This document shows, piece by piece, positions 1 through 64,000 of a stretch of DNA of 64,000 nucleotides. The notes below the pieces were generated by a model. The model had not been told where the DNA came from and did no database searches. It saw nothing but the letters and a program-made list of their open reading frames with translations. A program made the translations under genes and the position numbers. The stretch covers positions 124,001-188,000 of the forward strand of contig NZ_FNAD01000010.1 of assembly GCF_900101745.1 (NCBI RefSeq), read 5' to 3'. The stretch is from Glycomyces harbinensis (lineage in GTDB: Bacteria; Actinomycetota; Actinomycetes; Mycobacteriales; Micromonosporaceae). Positions within the stretch are counted from its first letter, which is position 1. Each line of letters begins with the position of its first letter.

Positions 1-2
1 AG

Positions 3-1475
3 GACGAGCTCATCCGCCGCGAGGCCGCAACGAACCTGTGCGTCCAGGGCGCCCCCGGCACCGGCAAGACCGCCGTCGGCCTCCACCGCGCCGCCTGGCT
101 CCTCTACAACTACACCGAGAAGCTCGACAAGGCCGGCGTCCTCGTCGTCGGCCCCAACGAGGGCTTCCTCTCCTACATCTCGGGCGTCCTCCCCACCCTC
201 GGCGAGTCCTCCGTCTGGCAGGTCACCGTCCACCAGCTCACCGGCGCCCACACCGCCACCGCCGTCGACTCCCGCGAAGCGGCCCTCGTCAAGCACGACG
301 CCCGCATGGCCCTCGTGTGCGAACGGGCCGTCTGGGGCCACGTCGGCACCGTCGCCGCAGCAGGCATCACCCCCGACGAAGGCCTCCTCATCGCCGACGG
401 CGGCTGGCGCTGGCGCCTCGGCCTCAACTATCTCGAGACGGCGGTCGCCAACGCCCGCAAGCACACCCGCACCTACACGGCCGGGCGCAAGGCCGTGGAG
501 GACGCCATCGTCCAAGGCGCGCGCCGCCAGGCCGAGATCCGCTCCGGCCACTCGCCCGACTCGAAGTGGGCCACCAGGATCAAGCGCGTCCCCGCCGTCC
601 AGGCGTTCCTCGACGCGGTGTGGCCCAAGCTCAACACCAAGACCGTGATGAAGAAGCTCTACGGCGACGCCGACTTCCGCGCCGACGCCACCCGCGGCAT
701 CCTCACCGAGGACGAGGCCGCGCTCCTGAGCGGGAAGCCCGCCAAGCCGACCGCGGCGGACCTCCTCATCACCGACGAGATCGAGTCGTACCTCAAACTC
801 CGTGAACCCTCGGAGTCCTTCGGCCACATCGTCATCGACGAAGCGCAGGACCTCTCCCCGATGCAGTGCCGCGTCATCGCCCGCCGCTCCGGCAAGGGCT
901 CGGTGACCGTCCTCGGCGACCTCGCCCAGGGCACCACCCCCTGGGCCGCCTCCTCCTGGACCGACCAGATGCGCCACCTCGGCAAGGACCGGGTCGAGCA
1001 CACCGAGCTGACCACCGGCTTCCGCGTCCCCGCGGTCATCATCGAACTCGCCAACCGGGTCCTGCCCCACCTCGGCGTCGACGTCGCCCCCGCCCGCTCG
1101 ATCCGCTCCGACGGCTCGCTCGACCGGGTCGAGGACCCCGACCTCCCCGCGGCCGCCAGGGAAGCGGTCGGCAAGGCCCTCGCCGAGGAAGGCCTCGTCG
1201 GCGTCATCGCCGCCGACGAGCGGGCCGAGGCCCTGCGCACCCTGCTCGCGGGGACCGACCGCGTCGAAGTGGTCGCCGCGAGCCTCGCCAAGGGCCTCGA
1301 GTTCGACCACGTGGTGGTCGTCGAACCCGCCGAGATCGTCGAGGCCCCCGCGTCCGCAGGCCCCTCCTCCTCCGACCGGGTCGGCCTGCGCCACCTGTAC
1401 GTCGCGCTCACCCGCGCCGTCTCGCGCCTCACCGTCGTCCACGCCCGGCCGCTCCCGCCCGAGATGGCGGCCTGA
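3..1475 (+). CDS. HelD-like RNA polymerase-recycling helicase (5' end outside window)
   Basis: Superfamily 1 ATPase that in Gram-positives binds stalled RNA polymerase and strips it from nucleic acids. The frame is open from base 3, so the N-terminus is missing. Seen: Walker A GAPGTGKT at visible residues 16-23 followed by AVGLHRAAWLLY, Walker B VIDEAQDLSPMQ near base 835, motif DLAQGTTPWA, and a C-terminal helicase segment ending with LYVALTRAVSRL. VIDEAQDLSPMQ and DLAQ.TTPWA are characteristic of HelD rather than of UvrD/PcrA or Rep. The coiled-coil N-arm that would separate rifampicin-protective from ordinary HelD classes is not in the window. Tandem shift of stop to a following hairpin suggests a single-gene unit end. 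Confidence 0.85.
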   Translation, partial: DELIRREAATNLCVQGAPGTGKTAVGLHRAAWLLYNYTEKLDKAGVLVVGPNEGFLSYISGVLPTLGESSVWQVTVHQLTGAHTATAVDSREAALVKHDARMALVCERAVWGHVGTVAAAGITPDEGLLIADGGWRWRLGLNYLETAVANARKHTRTYTAGRKAVEDAIVQGARRQAEIRSGHSPDSKWATRIKRVPAVQAFLDAVWPKLNTKTVMKKLYGDADFRADATRGILTEDEAALLSGKPAKPTAADLLITDEIESYLKLREPSESFGHIVIDEAQDLSPMQCRVIARRSGKGSVTVLGDLAQGTTPWAASSWTDQMRHLGKDRVEHTELTTGFRVPAVIIELANRVLPHLGVDVAPARSIRSDGSLDRVEDPDLPAAAREAVGKALAEEGLVGVIAADERAEALRTLLAGTDRVEVVAASLAKGLEFDHVVVVEPAEIVEAPASAGPSSSDRVGLRHLYVALTRAVSRLTVVHARPLPPEMAA

Positions 1476-1489
1476 ACCCGCGGGCCGCC
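1466..1489 (+). terminator. Hairpin over the HelD stop codon
   Basis: GGCGGCC (1466-1472) pairs with GGCCGCC (1483-1489) across a 10-nt loop that contains the TGA stop. There is no T-run. Weak terminator candidate for the helicase gene. Confidence 0.3.
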
Positions 1490-1584
1490 GGGCGCGCTGT
1501 GGCCCCCGCCTCCGCTTGCATACCGATTCGGTCACGAATATCGAACACCGATGTGAACGCCGAGATTGTCGGCGAACGCCCAAA

Positions 1585-1605
1585 TTCGTACGGTTCCTTT
1601 ACGAA
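1585..1605. promoter_or_regulatory. TTCGTA/TACGAA palindrome upstream of first receptor gene
   Basis: TTCGTA (1585-1590) and TACGAA (1600-1605) form a perfect 6-bp inverted repeat with a 9-nt spacer, just before an AT-rich patch TATAAA (1611-1616) about 160 nt ahead of the receptor start. A copy of CACGAATA lies at 1533-1540 and recurs upstream of the fourth receptor. Operator-like; the regulator is unknown. Confidence 0.4.
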
Positions 1606-1773
1606 AAGCTTATAAACCGCCTGTTACCAGCGAGTACGCCCTCCTCATAAGCCGCACGACACCCCTGTGGACGGTCAAAGGGACACATCGGTCGCAGTGG
1701 CATCCCCTGCTCATATTCGCTCAGAGCCACGCGAATCATTTCGCACAGCGCAGCGCGAAACATGAGGAGAACG

Positions 1774-3531
1774 ATGTTGCAAGGTAAGCGACCGGCGGCC
1801 GCCGCAATCGGCGTGGGCGCGGCCCTGGTCATGGTCGCCGGCGGGACCACCGCCTGCGGAACGGGCGACGAGTCGGCGAACCCCGGCTTCCAGGGGTGCC
1901 AGGCCGACCCGGTCACGTGCAACTCCGGCGAACGTGCCGACGGCGGCGAGATCACCTGGGGCCTCGACGGGTCCTGGACCGGATGGAACCCCAACACGAG
2001 TGCCGAGTACACCTCGTACACCCTCCAGATCACCGCCCCCTACTGGCCCACCGTCGGCCACTTCGACCAGAACGGCGAGTTCGCCCTCAACCGGGGCCTC
2101 TTCGCCGAAGAGCCCCGACTCGTCAACGAGAACCCCATGCAGGTCGAATACGCCCTCGAACCCGGCGCCAACTGGGGCGACGGCACCGCCATCGGCGTCG
2201 ACGACTTCATCTACAACTGGTACGCCCGCTCCGGCAGCGAAGCGCTCTGCCAGGCCTGCACCCCCGCGGCCGCCACCGCCGCCCAGATCGCCTCCATCGA
2301 AGAGGGCTCCGCCGCCGACAAGATCATCGTCACCTACGACGACGACTACTCCTCCTCCGAATGGAAGTACGAGCCGATCCTCTCCAACCCGGCCCACATC
2401 GCCGAAGCGGCCGGCTACGACTGGAAGGACGACCCCGCCGCCATGGGCGAGGCCGAAGCCCACTTCTCCAAGACCGTCCCCACCTGGTCCGCCGGACCCT
2501 TCGAGGTCACCGACGCCGAGACCGGCGACTACGCCGTCTACGAACCCAACGGCGACTGGACCGGCACCACCGAGGTCACCCTCGACAAGGTCACCCTCCG
2601 CTCCTTCGACTCGGTCGACTCGATCATCACCGAACTGCGCCAGGGCACCATCGACGGCGCCAACCCCACCAGCATCAGCGCCGAGAACGTCGCCCAGCTC
2701 GCCGCCGAGCAGGAGATCGCCTTCAACATCGCACCCGGACCCGGCTGGGGCCACATCGACCTCAACACCAAGAACGAATTCCTCTCCGACCGCGCCCTGC
2801 GCACCGCCGTCTTCCAGTCCATCGACGTCGAAGAGCTCATCGCGCGCACCTACGCCAACGTCCAGTCCGACGCCTCGCGCAAACTCAACCACCTCTTCCG
2901 CAACGACGACCCCGACTTCGAAGACCACCTCACCGCCACCGGCCAGGGCGCCGGCGACACCGGACTGGCCATGAGCACCCTCGAAGAGGCCGACTACAGC
3001 TGGGACGGCGAAGGGATGCTCCTCGACCCCGAGGGCGAGAAGGTCACGCTCAACTACCGCTACGCCGAGGGCAGCGACGACCGCCAGACCATGGCCGACC
3101 TCATCGCGTTCAACCTCGCCGACATCGGCATCGACGTCGAACTCAAGCCGTTCCCCGTCACCGAACTCGGGCCCACGCTCGCCGCCTCCGACTTCGACAT
3201 CATCAACTACGGCTGGACCTCCCAGCCGGTGATCGTCTCCAGCGCCAACCAGTGGTGGGGCTCGGACTCGTCCACCAACTTCGGCCAGAACGAGGACCCC
3301 GAACTCGACGCCCTGCTCGCCTCCCTCGGCTCCGAACGCGACCCCGACAAGGCCGCCGACATCGCCAACGAGGCCGTCGCCCGCGTCATCGCCGACGCCT
3401 ACGTCCTGCCCACCGTGGACACGCCCGTGGCCATCATGGTCAGCGAGGACCTCGTCAACGTCCGCGACAACTGGGCCTCCCAGCAGCGGGCCCTGTACAA
3501 CATCGCCGAATGGGGCCTGCGGGCCGACTGA
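1774..3531 (+). CDS. Oligopeptide-type ABC substrate-binding lipoprotein 1 (SBP family 5)
   Basis: Extracytoplasmic receptor of the DppA/OppA family (585 aa) that should capture a peptide or similar solute and deliver it to the DppBC permease. The N-terminus is basic then hydrophobic and ends at Cys in GGTTACG, a poor lipobox. The mature part opens with a Cys-rich linker and DGGEITWGLDGSWTGWN, the family's first strand. The start ATG 1774 is preceded by GAGGAG 4 nt upstream; an in-frame ATG at 1762 lies before this ribosome-binding site and is less likely. It is most like the fifth receptor (shared Cys-x-GER-DGGEITW linker and paired Cys near residue 165). First of five tandem paralogues and closed by its own terminator. 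Confidence 0.88.
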   Translation: MLQGKRPAAAAIGVGAALVMVAGGTTACGTGDESANPGFQGCQADPVTCNSGERADGGEITWGLDGSWTGWNPNTSAEYTSYTLQITAPYWPTVGHFDQNGEFALNRGLFAEEPRLVNENPMQVEYALEPGANWGDGTAIGVDDFIYNWYARSGSEALCQACTPAAATAAQIASIEEGSAADKIIVTYDDDYSSSEWKYEPILSNPAHIAEAAGYDWKDDPAAMGEAEAHFSKTVPTWSAGPFEVTDAETGDYAVYEPNGDWTGTTEVTLDKVTLRSFDSVDSIITELRQGTIDGANPTSISAENVAQLAAEQEIAFNIAPGPGWGHIDLNTKNEFLSDRALRTAVFQSIDVEELIARTYANVQSDASRKLNHLFRNDDPDFEDHLTATGQGAGDTGLAMSTLEEADYSWDGEGMLLDPEGEKVTLNYRYAEGSDDRQTMADLIAFNLADIGIDVELKPFPVTELGPTLAASDFDIINYGWTSQPVIVSSANQWWGSDSSTNFGQNEDPELDALLASLGSERDPDKAADIANEAVARVIADAYVLPTVDTPVAIMVSEDLVNVRDNWASQQRALYNIAEWGLRAD

Positions 3532-3584
3532 GGGAGCCGGGGGTCCTCCCGCCGGACGACCACCGAGAACCGCACAGCCTCAGC

Positions 3585-3615
3585 ACGGCGGGACGGACCC
3601 GGTCCGTCCCGCCGT
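3585..3615 (+). terminator. Strong terminator after receptor 1
   Basis: ACGGCGGGACGGAC (3585-3598) pairs perfectly with GTCCGTCCCGCCGT (3602-3615) around a 3-nt loop, followed by TTTG. Confidence 0.8.
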
Positions 3616-3721
3616 TTGCCTGAATATGCCCGAAACCGACCGTTCCAGGTGTAACGATGATCCCGTCGTGGGTCCGACGCGTCGAGGCCCACAAAGGATG
3701 CTTACACGGGGGAGTGGTCTT

Positions 3722-5410
3722 ATGCGACCTGCACAAGCGAGGGCGTACGCCCTCGCCGGCTCGGCCGCGCTGGCCGCGGCGGCGCTCGGCGCCTGCGGCG
3801 GGGGCGGCGACTCGGGCGGCGACAGCGACGTCACCTGGGCGATCAGCTCGGGCTGGGAGTCGTGGAACGAGAACACCGCCGACGGCAACAACTCGTACCT
3901 GCACCAGGCGCTCACCCCGGGGGCGACCGCCCTCGGCGACTTCGACCAGGACGTGAACTGGGTCTACAACGACGCCCTCCTGTCCAAGGCCCCCGAACTC
4001 ACCGGCGAGTCGCCGATGACCGTGGAGTACACGCTCAACGAGAACGCCCAGTGGTCCGACGGCGAGGCCTTCGGCGTCGACGACTTCACCTACATCTGGT
4101 ACCAGATGTCGGGCAAGGCCGAGCTGTGCGACCAGGACGCGTGCACCCCCGCCTCCACCGACTGGGGCGCGAACGTCGCCTCCATCGAGGAGACCGCCGA
4201 CAACGTCATCACGATGACCTACGTCGACGGCTACCTCGACCCCGAATGGGAGTTCTTCCAACTGCCGATGTACCCGGCCCACATCGCCGAGGACAACGGC
4301 TTCGCGGACTGGAAGACCGACCCGGCCGTCATGGGCGAGAGCGCCACCTGGTTCGCCCAGAACGTGCCGACCTGGTCGACCGGGCCGTACACGCCCACCG
4401 ACGCGGTGCTCGGCGACTACATCGTCTACGAGCCCAACGAGAACTACCAGGGCTCGGTCGACCCCGGTCTCGACAAGCTCACGCTCAAGGTCGTCGAGGG
4501 CACCGACGCGATCGTCACCGAGATGCGCCAGGGCTCCATCGACGGCGCCTGGCCCTCCGAGTTCAGCCAGGAGGAGCTCGACAAGGTCGAGGGCGACGAC
4601 GCCATCACCTCCGAGGTGTACGAGGGCTCGATCTGGCTCCACATCGACACCAACATGAAGAACCAGTTCCTCGCCGACCAGGTCCTGCGCCAGGCCGTGT
4701 TCACCGCGATCGACAACGCGGACATCATCGCCAAGGCCTACCCGGACACCGAGGTCACGCCGCGGCAGAACCACTTCTTCAACGCCGCCTCCGAGTTCTT
4801 CGTGGACACGCTCGGGCAGACCGACCCGCCGCAGGGCACCGGCGACGCCGACGCCGCCAACGCGGCGCTCGAGGCCGCCGGCTACACGACCGGCGACACG
4901 CTCACCACGCCCGACGGGGACCCGGTCACGCTGACGTTCCGCTACGGCGAGGGCGACGCGACCCGCACGCTCGCGGGCGAACTCGTCCAGGCCTACCTGG
5001 CCGAGATCGGCATCGACGTGAAGCTCACGGCGATCCCCGACGGCGAGCTGGGCACCGTGCTCGCCGAATCGGACTTCGACCTGATCATCTACGGCTGGTC
5101 GGGCACGCCCGCGTTCACCACCGCGCCGCAGCAGTACTTCGGCTCGGACTCGTCGTCGAACTTCGGCGGGTACACGCTCGAGGGACTCGACGAGGCCATC
5201 GCGAAGGTCCGCTCCACCACCGACATCGCCGAGTCGGCGCAGTTCGCCAACGACGTCGGCGCGATGGTCGTGCCGGCGGCGTTCACGCTGCCGATCTTCG
5301 ACGAGCCGCAGTCGACCCTTTACAACAACGGCACCCTCGACGGGATCACGATCAACGGCAACAGCCAGGCCGGCCCGCTGTGGAACGTGCGGGAGTGGAA
5401 ACCCGCGTAG
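3722..5410 (+). CDS. Oligopeptide-type ABC substrate-binding lipoprotein 2 (SBP family 5)
   Basis: Family-5 solute receptor, 562 aa. The chosen start ATG 3722 gives a clean lipoprotein signal (MRPAQARAYALAG... ending at lipobox LGAC) and has GGGGGAG 7 nt upstream. The frame is open further upstream to 3626, but those codons precede the ribosome-binding site and would bury the signal peptide. The mature protein begins DVTWAISSGWESWNENT, like receptors 3 and 4, and keeps the family block WSDGEAFGVDDFTYIWYQ. It lacks the Cys-rich linker of receptors 1 and 5. Flanked by its own terminator, so probably a separately controlled unit serving the downstream DppBCDF core. The substrate cannot be told from sequence. 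Confidence 0.88.
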   Translation: MRPAQARAYALAGSAALAAAALGACGGGGDSGGDSDVTWAISSGWESWNENTADGNNSYLHQALTPGATALGDFDQDVNWVYNDALLSKAPELTGESPMTVEYTLNENAQWSDGEAFGVDDFTYIWYQMSGKAELCDQDACTPASTDWGANVASIEETADNVITMTYVDGYLDPEWEFFQLPMYPAHIAEDNGFADWKTDPAVMGESATWFAQNVPTWSTGPYTPTDAVLGDYIVYEPNENYQGSVDPGLDKLTLKVVEGTDAIVTEMRQGSIDGAWPSEFSQEELDKVEGDDAITSEVYEGSIWLHIDTNMKNQFLADQVLRQAVFTAIDNADIIAKAYPDTEVTPRQNHFFNAASEFFVDTLGQTDPPQGTGDADAANAALEAAGYTTGDTLTTPDGDPVTLTFRYGEGDATRTLAGELVQAYLAEIGIDVKLTAIPDGELGTVLAESDFDLIIYGWSGTPAFTTAPQQYFGSDSSSNFGGYTLEGLDEAIAKVRSTTDIAESAQFANDVGAMVVPAAFTLPIFDEPQSTLYNNGTLDGITINGNSQAGPLWNVREWKPA

Positions 5411-5441
5411 CGTCAGGCGGCGAGACGCGGTTGAAGAAACA

Positions 5442-5467
5442 GGGGGCGGCCCGCGCGGGCCGCCCCC
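5442..5467 (+). terminator. Strong terminator after receptor 2
   Basis: GGGGGCGGCCC (5442-5452) and GGGCCGCCCCC (5457-5467) form a perfect 11-bp stem with a GCGC loop, 31 nt after the stop codon. Confidence 0.75.
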
Positions 5468-5672
5468 CGATGCGTATCGGACGGGTAACAATGATTCGCC
5501 AGTTTCGTACCGAGGCGTTCCGCAATCCAGCGGGACGTGGAAGCGTTTGACCGAGCACTGCCGAGGCGGCCACCCGGCCCCTCAGCGATCCCCGGCGCGG
5601 CGACGATGCCTCCCGGCGGCCCGCGAAACGGGCGCACCGCCCTCGGCCGGACCCTATGGAGGAGACAAAGCT

Positions 5673-7388
5673 ATGGCTCTGACTCGTAGAGCATTCGGCG
5701 GACTGACCATCGGCGGGTCTTCCGCACTCATGCTCGCCGCCTGCGGCGGCGACGACGAGAACGGCGGCGGCGAGGCCAGCGGCGAACTCGAGTGGGCGAT
5801 CGCCTACCCGTGGGAGGCCTGGAACGAGAACACCAGCACCGGCAACAACTCCGCCGGCCACCTGGCCATGACCCCGATGATCCCGGTCGGATCGGTCGGC
5901 TACGACTTCGACCCCGAAGGCAACGTCTTCTACGACGACGCGATCTTCGAGGGCGAACCGCAGCTCATCAGCGAAGAGCCGATGCAGGTGCAGGTGACCC
6001 TCAAGGAGGGCGCCCAGTGGTCGGACGGCAAGCCGGTGCGCCTGGAGGACTTCATCTTCCAGTGGCACTCGCTGTCGGGCAACCCCGAGCACGCCAACCA
6101 GGAGAAGGCCCTCCCGGCCGACACCGCCTGGGGCGCGGGCATCGAGTCGATCGAGGAGACCGAGCCGGGCGTCATCGTCTTCACGTTCGTGGCGGGGAAC
6201 ATCGACCCCGAGTGGAAGTTCACCGGCGGCGTCTACCTGCCCAGCCACTACGCCGAGGAAGAGGGCGGCTTCGCGACCTGGGCGACCGACCCCGAGGTCA
6301 TGGGCGACGCGATCACCTGGTTCAACGAGAACCTGTGGACGGTCGTCACCGGCCCGTACAAGCCGGTCGACAACAAGCTCGGCGAGTACATCGTCTTCGA
6401 GCCCAACGAGAAGTACCAGGGCTCCAAGAAGGCGAAGTTCACCAAGCTCACGATGCGCCCCGTCACGGGCATCGAGGCCGAGGTCACCGAGCTGCGGCAG
6501 GGCACCATCGCCGGCTGCTGGCCCAACGACTTCAGCCTGGAGATCCTCGAGCAGCTCGACGAGAACCCCGAGGAGTGGAGCTACGAGACGTACGCGGGCG
6601 CGACCTGGTCGCACCTGGACTTCAACGTCCGCAACAAGTTCCTCAAGGACGTGGTCCTGCGCCAGGCGGTCTTCCAGACCATCAACACCGCCGAGATCAA
6701 GGAGCGGGCCTTCCCCGGCACCGAGGTGCCGTGGCTGGGCAACCACTTCTTCACCGAGGAGAGCCCGTACTACGAGGACTACCTCACCCCGGCCAAGCAG
6801 GGGACCGGCGACATCGAAGGGGCCAAGGCGGCTCTGACGACGGCCGGCTACACCTGGGACGGCGATGAGAAGCTCATCGCCCCCGACGGCGAGACGGTCG
6901 TGTTCAACTTCCGGTTCGCGACCTCGAACGAGATCCGCAAGCTCACCGGCGAGGTCATCCAGGCCCAGCTCGCGCCCCTCGGCATCGACCTGGAGCTCAA
7001 GGGCTTCGGCGACGAGGACTTCGCGGGCACGCTCTCGAGCCACGACTTCGACCTCATCGTCTTCTCGTGGGTCGGCAGCCCGGCGTTCACCACCGCTCCG
7101 AGCCAGTACTTCTCCACCGAGTCCGCCTCGAACTACGGCGGCTACGACGACGCCACGATCAACGAGCTGCTGCCGAAGGTCCGCGGGACCTTCGACATGG
7201 ACGAGTCGGCCGACTACGCCAACCAGATCAGCGCGCAGGCCGTGGCGCAGGCGCTCACGCTGCCCCTGTACTCCAGCCCGCTGTCGGTCATCTGGAACAC
7301 CAAGCTCGTCGAGCTCACCGACCCGGTGAACCCGGCCAGCCAGGCCGGCCCGGTCTGGAACGTCCGCGAATGGCAGGCGCCGGAGTAG
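5673..7388 (+). CDS. Oligopeptide-type ABC substrate-binding lipoprotein 3, Tat-type signal
   Basis: Family-5 receptor, 571 aa. The signal peptide carries a twin-arginine motif, LTRRAFGGL, and a perfect lipobox LAAC, so export through Tat followed by lipidation is likely. Start ATG 5673 has GGAGGAG 8 nt upstream. The body shows LEWAIAYPWEAWNENT and WSDGKPVRLEDFIFQWHS. The first 20 bases of this gene are identical to those of receptor 4 and the signal peptides differ at only a few residues, so the two are recent duplicates, although the mature parts have diverged (for example GCWPNDFS here against GAWPSEFS in its neighbours). Own upstream region and own downstream hairpin. Confidence 0.88.
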   Translation: MALTRRAFGGLTIGGSSALMLAACGGDDENGGGEASGELEWAIAYPWEAWNENTSTGNNSAGHLAMTPMIPVGSVGYDFDPEGNVFYDDAIFEGEPQLISEEPMQVQVTLKEGAQWSDGKPVRLEDFIFQWHSLSGNPEHANQEKALPADTAWGAGIESIEETEPGVIVFTFVAGNIDPEWKFTGGVYLPSHYAEEEGGFATWATDPEVMGDAITWFNENLWTVVTGPYKPVDNKLGEYIVFEPNEKYQGSKKAKFTKLTMRPVTGIEAEVTELRQGTIAGCWPNDFSLEILEQLDENPEEWSYETYAGATWSHLDFNVRNKFLKDVVLRQAVFQTINTAEIKERAFPGTEVPWLGNHFFTEESPYYEDYLTPAKQGTGDIEGAKAALTTAGYTWDGDEKLIAPDGETVVFNFRFATSNEIRKLTGEVIQAQLAPLGIDLELKGFGDEDFAGTLSSHDFDLIVFSWVGSPAFTTAPSQYFSTESASNYGGYDDATINELLPKVRGTFDMDESADYANQISAQAVAQALTLPLYSSPLSVIWNTKLVELTDPVNPASQAGPVWNVREWQAPE

Positions 7389-7493
7389 ACGCCGGCGATC
7401 GGCGGCTCCGCCGGGGTTCACCGTGAGGCGAATCTCGGCGGCATCGCCGTCATCGGTTCGGCACGTTCCATCCCGATAATTCACTGAATTCCC

Positions 7494-7524
7494 CCGTGGG
7501 GCCGATGCCGCATCGGCCCCACGG
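7494..7524 (+). terminator. Perfect hairpin downstream of receptor 3
   Basis: CCGTGGGGCCGATG (7494-7507) pairs perfectly with CATCGGCCCCACGG (7511-7524) around a 3-nt loop. It lies 105 nt after the receptor-3 stop, and no T-run follows. Confidence 0.7.
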
Positions 7525-7557
7525 TCCATTCAGCGCACTGCATCCAAGGCACAAAGT

Positions 7558-7576
7558 CACGAATACATCACGAATA
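7558..7576 (+). promoter_or_regulatory. CACGAATA direct repeat upstream of receptor 4
   Basis: CACGAATA occurs at 7558-7565 and again at 7569-7576, an 11-bp period (one helical turn), about 50 nt before the -35 candidate. The same octamer is found at 1533-1540 upstream of receptor 1. Possible regulator site. Confidence 0.4.
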
Positions 7577-7628
7577 AACTCCAGTTGGTGCCGCGGTCAT
7601 GTCAATCGCCTCACGTCTGTGCCAGTGT

Positions 7629-7656
7629 TTGACACAACACCGCCGAGGGCGATAAC
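7629..7656 (+). promoter_or_regulatory. Promoter candidate for receptor 4
   Basis: TTGACA (7629-7634), 16-nt spacer, GATAAC (7651-7656). A full -35 hexamer and a 4/6 -10 in GC-rich DNA; the leader would be about 90 nt. Confidence 0.5.
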
Positions 7657-7752
7657 GCCTTCCCCCACACCCGCTCGCCGGGTCGCGAGGCATCGGCGCC
7701 ATCGCGCCCGCGCGGAGGCCCCTCGGCATCGATATCTGGAGGAGAACGACTC

Positions 7753-9459
7753 ATGGCTCTGACTCGTAGAGCTCTCGGCGGCCTGACCATCGGCGGTTCC
7801 GCCGCTTTGACACTCGCCGCGTGCGGTGGCAACGAAGACGGCGGCGGCGGCTCCGGCAAGAAGGAGATCGTCTGGGCGATCTCCTCGTCGTGGGCCTCCT
7901 GGAACGAGAACACGCAGGCCGGCAACAACTCCTACGGCCACCAGGCGATGTACCCGATGGCCGCCGGGGCCGGCGACTTCGACCCCGACGCGAACTTCAT
8001 GTACGACGACGCGATCCTCGCCTCCGAGCCCGAGCTGGTCTCGGAAGCCCCGATGCAGATCAAGTACGTCCTCAATGAGAACGCCCAGTGGTCCGACGGC
8101 GCGCCGGTGCGCCTGGAGGACTTCATCTTCCAGTGGTACTCGATGTCGGGCAAGCCCGAGCACGCCAACCAGGAGAAGGCCCTCCCGGCCTCCATCGACT
8201 GGGGTTCGGCCGTCGCTTCGATCGAGCAGGCCGAAGACGGCTCCATCCTCGTGACCTACATCGAGGGCTACTCCGACCCCGAGTGGCTGTTCTCGTCCAC
8301 GATCTACCTGCCCAGCCACGTCGCCGAGGCCAACGGCTTCGCCGACTGGGCCACCGACCCCGAGGTCATGGGCGACGCGATCCAGTACTTCGAGACCACC
8401 GCGCCGACCGCCGACGGCGCCGGCATCATCGGCACCGGCCCGTACAAGGTCGTCGACGCCAAGCTCGGCGAGTACATCGTCTACGAACTCAACGAGAACT
8501 ACCAGGGCTCGGTCAAGCCCACCATCGAGAAGCTCACCCTCAGGGTCATCGAGGGCTCGGAGGCCATCACCACCGAGATGCGCCAGGGCACCATCGACGG
8601 CGCCTGGCCGAGCGAGTTCTCCGAGGAGGAGAACGCCAAGATCGCCGAGAACCCCGACTTCCTGATGGAGACGTACGCGGGCGCGGTGTGGCAGCACTTC
8701 GACGCCAACTGCCAGAACGCGTTCCTGTCGGACGTCGAGCTGCGCAAGGCGGTCTTCACCGCCATCAACGTGCAGGACATCTGCGACAAGAACTACCCGG
8801 AGACCGGTGTCGAGCAGAAGCTCAGCCACTTCTTCCTGCCCGACAGCGAGTACTGGGTCGACCACATCGGCCCGACCGGCCAGGGCTCGGGCGACATCGA
8901 GGCGGCCAAGGCCATCCTCACCGCCGCGGGCTACGGCGTCGGCGAGGTCCTCACGACCCCGGACGGCGAAGAAGTCAAGTTCAACATGCGCTACGCGGAC
9001 ACCAACCCGGTCCGCAAGCTCGCCGCCGAGCTGGCCCAGGCCAGCCTGGCCGAGATCGGCATCGCGCTCGAACTGGTCGCCATCCCGGACGGCGAGCTCG
9101 GCAACGTGCTCGCCCAGGCCGACTTCGACCTGATCATCTTCGGCTGGATCGGCTCCGCCGCGTTCACCGTGCAGCCGTCGCAGTACTTCCGGTCCGACTC
9201 GGGCTCGAACTACGGCAAGTACGAGAACCCCGTCGCCGACGAGGCCATCGACAAGGTCCGCTCGACGTTCGACCTCGCCGAGGCCGCCCAGTTCGCGAAC
9301 GAGGTCGACGCCATCGTCGCCCCCGACGCGTACACGCTGCCCCTGTTCGACGAGCCGCAGGTGTTCTACTCCAACAAGGCCGTCCTCGAGGGCCCGACCA
9401 AGAACCCCGCCAGCCAGGCCGGACCGCTGTGGAACTTCCGCGAGTGGAAGATCGTCTAA
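7753..9459 (+). CDS. Oligopeptide-type ABC substrate-binding lipoprotein 4, Tat-type signal
   Basis: Family-5 receptor, 568 aa. The signal peptide has LTRRALGGL (twin arginine) and lipobox LAAC. Start ATG 7753 has GGAGGAG 8 nt upstream. The mature part begins IVWAISSSWASWNENT and contains WSDGAPVRLEDFIFQWYS and a C-terminal NPASQAGPLWNFREW, the same closing block as in receptor 3 (NPASQAGPVWNVREW). Signal-peptide DNA is almost identical to receptor 3, pointing to recent tandem duplication. It carries an insertion near residue 215 (TTAPTADGAGIIGTG) that the other four lack, close to the ligand-lobe boundary, which might affect specificity. The substrate is unknown. Confidence 0.88.
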   Translation: MALTRRALGGLTIGGSAALTLAACGGNEDGGGGSGKKEIVWAISSSWASWNENTQAGNNSYGHQAMYPMAAGAGDFDPDANFMYDDAILASEPELVSEAPMQIKYVLNENAQWSDGAPVRLEDFIFQWYSMSGKPEHANQEKALPASIDWGSAVASIEQAEDGSILVTYIEGYSDPEWLFSSTIYLPSHVAEANGFADWATDPEVMGDAIQYFETTAPTADGAGIIGTGPYKVVDAKLGEYIVYELNENYQGSVKPTIEKLTLRVIEGSEAITTEMRQGTIDGAWPSEFSEEENAKIAENPDFLMETYAGAVWQHFDANCQNAFLSDVELRKAVFTAINVQDICDKNYPETGVEQKLSHFFLPDSEYWVDHIGPTGQGSGDIEAAKAILTAAGYGVGEVLTTPDGEEVKFNMRYADTNPVRKLAAELAQASLAEIGIALELVAIPDGELGNVLAQADFDLIIFGWIGSAAFTVQPSQYFRSDSGSNYGKYENPVADEAIDKVRSTFDLAEAAQFANEVDAIVAPDAYTLPLFDEPQVFYSNKAVLEGPTKNPASQAGPLWNFREWKIV

Positions 9460-9489
9460 GGGCTCACTGAGCGACCGCTCGACGAGCGC

Positions 9490-9520
9490 AGCGGCGGGGC
9501 CCCTCGAGGGTCCCGCCGCT
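9490..9520 (+). terminator. Terminator after receptor 4
   Basis: AGCGGCGGGGCCC (9490-9502) pairs with GGGTCCCGCCGCT (9508-9520), 12 of 13 pairs plus one wobble, 5-nt loop. Confidence 0.7.
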
Positions 9521-9805
9521 CAACGCTTCCATAGGCCCGATTGCAGTCCCATGGCTCCGCTGTTACGAGGAGTGACCGCTCTTCCAAGGCCGAGGCCCCC
9601 GGTTGCGAGGAGCCGCCGCGCTCCGAAGCCGAAGGCCCCGCCGCCGCGAGGAGCGACGCCCGCGCGGCGGCGGCGACATGGAACGCTTCACCACACCGCT
9701 CGACCCACCCCGATGCGTTCGGCCGCAGTGTCGCGACCGTGACCCGAATTCGGCGGCGACCGGGTTTTCCCTGGCAGACAGTGAAAATTCCACCATTCGC
9801 CGCCA

Positions 9806-9835
9806 TTCAGGGAATGAACATCACGGGAACATAAC
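9806..9835 (+). promoter_or_regulatory. Promoter candidate for receptor 5
   Basis: TTCAGG (9806-9811), 18-nt spacer, CATAAC (9830-9835). It overlaps the left arm of the palindrome at 9834, so a bound protein would block it. Confidence 0.4.
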
Positions 9836-9863
9836 GAACGAAACTCATCTCTGGTTCGTTCGT
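9834..9863. promoter_or_regulatory. ACGAACGAA/TTCGTTCGT palindrome upstream of receptor 5
   Basis: Perfect 9-bp inverted repeat (9834-9842 and 9855-9863) with a 12-nt spacer, positioned over the predicted transcription start. The arms share the ACGAA core with the palindrome upstream of receptor 1. Confidence 0.5.
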
Positions 9864-10047
9864 CCGAAACCCGGGATTCCCGTGGAAGGCTGTACCTCGC
9901 GTCACCCGACCCGCAGGCCGGGGCGAGGCCCAGCCGCTGACCCGACCAGTCGCGGCCCCCGACCTCGACCGGCCCCGCGGAGGCGCACCGACCCCACCTC
10001 GGTGCCCCGCCCGCCCGGTCCCGCGACGCACACCCACGAGAGGAACC

Positions 10048-11784
10048 ATGAAGCGACACCACATGGCGGCCGTCGCCGCCTTCGCCTGCACCAGCCTGGT
10101 GCTCGCCGGTTGCGGACAAGGCGACGCCTCGACGTCCAGCCTGGACGACTGCCTCACCGACGCCACCGGCTGCAACGAGGGCGAGCGGGTCGACGGCGGC
10201 GAGATCACCTGGGCCCTCGACGGCTCGTGGGGCTCCTGGAACCAGAACACCGCCGAGGGCAACAACGCGTACGTGAGCATGGCCCTCGTGGGCATGTGGC
10301 CCTACACCGGCCAGTTCGACCCGGCTGGCGACTTCATCGTGAACGAGGGCCTCTTCGAGACCGAACCCGAACTCGTCAGCGAAGACCCCGTCACCGTCGA
10401 GTACACCCTCAAGGCGGGCGCGAACTGGGGCGACGGCACCGACATCTCGGTCGACGACTTCATCTACCACTGGTACGCCACCTCCGGCGATGCCGCGCTG
10501 TGCGACGGCTGCGAGCCCGCCAACACCACCCGCGGCTCCCAGGTCGCCTCGATCGACGGCGACGGCTCCACGGTCACCGTGACCTACAAGGCGGACTACC
10601 ACTCCGCCGAGTGGCAGTACGAGGAAGTGCTCTCCCAGCCCGCCCACGTCGCCGAAGACCAGGGCTTCGACTGGAAGAACGACCCCAAGGCGATGGCCGG
10701 GGCCGAGGCCTACTTCTCCGAGACCGTCCCGTCCTGGACCACCGGCCCGTTCAAGATCGAGCAGGCCACCGCGGGCGACTTCGTGATCTACACGCGCAAC
10801 GACGACTGGGCCGGCGACACCGAGGTCACCCTCGACAAGATCACCTTCAAGGTCTTCGACGGGCTCGACAGCATCGTCACCTCCCTGCGCAACGGCGAGA
10901 TCGAAGGCGCCTCGCCCTTCTCGGTCACCTCCGAGGCGATCACCCAGCTCGAAGGCGCCGAAGGCACCTCCTACGCCGTCGCGGGCGGGCCCTCCTGGGA
11001 GCACATCGACCTCAACACCCAGAACGAGTTCCTCTCGGACCAGGTCCTGCGCAAGGCCGTGCTGACGGCCATCGACCTCGAGAACATCATCGAGCGCACC
11101 TACGCGTTCGTGCAGTCCGACATCGAGCGCAAGAACAACCACCTGTTCCGCAACAACTCGGAGTACTACGCGGACTACCTCTCGGCCACCGGCCAGGGCT
11201 CGGGCGACATCGAGATGGCCCGCGCCGACCTCGAGGCCGCCGACTACACCTGGGACTCCGACGGCACCCTGCTCACCCCCGACGGCGACCCGGTCACCCT
11301 CGACTTCCGCTACTCGGAGTCCAAGGACAACCGCAAGATCACCGGCGAGCTGACGCAGGCGACCCTCGCCGACCTCGGCATCGAGGTCACCCTCCGCGCC
11401 ATCCCGGACGCCGACCTCGGGCAGGTCCTCGGCGAGGCCGACTTCGACATGATCAACTTCGGCTGGAGCTCGGACCCGCTCTTCGTCGGCTCCGCCTCCC
11501 AGTACTGGGGCACCGGCTCCGGCTCGAACTTCGGCGGACTCGAGGACCCGGAGCTGGACTCGCTCATCGCGGACATCAACGGCACCCTCGACTACGAGGA
11601 CGCCGCCGAGCGGGCGAACGCGGCGGTACAGCAGGTCATCAACGACGCCTACGTACTGCCGATCGTGGACACACCGGTCGTGGTGATGGTCTCCGATAGG
11701 TTGGTCAACGTCCGCGACAATTGGGCTTCGCAGCAGCGCGCCGCGTACAACATCGCAGAATGGGGGGTCACCGGTGAGGCATGA
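10048..11784 (+). CDS. Oligopeptide-type ABC substrate-binding lipoprotein 5 (SBP family 5)
   Basis: Family-5 receptor, 578 aa, lipobox LAGC after a basic-hydrophobic leader (MKRHHMAAVAAFA...). GAGAGGAA precedes ATG 10048. It is the closest paralogue of receptor 1: both have a Cys-containing linker, CNEGERVDGGEITWALDGSW here, paired Cys near residue 155-160, and the end block NVRDNWASQQRAAYNIAEWG. No terminator is visible in the 274 nt between this gene and the permease gene, so it is the receptor most likely cotranscribed with the DppBCDF core. Confidence 0.88.
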   Translation: MKRHHMAAVAAFACTSLVLAGCGQGDASTSSLDDCLTDATGCNEGERVDGGEITWALDGSWGSWNQNTAEGNNAYVSMALVGMWPYTGQFDPAGDFIVNEGLFETEPELVSEDPVTVEYTLKAGANWGDGTDISVDDFIYHWYATSGDAALCDGCEPANTTRGSQVASIDGDGSTVTVTYKADYHSAEWQYEEVLSQPAHVAEDQGFDWKNDPKAMAGAEAYFSETVPSWTTGPFKIEQATAGDFVIYTRNDDWAGDTEVTLDKITFKVFDGLDSIVTSLRNGEIEGASPFSVTSEAITQLEGAEGTSYAVAGGPSWEHIDLNTQNEFLSDQVLRKAVLTAIDLENIIERTYAFVQSDIERKNNHLFRNNSEYYADYLSATGQGSGDIEMARADLEAADYTWDSDGTLLTPDGDPVTLDFRYSESKDNRKITGELTQATLADLGIEVTLRAIPDADLGQVLGEADFDMINFGWSSDPLFVGSASQYWGTGSGSNFGGLEDPELDSLIADINGTLDYEDAAERANAAVQQVINDAYVLPIVDTPVVVMVSDRLVNVRDNWASQQRAAYNIAEWGVTGEA

Positions 11785-12058
11785 CCGAACCTCTGGCCCC
11801 GATTCGCGGCGCGGCCGCGGCAACGAGGCATCGCAGCACGGAAGGCCACCGGCGACGAACGACCACGCCGGCTCCCGTCCTGCGGCGCCGCCGCGAAGAC
11901 GCGGGTGGGGAGAACAGTGATTGCAGAAGAGTGCCAGGCGCTCGCTGACCAGTCCAGAATGGGGAGTCAGTGAGCCGTAGGAGAGGCAGCGCAGCAGCGC
12001 GGCCGGACCGGTCGGCAGGCGAACCGGTCCACAGCAGAGAAACCGTTAACGAGGCATT

Positions 12059-13084
12059 ATGGTTGTATTCATAATCCGGCGCACCCTGATGATGATCCCG
12101 GTGCTGCTGGGGGCCACTATCTTGTGCTTTGTCCTGGTGGACGTCTCGAACGACCCCGTCCAGGACCGGGTCTTCGAGATCGAGCAGTCCACCGGCGAGC
12201 CGGTCCCCCAGACGACCATCGACGCCCTGGAGGCGTCCTGGTACTACGACCGGTCCGTCCCCGAGCGATATTGGATCTGGCTCACCGGCTTCGGTGACAC
12301 CAACGACGACATCGGCCTCATCCAGGGCCTGTGGGGCCCGTCGATCGAGGGCACCGCCATGCCCATCGGCGACGAGATCTCCTCGAGATTCTGGATCACG
12401 CTCCGACTCGTGCTGTTCGCGACCATCGCGTCCATCGGCATCGCCATTCTCGCCGGTGTCGTCAGCGCGGTCAAGCAGTATTCGAGGACCGACTACACGC
12501 TGACGTTCCTCGGCTTCCTCTTCCTGGCCATGCCCATCTTCTGGCTCGGCTCGCTCTTCAAGGAGGGCGCGGTCCAGCTGAACAAGATCCTGGGCTCCAC
12601 CATCTTCCAGACGTACGGGTCGGGCACCACAGGGTTCCAAGGGAACGGGTGGCAGGTCTTCACCGACTCGCTGCCCTTCCTGATCGTGCCCACCCTGGTG
12701 CTCATGCTCGGCGGCTACGCGGCGATCTCCCGCTACCAGCGCGCCAGCATGCTGGAGGTCATGAACTCCGACTACGTCCGGCTCGCCCGCGCCAAGGGCG
12801 TCCGGAACGCGACCGTCATGCGCCGGCACGCACTGCGCACCGCGCTCGTCCCGGTCGCGACCTTCGCACCGCTCGCCCTGTCCGGGGCCATGGGCGGCGC
12901 GATGGTCACCGAGAGCATCTTCGGCTGGCGCGGCCTGGGCGTCTACTCGCTCGACGCCATCAACGCCGGCGACACCTTCGCCGTCATGGCCTACGTGCTC
13001 ATCTCGGGCATCGTGGTGCTCATCGGCGTCCTGATCTCCGACATCCTGTACGGCGTGCTCGACCCGAGGATCCGCTTTGAGTAA
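12059..13084 (+). CDS. dppB: DppB-type ABC permease
   Basis: Inner-membrane subunit of a peptide/nickel-type importer, 341 aa, with six predicted membrane segments. It begins at once with a hydrophobic helix (FIIRRTLMMIPVLLG), has the large periplasmic loop typical of DppB after TM1, and carries the EAA-like cytoplasmic loop ASMLEVMNSDYVRLARAKG that contacts the ATPases. ATG 12059 has only a weak AGG upstream. The 3' end overlaps dppC by 8 nt, which couples translation. Receptor 5 lies 274 nt upstream. Confidence 0.88.
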   Translation: MVVFIIRRTLMMIPVLLGATILCFVLVDVSNDPVQDRVFEIEQSTGEPVPQTTIDALEASWYYDRSVPERYWIWLTGFGDTNDDIGLIQGLWGPSIEGTAMPIGDEISSRFWITLRLVLFATIASIGIAILAGVVSAVKQYSRTDYTLTFLGFLFLAMPIFWLGSLFKEGAVQLNKILGSTIFQTYGSGTTGFQGNGWQVFTDSLPFLIVPTLVLMLGGYAAISRYQRASMLEVMNSDYVRLARAKGVRNATVMRRHALRTALVPVATFAPLALSGAMGGAMVTESIFGWRGLGVYSLDAINAGDTFAVMAYVLISGIVVLIGVLISDILYGVLDPRIRFE

Positions 13085-13991
13085 CACAGCTGCCTCCAAC
13101 CGCCTCGAATCCGAGGCCCTCACCAGCAAAGAGCGCGGACAGTGGGAGATGGTGCTCCGGCGCTTCTTCCGCCACCGCGCCGCCGTGGTCAGCATGGTCG
13201 TCTTCGTGATCGTCGTGCTGTTCGCCTACGTCGGGCCCTTCCTGTGGACCTGGGACTACAAGATCCACTCGGAGATCCCCTCGTGGGCCTCACCGAGCAT
13301 GGACCACCCCTTCGGCACCGACAAGGCCGGGCGCGACATGCTCGGCGCGATGATGCAGGCGACCAAGCAGTCGCTGAACGTCGCGCTCGTCGTGGCCGTC
13401 GGGTCGACCGTGATCGGCGCGCTCTACGGCGCCATCGCCGGGTTCTACCGCGGCTGGGTCGACTCGATCCTCATGCGGTTCCTCGACATCATGTTCGTGA
13501 TCCCGTTCCTGGTCATCACCGGCGCGCTCGCCGGCGCGATCGACACCAGCGTCCGCTGGTACCACATGGCGATCATCCTGGCCATCTTCGGATGGACCTC
13601 GATCGCCCGCGCCGTCCGCGCCGAGGTGCTGTCCCTGCGCGAGAAGGAGTTCATCGAGGCCGCCCGCTCGGCGGGGGGCTCCGACTGGCACATCATCGTC
13701 AAGCACCTCATCCCGAACACGATGAGCGTCATCATCGTCTCGGCGACGCTTCAGATCGCCTTCGCGATCCTGTCCGAGACGACCCTGTCGTTCCTCGGGC
13801 TCGGCATCCAGAGCCCCGACACGTCGCTGGGCCTGCTCATCGACGCCGCGGGCGCCTCGGCGTTCAACGAGCACTGGTACCTGTTCTACATCCCGGGTGT
13901 CATGATCATCCTGATCGCGCTGACCATCAACTTCATCGGTGACGGCCTGCGCGACGCGATGGACCCGCGACAAGCGATGGTGAGGCGTTAA
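13077..13991 (+). CDS. dppC: DppC-type ABC permease
   Basis: Second membrane subunit, 304 aa, partner of DppB. Start TTG 13077 overlaps the end of dppB by 8 nt. Seen: an N-terminal cytoplasmic tail, TM1 ([18 protein letters not shown]), the conserved [15 protein letters not shown] block that opens the transmembrane core, the EAA loop ([16 protein letters not shown]) and a C-terminal [11 protein letters not shown], all standard for DppC/OppC. It is followed 2 nt later by dppD. Confidence 0.88.
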
Positions 13992-13993
13992 CG

Positions 13994-15142
13994 ATGTCGA
14001 ACATCTCCGTCAGCACCGGGGCCGGCAACGGCCGCTCCGTCGGCGCCAAGGGCGACTCCGTCCTGAAGGTCGACGACCTGAACGTGACCTTCCCGACCGA
14101 GGACGGGCTCGTCCACGCCGTCCGCGGCGTGTCCTACGAGCTGCGCCGGGGCCAGAGCCTCGGCATCGTCGGCGAGTCGGGCTCGGGCAAGTCGGTCACC
14201 TCCATGGCGATCATGGGCCTCCTGCCCAAGACCGCCCAGATCACCGGGTCGGCGAAACTCGAGGGCGAGGAACTCCTCGGCCTCGGCGACGCCGATCTCT
14301 CCAAGGTCCGCGGCAAGAAGATCTCGATGATCTTCCAGGACCCGCTGACCAGCCTCAACCCGGTCTACACGGTCGGCTTCCAACTGGCCGAGGCCATCCG
14401 CGTCCACTTCCCGGACGTGAAGAAGGCCGAGGCCCGCCAGCGCTGCATCGACCTGCTCGACTCGGTCGGCATCCCCAACCCGCAGCAGCGGGTGGACGCC
14501 TACCCGCACGAGCTCTCGGGCGGTATGCGCCAGCGCGTGGTCATCGCGATCGCCATGGCCAACAACCCGGACGTGATCATCGCCGACGAGCCGACCACGG
14601 CCCTCGACGTGACCGTCCAGGCGCAGGTTCTGGAGGCCCTGGAGAAGGCCCGCGAAGAGGTCAACGCGGCGCTCATCCTCATCACCCACGACCTGGGCGT
14701 CATCGCCGGTCACACCGACGAGGTCCTGGTCATGTACGCCGGGCGCCCCGTCGAGCAGGGCAGTGTGGACGAGATCTTCTACGAGCCGCGCATGCCCTAC
14801 ACGCTGGGCCTGATCGGTTCGCTCCCGCGCATGGACGAGGACCGGACCCACCGGCTCACGCCCGTCCACGGGACGCCGCCGTCGATGCTGAACATGCCGC
14901 CGGGCTGCCCGTTCCGGCCGCGCTGCCCGATGCACCAGGACATCTGCGCCGAAGTCGAGCCGGCCCTGCTGCCGATCAACGGCTCGGGCCACGTGGCGGC
15001 CTGCCACTTCCAGGAGCAGCTCGAAGGCAAGGCGCCCGACGACGTGTTCGCCGCGGTCGCCACCGACCTGTCCGTCGAGGCGGAAGTCGAAGCCCTCGAG
15101 GCCGAAGCCGCCGCGCACGCCGCCGAGGAGGACGACAAGTGA
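13994..15142 (+). CDS. dppD: DppD-type ABC ATPase
   Basis: Cytoplasmic ATPase of the importer, 382 aa. Walker [10 protein letters not shown]-loop [11 protein letters not shown], signature LSGGMRQR, Walker [14 protein letters not shown] and switch His in LILITHDLG. The C-terminal oligopeptide-transporter domain has the Cys motif [14 protein letters not shown], which in this family can bind an Fe-S cluster. Its last codons overlap dppF by 4 nt (GTGA). A roughly 40-residue Ala/Glu-rich tail (residues 340-382) is longer than usual. Confidence 0.9.
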
Positions 15143-16182
15143 ACGCCATGCTCGACACTCCGCAGAACGCGGCCGAGCCGGTCATCGCCGGCCGGAACCT
15201 GGTCAAGGAGTTCCCGGTCCGCTCGAAGGGCATCCTGCGCCGCAAGGTGGGCGCGGTCCACGCGGTGTCCGGGGTGAGCCTGGACATCGGCGCGAACGAG
15301 ACGCTCGCGCTCGTGGGCGAGTCCGGTTGCGGGAAGTCCACGACCGCGCGGCTGATGATGAACCTCATCCCGCCGACCTCGGGTGAGGTCCTGTACGACG
15401 GCAGGGACCTGACCAAGCTGTCGCGCAACCAGATGCGTCCGGTCCGCCGCGACATCCAGCTGGTGTTCCAGGACCCGATGGCCTCGCTGGACCCGCGCAT
15501 GACGGTCTTCGAGATCATCGCGGAGCCCCTGCGCGTCCACGGCTCGTTCAAGAACGGCGGCCGCGCCCGGGTCAACAGCCTGATCGAGATCGTCGGTCTG
15601 AACCCCGAGCACCGCAACCGGTACCCGCACGAGTTCTCGGGCGGTCAGCGCCAGCGCATCGGCATCGCCCGCGCGCTCGCGCTCCAGCCCCGCGTCCTCA
15701 TGCTGGACGAGCCGGTCTCGGCACTCGACGTCTCCATCCAGGCCGGCGTCATCAACCTGCTGGAGGACCTGCAGGACGAGCTGGGGCTGTCCTACCTGTT
15801 CGTGTCGCACGACCTCTCGGTCGTGCGCCACATCGCGGACAAGGTCTCGGTCATGTACCTGGGCAAGATCGTGGAGGAGGGCACCACGGACCAGCTGTTC
15901 GCCGGTCCCGCCCACCCCTACACGCAGGCGCTCATGTCGGCGATCCCGCTGCCGGACCCGCGCAAGGAGCGGACCCGCGAGCGGATCGTCCTCCAGGGCG
16001 ACGTGCCGAGCCCGTCGAACCCGCCTTCGGGCTGCCGCTTCCGGACCCGCTGCCCGCTGTTCCAGGAGCTGGGTCCGAACGAGCAGGCCAAGTGCATCGA
16101 GATCGAGCCGCTCCTGCGGTCCGACCACGACGGCTTGACCCGCGCGGCGTGCCACTACGCGAAGAAGAAGCAGCTGGTCTAG
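15139..16182 (+). CDS. dppF: DppF-type ABC ATPase
   Basis: Second ATPase of the importer, 347 aa. Start GTG 15139 overlaps dppD (GTGA). Walker [24 protein letters not shown], signature [15 protein letters not shown], Walker [14 protein letters not shown], switch His in FVSHDLS, and C-terminal [11 protein letters not shown] (Cys motif, less complete than in DppD). Last gene of the unit. One permease/ATPase set for five receptors suggests that the receptors compete for, or alternate at, this core. Confidence 0.9.
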
Positions 16183-16199
16183 CGTTTCGCGAGACTTGA

Positions 16200-16244
16200 G
16201 GGAGCCTCCGGTCGTGTTGCCGCGGCAGCCGACCGGGGGCTTCC
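16200..16244 (+). terminator. Terminator-like hairpin after dppF
   Basis: GGGAGCCTCCGGTCG (16200-16214) pairs, with two mismatches, with CGACCGGGGGCTTCC (16230-16244), 15-nt loop. It ends the peptide-transport block. Confidence 0.5.
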
Positions 16245-16315
16245 GGCTTTCCGGGACGGTCCCGCCTGCCTGGAAGGAGCTTGCCTCGCCGCGGTCCCGG
16301 TGCGAGACTGCCGGG

Positions 16316-16792
16316 ATGACTGCGACTGACGCGACCGTGACCGCGCTCCTCTCCGAACTCGGCGACTCCTGGGAGACCGTCGAGAAGATCACCGCCGCCC
16401 GAGAGCGGTTCATCGACGGCATCCCCGACTGGCGGCTTCCGGCCGCGTACGGCGTCGCGACGGTCGACGGCGGCAGCGGGATCGTCTTCGCCCGCGCCAA
16501 TGTCGGCGTCCACCCGCTCCCGGCCGTCGTGATGGCGACGACGCTGGGCCACCGCTCCGGTTCGGGCTCGTACTTCCTGGACGCCAGAACCCTGTCCCGC
16601 GCGATCCGCCTGCTGGCCCCGGCCGAGGCCTGCACCGCGTACGAGCACCCGAACCTGGCGACGTGGCGCGAGGTCCACAAGACGGTCGAGGACGGGGGAG
16701 CGGCGGTCGCCGTGTTCCTCCACGACCTGGACTACCAGGGCGAGGATCCGGCGGTCGTCGCCTTGCAGGACATCGCCCTTCAGTCCCAGTGA
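16316..16792 (+). CDS. Uncharacterised cytoplasmic protein
   Basis: I do not recognise this 158-aa protein. It has no signal peptide, membrane segment or obvious catalytic motif; it is a mixed alpha/beta-looking sequence with a Glu/Arg-rich N-terminal helix (SWETVEKITAARERFI) and an aromatic-rich middle (GSYFLDARTLSRAI). ATG 16316 is preferred to the upstream in-frame starts because codon use becomes typical there; no good ribosome-binding site is seen, and GAGACT 6 nt upstream resembles a poor -10 of a leaderless gene. It faces the HNH/secreted pair, with a shared hairpin between them. Confidence 0.6.
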   Translation: MTATDATVTALLSELGDSWETVEKITAARERFIDGIPDWRLPAAYGVATVDGGSGIVFARANVGVHPLPAVVMATTLGHRSGSGSYFLDARTLSRAIRLLAPAEACTAYEHPNLATWREVHKTVEDGGAAVAVFLHDLDYQGEDPAVVALQDIALQSQ

Positions 16793-16799
16793 GGCCGTG

Positions 16800-16833
16800 A
16801 AAAAGGGGCCGTACCGCTTCCGCGGTCCGGCCC
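16800..16833 (-). terminator. Intrinsic terminator with U-run for the leftward genes
   Basis: GGGCCGTACCGC (16806-16817) and GCGGTCCGGCCC (16822-16833) form an 11/12 stem with a 4-nt loop. On the minus strand the stem is followed by C then T5 (A5 at 16800-16804). It may also stop the rightward gene. Confidence 0.75.
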
Positions 16834-16854
16834 TGCGCCTTTCATCCAGGCGGA

Positions 16855-17232
16855 TCAGTGGAGGTAGTAGTCGTCCATGCATCCGGTGTGCGCGAAGCCC
16901 CAGGTGTCGTCGGCCTTCACCGCGACCCAGATGTCGGTGTAGAACCCGCAGGTCTTGTGGTTGCCGCCCGCGGTGAACGGCACGCACCAGGCCCCGTCGG
17001 CCCAGGTGCCCTTGGGGATCTCGGCGATGACGGTCGAGTTCGCGAACGGGATCTCCCGCACGACCGTGTCCTGGCGGAACTTGGACGGGCACAGCACGCT
17101 CTCGGCGCTCGGCTGCGCCTGGTCCGAGGGGGCTGCATCGGCGGGTCCCGCCACGGCGGGCGCGGCCCAACCGGCCCCGAGCGCCAGCGCCAGACCTGCC
17201 GCGGCGAGACCGTTCGAAAGGATGCGTCGCAT
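16855..17232 (-). CDS. Small secreted protein, SH3-like, four cysteines
   Basis: 125 aa: a Sec signal peptide (MRRILSNGLAAAGLALALG... cut near AVAGP) and a roughly 90-residue mature domain with four Cys (LCPSK, WCVPF, TCGFY, GCMDD), probably two disulfides. The strand-rich pattern VREIPF..STVIAEIPKGTW..GAWCVPF resembles bacterial SH3 domains of cell-wall-associated proteins, but no catalytic module is present. ATG 17232 has AGGTGG 5 nt upstream on the minus strand. It is in the same frame as the HNH gene upstream, with no stop between, so it could be made as part of a fusion; its own ribosome-binding site and signal peptide argue for an independent protein. Confidence 0.65.
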   Translation of the reverse strand: MRRILSNGLAAAGLALALGAGWAAPAVAGPADAAPSDQAQPSAESVLCPSKFRQDTVVREIPFANSTVIAEIPKGTWADGAWCVPFTAGGNHKTCGFYTDIWVAVKADDTWGFAHTGCMDDYYLH

Positions 17233-19056
17233 CTGACCACCTATCTGTGAAAGGACAATGCGGTCTGATGGTGGCAGCACGACGAGGCCACTGTGGCCCA
17301 ATGTCACCGATGTCGGAAATCGGATAGTTACCGAGCTTCTGCTTTCGCTGCGACTTGGGTTGCTGTTCGAGCGGGCGGCGACGATGAGGCAGGACTTCAT
17401 CTGGGCTGGACCGCGGCCGCGGGTCCTGCTGGCCCGCTGCTCAGGCGGGCGGCGACGAAGAGGTGTGCGGCGGGGCGGGCTCGTACGGCGGCTGTCCGGG
17501 AGCCGATCGATTGGGGGCCTTTCCAACCCCGAACACGGTGAGGGGCCCGACCCCCTTTGGGAACCGAGCTGCGCGCATCTGCCAGCGCTCCCCTCAGCAG
17601 CCGCCCGCTGAGGGCACCGTAAGAAGGGCGGTTCGCCGGGGTCTTCCCGCACTGCCGACACTGCGGCCAGGTCTTTGGCTCGGAACTTCTCTCGGGTTCG
17701 CTTCACCGAGGCTTCCATGCTCTTCAGGGCGTACCAGCTCGCATAGTCGGTGAGCTCCGGCTTGAGCTTCGGTGACCATTCCTCGAGGGCGTGCCCGTTG
17801 GGAAGATCCTTCGGATCGGCTTCCCACTCGGCGTCGCTGGTGCCGCTCGCAAGGTGCACGATCGTCGCCTTGCCCGGCCCGGTCTTCGAAATGCTCCATG
17901 TGCCCAGATGTATCCGGGAGTGATGGAACCGGCAGAGCAGGATCAGGTTCTCGGCGACCGTTTCGCCCCCATTCGCCCAGTGCACCAGGTGATGCGCCTC
18001 GGTCCACGAGACAGGAGCCCGGCAACCGGACCAAGCGCACCCGTTGGGTTGCTCGAGTTCCAGCTTGTGCCGCAGGGCCACGTTGGGGAGGCGCTTCGCC
18101 CGCCCCAGTTCGATCGCTTCGCCCTTGCCGTAGTCGAAGACCGAGGGGATGATCCCGGCTTCGCAGGCCAGCAGGCGGGCCTTGGACACGGAAGCAGGGC
18201 GGCCGTCCAGCATCGGCAGCCGCCCGGTCTTCTCGCCCCGCAGGGTCGCAAGGTCGCAGGTCAGGTTCAGTGTCGCCGTGTGGCCGTGCCGCTTGGGAGC
18301 CTCAGGGTCGGTGCCGTAGGCGGCGACCATCTGGTGCAAGGCCTCGACGTTCCTGTTCGAGGCGGGGGGCAGCACACCGTCGGCGTCGGCGTCCTCTTGG
18401 CGAGGCGGCGGCACTGCGGTGCGGAGGGCGTTGCTCAGGAGCTTGCCCGTGTCGGCGGTCAGGCGGCCGTCCAAGTCCCACATGCCGTCGGGGCGCTCGT
18501 TGACCTCCAGCCAGGCAAGGGTCTGCTGGCTCATGTCGTCCAGGAGCGCCTGCTCGTCGAACAGCTCGGCACAGATCCGGTCGAAGTGCTCGGCGAGTTC
18601 GGCACGGGCGGAGTGGATGCAGTACTCCCGGATCAACTCCTCGGGAGTCCCGCACAGCACCGAGGCGTCGAAGGGGGACTCGACCGGTGTCCCGTACGGA
18701 ACACGGGAGTACACGCCCAGGCCTTCGCGCTCCAGGCGACGGACCGCATAGGCGATCGCGTCGATACGGGCGGCACCACTGAGAGCGGCTTCGGTGAGGT
18801 GCTTGAACTTGGGGGCGAGTCGGGCGATGGAGGCCATCTGCCCGGCGCAGGCCGCGTTGAAGTCGAAGCACTCCATGATCCAGTCGCGGATGCCGGAGAA
18901 GCCGTCGCAGGCCTTGTGATGCCCCGCGGAGGTATAGGCGATGACGGCCTGGAGAGTGGCGGCGTCACGAGTGCGGGATTGCGCTGCAAGGGATTCGAGT
19001 CGGGAGCGGAGAAGGGCGGCTTGTGCGTCTCGGTCTGATCCGTTGAGGCCGTTCAT
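16855..19056 (-). CDS. DUF222/HNH endonuclease family protein, frame open into the secreted protein
   Basis: N-terminal DUF222 region (about residues 1-300) and a C-terminal HNH module, GCAWSGC..PVSWTEAHHLVHW..GGETVAENLILLCRFHHSRIH (HH..N..H, about residues 370-415), the architecture of abundant actinobacterial HNH proteins that are usually 400-500 aa. Start ATG 19056 has AGGGGGTGA 5 nt upstream; the frame is open 34 codons further but without such a site. After about residue 478 the frame turns into Arg/Pro/Ser-rich sequence with no family resemblance, crosses a hairpin (17591-17614), contains a TTA codon (479), and runs without a stop to 16855. A one-base shift would stop it at 17594. A lost stop or a frameshift is therefore more likely than a designed 733-aa fusion. 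Confidence 0.65.
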   Translation of the reverse strand: MNGLNGSDRDAQAALLRSRLESLAAQSRTRDAATLQAVIAYTSAGHHKACDGFSGIRDWIMECFDFNAACAGQMASIARLAPKFKHLTEAALSGAARIDAIAYAVRRLEREGLGVYSRVPYGTPVESPFDASVLCGTPEELIREYCIHSARAELAEHFDRICAELFDEQALLDDMSQQTLAWLEVNERPDGMWDLDGRLTADTGKLLSNALRTAVPPPRQEDADADGVLPPASNRNVEALHQMVAAYGTDPEAPKRHGHTATLNLTCDLATLRGEKTGRLPMLDGRPASVSKARLLACEAGIIPSVFDYGKGEAIELGRAKRLPNVALRHKLELEQPNGCAWSGCRAPVSWTEAHHLVHWANGGETVAENLILLCRFHHSRIHLGTWSISKTGPGKATIVHLASGTSDAEWEADPKDLPNGHALEEWSPKLKPELTDYASWYALKSMEASVKRTREKFRAKDLAAVSAVREDPGEPPFLRCPQRAAAEGSAGRCAQLGSQRGSGPSPCSGLERPPIDRLPDSRRTSPPRRTPLRRRPPEQRASRTRGRGPAQMKSCLIVAARSNSNPSRSESRSSVTIRFPTSVTLGHSGLVVLPPSDRIVLSQIGGQMRRILSNGLAAAGLALALGAGWAAPAVAGPADAAPSDQAQPSAESVLCPSKFRQDTVVREIPFANSTVIAEIPKGTWADGAWCVPFTAGGNHKTCGFYTDIWVAVKADDTWGFAHTGCMDDYYLH
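17591..17614 (-). terminator. Hairpin at the expected end of the HNH gene
   Basis: CCCTCAGC (17591-17598) and GCTGAGGG (17607-17614), perfect 8-bp stem with an 8-nt loop. It coincides with the point where the HNH protein loses family resemblance. Confidence 0.45.
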
Positions 19057-19110
19057 TCTGCTCACCCCCTGGGGAGTTATCCGTTTCTGGTGCTGATTGT
19101 GATCGCTGGT

Positions 19111-19116
19111 GCTATA
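19111..19116 (-). promoter_or_regulatory. -10 candidate for the HNH gene
   Basis: TATAGC on the minus strand, 55 nt from the HNH start codon; the -35 region is weak. Confidence 0.35.
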
Positions 19117-19604
19117 AGACAATGATGACACCTGTTGAGTGGTATCGGCATCACCCAAAGGAGTGAATGTGAGTCCATAATAGACCCGAGGAGAGCCGTC
19201 TTGCCTCGGTAAACGCGCCTCAAAGACGCAACAAGACGAAGAAGAGATCCACCTTCTGTCGGTGCCTCAGTGACCTCGCCCCAACTGCTCCCGCAAAGTC
19301 GAAGGGAGACAAAGGAATCACTCAGCTCTTTGTCGCCGCCGCCTGAACCTGGCCAAAAACAGGCCCGCACAAGACATCCCAATCCCGGCATCAGCCTTCA
19401 AAACAGACATCCACAAGTGCCCCAGGGGCAACCATCTCCCACAGGTGCGACATCTGCACCCCGCCGTCCTCGATGGAGACGATCCTCGGGCTCAAGATCC
19501 ATTAGGGAATCTGCCCTGTGTCGGGAAGCTGACACTTCGGAGTCTGGGGAGGTGTCGGGCCTGTTGCGGGGAATCCGGGGGGACCGCGCCGGGGGAAATT
19601 TCGC

Positions 19605-19610
19605 TAGCGT
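19605..19610 (+). promoter_or_regulatory. -10 candidate for tRNA-Leu
   Basis: TAGCGT (TANNNT) 12 nt before the mature tRNA 5' end, inside the palindrome CGCTAGCG. No clear -35. Confidence 0.4.
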
Positions 19611-19622
19611 GGCAGCATACGG

Positions 19623-19708
19623 GCCCGAGTGGTGGAATCTGGTAGACACAGTCGGCTTAAAACCGGCCGTCGGGAGACTTGCGGGTTCAAATCCCGTCTC
19701 GGGCACCA
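19623..19708 (+). tRNA. bldA: tRNA-Leu(TAA), bldA type
   Basis: An 86-nt type II tRNA with encoded CCA. Acceptor GCCCGAG pairs with CTCGGGC, the T-arm is GCGGGTTCAAATCCCGT, and the long variable arm CCGTCGGGAGACTTGC is present. Anticodon stem GTCGG/CCGGC with loop CTTAAAA reads anticodon TAA, decoding UUA. In Streptomyces this tRNA is the bldA product, which limits translation of rare UUA codons in developmental and secondary-metabolism genes. It is a lone tRNA here. The gene name is by analogy of anticodon. Confidence 0.93.
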
Positions 19709-20077
19709 GCGCTTGAACGAGTTGCCGGACAACGGGATCGGACGCCCCGGAATCGTCCGGTCCTACAGTGTCGTTCCTCGCATTCCCGACGCTACTCCCG
19801 ATCGGGTGATGAATCCGCCCTCTTGCGGAAGCCCCCGCCCTGCGAGTCCACAAGTGCCCTGAGCAGCCGTGACAGGGCCGTGAACGGACGAATTCGGGTC
19901 ACCGTGCGATTGCATCGCCAGGTTGACTGGACAGGGCAGCCATGCTATCCAGGGAACTGAGCGCTGATACCATTCTGTCGAAACAGCCGGTGGGGACATG
20001 GCATTCCCTTCTGCTGCAACGACTTTGTCACTTCCCGGTATCGCGGAAGCCGATAGGCCAGTGTCGTGAGGATGGCG
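19709..20077. other. 369-nt region between tRNA-Leu and the conservon
   Basis: Contains a small hairpin after the tRNA (CGGACG 19739-19744 with CGTCCG 19754-19759) that could be its terminator, and TTGACT (19923-19928) with TATCCA (19946-19951) at 17 nt, a modest promoter candidate for cvnA. No gene is supported. Confidence 0.5.
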
Positions 20078-21901
20078 ATGCCCGAAACACTTCGGTCCAC
20101 AACCCCTGCTTACCAACCCTCCGGGCCAGCGCCCCTCCCTCCCGGCCCCAGTGCCGCCGAGGAATCGAGCGCCCCGGACGATCTCAAGTCCCGCCTCCTG
20201 CGCCTGGCGCTGCTGCCCCTCGGTGCAGCCGTCGTCATCGGCGCGGGCGTGGCGGTGTTCCTGACCCAAGCCCCCGACTCCAGCCCCTCGTGGATGGCCC
20301 CCGTCGTGCTCGGCTCCGCGGCGGTCCTGATGGCCCTGGCGGCCTACCTCGCGGCCGGCTCGGCGTCGAAGACCGATGCGCAGCTCAACCGGCGGATCCT
20401 CGCGGTCCGCCGCTCCACGGTCGAGACCCACTACAAGGTCTGGCAGGTCCTCGACGACCTCCAGCGGAACCTGCCCGCCGAACAGCGCTGGTCCGTTCCG
20501 CTTCCGAACCCCGGGGCCAGCGCCCCGACCACCGACGAGGCCCTTCGCCTGCTCGCGGCGGAGGCCCGGCATCTGCGGGCGGCCGCCGAGGCGGTCGCGG
20601 CACGCGGCGTGCGCCCGGCCGCCCCGAAGGCGGCTCCCGCCGCGCCGGTGGCCCCGATGATCACGTCGGGTCCGATCGACGCGGTCAACGTGAACTCGCG
20701 CGTCGGCATCTTCGTGAACCTGGCCCGGCGCCTGCAATCGCTGGTGCACAGGGAGATCGAGCAGCTCGACGAGCTGGAGAACCAGGTCGAGGACCCCGAT
20801 CTGCTCAAGGGCCTGTTCTCGGTCGACCACCTGGCCACGCGGATCCGCCGCCACGCGGAGAACCTCGCGGTCCTCGGCGGGGCGACCTCGCACCGGCAGT
20901 GGTCGCGTCCGGTCAACGTCTACGAGGCGCTGCGAAGCGCCGTCGCCGAGGTGGAGCAGTACGCCCGCGTCAAGCTGGTGCGCCCCATCGACGGCACGCT
21001 CAAGGGCCATGCGGTCGCGGACATCATCCACCTGGTGGCGGAGCTGGTGGAGAACGCGACGACGTTCTCGGCGCCGAACACGCAGGTGCTCATCCGGGTC
21101 GCCCGGGTCCGCACGGGCCTGGCGGTCGAGGTCGAGGACCGCGGCCTGGGCATGGAGCCGCACGAGCGGGCGCGCTTCAACAAGATGCTGATGACGCCCG
21201 ACCAGGTCGACCTGGACGAGCTCCTGGCCGACGGCCGCATCGGCCTGTACGTGGTCTCGTCGCTGGCGCACCGCCACGAGTTGACGGTCCAGTTGCAGTC
21301 CAACATCTTCGGCGGCACGCAGGCGATCCTGGTGGTGCCCGAGGACCTCCTGGGCGACGACACGCCCGCGCCGAAGCCCCCGGTGCAGCGCGAGATCCCG
21401 GCGGCCCCGCAGCAGATGCCGGTCCGCCAGCCGGGCGCTTTGACGCCCCCGCAGCTGCCGTCGATGCAGCTGCGGCCCCTCCCGACGGCGGGGACGGGCC
21501 ACTACAACGCCCCGGCCCCCCAGCCCCGCATGGACTCCGCGGCGTACACGCCCTCGTACGCCGCACCTGCCAACGGTGCTCCGAGCGTCGACACCGGTGC
21601 CCTGCCGGTGACGGCCGAGCTCCAGGTCGTGACGGACTACCCGGAGGACCGCATGAACGGTTCCGGTGGCGCGCACGCGTACGACCCCGACGGTCGTCCC
21701 GCCCTGCCGAAGCGCAACAAGCAGACGCACCTGGCGCCGCAGCTGCGGGACGCCCCGCAGCAGGGCGCCCGCGGAGCGGAGCCGGGTCACGACCCGGGCC
21801 TGATGCGGGCGTTCCAGCAGGGCCGGCAGCGCGCGGACGGCGGTCCGCAGATCCCCACATCCGATGGTTCCGTTTCTCCGTACAGGAATGAGGAGTTCTA
21901 A
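20078..21901 (+). CDS. cvnA: Conservon sensor-like histidine kinase (CvnA)
   Basis: Membrane-bound ATPase-type sensor of the cvn system, 607 aa. Two membrane segments (about residues 50-70 and 85-105), then a putative H-box-like helix VDHLATRIRRHAENLAVLGG, and a HATPase_c domain with N-box HLVAELVENATTFSAP, G1 box VEDRGLGM and G2 box GRIGLYVV. The C-terminal 180 residues are Pro-rich and disordered. In Streptomyces, CvnA works with the Roadblock protein CvnB, CvnC and the GTPase CvnD in a membrane complex resembling eukaryotic G-protein systems. ATG 20078 is chosen because GAGG sits 6 nt upstream; GTG 20066 and ATG 20072 are in frame. Overlaps cvnB by 1 nt. Confidence 0.88.
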   Translation: MPETLRSTTPAYQPSGPAPLPPGPSAAEESSAPDDLKSRLLRLALLPLGAAVVIGAGVAVFLTQAPDSSPSWMAPVVLGSAAVLMALAAYLAAGSASKTDAQLNRRILAVRRSTVETHYKVWQVLDDLQRNLPAEQRWSVPLPNPGASAPTTDEALRLLAAEARHLRAAAEAVAARGVRPAAPKAAPAAPVAPMITSGPIDAVNVNSRVGIFVNLARRLQSLVHREIEQLDELENQVEDPDLLKGLFSVDHLATRIRRHAENLAVLGGATSHRQWSRPVNVYEALRSAVAEVEQYARVKLVRPIDGTLKGHAVADIIHLVAELVENATTFSAPNTQVLIRVARVRTGLAVEVEDRGLGMEPHERARFNKMLMTPDQVDLDELLADGRIGLYVVSSLAHRHELTVQLQSNIFGGTQAILVVPEDLLGDDTPAPKPPVQREIPAAPQQMPVRQPGALTPPQLPSMQLRPLPTAGTGHYNAPAPQPRMDSAAYTPSYAAPANGAPSVDTGALPVTAELQVVTDYPEDRMNGSGGAHAYDPDGRPALPKRNKQTHLAPQLRDAPQQGARGAEPGHDPGLMRAFQQGRQRADGGPQIPTSDGSVSPYRNEEF

Positions 21902-22332
21902 TGGCAGGCGACGAGGCAGGCGCGCAAACGGATCTCAGCTGGCTGCTCGCGGGGCTGGTGCGGAAGGTCCCGCACACCCGCAGCGCCCTCCTGCTGTCTT
22001 CGGACGGCATGAAGAAGGCCTTCCACGGGTTGGGGGTCGACCAGGCCGACCAGCTCTCCGCGATCGCGTCGGGCATGTTCTCGCTGGCGCGGTCGGCGGG
22101 CGCCCAGTTCGGTTCGACCGGCAGTGTCCGGCAGGTCGTGGCGGAGCTGGACGACACGCTGCTGTTCGTCTCGACGGCGGGCCAGGGCGCGGTCCTGGCC
22201 GTGACGGCGGGGCGCGAGGCGGACGCCGGCGTGCTCGGTTACGAGATGTCCATCCTGGTCAAGAGCGTGCGGCCGTACTTGGAGACGCCCGTTCGCCGGC
22301 CCGCTGCGGCGAGCGGAGAAAAGGTCGGCTGA
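21901..22332 (+). CDS. cvnB: Roadblock/LC7 protein (CvnB)
   Basis: 143 aa, one Roadblock/LC7 fold: DLSWLLAGLVRKVPHTRSALLLSSDGMKK at the start and the hydrophobic strands TLLFVSTAGQGAVLAVTA in the second half. In Streptomyces conservons such proteins act as regulators of the partner GTPase. ATG 21901 shares a base with the cvnA stop (TAATG) and the gene ends in TGATG with cvnC, so the whole set is translationally coupled. Confidence 0.9.
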   Translation: MAGDEAGAQTDLSWLLAGLVRKVPHTRSALLLSSDGMKKAFHGLGVDQADQLSAIASGMFSLARSAGAQFGSTGSVRQVVAELDDTLLFVSTAGQGAVLAVTAGREADAGVLGYEMSILVKSVRPYLETPVRRPAAASGEKVG

Positions 22333-22703
22333 TGTCCGACTTCGAGCACCGGCCGCTGCTCGACGAGGACGCGGGTCCCCTGGTCCGGCCGTACACCGTC
22401 AGCAATGGACGCACCGCACCCACCGCGAAACTGGACCTGTTGTCGCTGGTCCGGTCGACCGGGCAGCTGCGTCCCTCGCAGTTGGAGAACGAGCACGCCG
22501 AGGCGCTGCTCCTCTGCCACGAGCCGATCTCGGTGGCGGAGGTGTCGGCGCACCTGCGGCTTCCCGCAATGGTCATCAAGGTCCTGCTGTCCGATCTCGT
22601 GGACTGCGGGGCCGTCATCGCCCACGCACCCGACCCCGCCGTCGACCCCACCGACAAATCCGTATTGGAGGCACTCCTCAATGGCCTACAACGGCGACTC
22701 TGA
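22332..22703 (+). CDS. cvnC: DUF742 protein (CvnC)
   Basis: 123 aa, DUF742 family, a winged-helix-like small protein. Family features: an N-terminal PLVRPYTVSNGRT motif and a helix-turn-helix-like block EPISVAEVSAHLRLPAMVIKVLLSDLVDCGAV. Starts in the cvnB stop codon (TGATG) and overlaps cvnD by 23 nt. Its role in the complex is not established; in Streptomyces it is always part of the unit. Confidence 0.9.
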   Translation: MSDFEHRPLLDEDAGPLVRPYTVSNGRTAPTAKLDLLSLVRSTGQLRPSQLENEHAEALLLCHEPISVAEVSAHLRLPAMVIKVLLSDLVDCGAVIAHAPDPAVDPTDKSVLEALLNGLQRRL

Positions 22704-23283
22704 CCGATCGCCCGCACAACAATCAGCCCTGCCCACCGCCATCAAGCTGCTGGTCGCCGGCGGTTTCGGGGTCGGCAAGACGACTTTCGTCGCAGCGGTC
22801 TCGGAGATCGAGCCGCTGAGCACCGAGGAGACGATCACCACCGCCTCGATCGGTGTCGACGACCTGACCGGCGTGGGGGACAAGGTGACCACGACGGTCG
22901 CCCTGGACTTCGGCCGGATCACGCTCGACCCGGAGCACATCCTGTACCTGTTCGGCACCCCCGGGCAGGACCGGTTCTGGTTCATGTGGAACGAGTTGTC
23001 GGACGGGGCGTTCGGAGCGGTGGTGCTCGCGGACACGCGGCGTCTGGAGGACTGCTTCCCGGCGCTGGACTTCTTCGAGCGGCGCGGCACGCAGTTCATC
23101 GTGGCGGTCAACGAGTTCGAGACCGGCTTTCACTACGAGCCGGACGAAGTCCGGGCCGCTCTGGATCTCAAACCGAATATCCCGATCGTCTGCTGCGATG
23201 CACGCGATCCACGTTCCGCAACGTTGGTGCTGGTCACGTTGACGAAGCACTTGATGTCGGCCGCTGCTTCGAGCGTCCGCTAA
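22681..23283 (+). CDS. cvnD: Small GTPase (CvnD)
   Basis: 200-aa Ras-like GTPase of the bacterial cvn/MglA-related group. P-loop GGFGVGKTTF (G1), Thr-containing switch I (EETITTASIGVDD), G3 FGTPGQDRFW, and G4 in VAVNEFET, where the canonical NKxD is replaced by NEFE as is usual in CvnD. Overlaps cvnC by 23 nt. The GTP-bound state is thought to signal from the CvnA complex; the output pathway is unknown. Confidence 0.9.
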   Translation: MAYNGDSDRSPAQQSALPTAIKLLVAGGFGVGKTTFVAAVSEIEPLSTEETITTASIGVDDLTGVGDKVTTTVALDFGRITLDPEHILYLFGTPGQDRFWFMWNELSDGAFGAVVLADTRRLEDCFPALDFFERRGTQFIVAVNEFETGFHYEPDEVRAALDLKPNIPIVCCDARDPRSATLVLVTLTKHLMSAAASSVR

Positions 23284-23293
23284 GGAGCCCTGA

Positions 23294-23884
23294 ATGTCCA
23301 TTCCCGAGAACGAGTTCCGTCTCACCATCACGCCCGACGATCCGGGTGCCTCAGAACGGGTCAAGCGCCTGCGCGACCTCGGGATCGGCGATCTGCCCGA
23401 CCCCGAGTTCGACGAGCTGGCGCACGAGTTGACCGTCCTGACGGGCGCGCCGTACGCGATGGTCAACTTCATCGACGAGGAGCACCAGTACTTCGCCGGA
23501 CTCGCGGCCCCGGCCCCGGGCGGCGCCAACCAGGCCATGGGGGTCGAGGAGGCCCCCGAGGTCGGCCGCGAGATGGATCGCGACCACGGGTACTGCCCGC
23601 ACGTCGTGGTGCGCGGCAAGGCGCTCGTGCTCGGCGACGTGTGCGACTACCCGCGCTTCGCGGGCAACCCGGTGGTCGACAAGATCGGCATCCGCTCCTA
23701 TCTGGGGGCGCCCTTGATCGACGACGACGGGAACACGCTGGGCACGGTGTGCGTGGTCGACACCGAGACGCACGACTGGGGCCGCCCGGGCCTGGACATC
23801 ATCAAGGGCATGGCGGCCAAGGTGATGGACCGGATCAGGGAGCGCGACGCGCTGAAGCGGGGCGACGACCCGTTGCAGGGCTGA
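23294..23884 (+). CDS. GAF-domain protein at the end of the conservon
   Basis: 196-aa soluble protein with one GAF domain: LTVLTGAPYAMVNFIDEEHQYFAG, GYCPHVVVRGKALVLGDV and IRSYLGAPLIDDDGNTLGTVCVVD are typical GAF blocks. A Cys (DHGYCPHV) sits where some GAF proteins bind a cofactor or bilin, but no ligand can be assigned. AAGGAG 6 nt before ATG 23294, 10 nt after cvnD, so it belongs to the operon. Several Streptomyces conservons end in a cytochrome P450 (CvnE); here a potential ligand sensor takes that place. Confidence 0.8.
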   Translation: MSIPENEFRLTITPDDPGASERVKRLRDLGIGDLPDPEFDELAHELTVLTGAPYAMVNFIDEEHQYFAGLAAPAPGGANQAMGVEEAPEVGREMDRDHGYCPHVVVRGKALVLGDVCDYPRFAGNPVVDKIGIRSYLGAPLIDDDGNTLGTVCVVDTETHDWGRPGLDIIKGMAAKVMDRIRERDALKRGDDPLQG

Positions 23885-23932
23885 GGTCGCAGGACCGGCA
23901 TTTCGGACCTGCGTTGCAGGGCTGACGAAAAG

Positions 23933-23963
23933 GAGGAGGCGGCTTTCGCTGCCTCCTCGTTTT
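23933..23963. terminator. Bidirectional terminator between conservon and ACAD gene
   Basis: GAGGAGGCGGC (23933-23943) pairs with GCTGCCTCCTC (23948-23958), loop TTTC, followed by GTTTTCGTT; the left side is preceded by AAAA, so it can serve both convergent genes. Confidence 0.8.
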
Positions 23964-24037
23964 CGTTGCCGCCCTGTGCGGTGGTGCGGCGGTACTTCCT
24001 TCGGCGATGCTCCGGCCGATCCTCCGGATATCGCGCT

Positions 24038-25231
24038 CTAGTGGACGCCGACGGCCTCGCCGTGGACGATGCGTTCGGACCACTGGCCCTTGGCCCGCCC
24101 CAGCACCGCCTCCGCGAGGCGCAGGCGCTGCACATCGGACGTGCCCGCGGGCGCGAAGATGTGGTAGGCGTCGCGCAGGAAGCGCTCGATCGGCCGCTCG
24201 GTGGTGAGTCCGATGGCCGCGTGGATCTCCATGGCGTCCCTCGCGGAGTCCATGGCCGACTCGACGTTCACGAGCTTCGCGTTCATCAGCTCGATGTCGC
24301 AGGCCTCGCCCTGGTCGAGCAGGTGCACCGCGTGGTAGGCGGTGATCCTGGCGGTCATGAGCCGCGAGGCCATGTGGCCGATCTTCTGCTTGATGTTGTC
24401 CAGCTCCGCGATCGGCTTGCCGTACAGCTCCCTCTCGGAGGCGTACTCGACCGTGGCGTCCAGGATCGCCTGGTGGATGCCGAGCGACACCGCCGTGAGG
24501 TTGCTGCGCCCGTACAGGATCGAGGACGAGTAGGCGACGGCGAGGCCGTCTCCCTCGTCCCCGAGCCGGTTGGACGCCGGCACCCGGCAGTTCTCGAACA
24601 GCAGCTCGCCGAAGCTGAAGCCGTGCAGGCCCATGGTGGACTGCTGCGGCGCCAGCGCGAACCCGGGCCGGTCCGATTCGACCAGGAACGCGGTCAGGCC
24701 CTTGGGGCCCAGGCCGGTCCGGACGACGACCCCGTGGACGTCGCCGACATGGCTGTTGCCGACGAAGACCTTGTGGCCGTTGATGATGTAGTCGTCGCCG
24801 TCGCGTACGGCCCTGGCCCGCATACCGAGCACGTGTCCGCCGGAGGCGGACTCGGTCACGGCGATGGTGGGCAGGCAGGTGCCGTCGGCGACCTTGGGCA
24901 GCCAGGTCTTCTTCTGCTCGTCGGAGCCGAAGTGGAGGATCTTGGCGACGCCGAGCTGGGAGGCCTGGACCATGGCTCCCATGGCCCCGGAGACCCGCGC
25001 GAGCTCCTCGATGATGATGGTCTTCGCCAAGTGCCCCATACCCATGCCGCCGTATTCGGCGGGTATGGTGACGCCGAGCCAGCCCTGGGCGGCGATGTGG
25101 CGGGACAGCTCGTGGTGGACGGTCTTCTGGGTTTCCATCTCCGCGACGTGCGGGCGGACCTCACGTTCGGCGAAGGCCCGGACCTCGGATCTGAGGACGT
25201 CATGCTGCTCACTCGTGAAATAACCGGTCAA
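24038..25231 (-). CDS. Acyl-CoA dehydrogenase-fold flavoprotein lacking both known catalytic Glu positions
   Basis: 397 aa with the full three-domain acyl-CoA dehydrogenase layout: N-terminal helices, the FAD-binding strand block AVTESASGGHVLGMRARA, and C-terminal helices with ERELYGKPIAELDNIKQKI and RDAYHIFAPAGTSDVQR. In medium-chain enzymes the base is Glu in YEGTSQIQR; here the aligned residue is Ala (PAGTSDVQR). In isovaleryl-type enzymes it is Glu in LDLERL; here it is Gly (LYGRSN). The FAD-loop motif TEPGAGSD is also altered. It may therefore be an oxygenase or other non-dehydrogenase member. Start TTG 25231 follows AGGGGG by 7 nt; codons upstream look non-coding. It stands alone, divergent from the 5'-nucleotidase. 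Confidence 0.78.
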   Translation of the reverse strand: MTGYFTSEQHDVLRSEVRAFAEREVRPHVAEMETQKTVHHELSRHIAAQGWLGVTIPAEYGGMGMGHLAKTIIIEELARVSGAMGAMVQASQLGVAKILHFGSDEQKKTWLPKVADGTCLPTIAVTESASGGHVLGMRARAVRDGDDYIINGHKVFVGNSHVGDVHGVVVRTGLGPKGLTAFLVESDRPGFALAPQQSTMGLHGFSFGELLFENCRVPASNRLGDEGDGLAVAYSSSILYGRSNLTAVSLGIHQAILDATVEYASERELYGKPIAELDNIKQKIGHMASRLMTARITAYHAVHLLDQGEACDIELMNAKLVNVESAMDSARDAMEIHAAIGLTTERPIERFLRDAYHIFAPAGTSDVQRLRLAEAVLGRAKGQWSERIVHGEAVGVH

Positions 25232-25635
25232 CGGGTAACCCCCTGTGGGCGTGGGTGCTCGCCTATGACCGCTCCGCAGCAGTCCCCACCAAGTGACGAG
25301 CTGTATATGCGAGTTGTTCTCGCAGTGACTGTAGCAACCGTTATCGCATGGGGCAAGAGACGGCAATGTGGACATTCGGTTGTTACGTGGCAGTAACAAG
25401 CGGTTGCGACGCAAGGGATTACGTGCGGTTTCACACATCTCATATCCCGGGAGTGAGGGTGTGCTCACGATCGCTCTGTGCTACGGACGGTGCGGTGCCC
25501 CAGTCCGTTATCGGGCCTTTGTACGAGCGTTATGCTGCGTTGACGCGAGGGCAATCGTCCCATGATTGGATCAGGCCGGACACCTCGATCCGGGCGGCCC
25601 CCCGCGCCCGACCCATCGACCCCCAACGGAGAGCC
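25232..25635. other. 404-nt divergent intergenic region
   Basis: Separates the ACAD-like gene (leftward) from the 5'-nucleotidase (rightward). It contains a 20-nt palindrome at 25380-25399 and TTGACG at 25540-25545 with a poor -10. No gene is supported. Confidence 0.55.
25380..25399. promoter_or_regulatory. TTGTTAC/GTAACAA palindrome
   Basis: Perfect 7-bp inverted repeat (25380-25386 and 25393-25399) with a 6-nt centre, in the divergent region. The size and symmetry fit a dimeric repressor operator. No regulator gene is adjacent. Confidence 0.45.
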
Positions 25636-27366
25636 ATGTTCATCTTCAGACACCGGCGCCGCGCGGTCGCCGTCCTCGGCGTCGCCGCTCTCGCGGCCAC
25701 CACGCTCGCAGTGGGCGCCTGGTCCTCGCAAGGCGGCCCGGGCAACGGCCACGGCCACGGCCGCGAGGTCGACCTCCAGCTGCTGGCCATCAACGACTTC
25801 CACGGCAACATCGAGGCCGCCTCCAGCCTCACCCTGCCCGGCCACGCCGATCCGGTCGGCGGCGCCGAATACCTCGCGACGCACCTCGAAGAGGCCCGCG
25901 AAGGCGAGCGCTACTCGACGACGGTGGCCGCCGGCGACCTCATCGGCGCCAGCCCGTTCCTGTCGGCGGTCTTCGACGACGAGCCGACCATCGAGTCGCT
26001 CAACGCGATGGGCGTCGAAGTGTCCTCGGTGGGCAACCACGAGTTCGACGCCGGCTTCGAGGAGCTCAACCGCATCATCGAGGGCGACGACGACTTCGAG
26101 GGCGCCGACTTCCCCTACCTCGGCGCGAACGTCGTCGACGAGGAGACCGGCGACCCGGTCCTGGACCCGTACTGGATCAAGAACTTCGGCGGCGGCGTCA
26201 AGGTCGGCTTCATCGGCATGACCCTCGAGGGCACCGGCGACATCGTCTCCAAGGCCGGCATCGAGGGCCTGGAGTTCCACGACGAGGTCGAGACCGCCAA
26301 CGAGTACGCCAAGGTGCTCAAGCGCAAGGGCGTCAACGCGATCGTGGTCCTCATGCACGAGGGCGGCGTGCCCGTCGCCGAGGACACCGGCCACGACTGC
26401 GAGTCCCTCGACGGGACCGGCACCGGCATGTCCGGCCCGATCGTCGACATCGCCGAGAACATGACGCCGCTGGTCGACGTCATGGTCACCGGCCACACCC
26501 ACAACGAGTACGTGTGCTCGGTGCCCGACCCGGCCGGCAACCCGCGCATGATCACCTCCGCGTCCTCCTACGGCAAGGTCTTCACCCAGATCGACGCGAC
26601 GTACGACAAGCGCACCAAGGACATCGTCCGCTCCTCGGTGAACGGCTCGAACACCGTCGTCACCCGCGACGTCGAGGCCGACGAGGACCAGACGGCGATC
26701 CTGGACGAGTACGGCCCGCTCGCGGCCGAGGCCGGGAACCGCGTGGTCGGCTACATCGCCGAGGACATCAAGCGCGGCGCGACCCGCGCCGAGGAGTTCG
26801 CGCTCGGATCGCTCATCGCCGACGCGCAGCTGTGGAACACCGCCGGCGCCGACGAGGGCGGGGCCGAGATCGCCCTGATGAACCCCGGCGGCGTCAGAGC
26901 CGACCTGCTCTACGACCAGGGCACGCCGGGCGAGGCCACGTACGGCGAGGTCTTCACGGTGCAGCCGTTCGCGAACTACGTGGTGACGCTGGACCTCACC
27001 GGGGCCCAGCTCCTCGCCGCGCTCCAGCAGCAGCTGCCGAGCGACGACCGCGCGACCACGCTGGCGCTCCAGGTCTCCGAGGGCTTCACGTACACGTGGG
27101 ACAAGACCGCCGCGGGCACCGACCAGATCGTGGCCGACTCGCTCCGGCTCGACGGCGAGCCGATCGCGGCCGACCAGACCTACCGGGTCGCGGTGAACTC
27201 GTTCCTGGCCGACGGGGGCGACTCGTTCCACGCCTTCGCCGAGGGCGAGAACCGGCTCTTCGGCGAGCTCGACGTGGACGCGTTCGAGGACTACCTCGCC
27301 GAGTTCGGCACCAGCGCCGCGCCGCTCGAAGCGCCGGAACTGGGCCGGGTCACGGTCGTCTCCTAG
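25636..27366 (+). CDS. Secreted bifunctional metallophosphatase/5'-nucleotidase (UshA type)
   Basis: 576 aa. It hydrolyses extracellular 5'-nucleotides (and possibly UDP-sugars) to nucleosides and phosphate. Signal peptide: basic MFIFRHRRR then AVAVLGVAALAATTLAVGA, no lipobox, so secreted. Metallophosphatase ligands are all seen: DFHGN (Asp54, His56), AAGDLIGA, SVGNHEFD and VTGHTHNEY. The C-terminal nucleotidase domain has the substrate motifs MNPGGVRADL and VNSFLADGGDSFHAF. CGGAGAG precedes ATG 25636. Single-gene unit closed by a perfect hairpin. Confidence 0.92.
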   Translation: MFIFRHRRRAVAVLGVAALAATTLAVGAWSSQGGPGNGHGHGREVDLQLLAINDFHGNIEAASSLTLPGHADPVGGAEYLATHLEEAREGERYSTTVAAGDLIGASPFLSAVFDDEPTIESLNAMGVEVSSVGNHEFDAGFEELNRIIEGDDDFEGADFPYLGANVVDEETGDPVLDPYWIKNFGGGVKVGFIGMTLEGTGDIVSKAGIEGLEFHDEVETANEYAKVLKRKGVNAIVVLMHEGGVPVAEDTGHDCESLDGTGTGMSGPIVDIAENMTPLVDVMVTGHTHNEYVCSVPDPAGNPRMITSASSYGKVFTQIDATYDKRTKDIVRSSVNGSNTVVTRDVEADEDQTAILDEYGPLAAEAGNRVVGYIAEDIKRGATRAEEFALGSLIADAQLWNTAGADEGGAEIALMNPGGVRADLLYDQGTPGEATYGEVFTVQPFANYVVTLDLTGAQLLAALQQQLPSDDRATTLALQVSEGFTYTWDKTAAGTDQIVADSLRLDGEPIAADQTYRVAVNSFLADGGDSFHAFAEGENRLFGELDVDAFEDYLAEFGTSAAPLEAPELGRVTVVS

Positions 27367-27380
27367 AACCTGAGCACATT

Positions 27381-27415
27381 CACAGCGGCGGAGCAGGGAA
27401 TGCTCCGCCGCTGTG
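27381..27415 (+). terminator. Terminator after the 5'-nucleotidase
   Basis: CACAGCGGCGGAGCA (27381-27395) pairs perfectly with TGCTCCGCCGCTGTG (27401-27415), 5-nt loop. Confidence 0.85.
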
Positions 27416-27482
27416 TCGTGTTTGCGGCAATGACCGGATAGGCTGAAACGACCCTTGAACTTCCAATGGAGGACCGCAGGTC

Positions 27483-28328
27483 ATGGCAATGCAGAGCAGG
27501 AACTCATCCCTTCGAAATATGGTGAAGACCCAGTACAACCAGCAGCACATGGGTGCCGCGTACGGGCCTTACGGACAGATGACCCAGGCGCCGCAGGCCG
27601 AGACCATGCGGATCGACGACGTCATCGTCCGTACCGTCGCACTCGTGGCCGCCACTTTCGTGGCCGCGATCCTCACGTACTCGATGGTCGCCGACGCGTT
27701 CACGACCACCGCACTCGGCGAAACCGTCATCACCGACCAGTCGGCGTTCAACACCGCGATGACCCTCGGCACGATCGGCATGGTCGTCGGCCTGGGCATC
27801 ATGATCTTCTCGATGTTCAAGCCGGTGACGAACCCGTTCGTGGCCTTCGCGTACGCGATCGGCCAGGGCCTGCTCCTCGGCGGCGTCTCCGCCTTCTTCG
27901 AGACCCTGTGGCCCGGCATCGTGGTCAACGCGCTCCTCGCCACGATCCTCGTGTTCGGCGCGATGCTGGCGCTCTACAAGTTCCGCATCCTGAAGAACTC
28001 CCCGATGTTCACGAAGGTCATCGTCGGCGCCGGCATCGGCATCTTCGCCCTGACCATGATCAACCTCGTGGTCGGCATGTTCGGCATGGACCTGGGCCTG
28101 TTCGCCGCTCCCGGCGAGTCGGCCTCGGCGCTCCAGTGGATCATCGCCATCGGCATCACGCTCTGGGCCGCGTTCTCGTTCATCCTCGACTTCGACATGA
28201 TCGAGTACTCCGCGAACAACGGCGCCCCGAAGAAGTACGCGTGGGCCGGCGCCTTCGGCCTCACCGCGGGCCTCATCTTCCTGTACTGGAACCTGCTGCG
28301 CCTGCTGTCCTACTTCCAGAGCAACTAA
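27483..28328 (+). CDS. Bax inhibitor-1/YccA family membrane protein
   Basis: 281 aa with a 45-residue Gln/Asn/Met-rich cytoplasmic N-terminus and about seven membrane helices (first one VIVRTVALVAATFVAAILTY). The end of the protein has the family's acidic pore-type motif, FSFILDFDMIEYSANNGAPKKYAWAGAFG, with the conserved Asp pair. Members are proposed pH-sensitive Ca2+ leak channels or protease modulators; the exact role in actinobacteria is unknown. GGAGGA precedes ATG 27483. The small gene downstream starts 4 nt after its stop. Confidence 0.88.
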   Translation: MAMQSRNSSLRNMVKTQYNQQHMGAAYGPYGQMTQAPQAETMRIDDVIVRTVALVAATFVAAILTYSMVADAFTTTALGETVITDQSAFNTAMTLGTIGMVVGLGIMIFSMFKPVTNPFVAFAYAIGQGLLLGGVSAFFETLWPGIVVNALLATILVFGAMLALYKFRILKNSPMFTKVIVGAGIGIFALTMINLVVGMFGMDLGLFAAPGESASALQWIIAIGITLWAAFSFILDFDMIEYSANNGAPKKYAWAGAFGLTAGLIFLYWNLLRLLSYFQSN

Positions 28329-28332
28329 TCGG

Positions 28333-28635
28333 TTGAGCACCGAACTCGAGCGGGCGATCGGGCGTGTCGTCGAAGGCACGCGCCACTGGTCGCCCGCTCG
28401 CTGGTCTTCCAAGGCCGATGCGATGCGCGCGCTCGTCCAGGCCCTCGCCGACGTGAGCGCCGAAGCCGAAGGCCAGCCCCAGCGCCCGGTCTCCCGGCTG
28501 CCGAACGACATGCACCTGCCCGACCAGCTCCAGGTGATCGGCGTGGACCTCCTCGAGTTCGAGTCGAAGCTCACCGAGGAGCAGAAGCGACGCGCCGACG
28601 AGGCGATAGCGAGGGCGAGGACCGCCCTCTTCTAG
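28333..28635 (+). CDS. Small uncharacterised protein
   Basis: 100-aa soluble, helix-rich protein with no recognised motif. It starts with TTG 28333, 4 nt after the YccA-like gene, so translation probably depends on coupling; no separate ribosome-binding site is visible. Conserved-looking elements are TRHWSPARW near the N-terminus and a charged C-terminal helix EEQKRRADEAIARARTALF. Convergent with the FUSC gene. Confidence 0.6.
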   Translation: MSTELERAIGRVVEGTRHWSPARWSSKADAMRALVQALADVSAEAEGQPQRPVSRLPNDMHLPDQLQVIGVDLLEFESKLTEEQKRRADEAIARARTALF

Positions 28636-28668
28636 CCCTGGTCGATCCGCAGCCAGATCCGCCCTTCG

Positions 28669-30747
28669 CTAGCCGTTCCAATCGGCCATGAGGAGGGCGA
28701 CGTCGTCGAGGGCCTCGACCAGGTTGTCCGACTCCCAGCGCAGGACGTTGCGCCTGGTCCTCGTGCTCCGGTCCTCGATCGCCGCGAGGCGCAGGTCCAG
28801 GCGGTGCACCGCCTGGCTCAAGTCCACGCCGCCCGGCGCGTCCGCGCCCCTCGCCAGCGCCGCCAGCCGCAGATAGGCGGCGTCCACCGCGTCCGCGAAC
28901 GTGTCCACTCCCGCCAGCCCCACGGCCTTCTCGTCGCGCCCGAGCGTCGCGTTCACCGCGACCAGTGCCCTTCCCGCCCTTGACAACGCGGCCTCGGCGC
29001 CCAGCACGTCGCCCGACAGCGGGCCCGGTCCGGCGATCGGTTCGGCCTTCGCCTGGTCCGCGGCGGTGCCCAGCGCGGCCCGCCGGGACCGGATCCGGTC
29101 GATCGCGGCGTGCATGACCTTCCGGTCGTAGTCGGCCGGGTGCGCCTGGCGGTCCAGCGAGAGCCGCGCGTAGTCGCGGTAGGAGTCGATCAGGTCCCCG
29201 AGGAGGTCTCCCAGGCGGCGGGTCTGCCAGGTCGGCACGAGCACGTAGAAGCCGATCGCCAGCCCCGCGCCGACGAGCGTGCACACGCCCCGGTCGAACG
29301 CGGCGAGCACGGGGCTCTCGCCCGAGAGGTCGATCTGGAACACGGTGAAGCCCGAGACGGCCGCGGCGAACACGAGCATCGACACCGGCCGCAGCAGGTA
29401 GGCGACGAGCGCGTACGCGAGCACGACGAGGCTCAGCCACAGCTGGTCGGCGGGCAGCAGGAGCCCCAGGAGCGAGGCCAGGACCACGCCGGTGGTGGTG
29501 CCGACCGCCCGGGTGACGCCGCGGGTGAGCGTCCCGGCGAAGTCGGCCTGGAGCACCAGCCACGCGGTGAGCGGGATCCAGTAGCCGTGCTCGCTGGGCC
29601 ACAGCAGGCCGATCGTCATGGCGAGGGCGATGACCCCGGCGCGGCGCAGGGCGTGGTGGATGACGGGGTCGCGGCGGTGCAGGCGGGCCCGGAGCTGGCC
29701 GACGGCCTGACGCGCGGTGCTGGTGGCGTGCGCGAGGGCCGGGTCGGCCACGACCTCGTCGCCGCCCGCGGTGATGCGCTCGGCGAAGCCGCCGGTCTCG
29801 TGGAGGGTGCGCAGGAGGCCGCCGATCTCGGTGGGCATGGTGCCGGTGGCGGTGGCCATGGGGTTCTGGGAGAGGCCGTCGAGGAGGGCGTCCCAGTCGA
29901 GTTCGGCGGGTTTGCGCGCGGTGATGCGCATCGAGAAGTGGCCCAGCAGCCGCGCGGCGAGTTCGAGGGCCTCGGAGTAGAACGCGACGGTGTCGCGGTC
30001 CTGGGCGTCGGCGCGGGCGCGGGCCGAGGCGGTGCGGCCGATCGCGATCGAGACGGCGTAGATCTGGCGGCGCGCCTCGAGGATCGCGGCCGGCAGGACG
30101 CGGCGGCGGTCGAGTTCGCGGGCGGCCTCGACGAGCGTCTCGGTCTGGAAGGGCGCGTTGGGGTCGGCGGCCAGGGCCGCGGCCTCGTCGGCGAGGGCGC
30201 GCCAGGCGTCGGCGAGGGTCCGCCGGTCCTCGGCCCACCGGTAGTACGGCGGCAGGAGCGCCATCACCGACTGGACCGCGCCGCCCGCGCAGACCGCGAG
30301 CGCCGCGAACCCGATCGTGGTGTCGATCGTGAGATGGTCGGCGAGGAAGAAGATGATGCCCGAGACCGTGAAGGTCACGCCCGCGACGTGGCTGACCGAG
30401 CCGATGAACGTGAGGATGAACGCGTAGGCGGCCGCGGCGGCGACGAGGACGATCGGCTGGTCGATCGCGCCGAGGACGAGGCCGAGCGCCCCGGCGGCGC
30501 CGATCACGATCGGCAGCGACGGGCCCGTGCGCGTGCCCGGGGTCAGGAGCGCGACGCCGCCGAGCCAGGCGCCCATGATCGCGGCCGGTCCCCAGCCCGG
30601 GTGACCCAGGAGGGCGACCGCGCTCATCGCCACACTGATGCCGAAGGCGGCGCGGACGGCGAGCACGGGCGCGGCCTCGCCGGGGGTCCACGACCGCAGG
30701 TCCTGGCCGACCCGGCGGAAGGATTCGGCCACGCCTGGGTTGAGCAC
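28669..30747 (-). CDS. FUSC/ArAE-type membrane transporter
   Basis: 692 aa. Two membrane halves of several helices each (about residues 30-170 and 350-500), each followed by a cytoplasmic helical domain: the arrangement of FUSC aromatic-acid-exporter proteins such as YccS or the plant ALMT group. Characteristic segments: [40 protein letters not shown] and [20 protein letters not shown]. Start GTG 30747 is supported by TACCCT six nucleotides upstream, giving a leaderless mRNA; no Shine-Dalgarno sequence is present. Divergent from guaA with 57 nt between the start codons. The substrate is unknown. Confidence 0.8.
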
Positions 30748-30753
30748 GTCATC

Positions 30754-30759
30754 AGGGTA
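30754..30759 (-). promoter_or_regulatory. -10 box of a leaderless FUSC transcript
   Basis: TACCCT on the minus strand, exactly 6 nt before GTG 30747. Confidence 0.5.
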
Positions 30760-30792
30760 GCCGCGCCTTCCGGTGTGAGGCCGACTACCGGT

Positions 30793-30798
30793 TACGCT
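30793..30798 (+). promoter_or_regulatory. -10 box of a leaderless guaA transcript
   Basis: TACGCT exactly 6 nt before ATG 30805, with no ribosome-binding site between. It mirrors the FUSC promoter on the other strand. Confidence 0.55.
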
Positions 30799-30804
30799 GG
30801 TGGC

Positions 30805-32349
30805 ATGCGACAAACGGTGCTGGTGGTCGACTTCGGGGCCCAATACGCGCAGCTCATCGCGCGGCGCGTGCGCGAGGCCCACGTGTATTCGGAGATCGTG
30901 CCCTCCTCGATGCCCGCGAGCGAGATGCTCGCCAAGGAGCCGGCCGCGATCATCCTCTCGGGCGGTCCTTCGAGCGTGTACGCCGAAGGCGCCCCTCAGG
31001 TGGACGCGGCCCTGTTCGAGGCCGGGGTGCCGGTGCTCGGCATCTGCTACGGCTTCCAGGCGATGGCCCGGGCCCTGGGCGGCACGGTCGCCCGGACCGG
31101 GGTGTCCGAGTACGGCGGGACCGAACTCGACGTCCTGTGCGCCTCCAAGCTCCTCGACGGGCTCCCCGAGCACCAGTCGGTGTGGATGAGCCACGGCGAC
31201 TCGGTCACCGAGGCCCCGGCCGGGTTCGCGGTCGTCGCGACCACGGCGGGCGCGCCGGTGGCGGCGTTCGAGAACCTCGAGTCGCGCCTGGCCGGCGTCC
31301 AGTACCACCCGGAGGTGGCGCACACGCCCCACGGGCAGGCGGTCATCCGCCACTTCCTGCACGACATCGCCGGGATCAAGCCGAACTGGACGAACTCGGC
31401 GATCATCGACGAGCAGGTCGCGGCCATCCGCGAGCAGGTCGGCGACAAGCGCGTCCTGTGCGCGCTGTCGGGCGGCGTGGACTCCTCGGTCGCGGCGGCG
31501 CTCGTGCACCGCGCGGTGGGGGACCAGCTCACGTGCGTGTTCGTCGACCACGGGCTCCTGCGCGCGGGCGAGGCCGAGCAGGTCGAGAAGGACTACGCGC
31601 AGCTCACCGGCATCGACGTGCGGACCGTGGACGTCTCGGAGCAGTTCATCACGGCCCTCAAGGGCGTGACGGACCCCGAGGAGAAGCGCAAGATCATCGG
31701 CCGGGAGTTCATCCGGACGTTCGAGGCGGCCGCGCGCGGCATCGCCGAGGAGCAGACCATCGACTTCCTCGTCCAGGGGACGCTGTACCCGGACGTGGTC
31801 GAGTCCGGCGGCGGCACCGGCACCGCGAACATCAAGAGCCACCACAACGTGGGCGGGCTCCCCGACGACCTCCAGTTCGACCTGGTGGAGCCGCTGCGGA
31901 CCCTCTTCAAGGACGAGGTCCGCGCGATCGGCCTCGAACTGGGGCTGCCCGAGTCGATGGTGTGGCGCCACCCCTTCCCGGGCCCCGGCCTGGGCATCCG
32001 CATCGTGGGCGAGGTCACGCGCGAGCGGCTCGACCTGCTCAAGGCCGCCGACGCGATCGCCCGCGCCGAGCTGACCGCCGCCGGGCTCGACCGCTCGGTG
32101 TGGCAGTTCCCCGTGGTGCTGCTCGCCGACGTCCGGTCCGTGGGCGTCCAGGGCGACGGCCGCACCTACGGTCACCCGATCGTGCTGCGCCCGGTCTCCT
32201 CCGAGGACGCGATGACCGCCGACTGGTCCCGCCTGCCGTACGAGCTGCTGGCGAAGATCTCCACGCGCATCACCAACGAGGTCGCCGACGTCAACCGGGT
32301 CGTGCTCGACGTCACCAGCAAGCCCCCGGGCACCATCGAATGGGAGTAG
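30805..32349 (+). CDS. guaA: GMP synthase (glutamine-hydrolysing)
   Basis: 514 aa; converts XMP to GMP with ATP and glutamine. N-terminal class I amidotransferase: [15 protein letters not shown] at the start, nucleophile Cys in LGICYGFQ, and His/Glu in [12 protein letters not shown] pyrophosphatase domain: P-loop [13 protein letters not shown]-terminal dimerisation domain ending [10 protein letters not shown]. Length and all motifs are standard. ATG 30805 is supported by the family's N-terminus and by the -10 box 6 nt upstream (leaderless). Confidence 0.97.
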
Positions 32350-32410
32350 CACCAGATCGGCGCCCGTAGGCCCGGCTCGCGAGCTTCGCCGCGGTACGCG
32401 GATCACGCCG

Positions 32411-32416
32411 TACAGT
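32411..32416 (+). promoter_or_regulatory. -10 box of a leaderless NUDIX transcript
   Basis: TACAGT exactly 6 nt before ATG 32423. Confidence 0.5.
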
Positions 32417-32422
32417 TGAGGG

Positions 32423-33343
32423 ATGCAATTCCGGATAGCTGCGTACGGGGAGGTCCGTGACGAGAACGGCCGGGTGCTGCTGACCCGCAGGAAGCGGACG
32501 GGTCGAGAAGCGGGCCCCTGGCATCTTCCAGGCGGGGTCATCGACCACGGCGAGCCGCCGAAGCGGGCCGCCGAGCGCCTGGTCGGCGAGCACACCGGAT
32601 ACCAGGTCGCCGTCGGCGCCGCCCGCGAGGCGGTGGCCGTCGCCAGGCGCGGCGTCCACACCAACGCGATCATCTACACCGCCCGGGTCACCGGCGGCCC
32701 CGACCCCGGCTTCGCGGGCGACGACGCCGAATGGGTCGACCCGGCCCGAGCCGCCGCCGAACCGCATTCGCCGTTCGTCTCCGCGGCCCTGCACCTCGCC
32801 GACGACCGGCTCGCCGGACGCGTCGACAAGGAGCCCCAGGAGACCCGCCCCGTCCCGCCCTCGAAGGCGAAGAAGGGGCGGCGGCGCCGCGGCCAGCGCT
32901 TCGGCGCGTACGGGGTCGTCGCCGACGTCGGCGGCCGCATCCTGCTCGCCCGCATCGCCGAGGGCTACCCCGGCGGCGGCACCTGGCACCTGCCCGGCGG
33001 CGGGGTCGACTTCGGGGAGTCGCCGCGCGCGGCCGTCTCCCGCGAGATCTACGAGGAGACCGGCCAGGAGGCCCTGGTCGGCGAACTGCTCAACGTGACG
33101 TCGTTCCGGCACCGCCGCGCGATCGGCCCCGAGGGCTACCCGCTGGACTGGCACGGCGTGCGCGCGATCTACTCGGCCACGGTGCCCGACCCGTCGGCCG
33201 CGCAGGTGGTCGAGGCCGCGGGCGGCTCCACCAGCGAGTCGCGCTGGTGGAACGCCGACGCGCTCGACGACCTGCCGCTGTCGGCCGCGGTCGAGGACGC
33301 GCTCCAGGTCGTGGACCTGAAGAACCTCGCCGCCCAGGCCTGA
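32423..33343 (+). CDS. Tandem NUDIX protein with a degenerate first domain
   Basis: 306 aa, two NUDIX folds joined by a basic linker (KAKKGRRRRG). The second (about residues 155-300) has an intact Nudix box, GGGVDFGESPRAAVSREIYEETG. The first (residues 1-135) keeps GGVIDHGE but has ERLVGEHTG where REUXEEXG is needed, so its metal-binding Glu pair is lost. The first domain may serve substrate recognition or dimerisation. Substrate (a nucleoside diphosphate derivative) not assignable. ATG 32423 appears leaderless. Ends 6 nt before the convergent decarboxylase gene. Confidence 0.82.
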   Translation: MQFRIAAYGEVRDENGRVLLTRRKRTGREAGPWHLPGGVIDHGEPPKRAAERLVGEHTGYQVAVGAAREAVAVARRGVHTNAIIYTARVTGGPDPGFAGDDAEWVDPARAAAEPHSPFVSAALHLADDRLAGRVDKEPQETRPVPPSKAKKGRRRRGQRFGAYGVVADVGGRILLARIAEGYPGGGTWHLPGGGVDFGESPRAAVSREIYEETGQEALVGELLNVTSFRHRRAIGPEGYPLDWHGVRAIYSATVPDPSAAQVVEAAGGSTSESRWWNADALDDLPLSAAVEDALQVVDLKNLAAQA

Positions 33344-33349
33344 CCTTCC

Positions 33350-34600
33350 CTAGCGCCAGCGGGCGATGACCGTCTCGCCGCCGCGCACCGGGTCGCCCGG
33401 GTCCACGACCGCTTCGGCCGCTCCGGCCGGCAGGTACACGTCGGTGCGCGAGCCGAACCTGATGAGGCCGTAGCGCTCGCCCTTGGCGACCGAGGCCCCG
33501 GGCTTGGAGCGGTTGACGATGCGCCGCAGCACCGCGCCGGTGCGCTGGGCGGTGACGACGCGTCCGCGCGGGGTCGACAGCACGGTGTAGCAGGCGGCGT
33601 TGTGCTCGGCCTCGGCCAGGCTCACCTTCGCGTAGCCGCCCTTCTCGGTGAACACGTCGACCACTTCGCCCGCCACGGGCGAGCGGTTGATGTGCACGTC
33701 GGTCAGCGAGAGGTAGACCGCGATCCGCAGCCATTCGGCGCCGGCGGACCCGGTGGCCGCGCCGAAGCGCTCGTCCACGACCGTCTCGATCGCCATGACG
33801 CGCCCGTCGGAGGCGGCGAGCACCGCTTCGGGCTCGTCGTCCTCGCCGCGCAGGTCCGCCTCGCGCTGCGGGTCGCGGAAGAACGCCGCGACGGGCACGG
33901 CCGCGAGCGCGGGCAGGACCCACGCCTTCGAGGAGGGCCGGATCTTCTTGGCGGCCCAGGCGGTGCCGAAGAGGAGCCCGGCGGCGATGATGCCGTTGGA
34001 GTCCAGGTGCATGTTGGGCGTGACCGCGACCGAGGAGGCCCGCCAGGCGGGGGCCAGGTCCTCGGCGGGGGCGATCGCGCGCGGCTCGCCCTCGCGCTTG
34101 GACGCGGAGCCGATGCGGAGCTTGTGGATGCGCACGGGCGGGAGCGACCGGACGATGAGGTCGGTGCCGATGCCGTACTCGGCGACGAGTTCGGCGATCT
34201 CCTCGCGCGCCGGGGCGGTCAGGGTCGCGGCGAAGGACAGCACCCCGCCCGGTTCGACCTTCTCGCGCAGCAGCTCGATGTCGGCGATGAACGCCTCGGC
34301 CTCCACAGTGACCGGTGCGGCGAGCATGACCTCTTCGGCCGGCTCGGCCTCGGCCAGCGACGGGACCGTGGTGACGATCCCGGCGGTCCAGGAGCCCTCG
34401 GCCTCAAGGGAGGTGCGCAGGTCCCCGATGGAGGCGGGGTCGGCGACGACGGTGAGCCGGTCGGAGGGCATGAGGGCCTCGAGCGCGGCGGTGAGCACCG
34501 GGTGGCCCCAGGTCGCGCCCACGACCAGCCCGGACTTGGGACCCCTCCGGCGAGCGAATTCGTCGGTGATGCCGCGAGCGGCGGCTTTCGAGATCGGCAT
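33350..34600 (-). CDS. Phosphatidylserine decarboxylase with extra N-terminal domain
   Basis: 416 aa. The C-terminal ~210 residues are a short-type phosphatidylserine decarboxylase: FFRDPQRE, LAASDGRVMAIE, VYLSLTDVHINRSPVAGEV and the self-cleavage region IRFGSRTDVYLPAG, in which Gly-Ser gives the pyruvoyl group. A 200-residue N-terminal domain resembles a degenerate Rossmann/methyltransferase-like fold (GLVVGATWGHPVLTAALEAL, then DRLTVVAD) but lacks a proper SAM-binding GxGxG. A pssA gene is usually nearby and is not seen here. ATG 34600 is chosen because TATAGT lies 7 nt upstream on the minus strand (leaderless); upstream codons are unlikely. Confidence 0.82.
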   Translation of the reverse strand: MPISKAAARGITDEFARRRGPKSGLVVGATWGHPVLTAALEALMPSDRLTVVADPASIGDLRTSLEAEGSWTAGIVTTVPSLAEAEPAEEVMLAAPVTVEAEAFIADIELLREKVEPGGVLSFAATLTAPAREEIAELVAEYGIGTDLIVRSLPPVRIHKLRIGSASKREGEPRAIAPAEDLAPAWRASSVAVTPNMHLDSNGIIAAGLLFGTAWAAKKIRPSSKAWVLPALAAVPVAAFFRDPQREADLRGEDDEPEAVLAASDGRVMAIETVVDERFGAATGSAGAEWLRIAVYLSLTDVHINRSPVAGEVVDVFTEKGGYAKVSLAEAEHNAACYTVLSTPRGRVVTAQRTGAVLRRIVNRSKPGASVAKGERYGLIRFGSRTDVYLPAGAAEAVVDPGDPVRGGETVIARWR

Positions 34601-34607
34601 AACCCCG

Positions 34608-34613
34608 ACTATA
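34608..34613 (-). promoter_or_regulatory. -10 box for the decarboxylase gene
   Basis: TATAGT on the minus strand, 7 nt before ATG 34600. Confidence 0.5.
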
Positions 34614-34874
34614 GAGCGCCCCGCGACGCGGCCCGGGTCGCGCTCGCGTGTTGCGACAGGGCTCGATGACTGCTCCTGCCCGTTTTGATCCTCGTACTTT
34701 CGGTGGGTTCTGCACATCGTTCGGTCGAGTGGCCGCGCCGTCGCGCGGGGCCCTCTCGTTTCCCCTCATGTCAGGCGCCTCTCAGCTGCGCACAAGGCAC
34801 GGCTCGCAAGCATCGCCGAGGCAGCCCGACTACCTCACACACCTCACGTCCGCTCCCAGGAGGACCGCATCACG

Positions 34875-35996
34875 ATGAGACTCAAGACGATCCGCACTCC
34901 GCTCGCCGCCGCGACCGCGGCGCTCGCCGCCGTCCTGGCAGGAGGCCCGGTCTTCGCCCAGGAGGAGGCCGAGCCCGTCAGCGGCGACGTCGTCACCGCA
35001 CCGGGCCTGGAACTGCGCGGCCGCCTCGACGGCGAGCGGTACGACGTGTGGGCCAACGTCCTCGGCCTCACGCCGCACGGCTCCGAGGAGACCCTGGTGG
35101 TCTACTGCATCGACATCCGCACCCCGCTCGACACCGAGAGCCCCTACACCGAAGGGGACTGGGAGGAGTCGGAGGTCGCGAACCTCGAGGCGGTCCGCTG
35201 GGTCCTGTTCAACGGCCACCCGAACGTCGCGCCCGAGGACCTCATCGAGGACTCCGGCGCCGAGGTCAACCCGGACTGGAGCGACGAGGAGGTCGCCGAG
35301 GTCGCCTACGCGGGCACCCAGGCCGCCGTCTGGCACTTCACCGACGACTGGGACCTGTTGTCCGACAACCCGGTCAAGGGCGGCAACAACGGCGAGGACG
35401 AGGCCGTGCTCGCGATCTACGGGCACCTCACCGAGGACACCGGGCGCGTGCCCGACCCCTCGGAGTTCACTGTGGACCTCGAGGGCGCCGGCGAGGCGAC
35501 GTACGAGGACGGCCGCTTCGGCCCCTACACCGTCCGCTCCAACGCCGGACCCGTCGAGCTGACCGCCGAGGGCGCGAGGCTCGAGACCGAGGACGGCGAC
35601 GAGGCGACGTCGCTCGACGACGGCGAGTCGTTCTGGATCGTCCTCGACGAAGGCGCCGAGGAGATCACCGTCAAGGGCATCGCGGCCTACGACCTCCCGG
35701 TCGGCCGGGTCTTCCTCGCCACCGACGACGAGGCGCTCTCGGGCGACGCGGTCAACCCGATGACCTCCGGCGACTCCCAGAAGCTCATCCTCGCGCAGCC
35801 GCGCGAAGGCGAGGTCCCGGCCGAATGGCGGTTCGCGCTCCAGGCGCCGCCGACCGACCGGCCCTCCGAATCGGGCGGGGCGCAGCTGCCGACCACCGGC
35901 ACCAGCCTCACCGTCGCCTTCGCGGCCGGGCTCGCCCTGCTCGTCGGCGGCCTCACGGTGATCGCACTCGGCAAGCGCCGCAGGGCGACCCACTAG
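34875..35996 (+). CDS. LPXTG-anchored TQXA thioester-domain surface protein 1
   Basis: 373 aa. Sec signal peptide (MRLKTIRTPLAAATAALAAV... to VFAQ), a TQXA thioester domain with Cys in VVYCIDI and Gln in YAGTQAAVWHFTD, a beta-rich stalk (about 190-330), and a sorting signal LPTTG followed by a hydrophobic helix and KRRRATH. The Cys-Gln thioester in this family can bond covalently to host or surface amines, and the LPTTG tail should be linked to peptidoglycan by a sortase, which is not in this window. AGGAGG precedes ATG 34875. It is the first of two tandem paralogues. Confidence 0.88.
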   Translation: MRLKTIRTPLAAATAALAAVLAGGPVFAQEEAEPVSGDVVTAPGLELRGRLDGERYDVWANVLGLTPHGSEETLVVYCIDIRTPLDTESPYTEGDWEESEVANLEAVRWVLFNGHPNVAPEDLIEDSGAEVNPDWSDEEVAEVAYAGTQAAVWHFTDDWDLLSDNPVKGGNNGEDEAVLAIYGHLTEDTGRVPDPSEFTVDLEGAGEATYEDGRFGPYTVRSNAGPVELTAEGARLETEDGDEATSLDDGESFWIVLDEGAEEITVKGIAAYDLPVGRVFLATDDEALSGDAVNPMTSGDSQKLILAQPREGEVPAEWRFALQAPPTDRPSESGGAQLPTTGTSLTVAFAAGLALLVGGLTVIALGKRRRATH

Positions 35997-36396
35997 TACC
36001 TGAAGGACGCGGGCGTGCGTTCGGTCGATGGCGCCGCCCGCTGCCGCAGGAGCGTTCCGGACCTCATCCAACGGTCCGGACCCGGGCGCGCTCCAGCGGT
36101 TCGAACATAAGGCCCGGCGCATGGTGCGGCCGGGACCGAGGCAAGCGATCCGCTTCGGTCCCGGCCACTCGCGCACCAGCCGTACCCGGGCGCCACACCG
36201 CTTCCGGAGCGGCCCGGTCCGATGCCGAATCGTTATAGTGGCGCGCCTCTCGCAGGTCGCGCCTTTCGTGTTGCGCCCCAGTCAAAACCCAGCTCAATGA
36301 AATACCGGGCCCTAGTGCAACCTGCGGGCTACCGCTAACGTGTCGAATGAAGATTCAACGCGTCAATCCCTCGGAAAAGCAAAGGGACTCTATTCA
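35997..36396. other. 400-nt region between the two surface-protein genes
   Basis: Contains a bulged hairpin CCCGGCGCA/TGCGGCCGGG (36113-36134), TATAGT at 36234-36239 as a lone -10-like box, and the AT-richer leader of the second gene with AAAGGGA as its ribosome-binding site (about 36381-36387). No gene is supported. Confidence 0.5.
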
Positions 36397-37500
36397 ATGA
36401 TGACCAAAGCCCTGAAAGGGACGCTCGCCGCTGCCGCGGGGATCGCGGTAAGCCTGAGCGGCGTCGCCGCGGCCCAAGCGCAGGACGAAGGCGGGGACGT
36501 CGGGACGCTCGCCGCGGGCGACGTCTCCCTCGAGGAAGGCATCCGGCTCAACGGCCAGAGCCAGAGCCCCGAGGCCACGATGATCAGCCTCGACCTGGGC
36601 GAGGGCGACTTCCGCACGGTCTACTGCATCCAGATCGAGGTCGGCCTCCTCGAGGACAACCACCACGAAGAACGCCCGTGGGAGGACATCCCCGTCGAGC
36701 AGCTGCCGCTCGTGCTCGGCGTCCTCGTCAACGGCTACAACGGCACCAACGCCGCCGACCTGATCGAGGCCGCCGGCGTGTCCGGCGAAGACCTCGAGGG
36801 CTTCAGCGCCGACCAGGTCGCCTACGCCGGCACCCAGGCCGCCATCTGGTCGCTGACCGACGGCTGGGTCATCGAAGCCGACTCCACCGAAGGCGGCGCC
36901 GGCGTCGACACCGCCGTCTCCACGATCCAGCAGTACCTGATCGACAGCTCCGAGCCCGTCGACGAGCCCGACTTCGAGCCCTACTTCGAGGTCGACGACT
37001 CCGAGGCCACCACCGAAGGCACCACGGTCGGCCCGTTCACCGTCTCCACCAACCTCGACGCGCTCACCTTCGGCCAGCCCGAAGGCGCGACCATCGTCGA
37101 CGAGAACGGCGACGAGGTCACCTCGTTCGAGGACGGCCAGTCCTTCTACGTCGAATTCGCCGAAGAGCAGTCCGGCACGGTCTCCCTGGTGACCGACTCG
37201 GTCACCTGGACCACCCCGGCCGGGCGCACCTTCGTCCCCGTCGACGCCGACGGCGCCGACGTCGAGGGCCAGCGCCTCATCCTCGCCGAGAGCCACACCG
37301 AGGAGTACGCCGCCGAGGTCGAATTCGAGTTCGTCGTCGAAGAGGCGCCCTCCGAGTCGCCCAAGCCGGAACTCCCCGTCACCGGTTCGAGCCTGACCAC
37401 CGTCGCCTCCATCGGCGGCGGAGTCCTGCTCGCCGGCGTCGTCGCGCTGGTGCTCATGCGCCGCCGCCGCGCCGCCTCCAACTGGGGCTCGGAAGCCTAA
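36397..37500 (+). CDS. LPXTG-anchored TQXA thioester-domain surface protein 2
   Basis: 367 aa, same architecture as the preceding gene: signal peptide MMTKALKGTLAAAAGIAVSL cut near AAQAQ, thioester domain with Cys in TVYCIQIE and Gln in YAGTQAAIWSLTDG, acidic beta stalk, and LPVTG sorting signal with a hydrophobic helix and RRRRAAS. ATG 36397 is preferred over GTG 36340 because it puts the signal peptide at the N-terminus and has AAAGGGA upstream; ATG 36400 is equally possible. The sequence similarity to its neighbour is moderate, so the duplication is not recent. Confidence 0.88.
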   Translation: MMTKALKGTLAAAAGIAVSLSGVAAAQAQDEGGDVGTLAAGDVSLEEGIRLNGQSQSPEATMISLDLGEGDFRTVYCIQIEVGLLEDNHHEERPWEDIPVEQLPLVLGVLVNGYNGTNAADLIEAAGVSGEDLEGFSADQVAYAGTQAAIWSLTDGWVIEADSTEGGAGVDTAVSTIQQYLIDSSEPVDEPDFEPYFEVDDSEATTEGTTVGPFTVSTNLDALTFGQPEGATIVDENGDEVTSFEDGQSFYVEFAEEQSGTVSLVTDSVTWTTPAGRTFVPVDADGADVEGQRLILAESHTEEYAAEVEFEFVVEEAPSESPKPELPVTGSSLTTVASIGGGVLLAGVVALVLMRRRRAASNWGSEA

Positions 37501-37525
37501 CGGCAGCCGAACACTGCGATGAACG

Positions 37526-37560
37526 CCACACGCCCGCTGGTCAGACCGGCGGGCGTGTGG
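37526..37560 (+). terminator. Long hairpin ending the surface-protein unit
   Basis: CCACACGCCCGCTGGTC (37526-37542) pairs with GACCGGCGGGCGTGTGG (37544-37560), 16 of 17 pairs. Its right arm directly abuts the -10 box of the next promoter, whose -35 lies inside the hairpin. Confidence 0.7.
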
Positions 37561-37566
37561 CATAAT
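37538..37566 (+). promoter_or_regulatory. Promoter of the chorismate mutase attenuator
   Basis: TGGTCA (37538-37543), 17-nt spacer, CATAAT (37561-37566). The -10 ends 6 nt before the GTG of the leader peptide, so the transcript should begin at that start codon. Confidence 0.6.
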
Positions 37567-37572
37567 TGCGCC

Positions 37573-37641
37573 GTGACTTGCAGCGCTCGATTTTACTTTT
37601 ACTACGGCACGGATCGTCCGAGCCGTAGGTCTTCGCGCTGA
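37573..37641 (+). CDS. Leader peptide of Phe/Tyr attenuator
   Basis: A 22-codon frame, GTG to TGA, not long enough for ordinary gene calls. Codons 7-11 are TTT TAC TTT TAC TAC, giving FYFYY (37591-37605), five consecutive aromatic residues in a 22-residue peptide, directly upstream of chorismate mutase, the entry enzyme to Phe and Tyr. A ribosome waiting for charged tRNA-Phe or tRNA-Tyr would stall at the first hairpin (37602-37628). No Shine-Dalgarno sequence; the -10 box lies 6 nt upstream, so translation is probably leaderless. The peptide itself has no expected function. Confidence 0.75.
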   Translation: MTCSARFYFYYGTDRPSRRSSR

Positions 37642-37655
37642 ACACAGACCTACAG

Positions 37656-37682
37656 CCCCGGGCGAACCGCCCGGGGTTTTTT
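37656..37682 (+). terminator. Attenuator terminator
   Basis: CCCCGGGCG (37656-37664) and CGCCCGGGG (37668-37676), perfect 9-bp stem, AAC loop, T6 at 37677-37682. The strongest U-run terminator in the window, located before, not after, the enzyme gene. Confidence 0.9.
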
Positions 37683-37743
37683 GACGCCCAGGGCAACACC
37701 ACCGCCCGGAGTTCGATCCGCATCGCACTTAGGAGAAGCCCTG

Positions 37744-38010
37744 ATGACCGCCGCCAACGCCGAAGTCGCTCCCGACGAGCTCAAAGACCTGCGCGTCGAG
37801 ATCGACCAGCTCGACACCGAGATCATCCGCCTGTGGCAGCGCCGCGCCGAAGTCTCCAAACGCGTCGGCCAGATCCGCATGGCCAACGGCGGCACCCGCC
37901 TGGTCCTCGACCGCGAGCGCGCCATCCTCGAGAAGTACCGCCAGGCCCTCGGCGACGACGGCATCCAAATCGCCATGCTGGTCCTGCGAGCCGGCAGGGG
38001 CCCGCTCTAA
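37744..38010 (+). CDS. aroQ: Chorismate mutase, AroQ class
   Basis: 88-aa all-helical chorismate mutase converting chorismate to prephenate, first committed step to Phe and Tyr. Helix 1 LKDLRVEIDQLDTEIIRLWQ with the conserved Arg, then RRAEVSKRVGQIRMANGG (Lys at the active site), RLVLDRERAILEKYR with the catalytic Arg-Glu pair, and a final helix. AGGAG precedes ATG 37744. Expressed behind the attenuator at 37573-37682. It is free-standing, with no prephenate dehydratase or DAHP synthase fused or adjacent. Confidence 0.9.
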   Translation: MTAANAEVAPDELKDLRVEIDQLDTEIIRLWQRRAEVSKRVGQIRMANGGTRLVLDRERAILEKYRQALGDDGIQIAMLVLRAGRGPL

Positions 38011-38040
38011 GCACACGTACGGGCGACGCCCGATCGAGCC

Positions 38041-38076
38041 GTGCCGCGCCGCGGAGTGTCGTACCCGGCGCGGCAC
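38041..38076 (+). terminator. Hairpin after chorismate mutase
   Basis: GTGCCGCGCC (38041-38050) pairs perfectly with GGCGCGGCAC (38067-38076), 16-nt loop, no T-run. Confidence 0.5.
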
Positions 38077-38106
38077 TGCGCTTCCGTTACGCCTTGCAAG
38101 CTGCGG

Positions 38107-38112
38107 CATAAT
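38107..38112 (+). promoter_or_regulatory. -10 box of pcrA
   Basis: CATAAT, embedded in GGCATAATTG exactly as in the attenuator promoter 546 nt upstream, 9 nt before ATG 38122. The mRNA would have almost no leader. Confidence 0.5.
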
Positions 38113-38121
38113 TGTTGCTCT

Positions 38122-40359
<2,238 letters not shown>

Positions 40360-40365
40360 GGCGGC

Positions 40366-41187
40366 TCACCGCAGCTCCAGTCCGGACTCGGCGAGGTAGT
40401 TCAAGGGCTCCACGGGCCGGCCGTCCACGTGCACCTCGAAGTGCACGTGGGACCCGAACGAGTGGCCGGTGTTCCCGGCGTTCGCGATCTGGCCGCCCGC
40501 CTCCACGTGGTCGCCTTCGCCGACGAGCACCTCGGAGTTGTGCGCGTAATAGGTCTCGACGCCGTCGCCGTGGTCGATGACCACGAGGTTCCCGAACCCG
40601 GACTCCCACCCGGCGTGGACGATCGTGCCCGGGTAGGCGGCGTAGACCGCGTCGCCGGTCGCGGCGTCGAAGTCGACCCCGTTGTGGTTGCGGCCCCAGC
40701 GCTGGCCGAACAGGGACGTGATGGTGATCTGGTCGAGCATCGGCGTCCACTTGATCTGGGCGTCCTGCGCGGCCACCGGCGACGTCCGCGCGGGCTCGGC
40801 CGTGGCCGCGACGCCGGCGGTGCCGGGCGCGGCCGTCTCGGCCGCGTCCACCGGGCCGGGCGCGGCGTCTTCCGGGACGCTCGCCTCGGCCGCGAGCGCG
40901 GCGATGTCGCTCACCGCCTGCGAGGCGTCCTCGTGGCGGCGCTCCTCCTCCGCGGGGAGCCCCGCGGCGGTGGCCATGGCGACGACGGACGCTCCGGCGA
41001 CGGCCGATCCGACCACCGCGGTGTAGCGGCGCTGGGTCCCCGCCAGGAGCGGTGAGAGTTCTGCGGCCCACGAGGCGCGGTGCTGGCCCCTCGTGCGGTG
41101 CGGCCGGGCGGCGTGACGCCTGATCGCACCGGCGGCTACCGGTCCGGTGTCGGACAATCTTTCCTCCGGGTCCGTGGCGTTGCCCAT
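40366..41187 (-). CDS. M23 (LytM) peptidase, membrane-anchored
   Basis: 273 aa from ATG 41187. A basic cytoplasmic N-terminus, a single membrane segment (YTAVVGSAVAGASVVAMA), an Ala/Glu/Pro-rich linker (about 105-165), and a C-terminal M23 domain with Zn ligands in NHNGVDFD and HVHFE and the conserved GYGNLV-like block (GFGNLVVIDHGDGVETYYAH). Such proteins cut peptide cross-links in peptidoglycan or act as septal cofactors. GTG 41277 is an alternative start. Stops 6 nt from the convergent pcrA end. Confidence 0.85.
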   Translation of the reverse strand: MGNATDPEERLSDTGPVAAGAIRRHAARPHRTRGQHRASWAAELSPLLAGTQRRYTAVVGSAVAGASVVAMATAAGLPAEEERRHEDASQAVSDIAALAAEASVPEDAAPGPVDAAETAAPGTAGVAATAEPARTSPVAAQDAQIKWTPMLDQITITSLFGQRWGRNHNGVDFDAATGDAVYAAYPGTIVHAGWESGFGNLVVIDHGDGVETYYAHNSEVLVGEGDHVEAGGQIANAGNTGHSFGSHVHFEVHVDGRPVEPLNYLAESGLELR

Positions 41188-41365
41188 CGGAGGCGCTTTG
41201 GAACCGGGCCGCTGGGGCGGCGGGGCTCCGGGGGGCGTCCGTGAGCTTGGCAACCGGGACACCGTAACGCCGCGCACGCCGGGCGGGGGAGATTCGTCAC
41301 CGCCCGGCGTGTCGCGACAATGCGGACAATAAGGAAAGGTAGTGACCGCCTTCCGGCAGTCGGAT

Positions 41366-42367
41366 CTACGACTCGGGGGTGTCGGGGGCGAGCCGCTCCC
41401 TCGATTCGGTGAACAACCGGACGATCTCGGGGCGGACCTCGGCGCGCTCGGACAGCGGTGCGGCCCACGGCACCCGGATCGCGGTCTCGGCGCCGCCGGC
41501 CAGGACCGCGAAATCGGCCCCTTCGCCGTCGAAGCCGGTCATGCGGGCCGACTCGGCGCCCGGCCGATCGCCGACGCCTCGGCAGATGACGAGGGTGTCG
41601 GCGGCGTGGTCGACGTTCATGTGGTGGCAGATCGCGGCGATCACCTTGGGCGCGAACGGGTTCTTGCCGAGGCCCTCGCCGAGTTCGGCGAGCACCGCGC
41701 CGTTGTGGTCGTAGGCCAGCAGGATCTCCTCGACGAGGCGGTCCTGGTCCTCCCGCGGCAGGTCGATCCGGTCGAGGCGGGACCGGTATTCGTCCTTGAA
41801 GGACTTGGGGCTGGCGATGCCGTCGAACGAGTAGAAGGACGCGCCCTCGCCGTCGAAGCCGTAGTTGCGCCGCGCGGCCTTGCCGAAGGCCTGGCCGCCG
41901 GAGAGGTCGCCCAGGTAGCGGGTGTAGGCGTGGGCGATGTAGCCGCCGGGCCCCTCGGCGCACGCGGCGTCGATCCGGTCCACATAGGCGCGCGTCGCGG
42001 AAAGGGGCTCGATGCCGGATCGCCATTTCGGGCCCATCAGGAACGCCAGGTCCGCCTCGATCGCGCCCCGTCGGGCCAACTCGCCGAACACGAACGGTCC
42101 GGCGACCGGGTCCTGCGCGTAGCGCTCGGCCGCCGCCTCGATCGCCTCGTAGACGAAGAACTGCTGGGCGTGCCAGCGCGTGTAGTCGTCCACACTGAGC
42201 GAACCGTCGAAGAGCCGGTCGAACACGCCGGGGGAGCGGTCGGCGGCGTCCTCGGAGGAGGGGTCGAGTCCCTGGTGGCGCGACCAGGAGGCCTCGCGGA
42301 TCCGGGCCGAGAAGGGGAGCGTCCCGGTGCCGGCCGGGTCGCCCGCGGCGGCGCTGTCTGCTGGCAT
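41366..42367 (-). CDS. Haem oxygenase fused to a DUF2470 domain
   Basis: 333 aa. Residues 1-220 are a biliverdin-producing haem oxygenase with proximal His in ASWSRHQG and the distal helix signature YLGDLSGGQAFGKAARR. Residues 240-330 form a DUF2470 (HugZ-type) domain, ICHHMNVDHAADTLVICR, found in other haem-handling proteins. It releases iron from haem. AAGGA is 9 nt before ATG 42367 on the minus strand, and an iron box lies 39 nt upstream, so expression should rise under iron limitation. The fusion puts two haem-binding modules in one chain. Confidence 0.9.
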   Translation of the reverse strand: MPADSAAAGDPAGTGTLPFSARIREASWSRHQGLDPSSEDAADRSPGVFDRLFDGSLSVDDYTRWHAQQFFVYEAIEAAAERYAQDPVAGPFVFGELARRGAIEADLAFLMGPKWRSGIEPLSATRAYVDRIDAACAEGPGGYIAHAYTRYLGDLSGGQAFGKAARRNYGFDGEGASFYSFDGIASPKSFKDEYRSRLDRIDLPREDQDRLVEEILLAYDHNGAVLAELGEGLGKNPFAPKVIAAICHHMNVDHAADTLVICRGVGDRPGAESARMTGFDGEGADFAVLAGGAETAIRVPWAAPLSERAEVRPEIVRLFTESRERLAPDTPES

Positions 42368-42405
42368 GTGCGGATTCCTTATCGAGCCGGGGACGTATTA
42401 TTGAG

Positions 42406-42424
42406 TAAGGCAAGCCTAACCTAC
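42406..42424. promoter_or_regulatory. DtxR/IdeR-type iron box
   Basis: TAAGGCAAGCCTAACCTAC matches the 19-bp consensus TWAGGTWAGSCTWACCTWA at 17 positions. It lies 39 nt upstream of the haem oxygenase start and overlaps its promoter region. Confidence 0.85.
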
Positions 42425-42640
42425 AGGAGGCCGATGTGGTCCGTCGAGCGAACTGCCGACCCGTCAGCGAACGCCGTCGGCGCATCGGCGAGAATGGTGA
42501 AGTCGCACCCGCCCGTGCGATCGAACCAGAAAGACCATGAGAATCACGGTCGCAAGCCTTCCCTAGTGCGAGCCGACTGTGGCACCATGGGCTCAACTGG
42601 TCCCCTTGACAGAACGTTCCCACACCTCACGGGAGGCCTC

Positions 42641-42823
42641 GTGAAACCGGCCAGACTATTCAAGAAGCTCGGCGCCGCGGTCGCCGTTGGCCTCGTCATG
42701 CTCGGCATCATCGCGGGAACCGCCTCGGCCGCCAACGCCGACGGCACCTCGGGCGAGGTGAACTCCGGCACACCCAGCACCGAGATCATCGCGACCACTG
42801 CCACCTCGGGCGAAGTCAACTAG
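42641..42823 (+). CDS. Small secreted peptide with TSGEVN repeats
   Basis: 60 aa from GTG 42641: a signal peptide (basic MKPARLFKK, then LGAAVAVGLVMLGIIAG, cut near ASAANA) and a mature part of only about 25 residues that contains TSGEVN twice, once at each side of an Ile/Thr segment. GGGAGG lies 4-5 nt upstream. The frame is open further 5' (an AGGAGG-preceded ATG at 42434), but that would bury the signal sequence in the middle of the protein. Next gene starts 29 nt later. Function unknown; a signalling or surface peptide is possible. Confidence 0.55.
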   Translation: MKPARLFKKLGAAVAVGLVMLGIIAGTASAANADGTSGEVNSGTPSTEIIATTATSGEVN

Positions 42824-42852
42824 CACCGGGGCGCGGACATGGTCGTGACTCG

Positions 42853-45384
42853 ATGCCGGTGACGAGGGACTCGCATCCCAAGCTCTTCCGGGTCATGCCG
42901 AGGATCGCCACCGGCCTCGTGCTCGTCCTCGGCGCCGTCGCGCTCGTCTACCTCGGCCCGCCCGAGGACTTCCCGGCCTTCCAGGTCGCGTTCTTCCTCG
43001 TCGCGTTCCTCGTCGGGCAGCGCCTGACGATCCAGTACCACGCCCGCGGGATGGGCATCGCGTTCAACCTCACCGACATCCCGCTGGTGATCGCGCTGTT
43101 CTACCTGCCCCCGTTCTGGGTGCTCGCCACCAAGTGCTTCGTGGCGATCCTGTTCTACGGGTGGCGGTACCTGCGCACCGACGTGGGACTGCTCAAGCCG
43201 CTCTACAACATCGGGCTCACCGGCGTCGGCACCGCCGTCGCCGTGCTCTTGGTGCAGTACCTGCAGCTCGGGGCGGCCACCGATCCCGAGACCTGGCTGG
43301 TCCTGGTCCTGGCGGTCGTGCTCACCGGCGTCGTCGTCACGGTCTTCATCTCACTGCTCCTGTACTTCCTCTCCGGCTGGGCCAGCGTCGTGAAGGCATG
43401 GGTCGGCTTCGCGCTCACCCTCGTCGGCCCGGTGCTCGGCGCGTGCGTCGGCGTGATGTTCCTCGTCCTGCTCGACGCGAGCCTGTGGACGGGCGTGCTC
43501 ATCGGCGCGGTCGTCGTGGCGTTCATCTACCTCGCCCGCAGCTACGCCGCGCTGCGCCGACAGCGTCAAGTACTGCGCGAACTCAACGAGTTCACGCAGC
43601 TCGTGGTCGACTCCGTGCACACCAAGCGCCTCATCGACGCGATGCTCGGGCGCCTGCGGGACATCCTGTCGGCCGAGTCCGCGACCGTGTGGGTCCCGGC
43701 CGTCGGCCGGTACCCGCCCATCCGGCTCACGTCCTCACTCGACGACTCCGGGCTCACCGACCTCGACCCGGTGCCCGACAGCCTCCAGCGCGCCGTCATG
43801 GACTCCGGCGAAGGCGTCCTCCTGAGCCCCAAGAACGGGACCAAGGCGCAGCGCGAGGAACTCGAGGCCGCCGGACTGCGCGGCGCGATGCTCGTGCCGC
43901 TGCGCTCGGGCGACGAGGTCTACGGCTGCCTCTCGGTCGCCGACCGCATCGGCGGCGAGATCTCGCACTTCGTCTCCGTCGACCTCCAGCTGATGGAGAC
44001 CATCGCCGCGAACGTCGGCATCGCCGTCCAGAACGAGCGGCTGCTCGACCAGCTCCGCTACGACGCCTACCACGACCCGCTCACCCGGCTCCCGAGCCGG
44101 CGCCGGTCACTGGCCGCCCTCCAGGAGGCGCTCTCGATCACCGTGCCCGGCGAGGTCGTGGCCGTGCTCATGTTCGATGTGGACGGCCTGCACGAGATCA
44201 ACGACGCGCTCGGCCACGAGGCCGGCGACACGACGCTCGTCGAGTTCGCGCGCCGCCTCAAGGCGCACGCGCCCGCCGGCTCCTTCATCGGCCGCATCGA
44301 CTCCGACGAGTTCATCCTCCAGACCCGCCTGTCCTCCACCGAGGAGGCCGTCGAGTGCGCCCGCCGGCTGCGGGCCGACCTCTCCGGGCCTTTCGAGGTC
44401 GGCGGGGTCGCCGTGACCCTCTCGGCCGCCGTGGGCGTGGTCACGCACCCCGACTTCGCCGCGGACGCCGACGAGCTGCTCAAGCGCGCCGACGGCGCCA
44501 CCAGGCAGGCCAAGGACGCCGCCGACGGCGTCCGCCTCTACCACTCCGGGCTCGAGTCCGAGAGCCTGCGCCGCATCGGCCTCGCCGCCGACCTGCGCCG
44601 CGCCCTCGACCGCGGCGAGCTCGAGGTGCACTTCCAGCCGAAGGTCCGGCTCGACCGCGCGCTCAGCGACGGCGGCGCGGTCGTCGGCGCCGAGGCGCTG
44701 GTGCGCTGGCCGCACCCCGAGTTCGGCCTCGTCGCCCCCGAGGAGTTCATCCCCATCGCCGGGTCGACCGGTCAGCTGGGGCAGCTCACCGAGACCGTGC
44801 TCGACGAGGCGCTGCGCCGCTCGGCCGAGTGGGCCGGCGAGGACGGGCCGCTGCCGATGGCCGTGAACCTGTCGCCGCGCACGCTCACCGACGAGGGCTT
44901 CCCCGACAAGGTCGCCGCGATGCTGGAGCGCCACGGCGTGCCGGCCGACCGGCTCACGTTCGAGATCACCGAGGACGACGTCGTCTCGGGTGAGCCGCGT
45001 CTCGCGCCCGCGCTCGACCGGCTCCACGAGATGGGCGTGCGCTTGTCGGTGGACGACTTCGGCACCGGGTACTCCTCGCTGGCGTACCTGCGCCGGCTCC
45101 CGGTCCAGGAGATCAAGATCGACATCCGCTTCGTCCAGGGCATGGCGACCGACGCCGACGACAGGGCGATCGTGGAGGCGGTGCTGGGCCTCGCCCGGCA
45201 CTTCGCGATCGGGGTCGTCGCCGAGGGCATCGAGGCCCACCAGACAGTCGAGCAGCTGCGCGAGCTCGACTGCGAGGTCGGCCAGGGGTACTACTTCTCG
45301 CGTCCGCTGCCGCCCGACCGCTTCGCCGCGTGGCTCGACACCCAGGGCGGAGGCCGGGGTCAGACCCGCCTTCGGGTGGTCTGA
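42853..45384 (+). CDS. Membrane GAF-GGDEF-EAL protein, degenerate GGDEF
   Basis: 843 aa. About eight membrane helices (residues 15-235), a GAF domain (about 255-400), a GGDEF domain and an EAL domain. The GGDEF signature reads GRIDSDEF, so the two glycines needed for diguanylate cyclase activity are lost. The EAL domain keeps EAL in GAEALVRW, VNLSP, FEITEDD, DDFGTGYSS, KID and AEGIE, so c-di-GMP hydrolysis is likely, with the GGDEF part as a possible GTP sensor. No good ribosome-binding site before ATG 42853; translation may be coupled to the small peptide gene 29 nt upstream. Confidence 0.88.
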   Translation: MPVTRDSHPKLFRVMPRIATGLVLVLGAVALVYLGPPEDFPAFQVAFFLVAFLVGQRLTIQYHARGMGIAFNLTDIPLVIALFYLPPFWVLATKCFVAILFYGWRYLRTDVGLLKPLYNIGLTGVGTAVAVLLVQYLQLGAATDPETWLVLVLAVVLTGVVVTVFISLLLYFLSGWASVVKAWVGFALTLVGPVLGACVGVMFLVLLDASLWTGVLIGAVVVAFIYLARSYAALRRQRQVLRELNEFTQLVVDSVHTKRLIDAMLGRLRDILSAESATVWVPAVGRYPPIRLTSSLDDSGLTDLDPVPDSLQRAVMDSGEGVLLSPKNGTKAQREELEAAGLRGAMLVPLRSGDEVYGCLSVADRIGGEISHFVSVDLQLMETIAANVGIAVQNERLLDQLRYDAYHDPLTRLPSRRRSLAALQEALSITVPGEVVAVLMFDVDGLHEINDALGHEAGDTTLVEFARRLKAHAPAGSFIGRIDSDEFILQTRLSSTEEAVECARRLRADLSGPFEVGGVAVTLSAAVGVVTHPDFAADADELLKRADGATRQAKDAADGVRLYHSGLESESLRRIGLAADLRRALDRGELEVHFQPKVRLDRALSDGGAVVGAEALVRWPHPEFGLVAPEEFIPIAGSTGQLGQLTETVLDEALRRSAEWAGEDGPLPMAVNLSPRTLTDEGFPDKVAAMLERHGVPADRLTFEITEDDVVSGEPRLAPALDRLHEMGVRLSVDDFGTGYSSLAYLRRLPVQEIKIDIRFVQGMATDADDRAIVEAVLGLARHFAIGVVAEGIEAHQTVEQLRELDCEVGQGYYFSRPLPPDRFAAWLDTQGGGRGQTRLRVV

Positions 45385-45461
45385 ACGGCACGCTGTGGCC
45401 CGCACCGCAACGCGGGGCCCGCGTCAGCGCGTAGGCGCTCGTCATGTACTCTTGTCAAGGC

Positions 45462-45479
45462 CGCGAGGGAAGCCTCGCG
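45462..45479 (+). other. Leader hairpin upstream of tRNA-Thr
   Basis: CGCGAGG (45462-45468) and CCTCGCG (45473-45479) with a GAAG loop, ending 3 nt before the tRNA. Possibly a processing signal of the primary transcript. Confidence 0.35.
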
Positions 45480-45482
45480 ATC

Positions 45483-45555
45483 GCCCCTATAGCTCAGTCG
45501 GTAGAGCGTCTCCATGGTAAGGAGAAGGTCTGCGGTTCGATTCCGCATGGGGGCT
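45483..45555 (+). tRNA. tRNA-Thr(GGT)
   Basis: 73 nt without CCA. Acceptor GCCCCTA pairs with TGGGGGC, D-arm GCTCAGTCGGTAGAGC, anticodon stem TCTCC/GGAGA with loop ATGGTAA (anticodon GGT), T-arm GCGGTTCGATTCCGC. Confidence 0.95.
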
Positions 45556-45646
45556 CGGAAGCACTGCGAGGTACCATCCAAGGCGGTGCTGTACTGCTCA
45601 CACAGTTCTTCTGCTCACGCAGGCCATCTGGTGGCAGTGAGCGCAC

Positions 45647-45718
45647 GGCGGTGTAGCTCAGTGGTAGAGCAAACGACTCATAATCGTTGTGTCGGCAGTT
45701 CGATCCTGCCCATCGCTA
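45647..45718 (+). tRNA. tRNA-Met(CAT), elongator
   Basis: 72 nt without CCA. Acceptor GGCGGTG pairs with CATCGCT including a wobble, D-arm GCTCAGTGGTAGAGC, anticodon stem AACGA/TCGTT with loop CTCATAA, T-arm GGCAGTTCGATCCTGCC. The absence of the three G-C pairs in the anticodon stem excludes the initiator. A tRNA-Ile2 with modified CAU cannot be excluded, but the Thr-Met-rpmG order favours Met. Confidence 0.92.
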
Positions 45719-45727
45719 CTTTTGCTC

Positions 45728-45770
45728 AGCGTCGACTACCGAGCTAGGCTGGTCGACGCTTTTGTTTTTG
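45728..45770 (+). terminator. Terminator after the tRNA pair
   Basis: AGCGTCGAC (45728-45736) pairs perfectly with GTCGACGCT (45752-45760), 15-nt loop, then TTTTGTTTTTG. Confidence 0.85.
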
Positions 45771-45822
45771 TTCGTAGACCGCGCCGCATCCGGCGCGTTC
45801 GAGTTAGAGGAAGGCACTCATC

Positions 45823-45990
45823 GTGGCCAAGGCTACTGACGTCCGCCCCAAGATCACCATGGCGTGCGTGGAGTGCAAGGAGCGCAACTACATCACGAAG
45901 AAGAACCGGCGGAACGACCCCGACCGGCTCGAGCTCAAGAAGTACTGCCCGCGCTGCAAGACCTCGCAGGTCCACAAAGAGACCCGCTAG
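45823..45990 (+). CDS. rpmG: 50S ribosomal protein L33, zinc-binding (C+) form
   Basis: 55 aa, shorter than the usual length for calling. Cys pairs in [11 protein letters not shown] and [11 protein letters not shown] mark the zinc-containing paralogue; actinobacteria often also carry a Cys-free form expressed under zinc starvation. Start GTG 45823 follows GAGGAAGG. It lies between the tRNA pair and hadA, the same order as rpmG2-hadA in mycobacteria. Confidence 0.95.
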
Positions 45991-46007
45991 TCTTACCGCC
46001 CGGCGAC

Positions 46008-46442
46008 ATGCTCAATCCTTCGTATGTGGGCCGGTCCTTGCCGACCACCGAACCGGTGTCGATCACGGCCGATTCGGTGACGCGTTTCGCCCGGGCCCTG
46101 GGCCTGCGCGACCCCGCCGAGCCGACTGACGGCTCGCAGGCGCCGCCGAGACCGGTACCCCCCACCTACTTGATCTCGCTCACGCTGCCCGCGGCGGAGC
46201 GGCTCATCGACGACCCCGATTTCGGGCTCGACTGGAGCCGCGTCCTGCACCGCGAGCAGCGTTTCGCGTACCACCGGGAGCTCCGCGCGGGCGCCGTCGT
46301 GTCGTGCGAGGTGACGATCGAGTCGATCAAGACCGTCGCCGGCAACGACCTCCTGTCGCTGCGCACCGGCGTGACGGACGCCGAAGGGCTGGCCGCCGAG
46401 GTGTGGACGACCCTGTTCGTCGCGGCTGGAGAACCCTCATGA
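46008..46442 (+). CDS. hadA: (3R)-hydroxyacyl-ACP dehydratase subunit HadA
   Basis: 144-aa hot-dog-fold protein of the FAS1-DH/MaoC N-terminal type, with no catalytic Asp-His pair of its own. Seen: MLNPSYVGRSLPTTEPVSIT at the start and EQRFAYHRELRAGAVVSCEV, the usual HadA substrate-channel block. It pairs with HadB to form the dehydratase of type II fatty acid synthesis. No clear ribosome-binding site before ATG 46008, 17 nt after rpmG; it overlaps hadB by 4 nt (ATGA). Confidence 0.88.
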   Translation: MLNPSYVGRSLPTTEPVSITADSVTRFARALGLRDPAEPTDGSQAPPRPVPPTYLISLTLPAAERLIDDPDFGLDWSRVLHREQRFAYHRELRAGAVVSCEVTIESIKTVAGNDLLSLRTGVTDAEGLAAEVWTTLFVAAGEPS

Positions 46443-46858
46443 GCCTGCACGAGCTCGAAGCCGGCGCGGCCGTGTTCAGCGCCTCCTTCACCGTCGAGCG
46501 CTCCGACCTCGCCGCGTACGCCGAGGCCTCCGGGGACCGCAACCCGATCCACCTGGACGAGGCGGCCGCGAAGGCCGCCGGGCTCCCCGACGTGATCGCC
46601 CACGGCATGTACACGATGGGCCTGGTCTCCCGAGCCGTGCTCGAATGGGCCGCCGAAGCGGCGCCCGAGGCCCGGCTCACCGAGTTCTCCGCCCGCTTCG
46701 CCAAGCCCGTGGTGGTGCCCGCCGACGGCGGGGCGCAGGTCGAGGTCGAGGCCAAGGTCCGCAAGGCCGAGGGCGACTCGGTCGAACTCGCGATCACCGT
46801 CACCAGCGGCGGCGAGCGGGTCCTCGCGCCGTCGAGGGCGACCCTCACCGCGAACTAG
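46439..46858 (+). CDS. hadB: (3R)-hydroxyacyl-ACP dehydratase subunit HadB
   Basis: 139-aa hot-dog protein of the MaoC type carrying the catalytic dyad in SGDRNPIHLDEAAAK (Asp and His) with the following AHGMYTMGLVSRAV helix. It completes the HadAB dehydratase that removes water from 3-hydroxyacyl-ACP. ATG 46439 overlaps the hadA stop. No third subunit (hadC) and no murB follow, unlike in many actinobacteria; instead the convergent dehydrogenase gene overlaps its 3' end by 14 nt. Confidence 0.92.
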   Translation: MSLHELEAGAAVFSASFTVERSDLAAYAEASGDRNPIHLDEAAAKAAGLPDVIAHGMYTMGLVSRAVLEWAAEAAPEARLTEFSARFAKPVVVPADGGAQVEVEAKVRKAEGDSVELAITVTSGGERVLAPSRATLTAN

Positions 46859-47804
46859 CGCGGGCCTCGGCAGATCTGCAACTGACACCGGACGTACGGC
46901 GAACGGCGCGGGCTTCGGCCCGCGCCGTTCTCGTCGTCCACAGGCCTGTGGATAACTCGGCGTAGTCGAAGAACCCCTTGCCGCTCTTGCGGCCGATCGC
47001 GCCCGAGGCGACCATGCGGCGCAGCAGCGCGGGCGGGAAGAACTTGGGGTCGGCGGTGTCCTCGTAGATGTTCTCGGTCGCGTGGGTGATCACGTCGATG
47101 CCGGTGAGGTCGGCGGTCGCGAGCGGGCCCATCGGGTGCCCGAAGCCGAGCCGGCACGCCGTGTCGAGGTCCTCGGCCGAGATCACGCCGTCCTCCACGA
47201 GGCTCGCGGCCTCGTTGATGAACGCGCAGATGAGCCTGGTCGTCGCGAAGCCCGCGACGTCACGGTTGACGACCACGCAGGTCTTCCCGGCGGACTCGGC
47301 GAAGGCGCGCGCGGCGTCGAGGGCCGCGTCGCTCGTGTGCAGGCCGCGCACGAGTTCGCACAGCTGCATCATGGGCACCGGCGAGAAGAAGTGGGTGCCG
47401 ACCACGCGCTCGGGGTGCGAGGCGGCCGAGGCGATCTCCGTGATCGGGATGGCCGAGGTGTTCGTGGCGAGCACGGTCTCGGGGGCGCAGATCGCCGAGA
47501 GCTTCCGGAAGACCTCCTGCTTGACGTCGACGCGCTCGAAGACGGCCTCCACGACGATCTCGGCCTTCGCGGCCTGCTCGACGTCGGTGGTCCTCCAGAT
47601 GCGAGCGCGGGCCGCCTCGGCGTCCTCGGCGGTGATCCTTCCCTTGGCGGCGAAGCGGTCCAGGGACTTCCGAACGGCCGCGTCGGCCCGCTCCAGCGCC
47701 CCCTTGTCCGCGTCGACCAGGAGCACGTCCCAGCCGCCGACGGCTGCGACCTGCGCAATGCCCGAACCCATGAGTCCCGAACCGATTACCGCGACATGTG
47801 CCAT
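46845..47804 (-). CDS. 3-hydroxyacyl(butyryl)-CoA dehydrogenase with an extended tail
   Basis: 319 aa. NAD-binding GSGLMGSGIAQVAA, then VFERVDVKQEVF, ATNTSAIPITEIA, GTHFFSPVPMMQL with catalytic His, and the C-terminal domain VNRDVAGFATTRL..NEAASLVEDG, all of the FadB2/Hbd family. Family members end at about 285 residues just after GKGFFDY. Here the frame goes on for another 38 residues through a terminator hairpin and a TTA codon (284) into the hadB gene, so a stop codon has probably been lost. It oxidises 3-hydroxyacyl-CoA to 3-ketoacyl-CoA. Start ATG 47804 is 25 nt from the divergent adenosyltransferase start, with a shared TATA core between. Confidence 0.88.
   Translation of the reverse strand: MAHVAVIGSGLMGSGIAQVAAVGGWDVLLVDADKGALERADAAVRKSLDRFAAKGRITAEDAEAARARIWRTTDVEQAAKAEIVVEAVFERVDVKQEVFRKLSAICAPETVLATNTSAIPITEIASAASHPERVVGTHFFSPVPMMQLCELVRGLHTSDAALDAARAFAESAGKTCVVVNRDVAGFATTRLICAFINEAASLVEDGVISAEDLDTACRLGFGHPMGPLATADLTGIDVITHATENIYEDTADPKFFPPALLRRMVASGAIGRKSGKGFFDYAELSTGLWTTRTARAEARAVRRTSGVSCRSAEARASSR
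46902..46929 (+). terminator. Terminator after hadB
   Basis: AACGGCGCGGGC (46902-46913) pairs perfectly with GCCCGCGCCGTT (46918-46929) around a TTCG tetraloop. It lies inside the extended tail of the convergent dehydrogenase frame. Confidence 0.8.
46937..46955. promoter_or_regulatory. DnaA-box-like site in a 16-bp palindrome
   Basis: TCCACAGGCCTGTGGA (46937-46952) is a perfect palindrome, and with the next bases gives TTATCCACA on the minus strand (46947-46955), an exact DnaA-box consensus. The left half is 8 of 9 to TTGTCCACA. Probably an isolated DnaA site, not an origin. Confidence 0.45.
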
Positions 47805-47829
47805 GGAGGGAGGCTATATGGTCGGGGGT

Positions 47830-48411
47830 ATGGCGGTCAATCTCACCAGGATCTACACCAAAACCGGCGACGACGGCACGACCGGCCTCGCCGATTTCAC
47901 CCGCGTGCCCAAGACCCATCTGCGGCTCGCCGCGTACGGCGACGTGGACGAGACGAATGCGGTCATCGGCACGGCGCTCGCGCTCCACACCGGGGAGATC
48001 GGGGAGGCGATGCGGGAGGTCCTGCTGGCCGTCCAGAACGACCTGTTCGACGTCGGCGCGGACCTCTCGACGCCGGTGGCCGAGGACCCGAAGTACCCGC
48101 CGCTGCGCATCGACGAGTCCTATGTGGTCCGGCTCGAGGGCTGGATCGACGAGTCCAACGCGGACCTGGAGTCGTTGCGCTCGTTCATTCTGCGGGGCGG
48201 CACTCCCGGTGCGGCGCTGCTCCACCAGGCGTGCACGGTGGCGCGGCGGGCCGAGCGCTCGGTGTGGGCGCTGCTGGAGGCCGAGCCCGACACGACGCAC
48301 GCGGCGCCGGTCACCTACCTCAACCGGCTCTCCGACCTGCTGTTCGTGCTGGCCCGCAAGGCCAACCCGGGCGGAGACGTCCTGTGGACGCCGCGGGGTT
48401 CGACCGCGTAG
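47830..48411 (+). CDS. Cob(I)yrinic acid a,c-diamide adenosyltransferase (PduO type)
   Basis: 193 aa; transfers the adenosyl group of ATP to cob(I)alamin. N-terminal ATP site MAVNLTRIYTKTGDDGTTGL, then RLAAYGDVDETNAVIG, and C-terminal helices RRAERSVWAL and YLNRLSDLLFVLARKAN. ATG 47830 matches the family N-terminus; ATG 47818 (GGAGGGAGG 4 nt upstream) is possible and adds four residues. Divergent from the dehydrogenase, with a TATATG box between. Single-gene unit. Confidence 0.92.
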   Translation: MAVNLTRIYTKTGDDGTTGLADFTRVPKTHLRLAAYGDVDETNAVIGTALALHTGEIGEAMREVLLAVQNDLFDVGADLSTPVAEDPKYPPLRIDESYVVRLEGWIDESNADLESLRSFILRGGTPGAALLHQACTVARRAERSVWALLEAEPDTTHAAPVTYLNRLSDLLFVLARKANPGGDVLWTPRGSTA

Positions 48412-48468
48412 CCGGGGACCGTTTCGTCGCGTTGTGAAATCGTTACGCCCTTGGAAGGGCCTTCTCGC

Positions 48469-48497
48469 TTGACGGGATCGGTAACACGGGTAAGGAT
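48469..48497 (+). promoter_or_regulatory. Promoter candidate for the sugar ABC operon
   Basis: TTGACG (48469-48474) with TAAGGA (48491-48496) at 16 nt. Two GGTAACA copies (48480 and 48504, 24 bp apart) overlap and follow it and may be regulator half-sites. Confidence 0.4.
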
Positions 48498-48571
48498 ATG
48501 AACGGTAACATGCATTCTCGCAAATATCGAAAACCCTGACATTACCCCTGATTTCGAAAGGCGAACCCCAC

Positions 48572-49561
48572 GTGCTTAAGCAAGTTCTCGCCGGCATCGG
48601 CGCCGGTGCACTCCTCTTCGGTCTCACCGCCTGCGGCGGTGGCGACGACGGCGACGGCGGTGGCGGCTCCGACGAGGGCCTCGTCATCGGCTTCGCCCAG
48701 GTCGGCGCCGAGTCCGCATGGCGCACCGCCAACTCCGCCTCCGTCCAGGCCGCCGCCGAGGCCGCCGGACACGAACTCAAGTTCGTCGACGCCCAGCAGG
48801 AGCAGGAGAAGCAGATCTCGGCGGTCCGCGACTTCATCACCCAGCAGGTCGACGCCATCGTCCTGGCACCTGTGGTCGAGACCGGCTGGACCGACGTGCT
48901 CCAAGAGGCCGAGGACGCCGGCATCCCGGTGATCCTGGCCGACCGCGGCGTCGAGGCCGCCGACGAGGACCTCTACGTGACCCGTCTGGGCTCGGACTTC
49001 GCCGAAGAGGGCCGCAAGGCCGGCGCCTGGGCGGCCGAGACGTTCGCCGACGACGCCGACGGCACCCGCATCCTGGAACTCCAGGGCACCACCGGTTCGG
49101 CCCCCGCGAACGACCGCAAGGCCGGCTTCTTCGAGGTCCTCGACGCCGAAGGCCTCGACTACGAGATCGTCGACTCCCAGTCGGGCAACTTCACCGCCGA
49201 AGAGGGCAAGGCGGTCATGGAAACCTTCATCACCACCCACACCCTCGACGGCATCGACCTGCTCTACGCCCACAACGACGAGATGGGCCTGGGCGCGATC
49301 CAGGCCATCGAGGAGGCCGGCAAGGTCCCCGGCGTCGACATCCAGATCATCATCGTGGACGGCTCGAAGGCCGGCTTCCAGGCCGGTGTCGACGGCAAGC
49401 TCAACTACATCGTCGAGTGCAACCCCGCGTTCGGCGACCAGCTGATGGACGTCGTCGAGTCGGTCGTGAACGGCGACGAGGTCGAGAAGTTCACCCCGGT
49501 CGAGGAGGGCGCCTTCGACGCCTCCCAGTTCGAGGCCGAGCTGCCCAACCGCGAGTTCTAG
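48572..49561 (+). CDS. ytfQ: Galactofuranose-type ABC sugar-binding lipoprotein (YtfQ family)
   Basis: 329 aa, periplasmic-binding-protein-like (family 2) receptor. Lipobox LTAC, Gly/Asp-rich linker, then VIGFAQVGAESAWRTANS, DAQQEQEKQISAVRDFI, LELQGTTGSAPANDRKAGFF and YAHNDEMGLGAIQAIEEAG, which match YtfQ-type galactofuranose receptors more closely than ribose receptors. Start GTG 48572 has GAAAGG upstream. First gene of the ytfQRT-yjfF operon; a hairpin follows, which may lower expression of the rest relative to the receptor. Confidence 0.88.
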   Translation: MLKQVLAGIGAGALLFGLTACGGGDDGDGGGGSDEGLVIGFAQVGAESAWRTANSASVQAAAEAAGHELKFVDAQQEQEKQISAVRDFITQQVDAIVLAPVVETGWTDVLQEAEDAGIPVILADRGVEAADEDLYVTRLGSDFAEEGRKAGAWAAETFADDADGTRILELQGTTGSAPANDRKAGFFEVLDAEGLDYEIVDSQSGNFTAEEGKAVMETFITTHTLDGIDLLYAHNDEMGLGAIQAIEEAGKVPGVDIQIIIVDGSKAGFQAGVDGKLNYIVECNPAFGDQLMDVVESVVNGDEVEKFTPVEEGAFDASQFEAELPNREF

Positions 49562-49570
49562 ACCCGCGCT

Positions 49571-49593
49571 GGTCGAAAGCGCTTCTCTCGACC
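49571..49593 (+). promoter_or_regulatory. Hairpin with AAGCGCTT core after ytfQ
   Basis: GGTCGA (49571-49576) pairs with TCGACC (49588-49593); the loop contains GAAAGCGCTTCT, close to LacI-family operators (AAGCGCTT). May be an attenuating hairpin, an operator, or both, in the 196-nt gap before ytfR. Confidence 0.4.
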
Positions 49594-49757
49594 GCGAGTG
49601 TTCAACCCGCACCGTCAAAAGAGTGCTTCTCGACCACGGGTGCCAGACCCCGCAGTCACAGATCCAAGCGTCCGGGCGGGCCTCAGGGCCGGCCCGGACG
49701 CCTCCCGCTCCCGATCGCCGCACCGCTTCCGGTGCGCCACAACGAAGGTCTAATCCC

Positions 49758-51278
49758 ATGTCTGACGAGCCGATCGTCCAGATGACCGGGATCAGGAAGG
49801 ACTTCACCGGTGTCCGCGCCCTCGACGGCGTGGACTTCACCCTGAGGCCTGGAGAGATCCACGCCGTCATGGGGGAGAACGGCGCCGGCAAGTCCACGCT
49901 GATCAAAGTCCTCACGGGCGTCCACACCCCGGACGCCGGCCAGATCCGCCTCGACGGGAGACCGGTCCGCTTCCACAGCCCGGGCGCGGCCCAGGCCGCC
50001 GGCATCTCCACCGTGTACCAGGAGGTCAACCTCACCGACAACCTGTCGGTGGCCGAGAACCTCTTCGCCGGGCGCGAACCGCGCCTCGGGCCGTTCATCA
50101 ACTTCCGCGCCATGCGCCGCAAGGCGAGAGCGCTCCTGGACGACATCGGGATCGACCTCAACGTCGCCGCGCCGCTGTCGTCCTACTCCATCGCCATGCA
50201 GCAGCTCGTCGCGATCAGCCGCGCCGTCGACATCGAGGCGAAGGTGCTCATCCTCGACGAGCCGACCTCCTCGCTCGACCGCGACGAGGTCGCCGTGCTG
50301 CTCGGCGTCATGCGCCGCCTCGCGGCGCAGGGCACCGCGATGGTGTTCATCTCCCACTTCCTCGAGCAGGTCTACGAGATCTCCGACCGGATGACGGTGC
50401 TGCGCAACGGGAAGCTCGTCGGCGAATGGGCCACCGCGAACCTGCCCGAGAGCGCGCTCATCGGGCACATGCTCGGCCGCGAGGCCGCGACCCTGGAGCA
50501 GATCGAGCGGGCCGTCGCCGCCCACCGCGTGGCCGACGAGGCCCCGCTCGTGACCGCGACGGGCCTGGGCCGCAAGGGCTCCATCGCGCCGTACGACCTG
50601 GACGTGCACCGCGGCGAGGTCGTCGGCCTGGCCGGGCTGCTCGGCTCGGGACGCACCGAGACCGTCCGGCTCATCGCCGGGGCCGACCGCGCCGACTCCG
50701 GCGAGCTGCGCTTCGAGGGCGGCAAGGTCGGCGGGCACAACCCGCGCACCGCCGCCGCGCGCGGCATCGCGTTCTGCCCCGAGAACCGCAAGACCGAAGG
50801 GCTCGTAGGGGACCTGACCGTGGGGGAGAACATGATCCTCGCGATGCAGGCCGCCCGCGGCTGGGCCCGGTCGATCCCCGTCGCCCGCCGCGACAGGATC
50901 GTCGCCGAGTTCATCGAGAAGCTCGGCATCCGCCCGGCCGACCCCGACATGCCCGTCAAGAACCTCTCCGGCGGCAACCAGCAGAAGGTGCTCCTCGCCC
51001 GCTGGATGATCATCGAACCGAAGCTCCTCATCCTCGACGAGCCGACCAGGGGCATCGACGTCGGCGCGAAGGCCGACATCCAGCGCCTCGTCGCCGAGCT
51101 CTCCGGCGAGGGCATGGCCGTCCTGTTCGTCTCCGCCGAACTCGACGAGGTCACCCGGCTGTCCGACCGGATCGCGGTCCTGCGCGACCGCGAACTCATC
51201 GCCGTGCTCGAATCCGAGGCCGACATGACCACCGAACGCATCGTCGACACCATCGTGGCGGGAGGCAAGAATGACTAG
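49758..51278 (+). CDS. ytfR: Sugar ABC transporter ATPase, two-domain (YtfR family)
   Basis: 506 aa with two ATPase halves, the layout of sugar importers such as RbsA/YtfR. First half: Walker A GENGAGKST, Walker B VLILDEPTSSLD. Second half: a degenerate Walker A GLLGSGRTE, as usual, with signature LSGGNQQKVLLARW, Walker B LLILDEPTRGIDVG. ATG 49758 has AAGG upstream. It couples to the two permeases YtfT and YjfF; overlaps ytfT by 8 nt. Confidence 0.93.
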   Translation: MSDEPIVQMTGIRKDFTGVRALDGVDFTLRPGEIHAVMGENGAGKSTLIKVLTGVHTPDAGQIRLDGRPVRFHSPGAAQAAGISTVYQEVNLTDNLSVAENLFAGREPRLGPFINFRAMRRKARALLDDIGIDLNVAAPLSSYSIAMQQLVAISRAVDIEAKVLILDEPTSSLDRDEVAVLLGVMRRLAAQGTAMVFISHFLEQVYEISDRMTVLRNGKLVGEWATANLPESALIGHMLGREAATLEQIERAVAAHRVADEAPLVTATGLGRKGSIAPYDLDVHRGEVVGLAGLLGSGRTETVRLIAGADRADSGELRFEGGKVGGHNPRTAAARGIAFCPENRKTEGLVGDLTVGENMILAMQAARGWARSIPVARRDRIVAEFIEKLGIRPADPDMPVKNLSGGNQQKVLLARWMIIEPKLLILDEPTRGIDVGAKADIQRLVAELSGEGMAVLFVSAELDEVTRLSDRIAVLRDRELIAVLESEADMTTERIVDTIVAGGKND

Positions 51279-52359
51279 CGCGTCCACGCCGGCCAAGGCG
51301 CGCGGCGGGGCCAACCCGTACCTCAAGCGCCTGATGTGGCCGCTCGCGGTCCTGGTGGCCCTCATCGTCGTCAACATCGCCGTCACCGGCTTCGACTTCA
51401 TCGTCCCCAGCGTCAACGACGACCGCCTCGGCGGCGCGTTCGTCAACATCCTGCGCCGCTCGGCGCCGCTGCTGCTCGTCAGCCTCGGCATGACGCTCGT
51501 CATCGCCACCAAGGGCATCGACCTGTCCGTCGGCGCCGTCTACGCCATCGGCGCGGCCATCGCCTGCCAGATGATCATCGACGCCGAGAACCAGTCCGCC
51601 CCCGGCCTCATCTTCGCGGCCGTGGCCCTCGCCCTGGTCGTCACCGGCGTCATCGGCGCCTGGAACGGGACCATGGTGGCCTACTTCGGCATCCAGCCGA
51701 TCGTGGCCACGCTCATCCTCATGATCGCCGGCCGCGGCATCGCCCAGCTCGTCACCGGCGGCCAGATCCCCAAGGTCCAGGACTCCAGCCCCTTCACCGA
51801 ACTCGGCCGCGGCGCGATCCTCACCGTCCCGGTGCCGATCGTCATCGCCGCGCTCGTGCTCCTCCTGCTCGCCCTGCTCACCCGGAGGACCGCCCTGGGG
51901 ATGCTGCTCGAATCCGTCGGCGGCAACCCCGAGGCCAGCCGCCTCGCGGGCATCCGCTCCAAGGGCATCACCGTCCTGGTGTACCTGGTGTGCGGGCTGT
52001 GCGCGGGCCTGGCCGGGCTCATCGGCGCCGCCAACCTCGGCAGCGCCGACGCCAACAACGGCGGCCTGTGGATCGAACTCGACGCCATCCTCGCCGTCGT
52101 CATCGGCGGCACCGCCCTGCTCGGCGGCCGGTTCTTCCTGCTGGGCACCACGATCGGCGTGGTCATCATCGGGACGCTGGAGGACACCATCATCAACGTC
52201 GGCCTCTCCAGCCAGTGGCAGTTCACCGCCAAGGCCATCGTGGTCTTCGTCGTCGCACTGCTCCAGAGCCCCGAGTTCCGCGCCTGGATCCTGAAGCCGT
52301 TCAAGCGGAAGCCGGAAACCCCGGCGCCCGCGCCCGCCGAGGAGGTCCTGGCCAAATGA
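51271..52359 (+). CDS. ytfT: Sugar ABC transporter permease (YtfT family)
   Basis: 362 aa, RbsC-like permease with about ten membrane segments. Family blocks: LGMTLVIATKGIDLSVGAVYAI, GTAWNG-like GAWNGTMVAYFGIQPIVATL and AILAVVIGGTALLGGRF. Starts in the last 8 nt of ytfR and overlaps yjfF by 4 nt. One half of the YtfT/YjfF heterodimer. A charged 20-residue C-terminal tail (KPFKRKPETPAPAPAEE) follows the last helix. Confidence 0.92.
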   Translation: MTSASTPAKARGGANPYLKRLMWPLAVLVALIVVNIAVTGFDFIVPSVNDDRLGGAFVNILRRSAPLLLVSLGMTLVIATKGIDLSVGAVYAIGAAIACQMIIDAENQSAPGLIFAAVALALVVTGVIGAWNGTMVAYFGIQPIVATLILMIAGRGIAQLVTGGQIPKVQDSSPFTELGRGAILTVPVPIVIAALVLLLLALLTRRTALGMLLESVGGNPEASRLAGIRSKGITVLVYLVCGLCAGLAGLIGAANLGSADANNGGLWIELDAILAVVIGGTALLGGRFFLLGTTIGVVIIGTLEDTIINVGLSSQWQFTAKAIVVFVVALLQSPEFRAWILKPFKRKPETPAPAPAEEVLAK

Positions 52360-53381
52360 GCACGCAGACACTGACCGAGCGCCCGTCGCGCTCGACGCTG
52401 TTCGACGGCCTCACCCGCTACGTGCCCATCGGCGCCACCGTGGCGCTGCTGGTCGCGCTGTACCTCGGCGGGGTCGCCAACTACCGGAACTTCGACAACC
52501 CGCAGGTCATCGCGAAGCTGTTCATCGACAACGCCTCGCTGCTGGTCATCGCCGTCGGCATGACCTTCGTGATCCTCTCCGGCGGCATCGACCTGTCGGT
52601 CGGCTCGGTGATGGCGTTCGCGACCATGGCCTGCGCCTGGCTCACCGTCGAGGCCGGCATCTCCGCGCCGCTCGCGGTCGCGCTGGTGCTGGCGTTCGGG
52701 ACGGCCTGGGGCCTGCTCATCGGCTCGGTGATCCACTACTTCCACGTGCAGCCGTTCATCGCGACCCTGGTGGGCCTGTTCCTCTTCCGGGGCCTGACCC
52801 TCCAGATCTCCGACACCGACGTCTCCATGCGGGACGTCGAGTTCTTCCACTGGGGCATGACCCACGTCGACTTCGGCGAGGTCCGCGACGGCGGCTTCTG
52901 GCTGCCGTACCTGTCGTTCCTGGCCTTCGCGGTCGTCATCATCTCGTTCGTCGTCTTGCACTACACGCGGTTCGGACGCGGCGTCTACGCCGTCGGCGGC
53001 TCGGAGTCCTCCGCGCTGCTCATGGGACTCCCGGTGGCGCGCACCAAGATCGGCGTCTACGCCATCAGCGGGTTCTGCGCGGCCCTCGCCGGGGTCCTCG
53101 CGGCGTTCGCGACCAAGAGCGCCAACCCGCTCGCCAACGTCGGCGCCGAACTCGACGCGATCGCCGCGGTCGTCATCGGCGGGACGCTGCTGACCGGCGG
53201 GGCCGGATTCGTCCTCGGCACCGTCGCGGGCGTCATGGTCTGGGGGATGCTCAACACCCTGATCGCCTTCCAGGGGAACCTCTCCTCGTGGTGGGCGCGC
53301 ATCGTCATGGGCGTGCTCCTGCTCGCGTTCATCCTGCTCCAGCGGGTCCTCGCCCGCTCGGGGGAGAAGCGGCGCACCTAG
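52356..53381 (+). CDS. yjfF: Sugar ABC transporter permease (YjfF family)
   Basis: 341 aa, second permease of the galactofuranose-type importer. VGMTFVILSGGIDLSVGSVMAF is the conserved RbsC/YjfF block, followed by VIHYFHVQPFIATLVGLFLFRGL and AIAAVVIGGTLLTGGAGFVLGT. ATG 52356 overlaps the ytfT stop (ATGA). Having two unlike permeases, as here, is typical of YtfT/YjfF and unlike the ribose system. Last gene of the operon; a strong terminator follows. Confidence 0.92.
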   Translation: MSTQTLTERPSRSTLFDGLTRYVPIGATVALLVALYLGGVANYRNFDNPQVIAKLFIDNASLLVIAVGMTFVILSGGIDLSVGSVMAFATMACAWLTVEAGISAPLAVALVLAFGTAWGLLIGSVIHYFHVQPFIATLVGLFLFRGLTLQISDTDVSMRDVEFFHWGMTHVDFGEVRDGGFWLPYLSFLAFAVVIISFVVLHYTRFGRGVYAVGGSESSALLMGLPVARTKIGVYAISGFCAALAGVLAAFATKSANPLANVGAELDAIAAVVIGGTLLTGGAGFVLGTVAGVMVWGMLNTLIAFQGNLSSWWARIVMGVLLLAFILLQRVLARSGEKRRT

Positions 53382-53398
53382 ACCTTCCTCTTCGCACC

Positions 53399-53428
53399 AG
53401 GGCCGCCGACCGCATGGTCGGCGGCCCT
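53399..53428 (+). terminator. Terminator of the sugar ABC operon
   Basis: AGGGCCGCCGACC (53399-53411) and GGTCGGCGGCCCT (53416-53428), perfect 13-bp stem, GCAT loop. Confidence 0.85.
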
Positions 53429-53442
53429 ACTTCATATACGGG

Positions 53443-53480
53443 TTGGCAGAGTCGTCCGACAAGATGTAGCATGAGTGCTA
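53443..53480 (+). promoter_or_regulatory. Promoter with a TAGCA/TGCTA operator
   Basis: TTGGCA (53443-53448), 18-nt spacer, TAGCAT (53467-53472). The perfect palindrome TAGCA-tgag-TGCTA (53467-53480) sits over the -10, so a bound repressor would block the ABC-2 operon. Confidence 0.5.
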
Positions 53481-53512
53481 TCAACTAACGGATGATTGCA
53501 ACGGAGACTCAG

Positions 53513-54432
<920 letters not shown>

Positions 54433-54436
<4 letters not shown>

Positions 54437-55314
54437 GCACCGCGAACATGAACAGCACGATCGTGAACACCACCCTGCACGCCTACAAGACCGGCGTGAA
54501 GCGCGGCCTCATCGAGACCCGCATCACGCTGACGACCGTCAGCGACCTGCTGGGCTTCATCATGCCCACCGGCATCGCCATCGCCGTCCTCTTCTTCATG
54601 CGCGGCGCCCAGTTCGAAGGCTCCCCGGTGTCCCTGGGCTCGATGAACATGCCCAGCCTCATCGGCATGAACGTCGTCTTCGGCGGCGTCATGGGCATCG
54701 TGGGGACCCTGTCGATGGACCGCACCAACGGGACCCTGCTGCGCGCCAAGTCCATGCCCGGCGGCATGACCGGCTACCTCGTCGGACACATGGTCTCCAC
54801 CGCGCTGTTCGTCCTCGCCACCGTCGTGGTCATGCTCACCGCGGGCCTGGTCCTGTTCGAGGACCTCTCCTTCGGGACCCCCGACCGGTGGCTCATGTTC
54901 CTCGCGGTCGTCCTCATGGGCATCGTGACGACCCTCCCGATCGGAGCGGTCCTCGGCGCGCTCATCAACAACCCCAAGAACATGGCGCTCATCATGCTCC
55001 CGTTCATGGGCATGATCGCGATCTCGGGGATCTTCTACCCGATCACCGCGCTCCCGGGCTGGCTCCAGGGGATCGGGCAGGCCCTGCCGATGTACTGGAT
55101 GGGATTGGGAATGCGGCACGCGCTGCTGCCCGACGCGATGTCGGCCGTGGAGATCGGGGAGTCCTGGCGGACCCTCCTGATGTTCGGGGTCCTCGCCGCC
55201 TGGGCGATCCTGGCGCTGGCCCTGGCGCCGCGCCTGCTGCGGCGCATGGCCAGCCGCGAGTCCGGTTCGGCGGTGGCCGCGCGCCGCGCCGAGATGCAGC
55301 AGCAGTGGGGTTAG
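54433..55314 (+). CDS. ABC-2 exporter permease
   Basis: 293 aa, six predicted membrane helices with the ABC-2 family end LPGWLQGIGQALPMYWMGLGMRHALLP between helices 5 and 6. Translationally coupled to the ATPase gene (ATGA). The N-terminal 30 residues are cytoplasmic and the C-terminus is Arg-rich. It forms the export channel together with the preceding ATPase; an Xre-type regulator gene starts 4 nt after its stop. Confidence 0.9.
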
Positions 55315-55318
55315 GGCC

Positions 55319-55546
55319 GTGGCCGGAGACGAGGTGTACAACCGCATCGCGATGCTGCGCGCCGAGCGGGGCGTCTCACGGCGGCAGCTGGCCGACGCCC
55401 TCGGCGTCCACTACCAGACCGTCGGCTACCTCGAACGCGGCGAGTACTCGCCGAGCCTGTACCTGGCGCTGAAACTCGCCGAGTACTTCGAGGTGTCCGT
55501 GGAAGTCGTGTTCTCCACCAAGCCCTTCCCGCGCATCGGCGCCTGA
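55319..55546 (+). CDS. Small Xre-family transcriptional regulator
   Basis: 75 aa, essentially one helix-turn-helix: MLRAERGVSRRQLADALGVHYQTVGYLERGEYSPSLYLALKLAEYFEVSVEVVF, a standard Xre/Cro fold with no sensor domain. Start GTG 55319, 4 nt after the exporter permease, so it is part of that operon and may regulate it, perhaps through the palindrome at 53467-53480. The role is inferred from position only. Confidence 0.85.
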   Translation: MAGDEVYNRIAMLRAERGVSRRQLADALGVHYQTVGYLERGEYSPSLYLALKLAEYFEVSVEVVFSTKPFPRIGA

Positions 55547-55572
55547 GGGAGGGCCGGGGGTGAACCCCCTCG

Positions 55573-55626
55573 CCCCGCGTTCCGGCAACACCACGGCTCC
55601 GGCCGGCCGGAGCGCGGGGCCCTTTT
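55573..55626 (+). terminator. Terminator of the exporter operon
   Basis: CCCCGCGTTCCGG (55573-55585) pairs with CCGGAGCGCGGGG (55607-55619), one wobble, followed by CCC and TTTT. Confidence 0.75.
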
Positions 55627-55679
55627 GTTCACTTCTGCGCCATCCCCGTGTCGACCGCGCCTGGGACCGTTTGGTCAGT

Positions 55680-55695
55680 CAGTGGAACACCACTG
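55680..55695. promoter_or_regulatory. CAGTGG/CCACTG palindrome upstream of phoD
   Basis: Perfect 6-bp inverted repeat with an AACA centre (55680-55685, 55690-55695), 59 nt before the phoD start. Operator-like. It does not resemble the 11-bp repeats of a PhoP box. Confidence 0.35.
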
Positions 55696-55753
55696 TTCGG
55701 GAGACACTGACGGTTCGGCCAGTCCATCGACCCCACGGTTTTGGAGACACAGA

Positions 55754-57259
55754 GTGCACATCGACCGACGGCGGCTGCTGGCCGCCGGGGCCGGCGGCGC
55801 GATCCTGCTCGGCACCCCCGGGATCTCGTACGCGGCCTCACGCCCGCAGCTCACCCACGGCGTCCAGTCCGGTGACGTCACCGAACGCGGCGCGATCCTG
55901 TGGACCCGCGCCGACCGCGGCTCCGACATGGTCGTCGAACTCGCGACCCGGCCGGACTTCAAGCACGCCAGGACGATCGAGGGCCCGGCGCTGACCGCGA
56001 GGACCGACTACACCGGCAAGCTCCGGCTCAAGGGGCTCACCCCCGGCAAGACCTACCACTACCGGGTCCGGGCCGAGGGCGAGCGCCGCTCCGAGGCGCT
56101 CGAGGGATCGTTCACGACCGCCGCGCGCGACCCGCAGGACATCAGGTTCCAGTGGTCGGGTGACCTCGCCGGGCAGGGCTGGGGCATCAACCCCGAGTTC
56201 GGCGGCTACCGCATCTTCGAGGCCATGGCCGAGTCGGAACCGGACTTCTTCCTGTGCTCGGGCGACTTCGTGTACGCCGACGGGCCGATCGTGGAGACCG
56301 TCGCGCTGCCGGACGGCACCACGTGGCGCAACACCGTGACCGAGGAGAAGTCGAAGGTCGCCGAGACCCTCGACGAGTACCGGGGCCAGTTCAAGTACAA
56401 CCTGCTCGACGACAACCTGCGGGCGTACCTCGCGCGGGTGCCGATGGTGAACCAGTGGGACGACCACGAGGTCACCAACAACTGGTACCCCGGGGAGATC
56501 CTGGACCTGCCGCAGTACACCGAGAAGAACGTGGACGTCCTCGCCGGGCGGGCCCGGCAGGCCTTCGCCGAGTACACGCCGGGCGGCTTCGGGCCCGAGC
56601 CCGACGGGCGGATCTACCGCAAGATCGAGTACGGGCCGCTGCTGGACCTGTTCGTGCTCGACATGCGGACCTTCAAGAGCCCCAACCCGGACGCCGACGG
56701 CGCGACGGGCCAGATCCTCGGCGAGCGGCAGCTGTCGTGGCTCAAGTGGGAGCTGCGCCGGTCCAAGGCCACGTGGAAGGCCATCGCCGCGGACCTGCCG
56801 ATCGGGCTCATCGTGGGCGACGGCGCCGGTGCGCAGGAAGGCGTCTCGAACGGCGCGGGCGGCGCGCCGGGCGGCCGCGAGACCGAGATCGCCGGGCTCC
56901 TGTCGTACCTCAAGCGCGAGGAGGTGCGGAACACGGTGTGGCTGACGGCCGACGTCCACTACACCGCGGCGCACCACTACAGCCCGGACCGGGCGGCCTT
57001 CCAGGACTTCGACCCGTTCTGGGAGTTCGTCTCCGGCCCGCTCAACGCGGGGGCGTTCGGGCCGAACCAGCTGGACGCGACCTTCGGTCCCGAGGCGGTG
57101 TTCGTGCAGGCGCCTCCGGCGGCGAACACGTCGCCGGCGATGGGCTACCAGTTCTTCGGCGAGGTGTCGATCGACGCCGAGACCGAGGTGCTGACGGTGC
57201 AGCTCAAGGACATCGACGGGACGGCGCTGTTCACGCAGGCCGTCGAGCCGGTCGCCTGA
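55754..57259 (+). CDS. phoD: Alkaline phosphatase/phosphodiesterase PhoD, Tat-exported
   Basis: 501 aa. Tat signal HIDRRRLLAAGAGGAILL. Metal/phosphate site residues: SGDFVYADGP, NQWDDHEVTNNW and WLTADVHYTAAHHY, in the order found in PhoD enzymes, which use Fe3+ and Ca2+ to hydrolyse phosphate mono- and diesters such as teichoic acid. An N-terminal Fn3-like domain (about residues 35-125) is present. Start GTG 55754 has GGAG 7 nt upstream. Single-gene unit. It and the secreted 5'-nucleotidase may be two arms of extracellular phosphate recovery. Confidence 0.92.
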   Translation: MHIDRRRLLAAGAGGAILLGTPGISYAASRPQLTHGVQSGDVTERGAILWTRADRGSDMVVELATRPDFKHARTIEGPALTARTDYTGKLRLKGLTPGKTYHYRVRAEGERRSEALEGSFTTAARDPQDIRFQWSGDLAGQGWGINPEFGGYRIFEAMAESEPDFFLCSGDFVYADGPIVETVALPDGTTWRNTVTEEKSKVAETLDEYRGQFKYNLLDDNLRAYLARVPMVNQWDDHEVTNNWYPGEILDLPQYTEKNVDVLAGRARQAFAEYTPGGFGPEPDGRIYRKIEYGPLLDLFVLDMRTFKSPNPDADGATGQILGERQLSWLKWELRRSKATWKAIAADLPIGLIVGDGAGAQEGVSNGAGGAPGGRETEIAGLLSYLKREEVRNTVWLTADVHYTAAHHYSPDRAAFQDFDPFWEFVSGPLNAGAFGPNQLDATFGPEAVFVQAPPAANTSPAMGYQFFGEVSIDAETEVLTVQLKDIDGTALFTQAVEPVA

Positions 57260-57262
57260 GTC

Positions 57263-57302
57263 GCCGAGGGCCCGCGGGAGCATCCTCCCGCGGGCCTTCG
57301 GC
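57263..57302. terminator. Bidirectional hairpin after phoD
   Basis: GCCGAGGGCCCGCGGGAG (57263-57280) pairs with CTCCCGCGGGCC plus TTCGGC (57285-57302), CATC loop, near perfect. It lies between phoD and the convergent broken gene. Confidence 0.75.
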
Positions 57303-57305
57303 GCG

Positions 57306-57979
57306 TCAGCCGATGAGCGACAGTTCCCGCAGCGCCTCGACGGACGGGACGCCCCGGGTCCGCGGGTCCGCGTCCTCGGGCCGGTCGCCGAGGTCGGCGC
57401 CGCAGAGCCCCGCGAACAGGAGGCCGCTGACGGCCCAGCTCAGCGCTTGGGGGTCGGCCGCGCCGTGCCGGTCGTCGATGTTCCAGGTGACCGTGACCTG
57501 CCGCTCCCCGTCGAGCGAGTGGAACGAGTAGGTCTGGTGGCCGAGGCCGCCGCCGGTGTGGCCCCAGAAGATCTCGTCCGGGTCGTCGGGGCAGCCCATG
57601 GTCAGCCCGGCGAGTCCGAGCCCGTACAGCAGGCCGGCGCCGGTGTCGACGTGGTCGCTCATCTCGGCCAGCTGCGCCGCGTCGAGGAGCGTGCCGTCGG
57701 TCAGCGCCCGGTAGAAGTCGTTGGCGTCGCCCGTGGTGGCGACGACGCCGCCCGCCGCCCAGAGCTGGTCGTTCGAGAGCGCCGTGGTGTCGAAGTACGG
57801 TTCGGCCGCGTCGCCGGTGGTGATGTACGGCACCGCGTTCGGGCCGCGGATGCCCGAGGTGCGGTCGCGCGGTCGAGCAGTCGCTCGTCGGGTTCGGCGG
57901 CGTATCGCGCGTGTGCCGTGGAGGGGATCGCGATGAGCGCGAGCGCCACTGCTCCTACGGCGGGTAGGTGTTTGCCCAT
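57306..57979 (-). pseudogene. Remnant of a secreted serine hydrolase (beta-lactamase/DD-peptidase family)
   Basis: Two fragments in different frames. The first (from ATG 57979) gives a signal peptide, MGKHLPAVGAVALALIAIPS cut near AHA, then about 20 residues. The second, in the frame ending at 57306, gives about 180 residues of the C-terminal half of the class C/serine hydrolase family, including the KTG-box equivalent GHTGGGLGHQTYSF. The middle, with the SxxK nucleophile and YxN motifs (roughly 150 residues), is missing. The join lies near 57850-57890. The gene can make no active enzyme: an internal deletion with a frameshift. Confidence 0.75.
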
Positions 57980-58098
57980 GCCGCAACGTTATGGGTCGAA
58001 GCGGGACGAGACCACCGCAATGAGACTGAACTTCACTTGCGGCGCAAGGAGGAACCGGACGCGACGACGCCTCCTCCGAACGGAGGAGGCGTGGGACG

Positions 58099-58542
58099 TC
58101 AGTCGCTCGCGCGGTCGGAGTAGAACGCGGCCCCCGGCGGGGCCGCCTCCATCCACGACAGGAATCCGGTGACGGCCGAGGTGGTCATCGCCAGTTCGAC
58201 TTCGCCGCCGGCGTTCTTGCACCGCAGGATCGCCACTTCGGGGGGGAAGATCTGGGCTTCGGGGCCGACCGGCGTGCGCCGCTCGGAGATCTGGAGGTCG
58301 TCGCGCGAGAGCAGGTAGCGCGGGCCGAACGCCAGGGAGAACATGCGGAACCAGCGGAGCGTGCCGCTCTCGTAGACCGCGAAGCCGGGGGCCCAGCCGC
58401 GCCCTTCCATGTGCCGGGAGAGCCTGGCGGCCATGGCCACCGAGCCCGAGCGGGACAGGATCGAGCGCCGGACGTAGGTCAGCACCAGGAACACCGCGAC
58501 GGCCGCCGCCAGTGCGGCGACGACGAGCAGTGCCTTCAGCAT
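58099..58542 (-). CDS. DUF2550 membrane protein
   Basis: 147 aa: one N-terminal membrane segment (MLKALLVVAALAAAVAVFLVL) and a cytoplasmic domain with AMAARLSRHMEGRGWAPGFAVYE and GPRYLLSRDDLQISERRTP. This family usually follows atpC in actinobacteria, which supports the assignment; its function is not known. ATG 58542 begins 3 nt after the atpC stop. Confidence 0.85.
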   Translation of the reverse strand: MLKALLVVAALAAAVAVFLVLTYVRRSILSRSGSVAMAARLSRHMEGRGWAPGFAVYESGTLRWFRMFSLAFGPRYLLSRDDLQISERRTPVGPEAQIFPPEVAILRCKNAGGEVELAMTTSAVTGFLSWMEAAPPGAAFYSDRASD

Positions 58543-58545
58543 GGC

Positions 58546-58827
58546 CTACGCCGAAGCGGGGGCGACCGCCTCGGCGGTCTCTGCGAGGATGGTGACGCCG
58601 TCGGTCGTGACCGACAGGAATCCGCCTTCGATCTGCCAGGCCAGTTCGCCGCCGTCGACCGGCTGCACGCGTACGGTGCTGTCGACGCGCAGCTCGCCGA
58701 GGAGCGGCTGGTGGCCGGGCAGCACGCCCAGTTCGCCTTCGGTGGTGCGGGCGTAGACGGCCTTGGCCTCGCCGGACCACACCTTCGAGTCGACTGCCAC
58801 TACTTCGACGTTCAGTTGCCCTGCCAC
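58546..58827 (-). CDS. atpC: ATP synthase F1 subunit epsilon
   Basis: 93-aa beta-sandwich part of epsilon, MAGQLNVEVVAVDSKVWSGEAKAVYARTTEGELGVLPGHQPLLGEL, the family's N-terminal signature. The C-terminal helical hairpin found in many bacteria is absent, as in mycobacteria and related actinobacteria. Start GTG 58827 with GAAGGAGC upstream. The rest of the atp operon is not here: the next gene upstream is crp, so atpC-DUF2550 is separated from atpD. A second copy elsewhere cannot be excluded. Confidence 0.93.
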   Translation of the reverse strand: MAGQLNVEVVAVDSKVWSGEAKAVYARTTEGELGVLPGHQPLLGELRVDSTVRVQPVDGGELAWQIEGGFLSVTTDGVTILAETAEAVAPASA

Positions 58828-58863
58828 GACGCTCCTTCACCAGACTGCGGGATGGTTACCGGA

Positions 58864-58869
58864 AGTCTA
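58864..58869 (-). promoter_or_regulatory. -10 candidate for atpC-DUF2550
   Basis: TAGACT (TANNNT) on the minus strand, 36 nt before GTG 58827; weak -35. Confidence 0.35.
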
Positions 58870-59005
58870 GACGGCGACGGGCGCGAACGTCGAATCGCCC
58901 AAGGCGGGGGACTCGAAGATCACCCGAGCCCCCAGGGGGTATGGCGCCCGGGCCTCGAACGATGATCGCCCGTGCCGGGGTCCGCACCCGGAAGGGGGAC
59001 GACGA

Positions 59006-59030
59006 AGGCCCCCGGCGACGCCGGGGGCCT
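59006..59030 (-). terminator. Terminator after crp
   Basis: AGGCCCCCGGC (59006-59016) and GCCGGGGGCCT (59020-59030), perfect 11-bp stem, 3-nt loop, 14 nt after the crp stop. Confidence 0.8.
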
Positions 59031-59044
59031 CGAAGTCCGATGCG

Positions 59045-59722
59045 TTACACGCGGGCGCGGCGCGCGAGGCGCTCCGGGTCCATGATGATGACGCTCTTGC
59101 CGTCCAGGCGCAGCCAACCGCGCCCGGCGAAGTCGGCCAGGGCCTTGTTCACGGTCTCGCGGGAGGCGCCGACCAGCTGGGCGAGCTCCTCCTGCGTGAG
59201 GTCGTGGGTCACGCGCAGGACGCCGCCGTCACGGGTGCCGAAACGGCTCGCCATGTGCAGCAGCGCCTTCGCGACGCGGCCGGGCACGTCCGTGAAGATG
59301 AGGTCCGCCATCGAGTCATTGGTGCGACGGAGCCGTCGCGCTATCACTCGGAGGAGCTGCTCGGCGATCTCGGGCCGGTTCGCCAGCCACGGCCGCAGAG
59401 CGGTCTTGGACAGGCGGGCCATGCGGGTGTCGGTGAGAGCGGTGGCGGTGGCGGTGCGCGGGCCGGGGTCGAACAGTGCGAGCTCGCCGACCATGTCGGA
59501 CGGGCCCATCACCGCGATGAGGTTCTGGCGCCCGTCGGCGGAACGGCGTCCGAGCTTCACCTTCCCGGACATGACGATGTAGAGACTGTCGCCCGGCTCG
59601 TTCTCGGTGAAGACGGTCTGGCCCTTGTTGACGTCGACGTACTCCATCTCTTTGATGAGCGATTCGACAGCTTCGGGATCGACACCCTTGAACAGGGCGG
59701 CCCTGGCCAATACATCTTCCAT
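59045..59722 (-). CDS. crp: cAMP receptor protein-type regulator (Crp/Glp)
   Basis: 225 aa. Cyclic-nucleotide-binding domain (residues 1-115) with [18 protein letters not shown], the phosphate-binding cassette, and a winged [27 protein letters not shown]. Very close to mycobacterial Rv3676 and Streptomyces Crp. ATG 59722 agrees with their N-terminus (M[ED]..LARA); GTG 59734 is also in frame. Global regulator of growth and secondary metabolism in those relatives. The marP gene is the next upstream; in mycobacteria the same neighbours occur in a different order. Confidence 0.93.
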
Positions 59723-60114
59723 GTCCGTTCGCACCTTTCTTCAACGCACCGCTAGTGCAAGTACTGAGTCTATGCCTCTTGTCCGCATTGCGGGAGCGAG
59801 ACCCCCGTAAATCCACATGCGCACCGTGTCCGTTTGAGCATTGCCTTATGAGCACCGCAGGGACCGGAATCGGCATTCGAGTCCGATTGGCATGCGTCGG
59901 TCGGTTCCGAGCGTCACCCCGAGAGGCTCACCACGCGGTCTCAGCAGGAGTTTCTTTCCGGTGAACGGAATGCGTCGACAGCGACCGGTACAGCCTACCC
60001 GCAATGTGACGCCACGCCCACCATCAGGCAACCGGCACTTCCCCCAAAACCGAACATCCACGAGAGCGGGCGCCGCGACCGGAGCGCGCACTCGCGCGAA
60101 GGGCGGCCTCCCAC
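59723..60114. other. 392-nt region between marP and crp
   Basis: Contains TAGACT on the minus strand near 59770 as a possible -10 of crp. The remainder (about 59800-60110) is moderately structured but matches no riboswitch or terminator that I can recognise. No gene is supported. Confidence 0.45.
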
Positions 60115-61311
60115 TCAGGTGCACGAACCGGTCGCGACCGAGCCGGAGGCGGTGCGGCCCGCCTCCAGCACCGGCGAGGACTCGTCCATCGTCAGCGCGT
60201 ATCCGGTCTCGGGATCGTCGACCGCGGCGGCGAAGATGACACCGATCACCTCGCCGGCGGGGTTGAGCAGCGGACCGCCCGAGTTGCCGCCGATGATGGT
60301 CGCGTAGAGCTGGTAGACCTCGCGGGTGACCGTGCCGTCGTCGTAGATGTCGGGGCCGGTGACGATCCGCGCCTCGCGGATGCGCGCGGCCGTCGCGGTG
60401 TACGGGCCGCCGCCGGGGTAGCCGAGCACGACCGCGTCCTCGCCGGACCCGGCGGTCTCCGGCTGGATCGGCAGCGCCGGGGCGTCCAGGCCCGGGACGT
60501 GGAGGATCGCGAGGTCCTTGTCGGGCTCGAAGACGATGACGTCGGCGTCGAAGAGCTCGCCGTCGGACTCGACCTGGACCGATTCGGTGCCGGCGACCAC
60601 GTGCGCGTTGGTGGCGACGAGCTCGTCGTCGTAGACGAAGCTGGAGCCCTCGATCTGCCGGTCGCAGGACGGGGCCGAGCCGTGGACCTTGAGGACGGAC
60701 TCCTCGCTGTTGACCACGAGGCCGGAGGCCGCGAGCTCGGGGTCGGGGGGCGCGACCGATCGGGCGTCGGTCGGGTCGAGCCCGAAGAACACGTTCGGCA
60801 TCCCCGAGGTGTTCAGCGACTCCTGCAGCGACTCGTAGACGCCCTTGACCGTGTCGGGCATGTACTCGTCGATCCCGGAGACCAGGCTCGAGTTGCGGAC
60901 CGCGCCCGCGACGGCGGGCATGGACGAGTTCGCGAGCGGCGCGGCGGCCACCCAGGTCACCAGGAGGACCGCGGCGACCGAGACGATCGGGCCCGCGAGG
61001 TGGTCGAGGCGCCGGGACCCGTTGGACTTCAGGCGCCGGCGCAGGCGGTAGCCGAGCGCGGTCATGAGGGCCATGCCGCCCACCGCGAGCGCGAAGACCA
61101 CGACGAGCGAGACGATGAGCTTGGCGAGCGCGTCCTGGTAGAAGTCGCCGGCGAAGGGCGCGATCTGGATGCCCAGGAGGGCGCCGCCGAGGAAGCCGAA
61201 GAAGGCGGTCGCCGAGGTGATGAAGCCCTCGCGGTAGCCGTTGACGGCGAACAGGAGCGCCAGGAGCACGATGACGACGTCGACCAGGATTCCGGAGCCG
61301 CCGGCGCTCAT
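60115..61311 (-). CDS. marP: Membrane-bound serine protease MarP
   Basis: 398 aa. Residues 1-130 form a CvpA-like four-helix membrane domain; the periplasmic part is a chymotrypsin-like protease with His236 (NAHVV), Asp266 (DKDLAIL) and Ser344 (GGNSGGPL). Cys216 and Cys397 fit the disulfide that activates the mycobacterial enzyme under acid or oxidative stress. AGGTGGG precedes ATG 61311. First gene of the marP-NUDIX-tlpA-nth block, all leftward, with 28 nt to the NUDIX stop. Confidence 0.93.
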   Translation of the reverse strand: MSAGGSGILVDVVIVLLALLFAVNGYREGFITSATAFFGFLGGALLGIQIAPFAGDFYQDALAKLIVSLVVVFALAVGGMALMTALGYRLRRRLKSNGSRRLDHLAGPIVSVAAVLLVTWVAAAPLANSSMPAVAGAVRNSSLVSGIDEYMPDTVKGVYESLQESLNTSGMPNVFFGLDPTDARSVAPPDPELAASGLVVNSEESVLKVHGSAPSCDRQIEGSSFVYDDELVATNAHVVAGTESVQVESDGELFDADVIVFEPDKDLAILHVPGLDAPALPIQPETAGSGEDAVVLGYPGGGPYTATAARIREARIVTGPDIYDDGTVTREVYQLYATIIGGNSGGPLLNPAGEVIGVIFAAAVDDPETGYALTMDESSPVLEAGRTASGSVATGSCT

Positions 61312-61339
61312 CGCCCACCTCGCCTTCGTCTCAGAGGGC

Positions 61340-62026
61340 TTACAGCCCTTCGAGTGTCATGGTCCGGTCGGCGTTCCAGGGACGGGACCAGCCGCCCAGG
61401 TCCAGCAGCCATGACAGTACCCCGGCGGTGAACCCCCAAATCAGGGGTACGCCCGCGATCTCGAACCCGGGGCCGCTGCGGCCCGACGGGTACCGGACCG
61501 TGCCGCGCGAGCGCGGATCGGCCAGGAGCGGCAGCGGAACCTGGTGCGCGGCGGCCACTTCGGACGCGGCCTGGGGCGCGACCGTGTGCGGCCGGGACCA
61601 GAACGCGAGGACCGGCGTGACCGCGAAGCCGGAGACGGGGATCCACAGCGGCGGGAGGGTCGCGCCGACCGCGACCGAGCCGGGGTCGACGGCGAGCTCC
61701 TCGGCGGCCTCGCGCAGCGCCGTCGCGGCGGCGTCGGCGTCGCCGGGGTCGGCCGCGCCGCCGGGGAAGGCGACCTCGCCCGGGTGGTGGCGCAGCGTGG
61801 CGGCGCGCTGCTGGAGCAGGACCGAGGGGCCCGGCTCGCCGAGCGCGGCGTCCTCTTTGAGGAGGACGAGCACCGAGGCGGTGCGCGCGTCCTCGCGCGT
61901 GTAGGGAAGAAGATGGTCGGCGATGACGCGTTCGGCGGCGGGGCCCTTGGCGGCCTCGGCGGCCTTGAGCAGCGGCGCCCACCAGTCGGGGCGCCCGGGG
62001 GCGACTGCGGTCTCGAGGGCGGTCAC
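61340..62026 (-). CDS. NUDIX hydrolase, CoA-pyrophosphatase type
   Basis: 228 aa. LLQQRAATLRHHPGEVAFPGGAADPGD combines the CoAse motif and the start of the Nudix box; the box ends ATALREAAEELAV with the metal-binding Glu pair intact. It probably cleaves CoA or related nucleotides. GTG 62026 overlaps the tlpA stop (GTGA). It is the Rv3672c-equivalent of the mycobacterial block. Confidence 0.9.
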   Translation of the reverse strand: MTALETAVAPGRPDWWAPLLKAAEAAKGPAAERVIADHLLPYTREDARTASVLVLLKEDAALGEPGPSVLLQQRAATLRHHPGEVAFPGGAADPGDADAAATALREAAEELAVDPGSVAVGATLPPLWIPVSGFAVTPVLAFWSRPHTVAPQAASEVAAAHQVPLPLLADPRSRGTVRYPSGRSGPGFEIAGVPLIWGFTAGVLSWLLDLGGWSRPWNADRTMTLEGL

Positions 62027-62583
62027 GGCAGCTCCAGACCGAACGCGGACTCCGCGGTCGCGGTCAGGCTCTCGGTCGTGGCGCCCGGCTCGACGACGAG
62101 TTCGGCGACGGTCCCGTCGGCGTCCACGAACGCGATGCCCGGCAGGGCCGGGATGCCCAGGCCGATGCGGATCGCCTCGTCGGGGTCGGAGACCGAGGGG
62201 TAGGTCAGTGCGAAGTCCTCGGCGAACCAGCGGGCCGCCTCCCTCGAGTCGGCGGTGTCGACGCCCAGGACGCCGACCTGGTCGCCGTGCGCCTCGTAGA
62301 ACGCCTGGATCTCGGGGGCCTCCTCCTGGCAGGGCCCGCACCAGGTCGCCCACAGGACCACCAGGAGCGGCTTGCCGTCCGTGCCGACCGCGGCCGGCGC
62401 CCCGTCGCCGAGGCAGTCGAGTTCGAGTTCGCCGACGCCGTCGATGGGCGTGCCGCCGGCGGCGCACGCGACCGACCAGGTCGGGTCGCCCGCGCCGTCG
62501 CCGGCTTCCGGGGCGTCCTCGGCGCAGGCGGTCAGGGCCGCGAGGGACAGTGCGGCGATCGACGCCGCCGCGGCCCGCCTCAC
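62023..62583 (-). CDS. TlpA/ResA-like thioredoxin lipoprotein
   Basis: 186 aa. Signal with lipobox LTAC, a spacer of 30 residues, and a thioredoxin domain with [20 protein letters not shown] (active site WCGPC) and cis-Pro in [11 protein letters not shown]. Two additional Cys before the domain (VACAAG, LDCLGD) may form a second disulfide. It likely keeps extracytoplasmic thiols or cytochrome c Cys reduced. Start GTG 62583 overlaps the nth stop (GTGA). Confidence 0.88.
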
Positions 62584-63413
62584 GCGTCCACCGAGTGCTC
62601 GGTGCGCGGGTCGCCTCCGGCGGCGCCCGCGAGCCGGATCAGGTCGGCGACGTTGTCGCCCTTGAGGAGCTTCGCGGCCTCGGCCGGGTCCGTGGGCCCC
62701 TCGCCGAAGGACGGGCACAGCGCCGCGAGGGTGCACGCCCCGCACGCGGGCTTGCGGGCGATGCAGACGCGGCGGCCGTGGAAGATGATGCGGTGGGAGA
62801 ACATGGTCCACTCCCGGGGCTCGATGAGCTTCTGGAGCTGGAACTCGAGCTTCACCGCGTCCTTGTTGAGCGCGGCCTTCCCGCCGACCAGGCCGAGGCG
62901 GGTCGTGATCCGGATCATGTGGGTGTCGACGGTGATGCCGGGGACGCCGAACGCGTTGCCGCGGATGACGTTCGCGGTCTTGCGGCCGATGCCCGGGAGC
63001 TTCACCAGGGCGTCCATGTCGTTGGGGAGCGTGCCGCCGTGGTGCTCCACGAGCGCCTTCCCGAGCCCGATGATCGACCTGGTCTTGTTGCGGTAGAAGC
63101 CGGTGGGCCTGATGATCGCCTCGACGTCCTCGGGATTCGCCTCGGCGTAGTCGGCGGCGTCGCGGTACTTCGCGAACAGCGCCGGCGTCGTCAGGTTGAC
63201 CCGCACGTCCGTGCACTGGGCCGAGAGGATCGTGGCGACGGCCAGCTCGAGCGGATTGGAGTAGTCCAGCTCGCAGTGGGCGTCGGGGTGGGCCGCGGCG
63301 AGGAGGCGGTTGATCTTGCGGGCCCGGCGCTTCTTGGCCAGTTCGCTCTCGGCGCCCTCTCGGCGGAGCTTGCGAGCCGGAATTCTGCTTGAGCTGGCGT
63401 CGGCTGCGGTCAC
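62580..63413 (-). CDS. nth: Endonuclease III (DNA glycosylase/AP lyase)
   Basis: 277 aa. Helix-hairpin-helix [17 protein letters not shown] with catalytic Lys, Asp in VPGITVDTH, and the iron-sulfur motif [17 protein letters not shown]. Excises oxidised pyrimidines. GTG 63413 is supported by TACCAT 6 nt upstream on the minus strand (leaderless) and by a plausible basic N-terminus. First gene of the nth-tlpA-NUDIX-marP series, coupled through GTGA overlaps. Confidence 0.93.
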
Positions 63414-63419
63414 CCCGCC

Positions 63420-63425
63420 ATGGTA
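63420..63425 (-). promoter_or_regulatory. -10 box of a leaderless nth transcript
   Basis: TACCAT on the minus strand, exactly 6 nt before GTG 63413. Confidence 0.5.
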
Positions 63426-63466
63426 CGCGGACGCCCCGACGATCCCTGGCCGCCGCGGACCGCGGA

Positions 63467-64000
63467 TCAACGCGCCGCGGCGCGCGGTCCCCCCTGCGCT
63501 CCCTTGCCTCCGCGCAGCCGCAGACCGCCGCGCAGCAGCAGCGCCGACAGCCCCAGCAGGCCGCCCCCGGCGGCCGTCGCGGCCATGCTCCAGGCCTCGG
63601 AGACCGCGGGGGCCTGCTCGACCCGCGGGAGGACGTCGACGTCGGCGTCCACGGCCGCGGCCGCGTCGACCACGCCCGCGCCGAGGCCCTCGCCGCCCGG
63701 GCGCGCGGTCGCGGTCAGCGCCCGCCGCACTTCCTCGGCGGTCCAGTCCGGATGGGCCGAGCGGACCAGCGCCGCCGCACCCGACACGACCGCCGCCGCG
63801 AACGACGTCCCCGTCACGTTCTTGTGCCCGCCGTCGGCCTGCGGGGCGCGCAGGTCCGCGCCCGGCGCGGCCAGGTCGGTCTCGTCGCCGGTGACCGCCG
63901 TAAGCCAGCGGTCGCCCGCCTGGTCGGTGCCGGTGACGGCGAGGACGTCCGGCATCCGCGCGGGGAACCACACGGTCTCGTCCGGGCCGTCCTGGTGCTG
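63467..64000 (-). CDS. Subtilisin-like serine protease (S8), C-terminal part
   Basis: 178 residues to the window edge; the N-terminus is outside. The Ser-box [16 protein letters not shown] and [18 protein letters not shown] are S8 motifs; Pro after the Ser box is Ala here. It ends with a membrane anchor ([18 protein letters not shown]) and an Arg/Gly-rich tail. The C-terminal anchor resembles mycosins, but no type VII secretion genes are in view. Divergence cannot be judged without the start. Confidence 0.85.

Follow-up and report, generated by a model that had tools for sequence, protein, structure and literature searches.

The window analyzed here, the whole stretch of 64,000 nucleotides from Glycomyces harbinensis, contains a 243-base gap between a gene encoding an LPXTG surface protein (36340-37500, PF08341) and aroQ (37744-38010, + strand), which encodes a type II chorismate mutase (Pfam CM_2 PF01817, E 3.1e-11; PDB 2qbv, Rv0948c, E 9.2e-21). 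Direct reading of this gap uncovered a leader peptide frame, VTCSARFYFYYGTDRPSRRSSR (37573-37641, + strand), with a GTG start, 22 sense codons and a TGA stop codon at 37639-37641. Its candidate regulatory codons encode Phe-Tyr-Phe-Tyr-Tyr (TTT TAC TTT TAC TAC, 37591-37605, + strand). The first-pass annotation had placed a 22-codon leader with FYFYY ahead of chorismate mutase; its coordinates are exact, and the Pfam match identifies aroQ as a CM_2 protein. Among the 1193 short ORFs of the window (8-40 codons), the leader frame, with three nested starts, was the only one with a run of at least four aromatic codons, and no such run occurred in any of five mononucleotide shuffles of the window, ruling out a chance run of aromatic codons. 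The gene just upstream is one of two adjacent genes (34875-35996 and 36340-37500) encoding LPXTG-anchored proteins with thioester (TED) domains.

A pattern scan found a promoter-like pair, TGGTCA (37538-37543) and CATAAT (37561-37566), on the + strand with a score of 9/12, one such pair against a mean of 0.1 in shuffles. Both the scan and direct reading agree with the earlier claim of a -10 box ending 6 nt upstream of the leader GTG, and the core ATAnT is invariant in 29/29 aligned leaders. Because the start codon comes only 6 nt after the -10 box, the leader mRNA is probably leaderless, as far as spacing can indicate. The -10 box is adjoined by a long inverted repeat, CCACACGCCCGC...GCGGGCGTGTGG (37526-37560), which is present in Glycomyces loci and may terminate the upstream gene while overlapping the promoter.

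The leader region folds well beyond expectation: 37573-37684 reached -50.6 kcal/mol (z -4.88), and 0/200 shuffles were as good. Reading and folding both confirmed the two mutually exclusive hairpins and the 9-bp terminator with T6 that had been annotated at first pass. Hairpin 1:2 (37602-37628, + strand, -17.3 kcal/mol) pairs 37602-37608 with 37622-37628 and, through CGGA:TCCG, 37610-37613 with 37617-37620. The intrinsic terminator on the same strand consists of nine G-C pairs (37656-37664:37668-37676) followed by T6 at 37677-37682, with an energy of -20.4 kcal/mol. A terminator pattern scan listed no site in 37200-38400, supposedly because its stem rule also pairs the AG ahead of the stem with the initial Ts, so that the tail keeps fewer than five.

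The antiterminator was folded with segment 1 masked and with the terminator 3' arm not yet made. Under these conditions, the inner 2:3 stem of 8 bp (GTAGGTCT 37625-37632 with AGACCTAC 37646-37653, + strand) is extended by two further pairs (37622-37623:37655-37656, + strand) and by an outer stem of 7 bp (37614-37620:37659-37665, + strand), the whole structure (37614-37665) reaching -24.3 kcal/mol. Hairpin 1:2 and the antiterminator are mutually exclusive, with 37614-37628 common to both. The antiterminator also uses the terminator 5' arm at 37656 and 37659-37664, its outer stem capturing 37659-37665, which comprises six of this arm's nine bases plus one loop base. The first-pass annotation had called the contact between hairpin 2:3 and the terminator weak, limited to G37655-C37656. 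This understated it; as folding without the terminator 3' arm shows the outer helix, which also covaries, we dropped that concern. Folding predicts the longer antiterminator for the window and for the majority of 30 leaders shown from a set of 36 distinct ones. Once the terminator is complete, its combination with the inner 2:3 stem gave -30.8 kcal/mol and that with hairpin 1:2 -37.7 kcal/mol. Since the inner 2:3 stem can coexist with a complete terminator, and hairpin 1:2 plus terminator lies lower still, read-through must be kinetic, and the switch must act ahead of terminator completion.

Several features of a classical attenuator are found at this locus: clustered codons for the pathway products, mutually exclusive hairpins, an antiterminator that takes up the terminator 5' arm, and an intrinsic terminator before the gene. 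We read the leader as a putative trp/phe-type attenuator, acting on transcription through the ribosome, which would sense the supply of Phe and Tyr and control aroQ, and we put the probability of this sequence-based reading at roughly 0.87. We infer the stalling, termination and read-through steps as follows. Transcription would start at the leader GTG. When charged tRNA-Phe and tRNA-Tyr are ample, the ribosome would reach the stop codon and cover segment 2, allowing the terminator to form. If either tRNA runs low, the ribosome would halt on one of the five Phe/Tyr codons and cover segment 1; segment 2, including the 1:2 loop, could then pair with segment 3 and the terminator 5' arm, allowing read-through into aroQ. 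If the leader is not translated, hairpin 1:2 would form and transcription would end.

To what extent the leader is shared was explored at increasing distances. A first scan for aroQ relatives returned 18 loci (16 from Glycomyces, one from an actinomycete MAG and one weak match in Reinekea), and the leader was present in 17/18, the weak Reinekea match being the one without it. These 17 loci, the window and 29 further family loci made up a set of 47 sequences (36 distinct). Within Glycomyces, leader length varies by whole codons, with the exception of L011, where an earlier stop occurs at TAG. Covariance model R1 matched one copy each in 21/21 genomes of the genus, and the broader model R2 matched the leader in 148/150 genomes of the family (E 1e-4). 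A separate protein search over these 150 genomes also gave 148 with aroQ; G005 (69% complete) and G063 (77% complete) lacked both a leader match and an aroQ match. All 147 placeable family leaders lay upstream of aroQ on the same strand, 53-271 bases (median 98) from its aligned part; for the 148th, in G002, aroQ was absent among the matches listed. Each modelled terminator pair was retained in 87 to 95 rows out of 93 to 95, in an alignment fitted to the structure. The leader is conserved in close relatives at these genus and family counts, and its absence there, which the first-pass annotation had set down in advance as an outcome against its reading, did not occur.

In the order, R1 matched in 183/397 genomes. 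Forty of these matches were fetched, and 39 lay before aroQ (38 by tblastn, L084 by reading frame), while the remaining one, L091, preceded a DAHP synthase-like frame. In the class, R2 matched in 113/394 genomes, and 69 of those loci were examined. A phylum-wide draw gave matches in 17/246 genomes at E 1e-4, 13 of them within the class and 4 outside it, the latter being model matches alone. Leaders such as MLTQTTFLFTYGNRPTGCHGRAA are found ahead of aroQ in genomes of family f33, which we infer to be Streptomyces-like, and leaders such as VLSWQRRFFYGYRSAVPVGI in genomes of family f8. The f8 enzyme is near the intracellular chorismate mutase Rv0948c (one enzyme, E 8e-40), and f8 is called Mycobacterium-like because of this closeness to a solved structure. 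One batch of 40 class loci comprised 8 leaders before aroQ, 25 before DAHP synthase (two confirmed by Pfam, the rest called from reading-frame text) and 7 spurious ones (L148, L149, L165, L166, L168, L171 and L177); locus L141 ends at a contig edge. The Phe/Tyr richness of the distant leaders is partly selected, because the models were trained on sequences with such codons. Two f8 loci, L175 and L185, keep the leader peptide before aroQ with a shortened or lost terminator, possibly a decay of the switch; having no whole terminator, they were left out of the sorted leader set and of the cognate, pair-count, codon and ribosome analyses.

The codon content of the leaders was compared with the gene that follows them. 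Chorismate mutase supplies Phe and Tyr alone, whereas DAHP synthase serves Phe, Tyr and Trp. We sorted 131 leaders by downstream gene using a protein motif, and ten loci that this left open were settled by tblastn or by their frames. Trp occurred in the 8-residue aromatic core of 3/104 leaders before aroQ versus 24/27 before DAHP synthase, counted over related sequences; for distinct family-core pairs, the figures were 2/73 versus 13/16. Phe was encoded by TTT in 170/256 leader codons versus 1/64 in five window genes. The Trp and codon counts omit 20 family leaders whose downstream gene was not individually checked, and the codon count also omits L040. Judged by these sequences, the leader codon set appears to match the pathway position of the downstream enzyme. 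Loci L151-L154 (f28) and L155-L164 (f31) carry Trp/Phe/Tyr leaders before DAHP synthase (VTRWFSYFAG, MQRNFWRFYGY, MRTAFWFWYGD). A model of the DAHP synthase leaders, R3, was discarded, its alignment A5 holding 45 rows from 27 loci with off-target rows included.

The window's own genome holds a second attenuator-like leader, MAVRSYQRFMLAPGGAGSRLR, with hairpin and terminator, before its type I DAHP synthase (L188:2560-2740, corresponding to G000:C20:545729-545909, - strand). A stretch of this type was found in 18/21 genomes of the genus. A Trp codon stood near Tyr and Phe codons in 9/12 of the leaders read, mostly as RWYQRF, and the window's own genome has one of the three without it. For the type II DAHP synthase (L189), the upstream stretch examined showed no comparable leader. 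We lean slightly toward a model where one ancient leaderless family of aromatic attenuators extends across the class, joined to chorismate mutase in some lineages and to DAHP synthase in others, with its codons rewritten for each branch point, with Phe and Tyr before chorismate mutase and Phe, Tyr and Trp before DAHP synthase. Each leader would then combine the end products of its enzyme in the manner of an OR gate, and the rare TTT codon would sharpen the response.

The same leaders bear on whether slow decoding is what would stop the ribosome. The nascent FYFYYG chain could instead act as an arrest peptide that halts the ribosome upon sensing a free amino acid or some other signal, and YG does commonly follow the aromatic codons among aroQ leaders, which leaves room for contacts made by the peptide. 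However, the residues themselves vary (FYFFY, FYLYY, FYGYY, YFTY, FVFTY, FFYG), and leaders of DAHP synthase have Trp in addition. A stall on plenty would, moreover, presumably switch biosynthesis on when it is unneeded. We consider arrest by the peptide improbable, and return to the attenuator reading, in which the position of the ribosome should decide the fold.

Alignment A4 supplied the terminator row counts above and the ribosome, cognate and pair-count comparisons below: 9 off-target rows were dropped from its 104 to give 95, then 5 repeats to give 90 and, for the ribosome comparison, one leader with no usable frame to give 89. The ribosome was moved along the leader in silico, with an assumed distance of 12 nt between the A-site codon and its front edge. 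In the window RNA, the predicted probability of the outer helix was 0.37-0.38 with the ribosome on the five codons preceding FYFYY, 0.90, 0.90, 0.97, 0.97 and 0.84 on the F, Y, F, Y and Y codons, 0.41 on the next codon (Gly) and 0.00 thereafter. With no ribosome, it was 0.00, and hairpin 1:2 had a probability of 0.96. A coarser measure, capture of the terminator 5' arm by anything upstream, averaged 0.62 over 89 leaders before the aromatic codons, 0.77 on them and 0.09 from the third codon past the aromatic run to the stop. Capture was highest on the aromatic codons in 72, 59, 56 and 42 of the 89 leaders for front edges of 11, 12, 13 and 14 nt, respectively. The window's own coarse capture was 0.75 before versus 0.77 on the aromatic codons, and f13 leaders showed lower capture on the aromatic codons than before them. 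In these predictions, the sharp edge falls after the last aromatic codon and the edge before them is generally weak; for the window, the latter is visible for the specific outer helix but not by the coarse measure. The stall position decides the fold in silico both in the window and, clearly after the codons and weakly before them, in the 89 leaders.

We then turned to covariation. Alignment A1 (29 rows, MAFFT) was not fitted to the antiterminator, of which 7 outer and 4 inner pairs were counted. In it, 92.2% of the cells could pair, compared with at most 42.1% after sliding by 1-3 columns, and the covariation score of 0.174 (shuffled mean 0.076) was reached by 0/500 shuffles. The pair C37615-G37664 was formed in 28/29 rows with 11 changes on both sides and occurred as CG, AU, UA, GU and UG. 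Pairs with two-sided change numbered 2, versus a shuffled mean of 2.1, and so were not in excess, and the outermost antiterminator pair formed in only 14/29 rows. Hairpin 1:2 was paired in 88.6% of the cells on 29 sequences and shows little covariation, as it hardly varies.

Pairing between the hairpin region and the terminator was also stronger for cognate partners than for partners from other families (-19.3 versus -16.8 kcal/mol, 90 distinct leaders), with a mean permutation p of 0.002 when one sequence was drawn for each of 14 families. The own partner was no better in some families, percentiles falling below 0.5 on one or both sides in f2, f7, f12, f16, f36 and f50. At least 5 pairs between the hairpin-1 region and the terminator arm were found in 78/90 leaders and fewer in 12/90, with 3 nt of segment 1 masked. 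Of the shuffled hairpin regions, 31% reached the observed pair count and 11% the energy; because they pair this often, the pair count alone is weak evidence. By eye, several f15 leaders (L088, L095 and L101) have a terminator 5' arm, CCGGAGTCC, with an extra base that is needed by GGACTCCGG of the leader and unneeded by the terminator's own 3' arm.

A terminator that merely ends upstream transcription or shields aroQ, with the leader peptide as a small protein or an accident, would not require its 5' arm to covary with the hairpin-1 region. That explanation draws on two features just upstream, a strong inverted repeat and the LPXTG gene's end. It was considered and rejected as very improbable, since the leader has a promoter-like site of its own and stands before aroQ in every one of the comparable family genomes. 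Directly after the terminator, CAGGGC (37689-37694) can pair with GCCCTG (37738-37743) directly before the ATG of aroQ, a fold that would enclose the ribosome site. By eye, both arms recur in many Glycomyces loci. Least probable of all is that this fold exerts mainly translational control with the leader only tuning it, a reading that would leave the terminator unexplained. The first-pass interpretation, a trp/phe-type attenuator layout with mixed Phe and Tyr codons, emerges as the best-supported reading, owing to its conservation and to the extended, covarying antiterminator.

No Rfam leader or T-box reached its curated cut-off in the window, where three tRNAs were the only matches and the best leader score was 21.9 bits for Leu_leader against a cut-off of 50; Rfam leaders gave 0 matches in the loci of 16 relatives. 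An Rfam leader family or T-box identity was rejected on these scores. The literature searched here yielded no description of an actinobacterial aroQ attenuator, and a word search showed that "chorismate" is absent from the main text of PMC13236596, PMC9094748, PMC4633059, PMC8269248, PMC2965389 and PMC4833913. The aroQ Phe/Tyr version of the attenuator seems to be undescribed and is widespread among actinomycetes, and the leader family behind it is unusually wide and regular. It would give the actinomycete Phe/Tyr branch a direct supply sensor where a 2005 survey reported no conserved RNA element upstream of Phe/Tyr operons in Actinobacteria (PMC1262725). If confirmed, the leaders would serve as a simple means of engineering actinomycetes for aromatic overproduction, and they would form a natural collection of sensors from whose codons the logic of the pathway can be read.

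Ribosome-mediated attenuation is a textbook principle. The pheL leader of E. coli has Phe codons only and is led by a ribosome site, unlike the Phe/Tyr and apparently leaderless one of the window. The likeness lies in the placing of a leader peptide ahead of a gene for chorismate mutase activity, pheL-pheA being controlled by charged tRNA-Phe according to excerpts of PMC11802643. For actinobacteria, the first-pass annotation knew of no described attenuator of this kind, a statement that does not hold as it stands: the aroR leader of Corynebacterium glutamicum, with Phe-Tyr-Phe codons before aroF (DAHP synthase), is described as attenuation in portions of PMC11802643 and PMC4046766 and is a described relative. 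Compared by description only, it is likewise an actinobacterial Phe/Tyr-codon leader before an aromatic-pathway gene. It differs in location, as it controls DAHP synthase and the window leader lies before chorismate mutase, and it responds to Phe and not to Tyr in the account given in part of PMC11802643. In Streptomyces lividans, trpL, leuL and ilvL are leaderless leader peptides followed by hairpins, and the eight leader peptides listed in the relevant section of PMC8079986 include none for Phe or Tyr. These S. lividans leaders, as presented there, share with the window the actinobacterial arrangement of a leaderless leader peptide and hairpins, and differ from it in the amino acids concerned.
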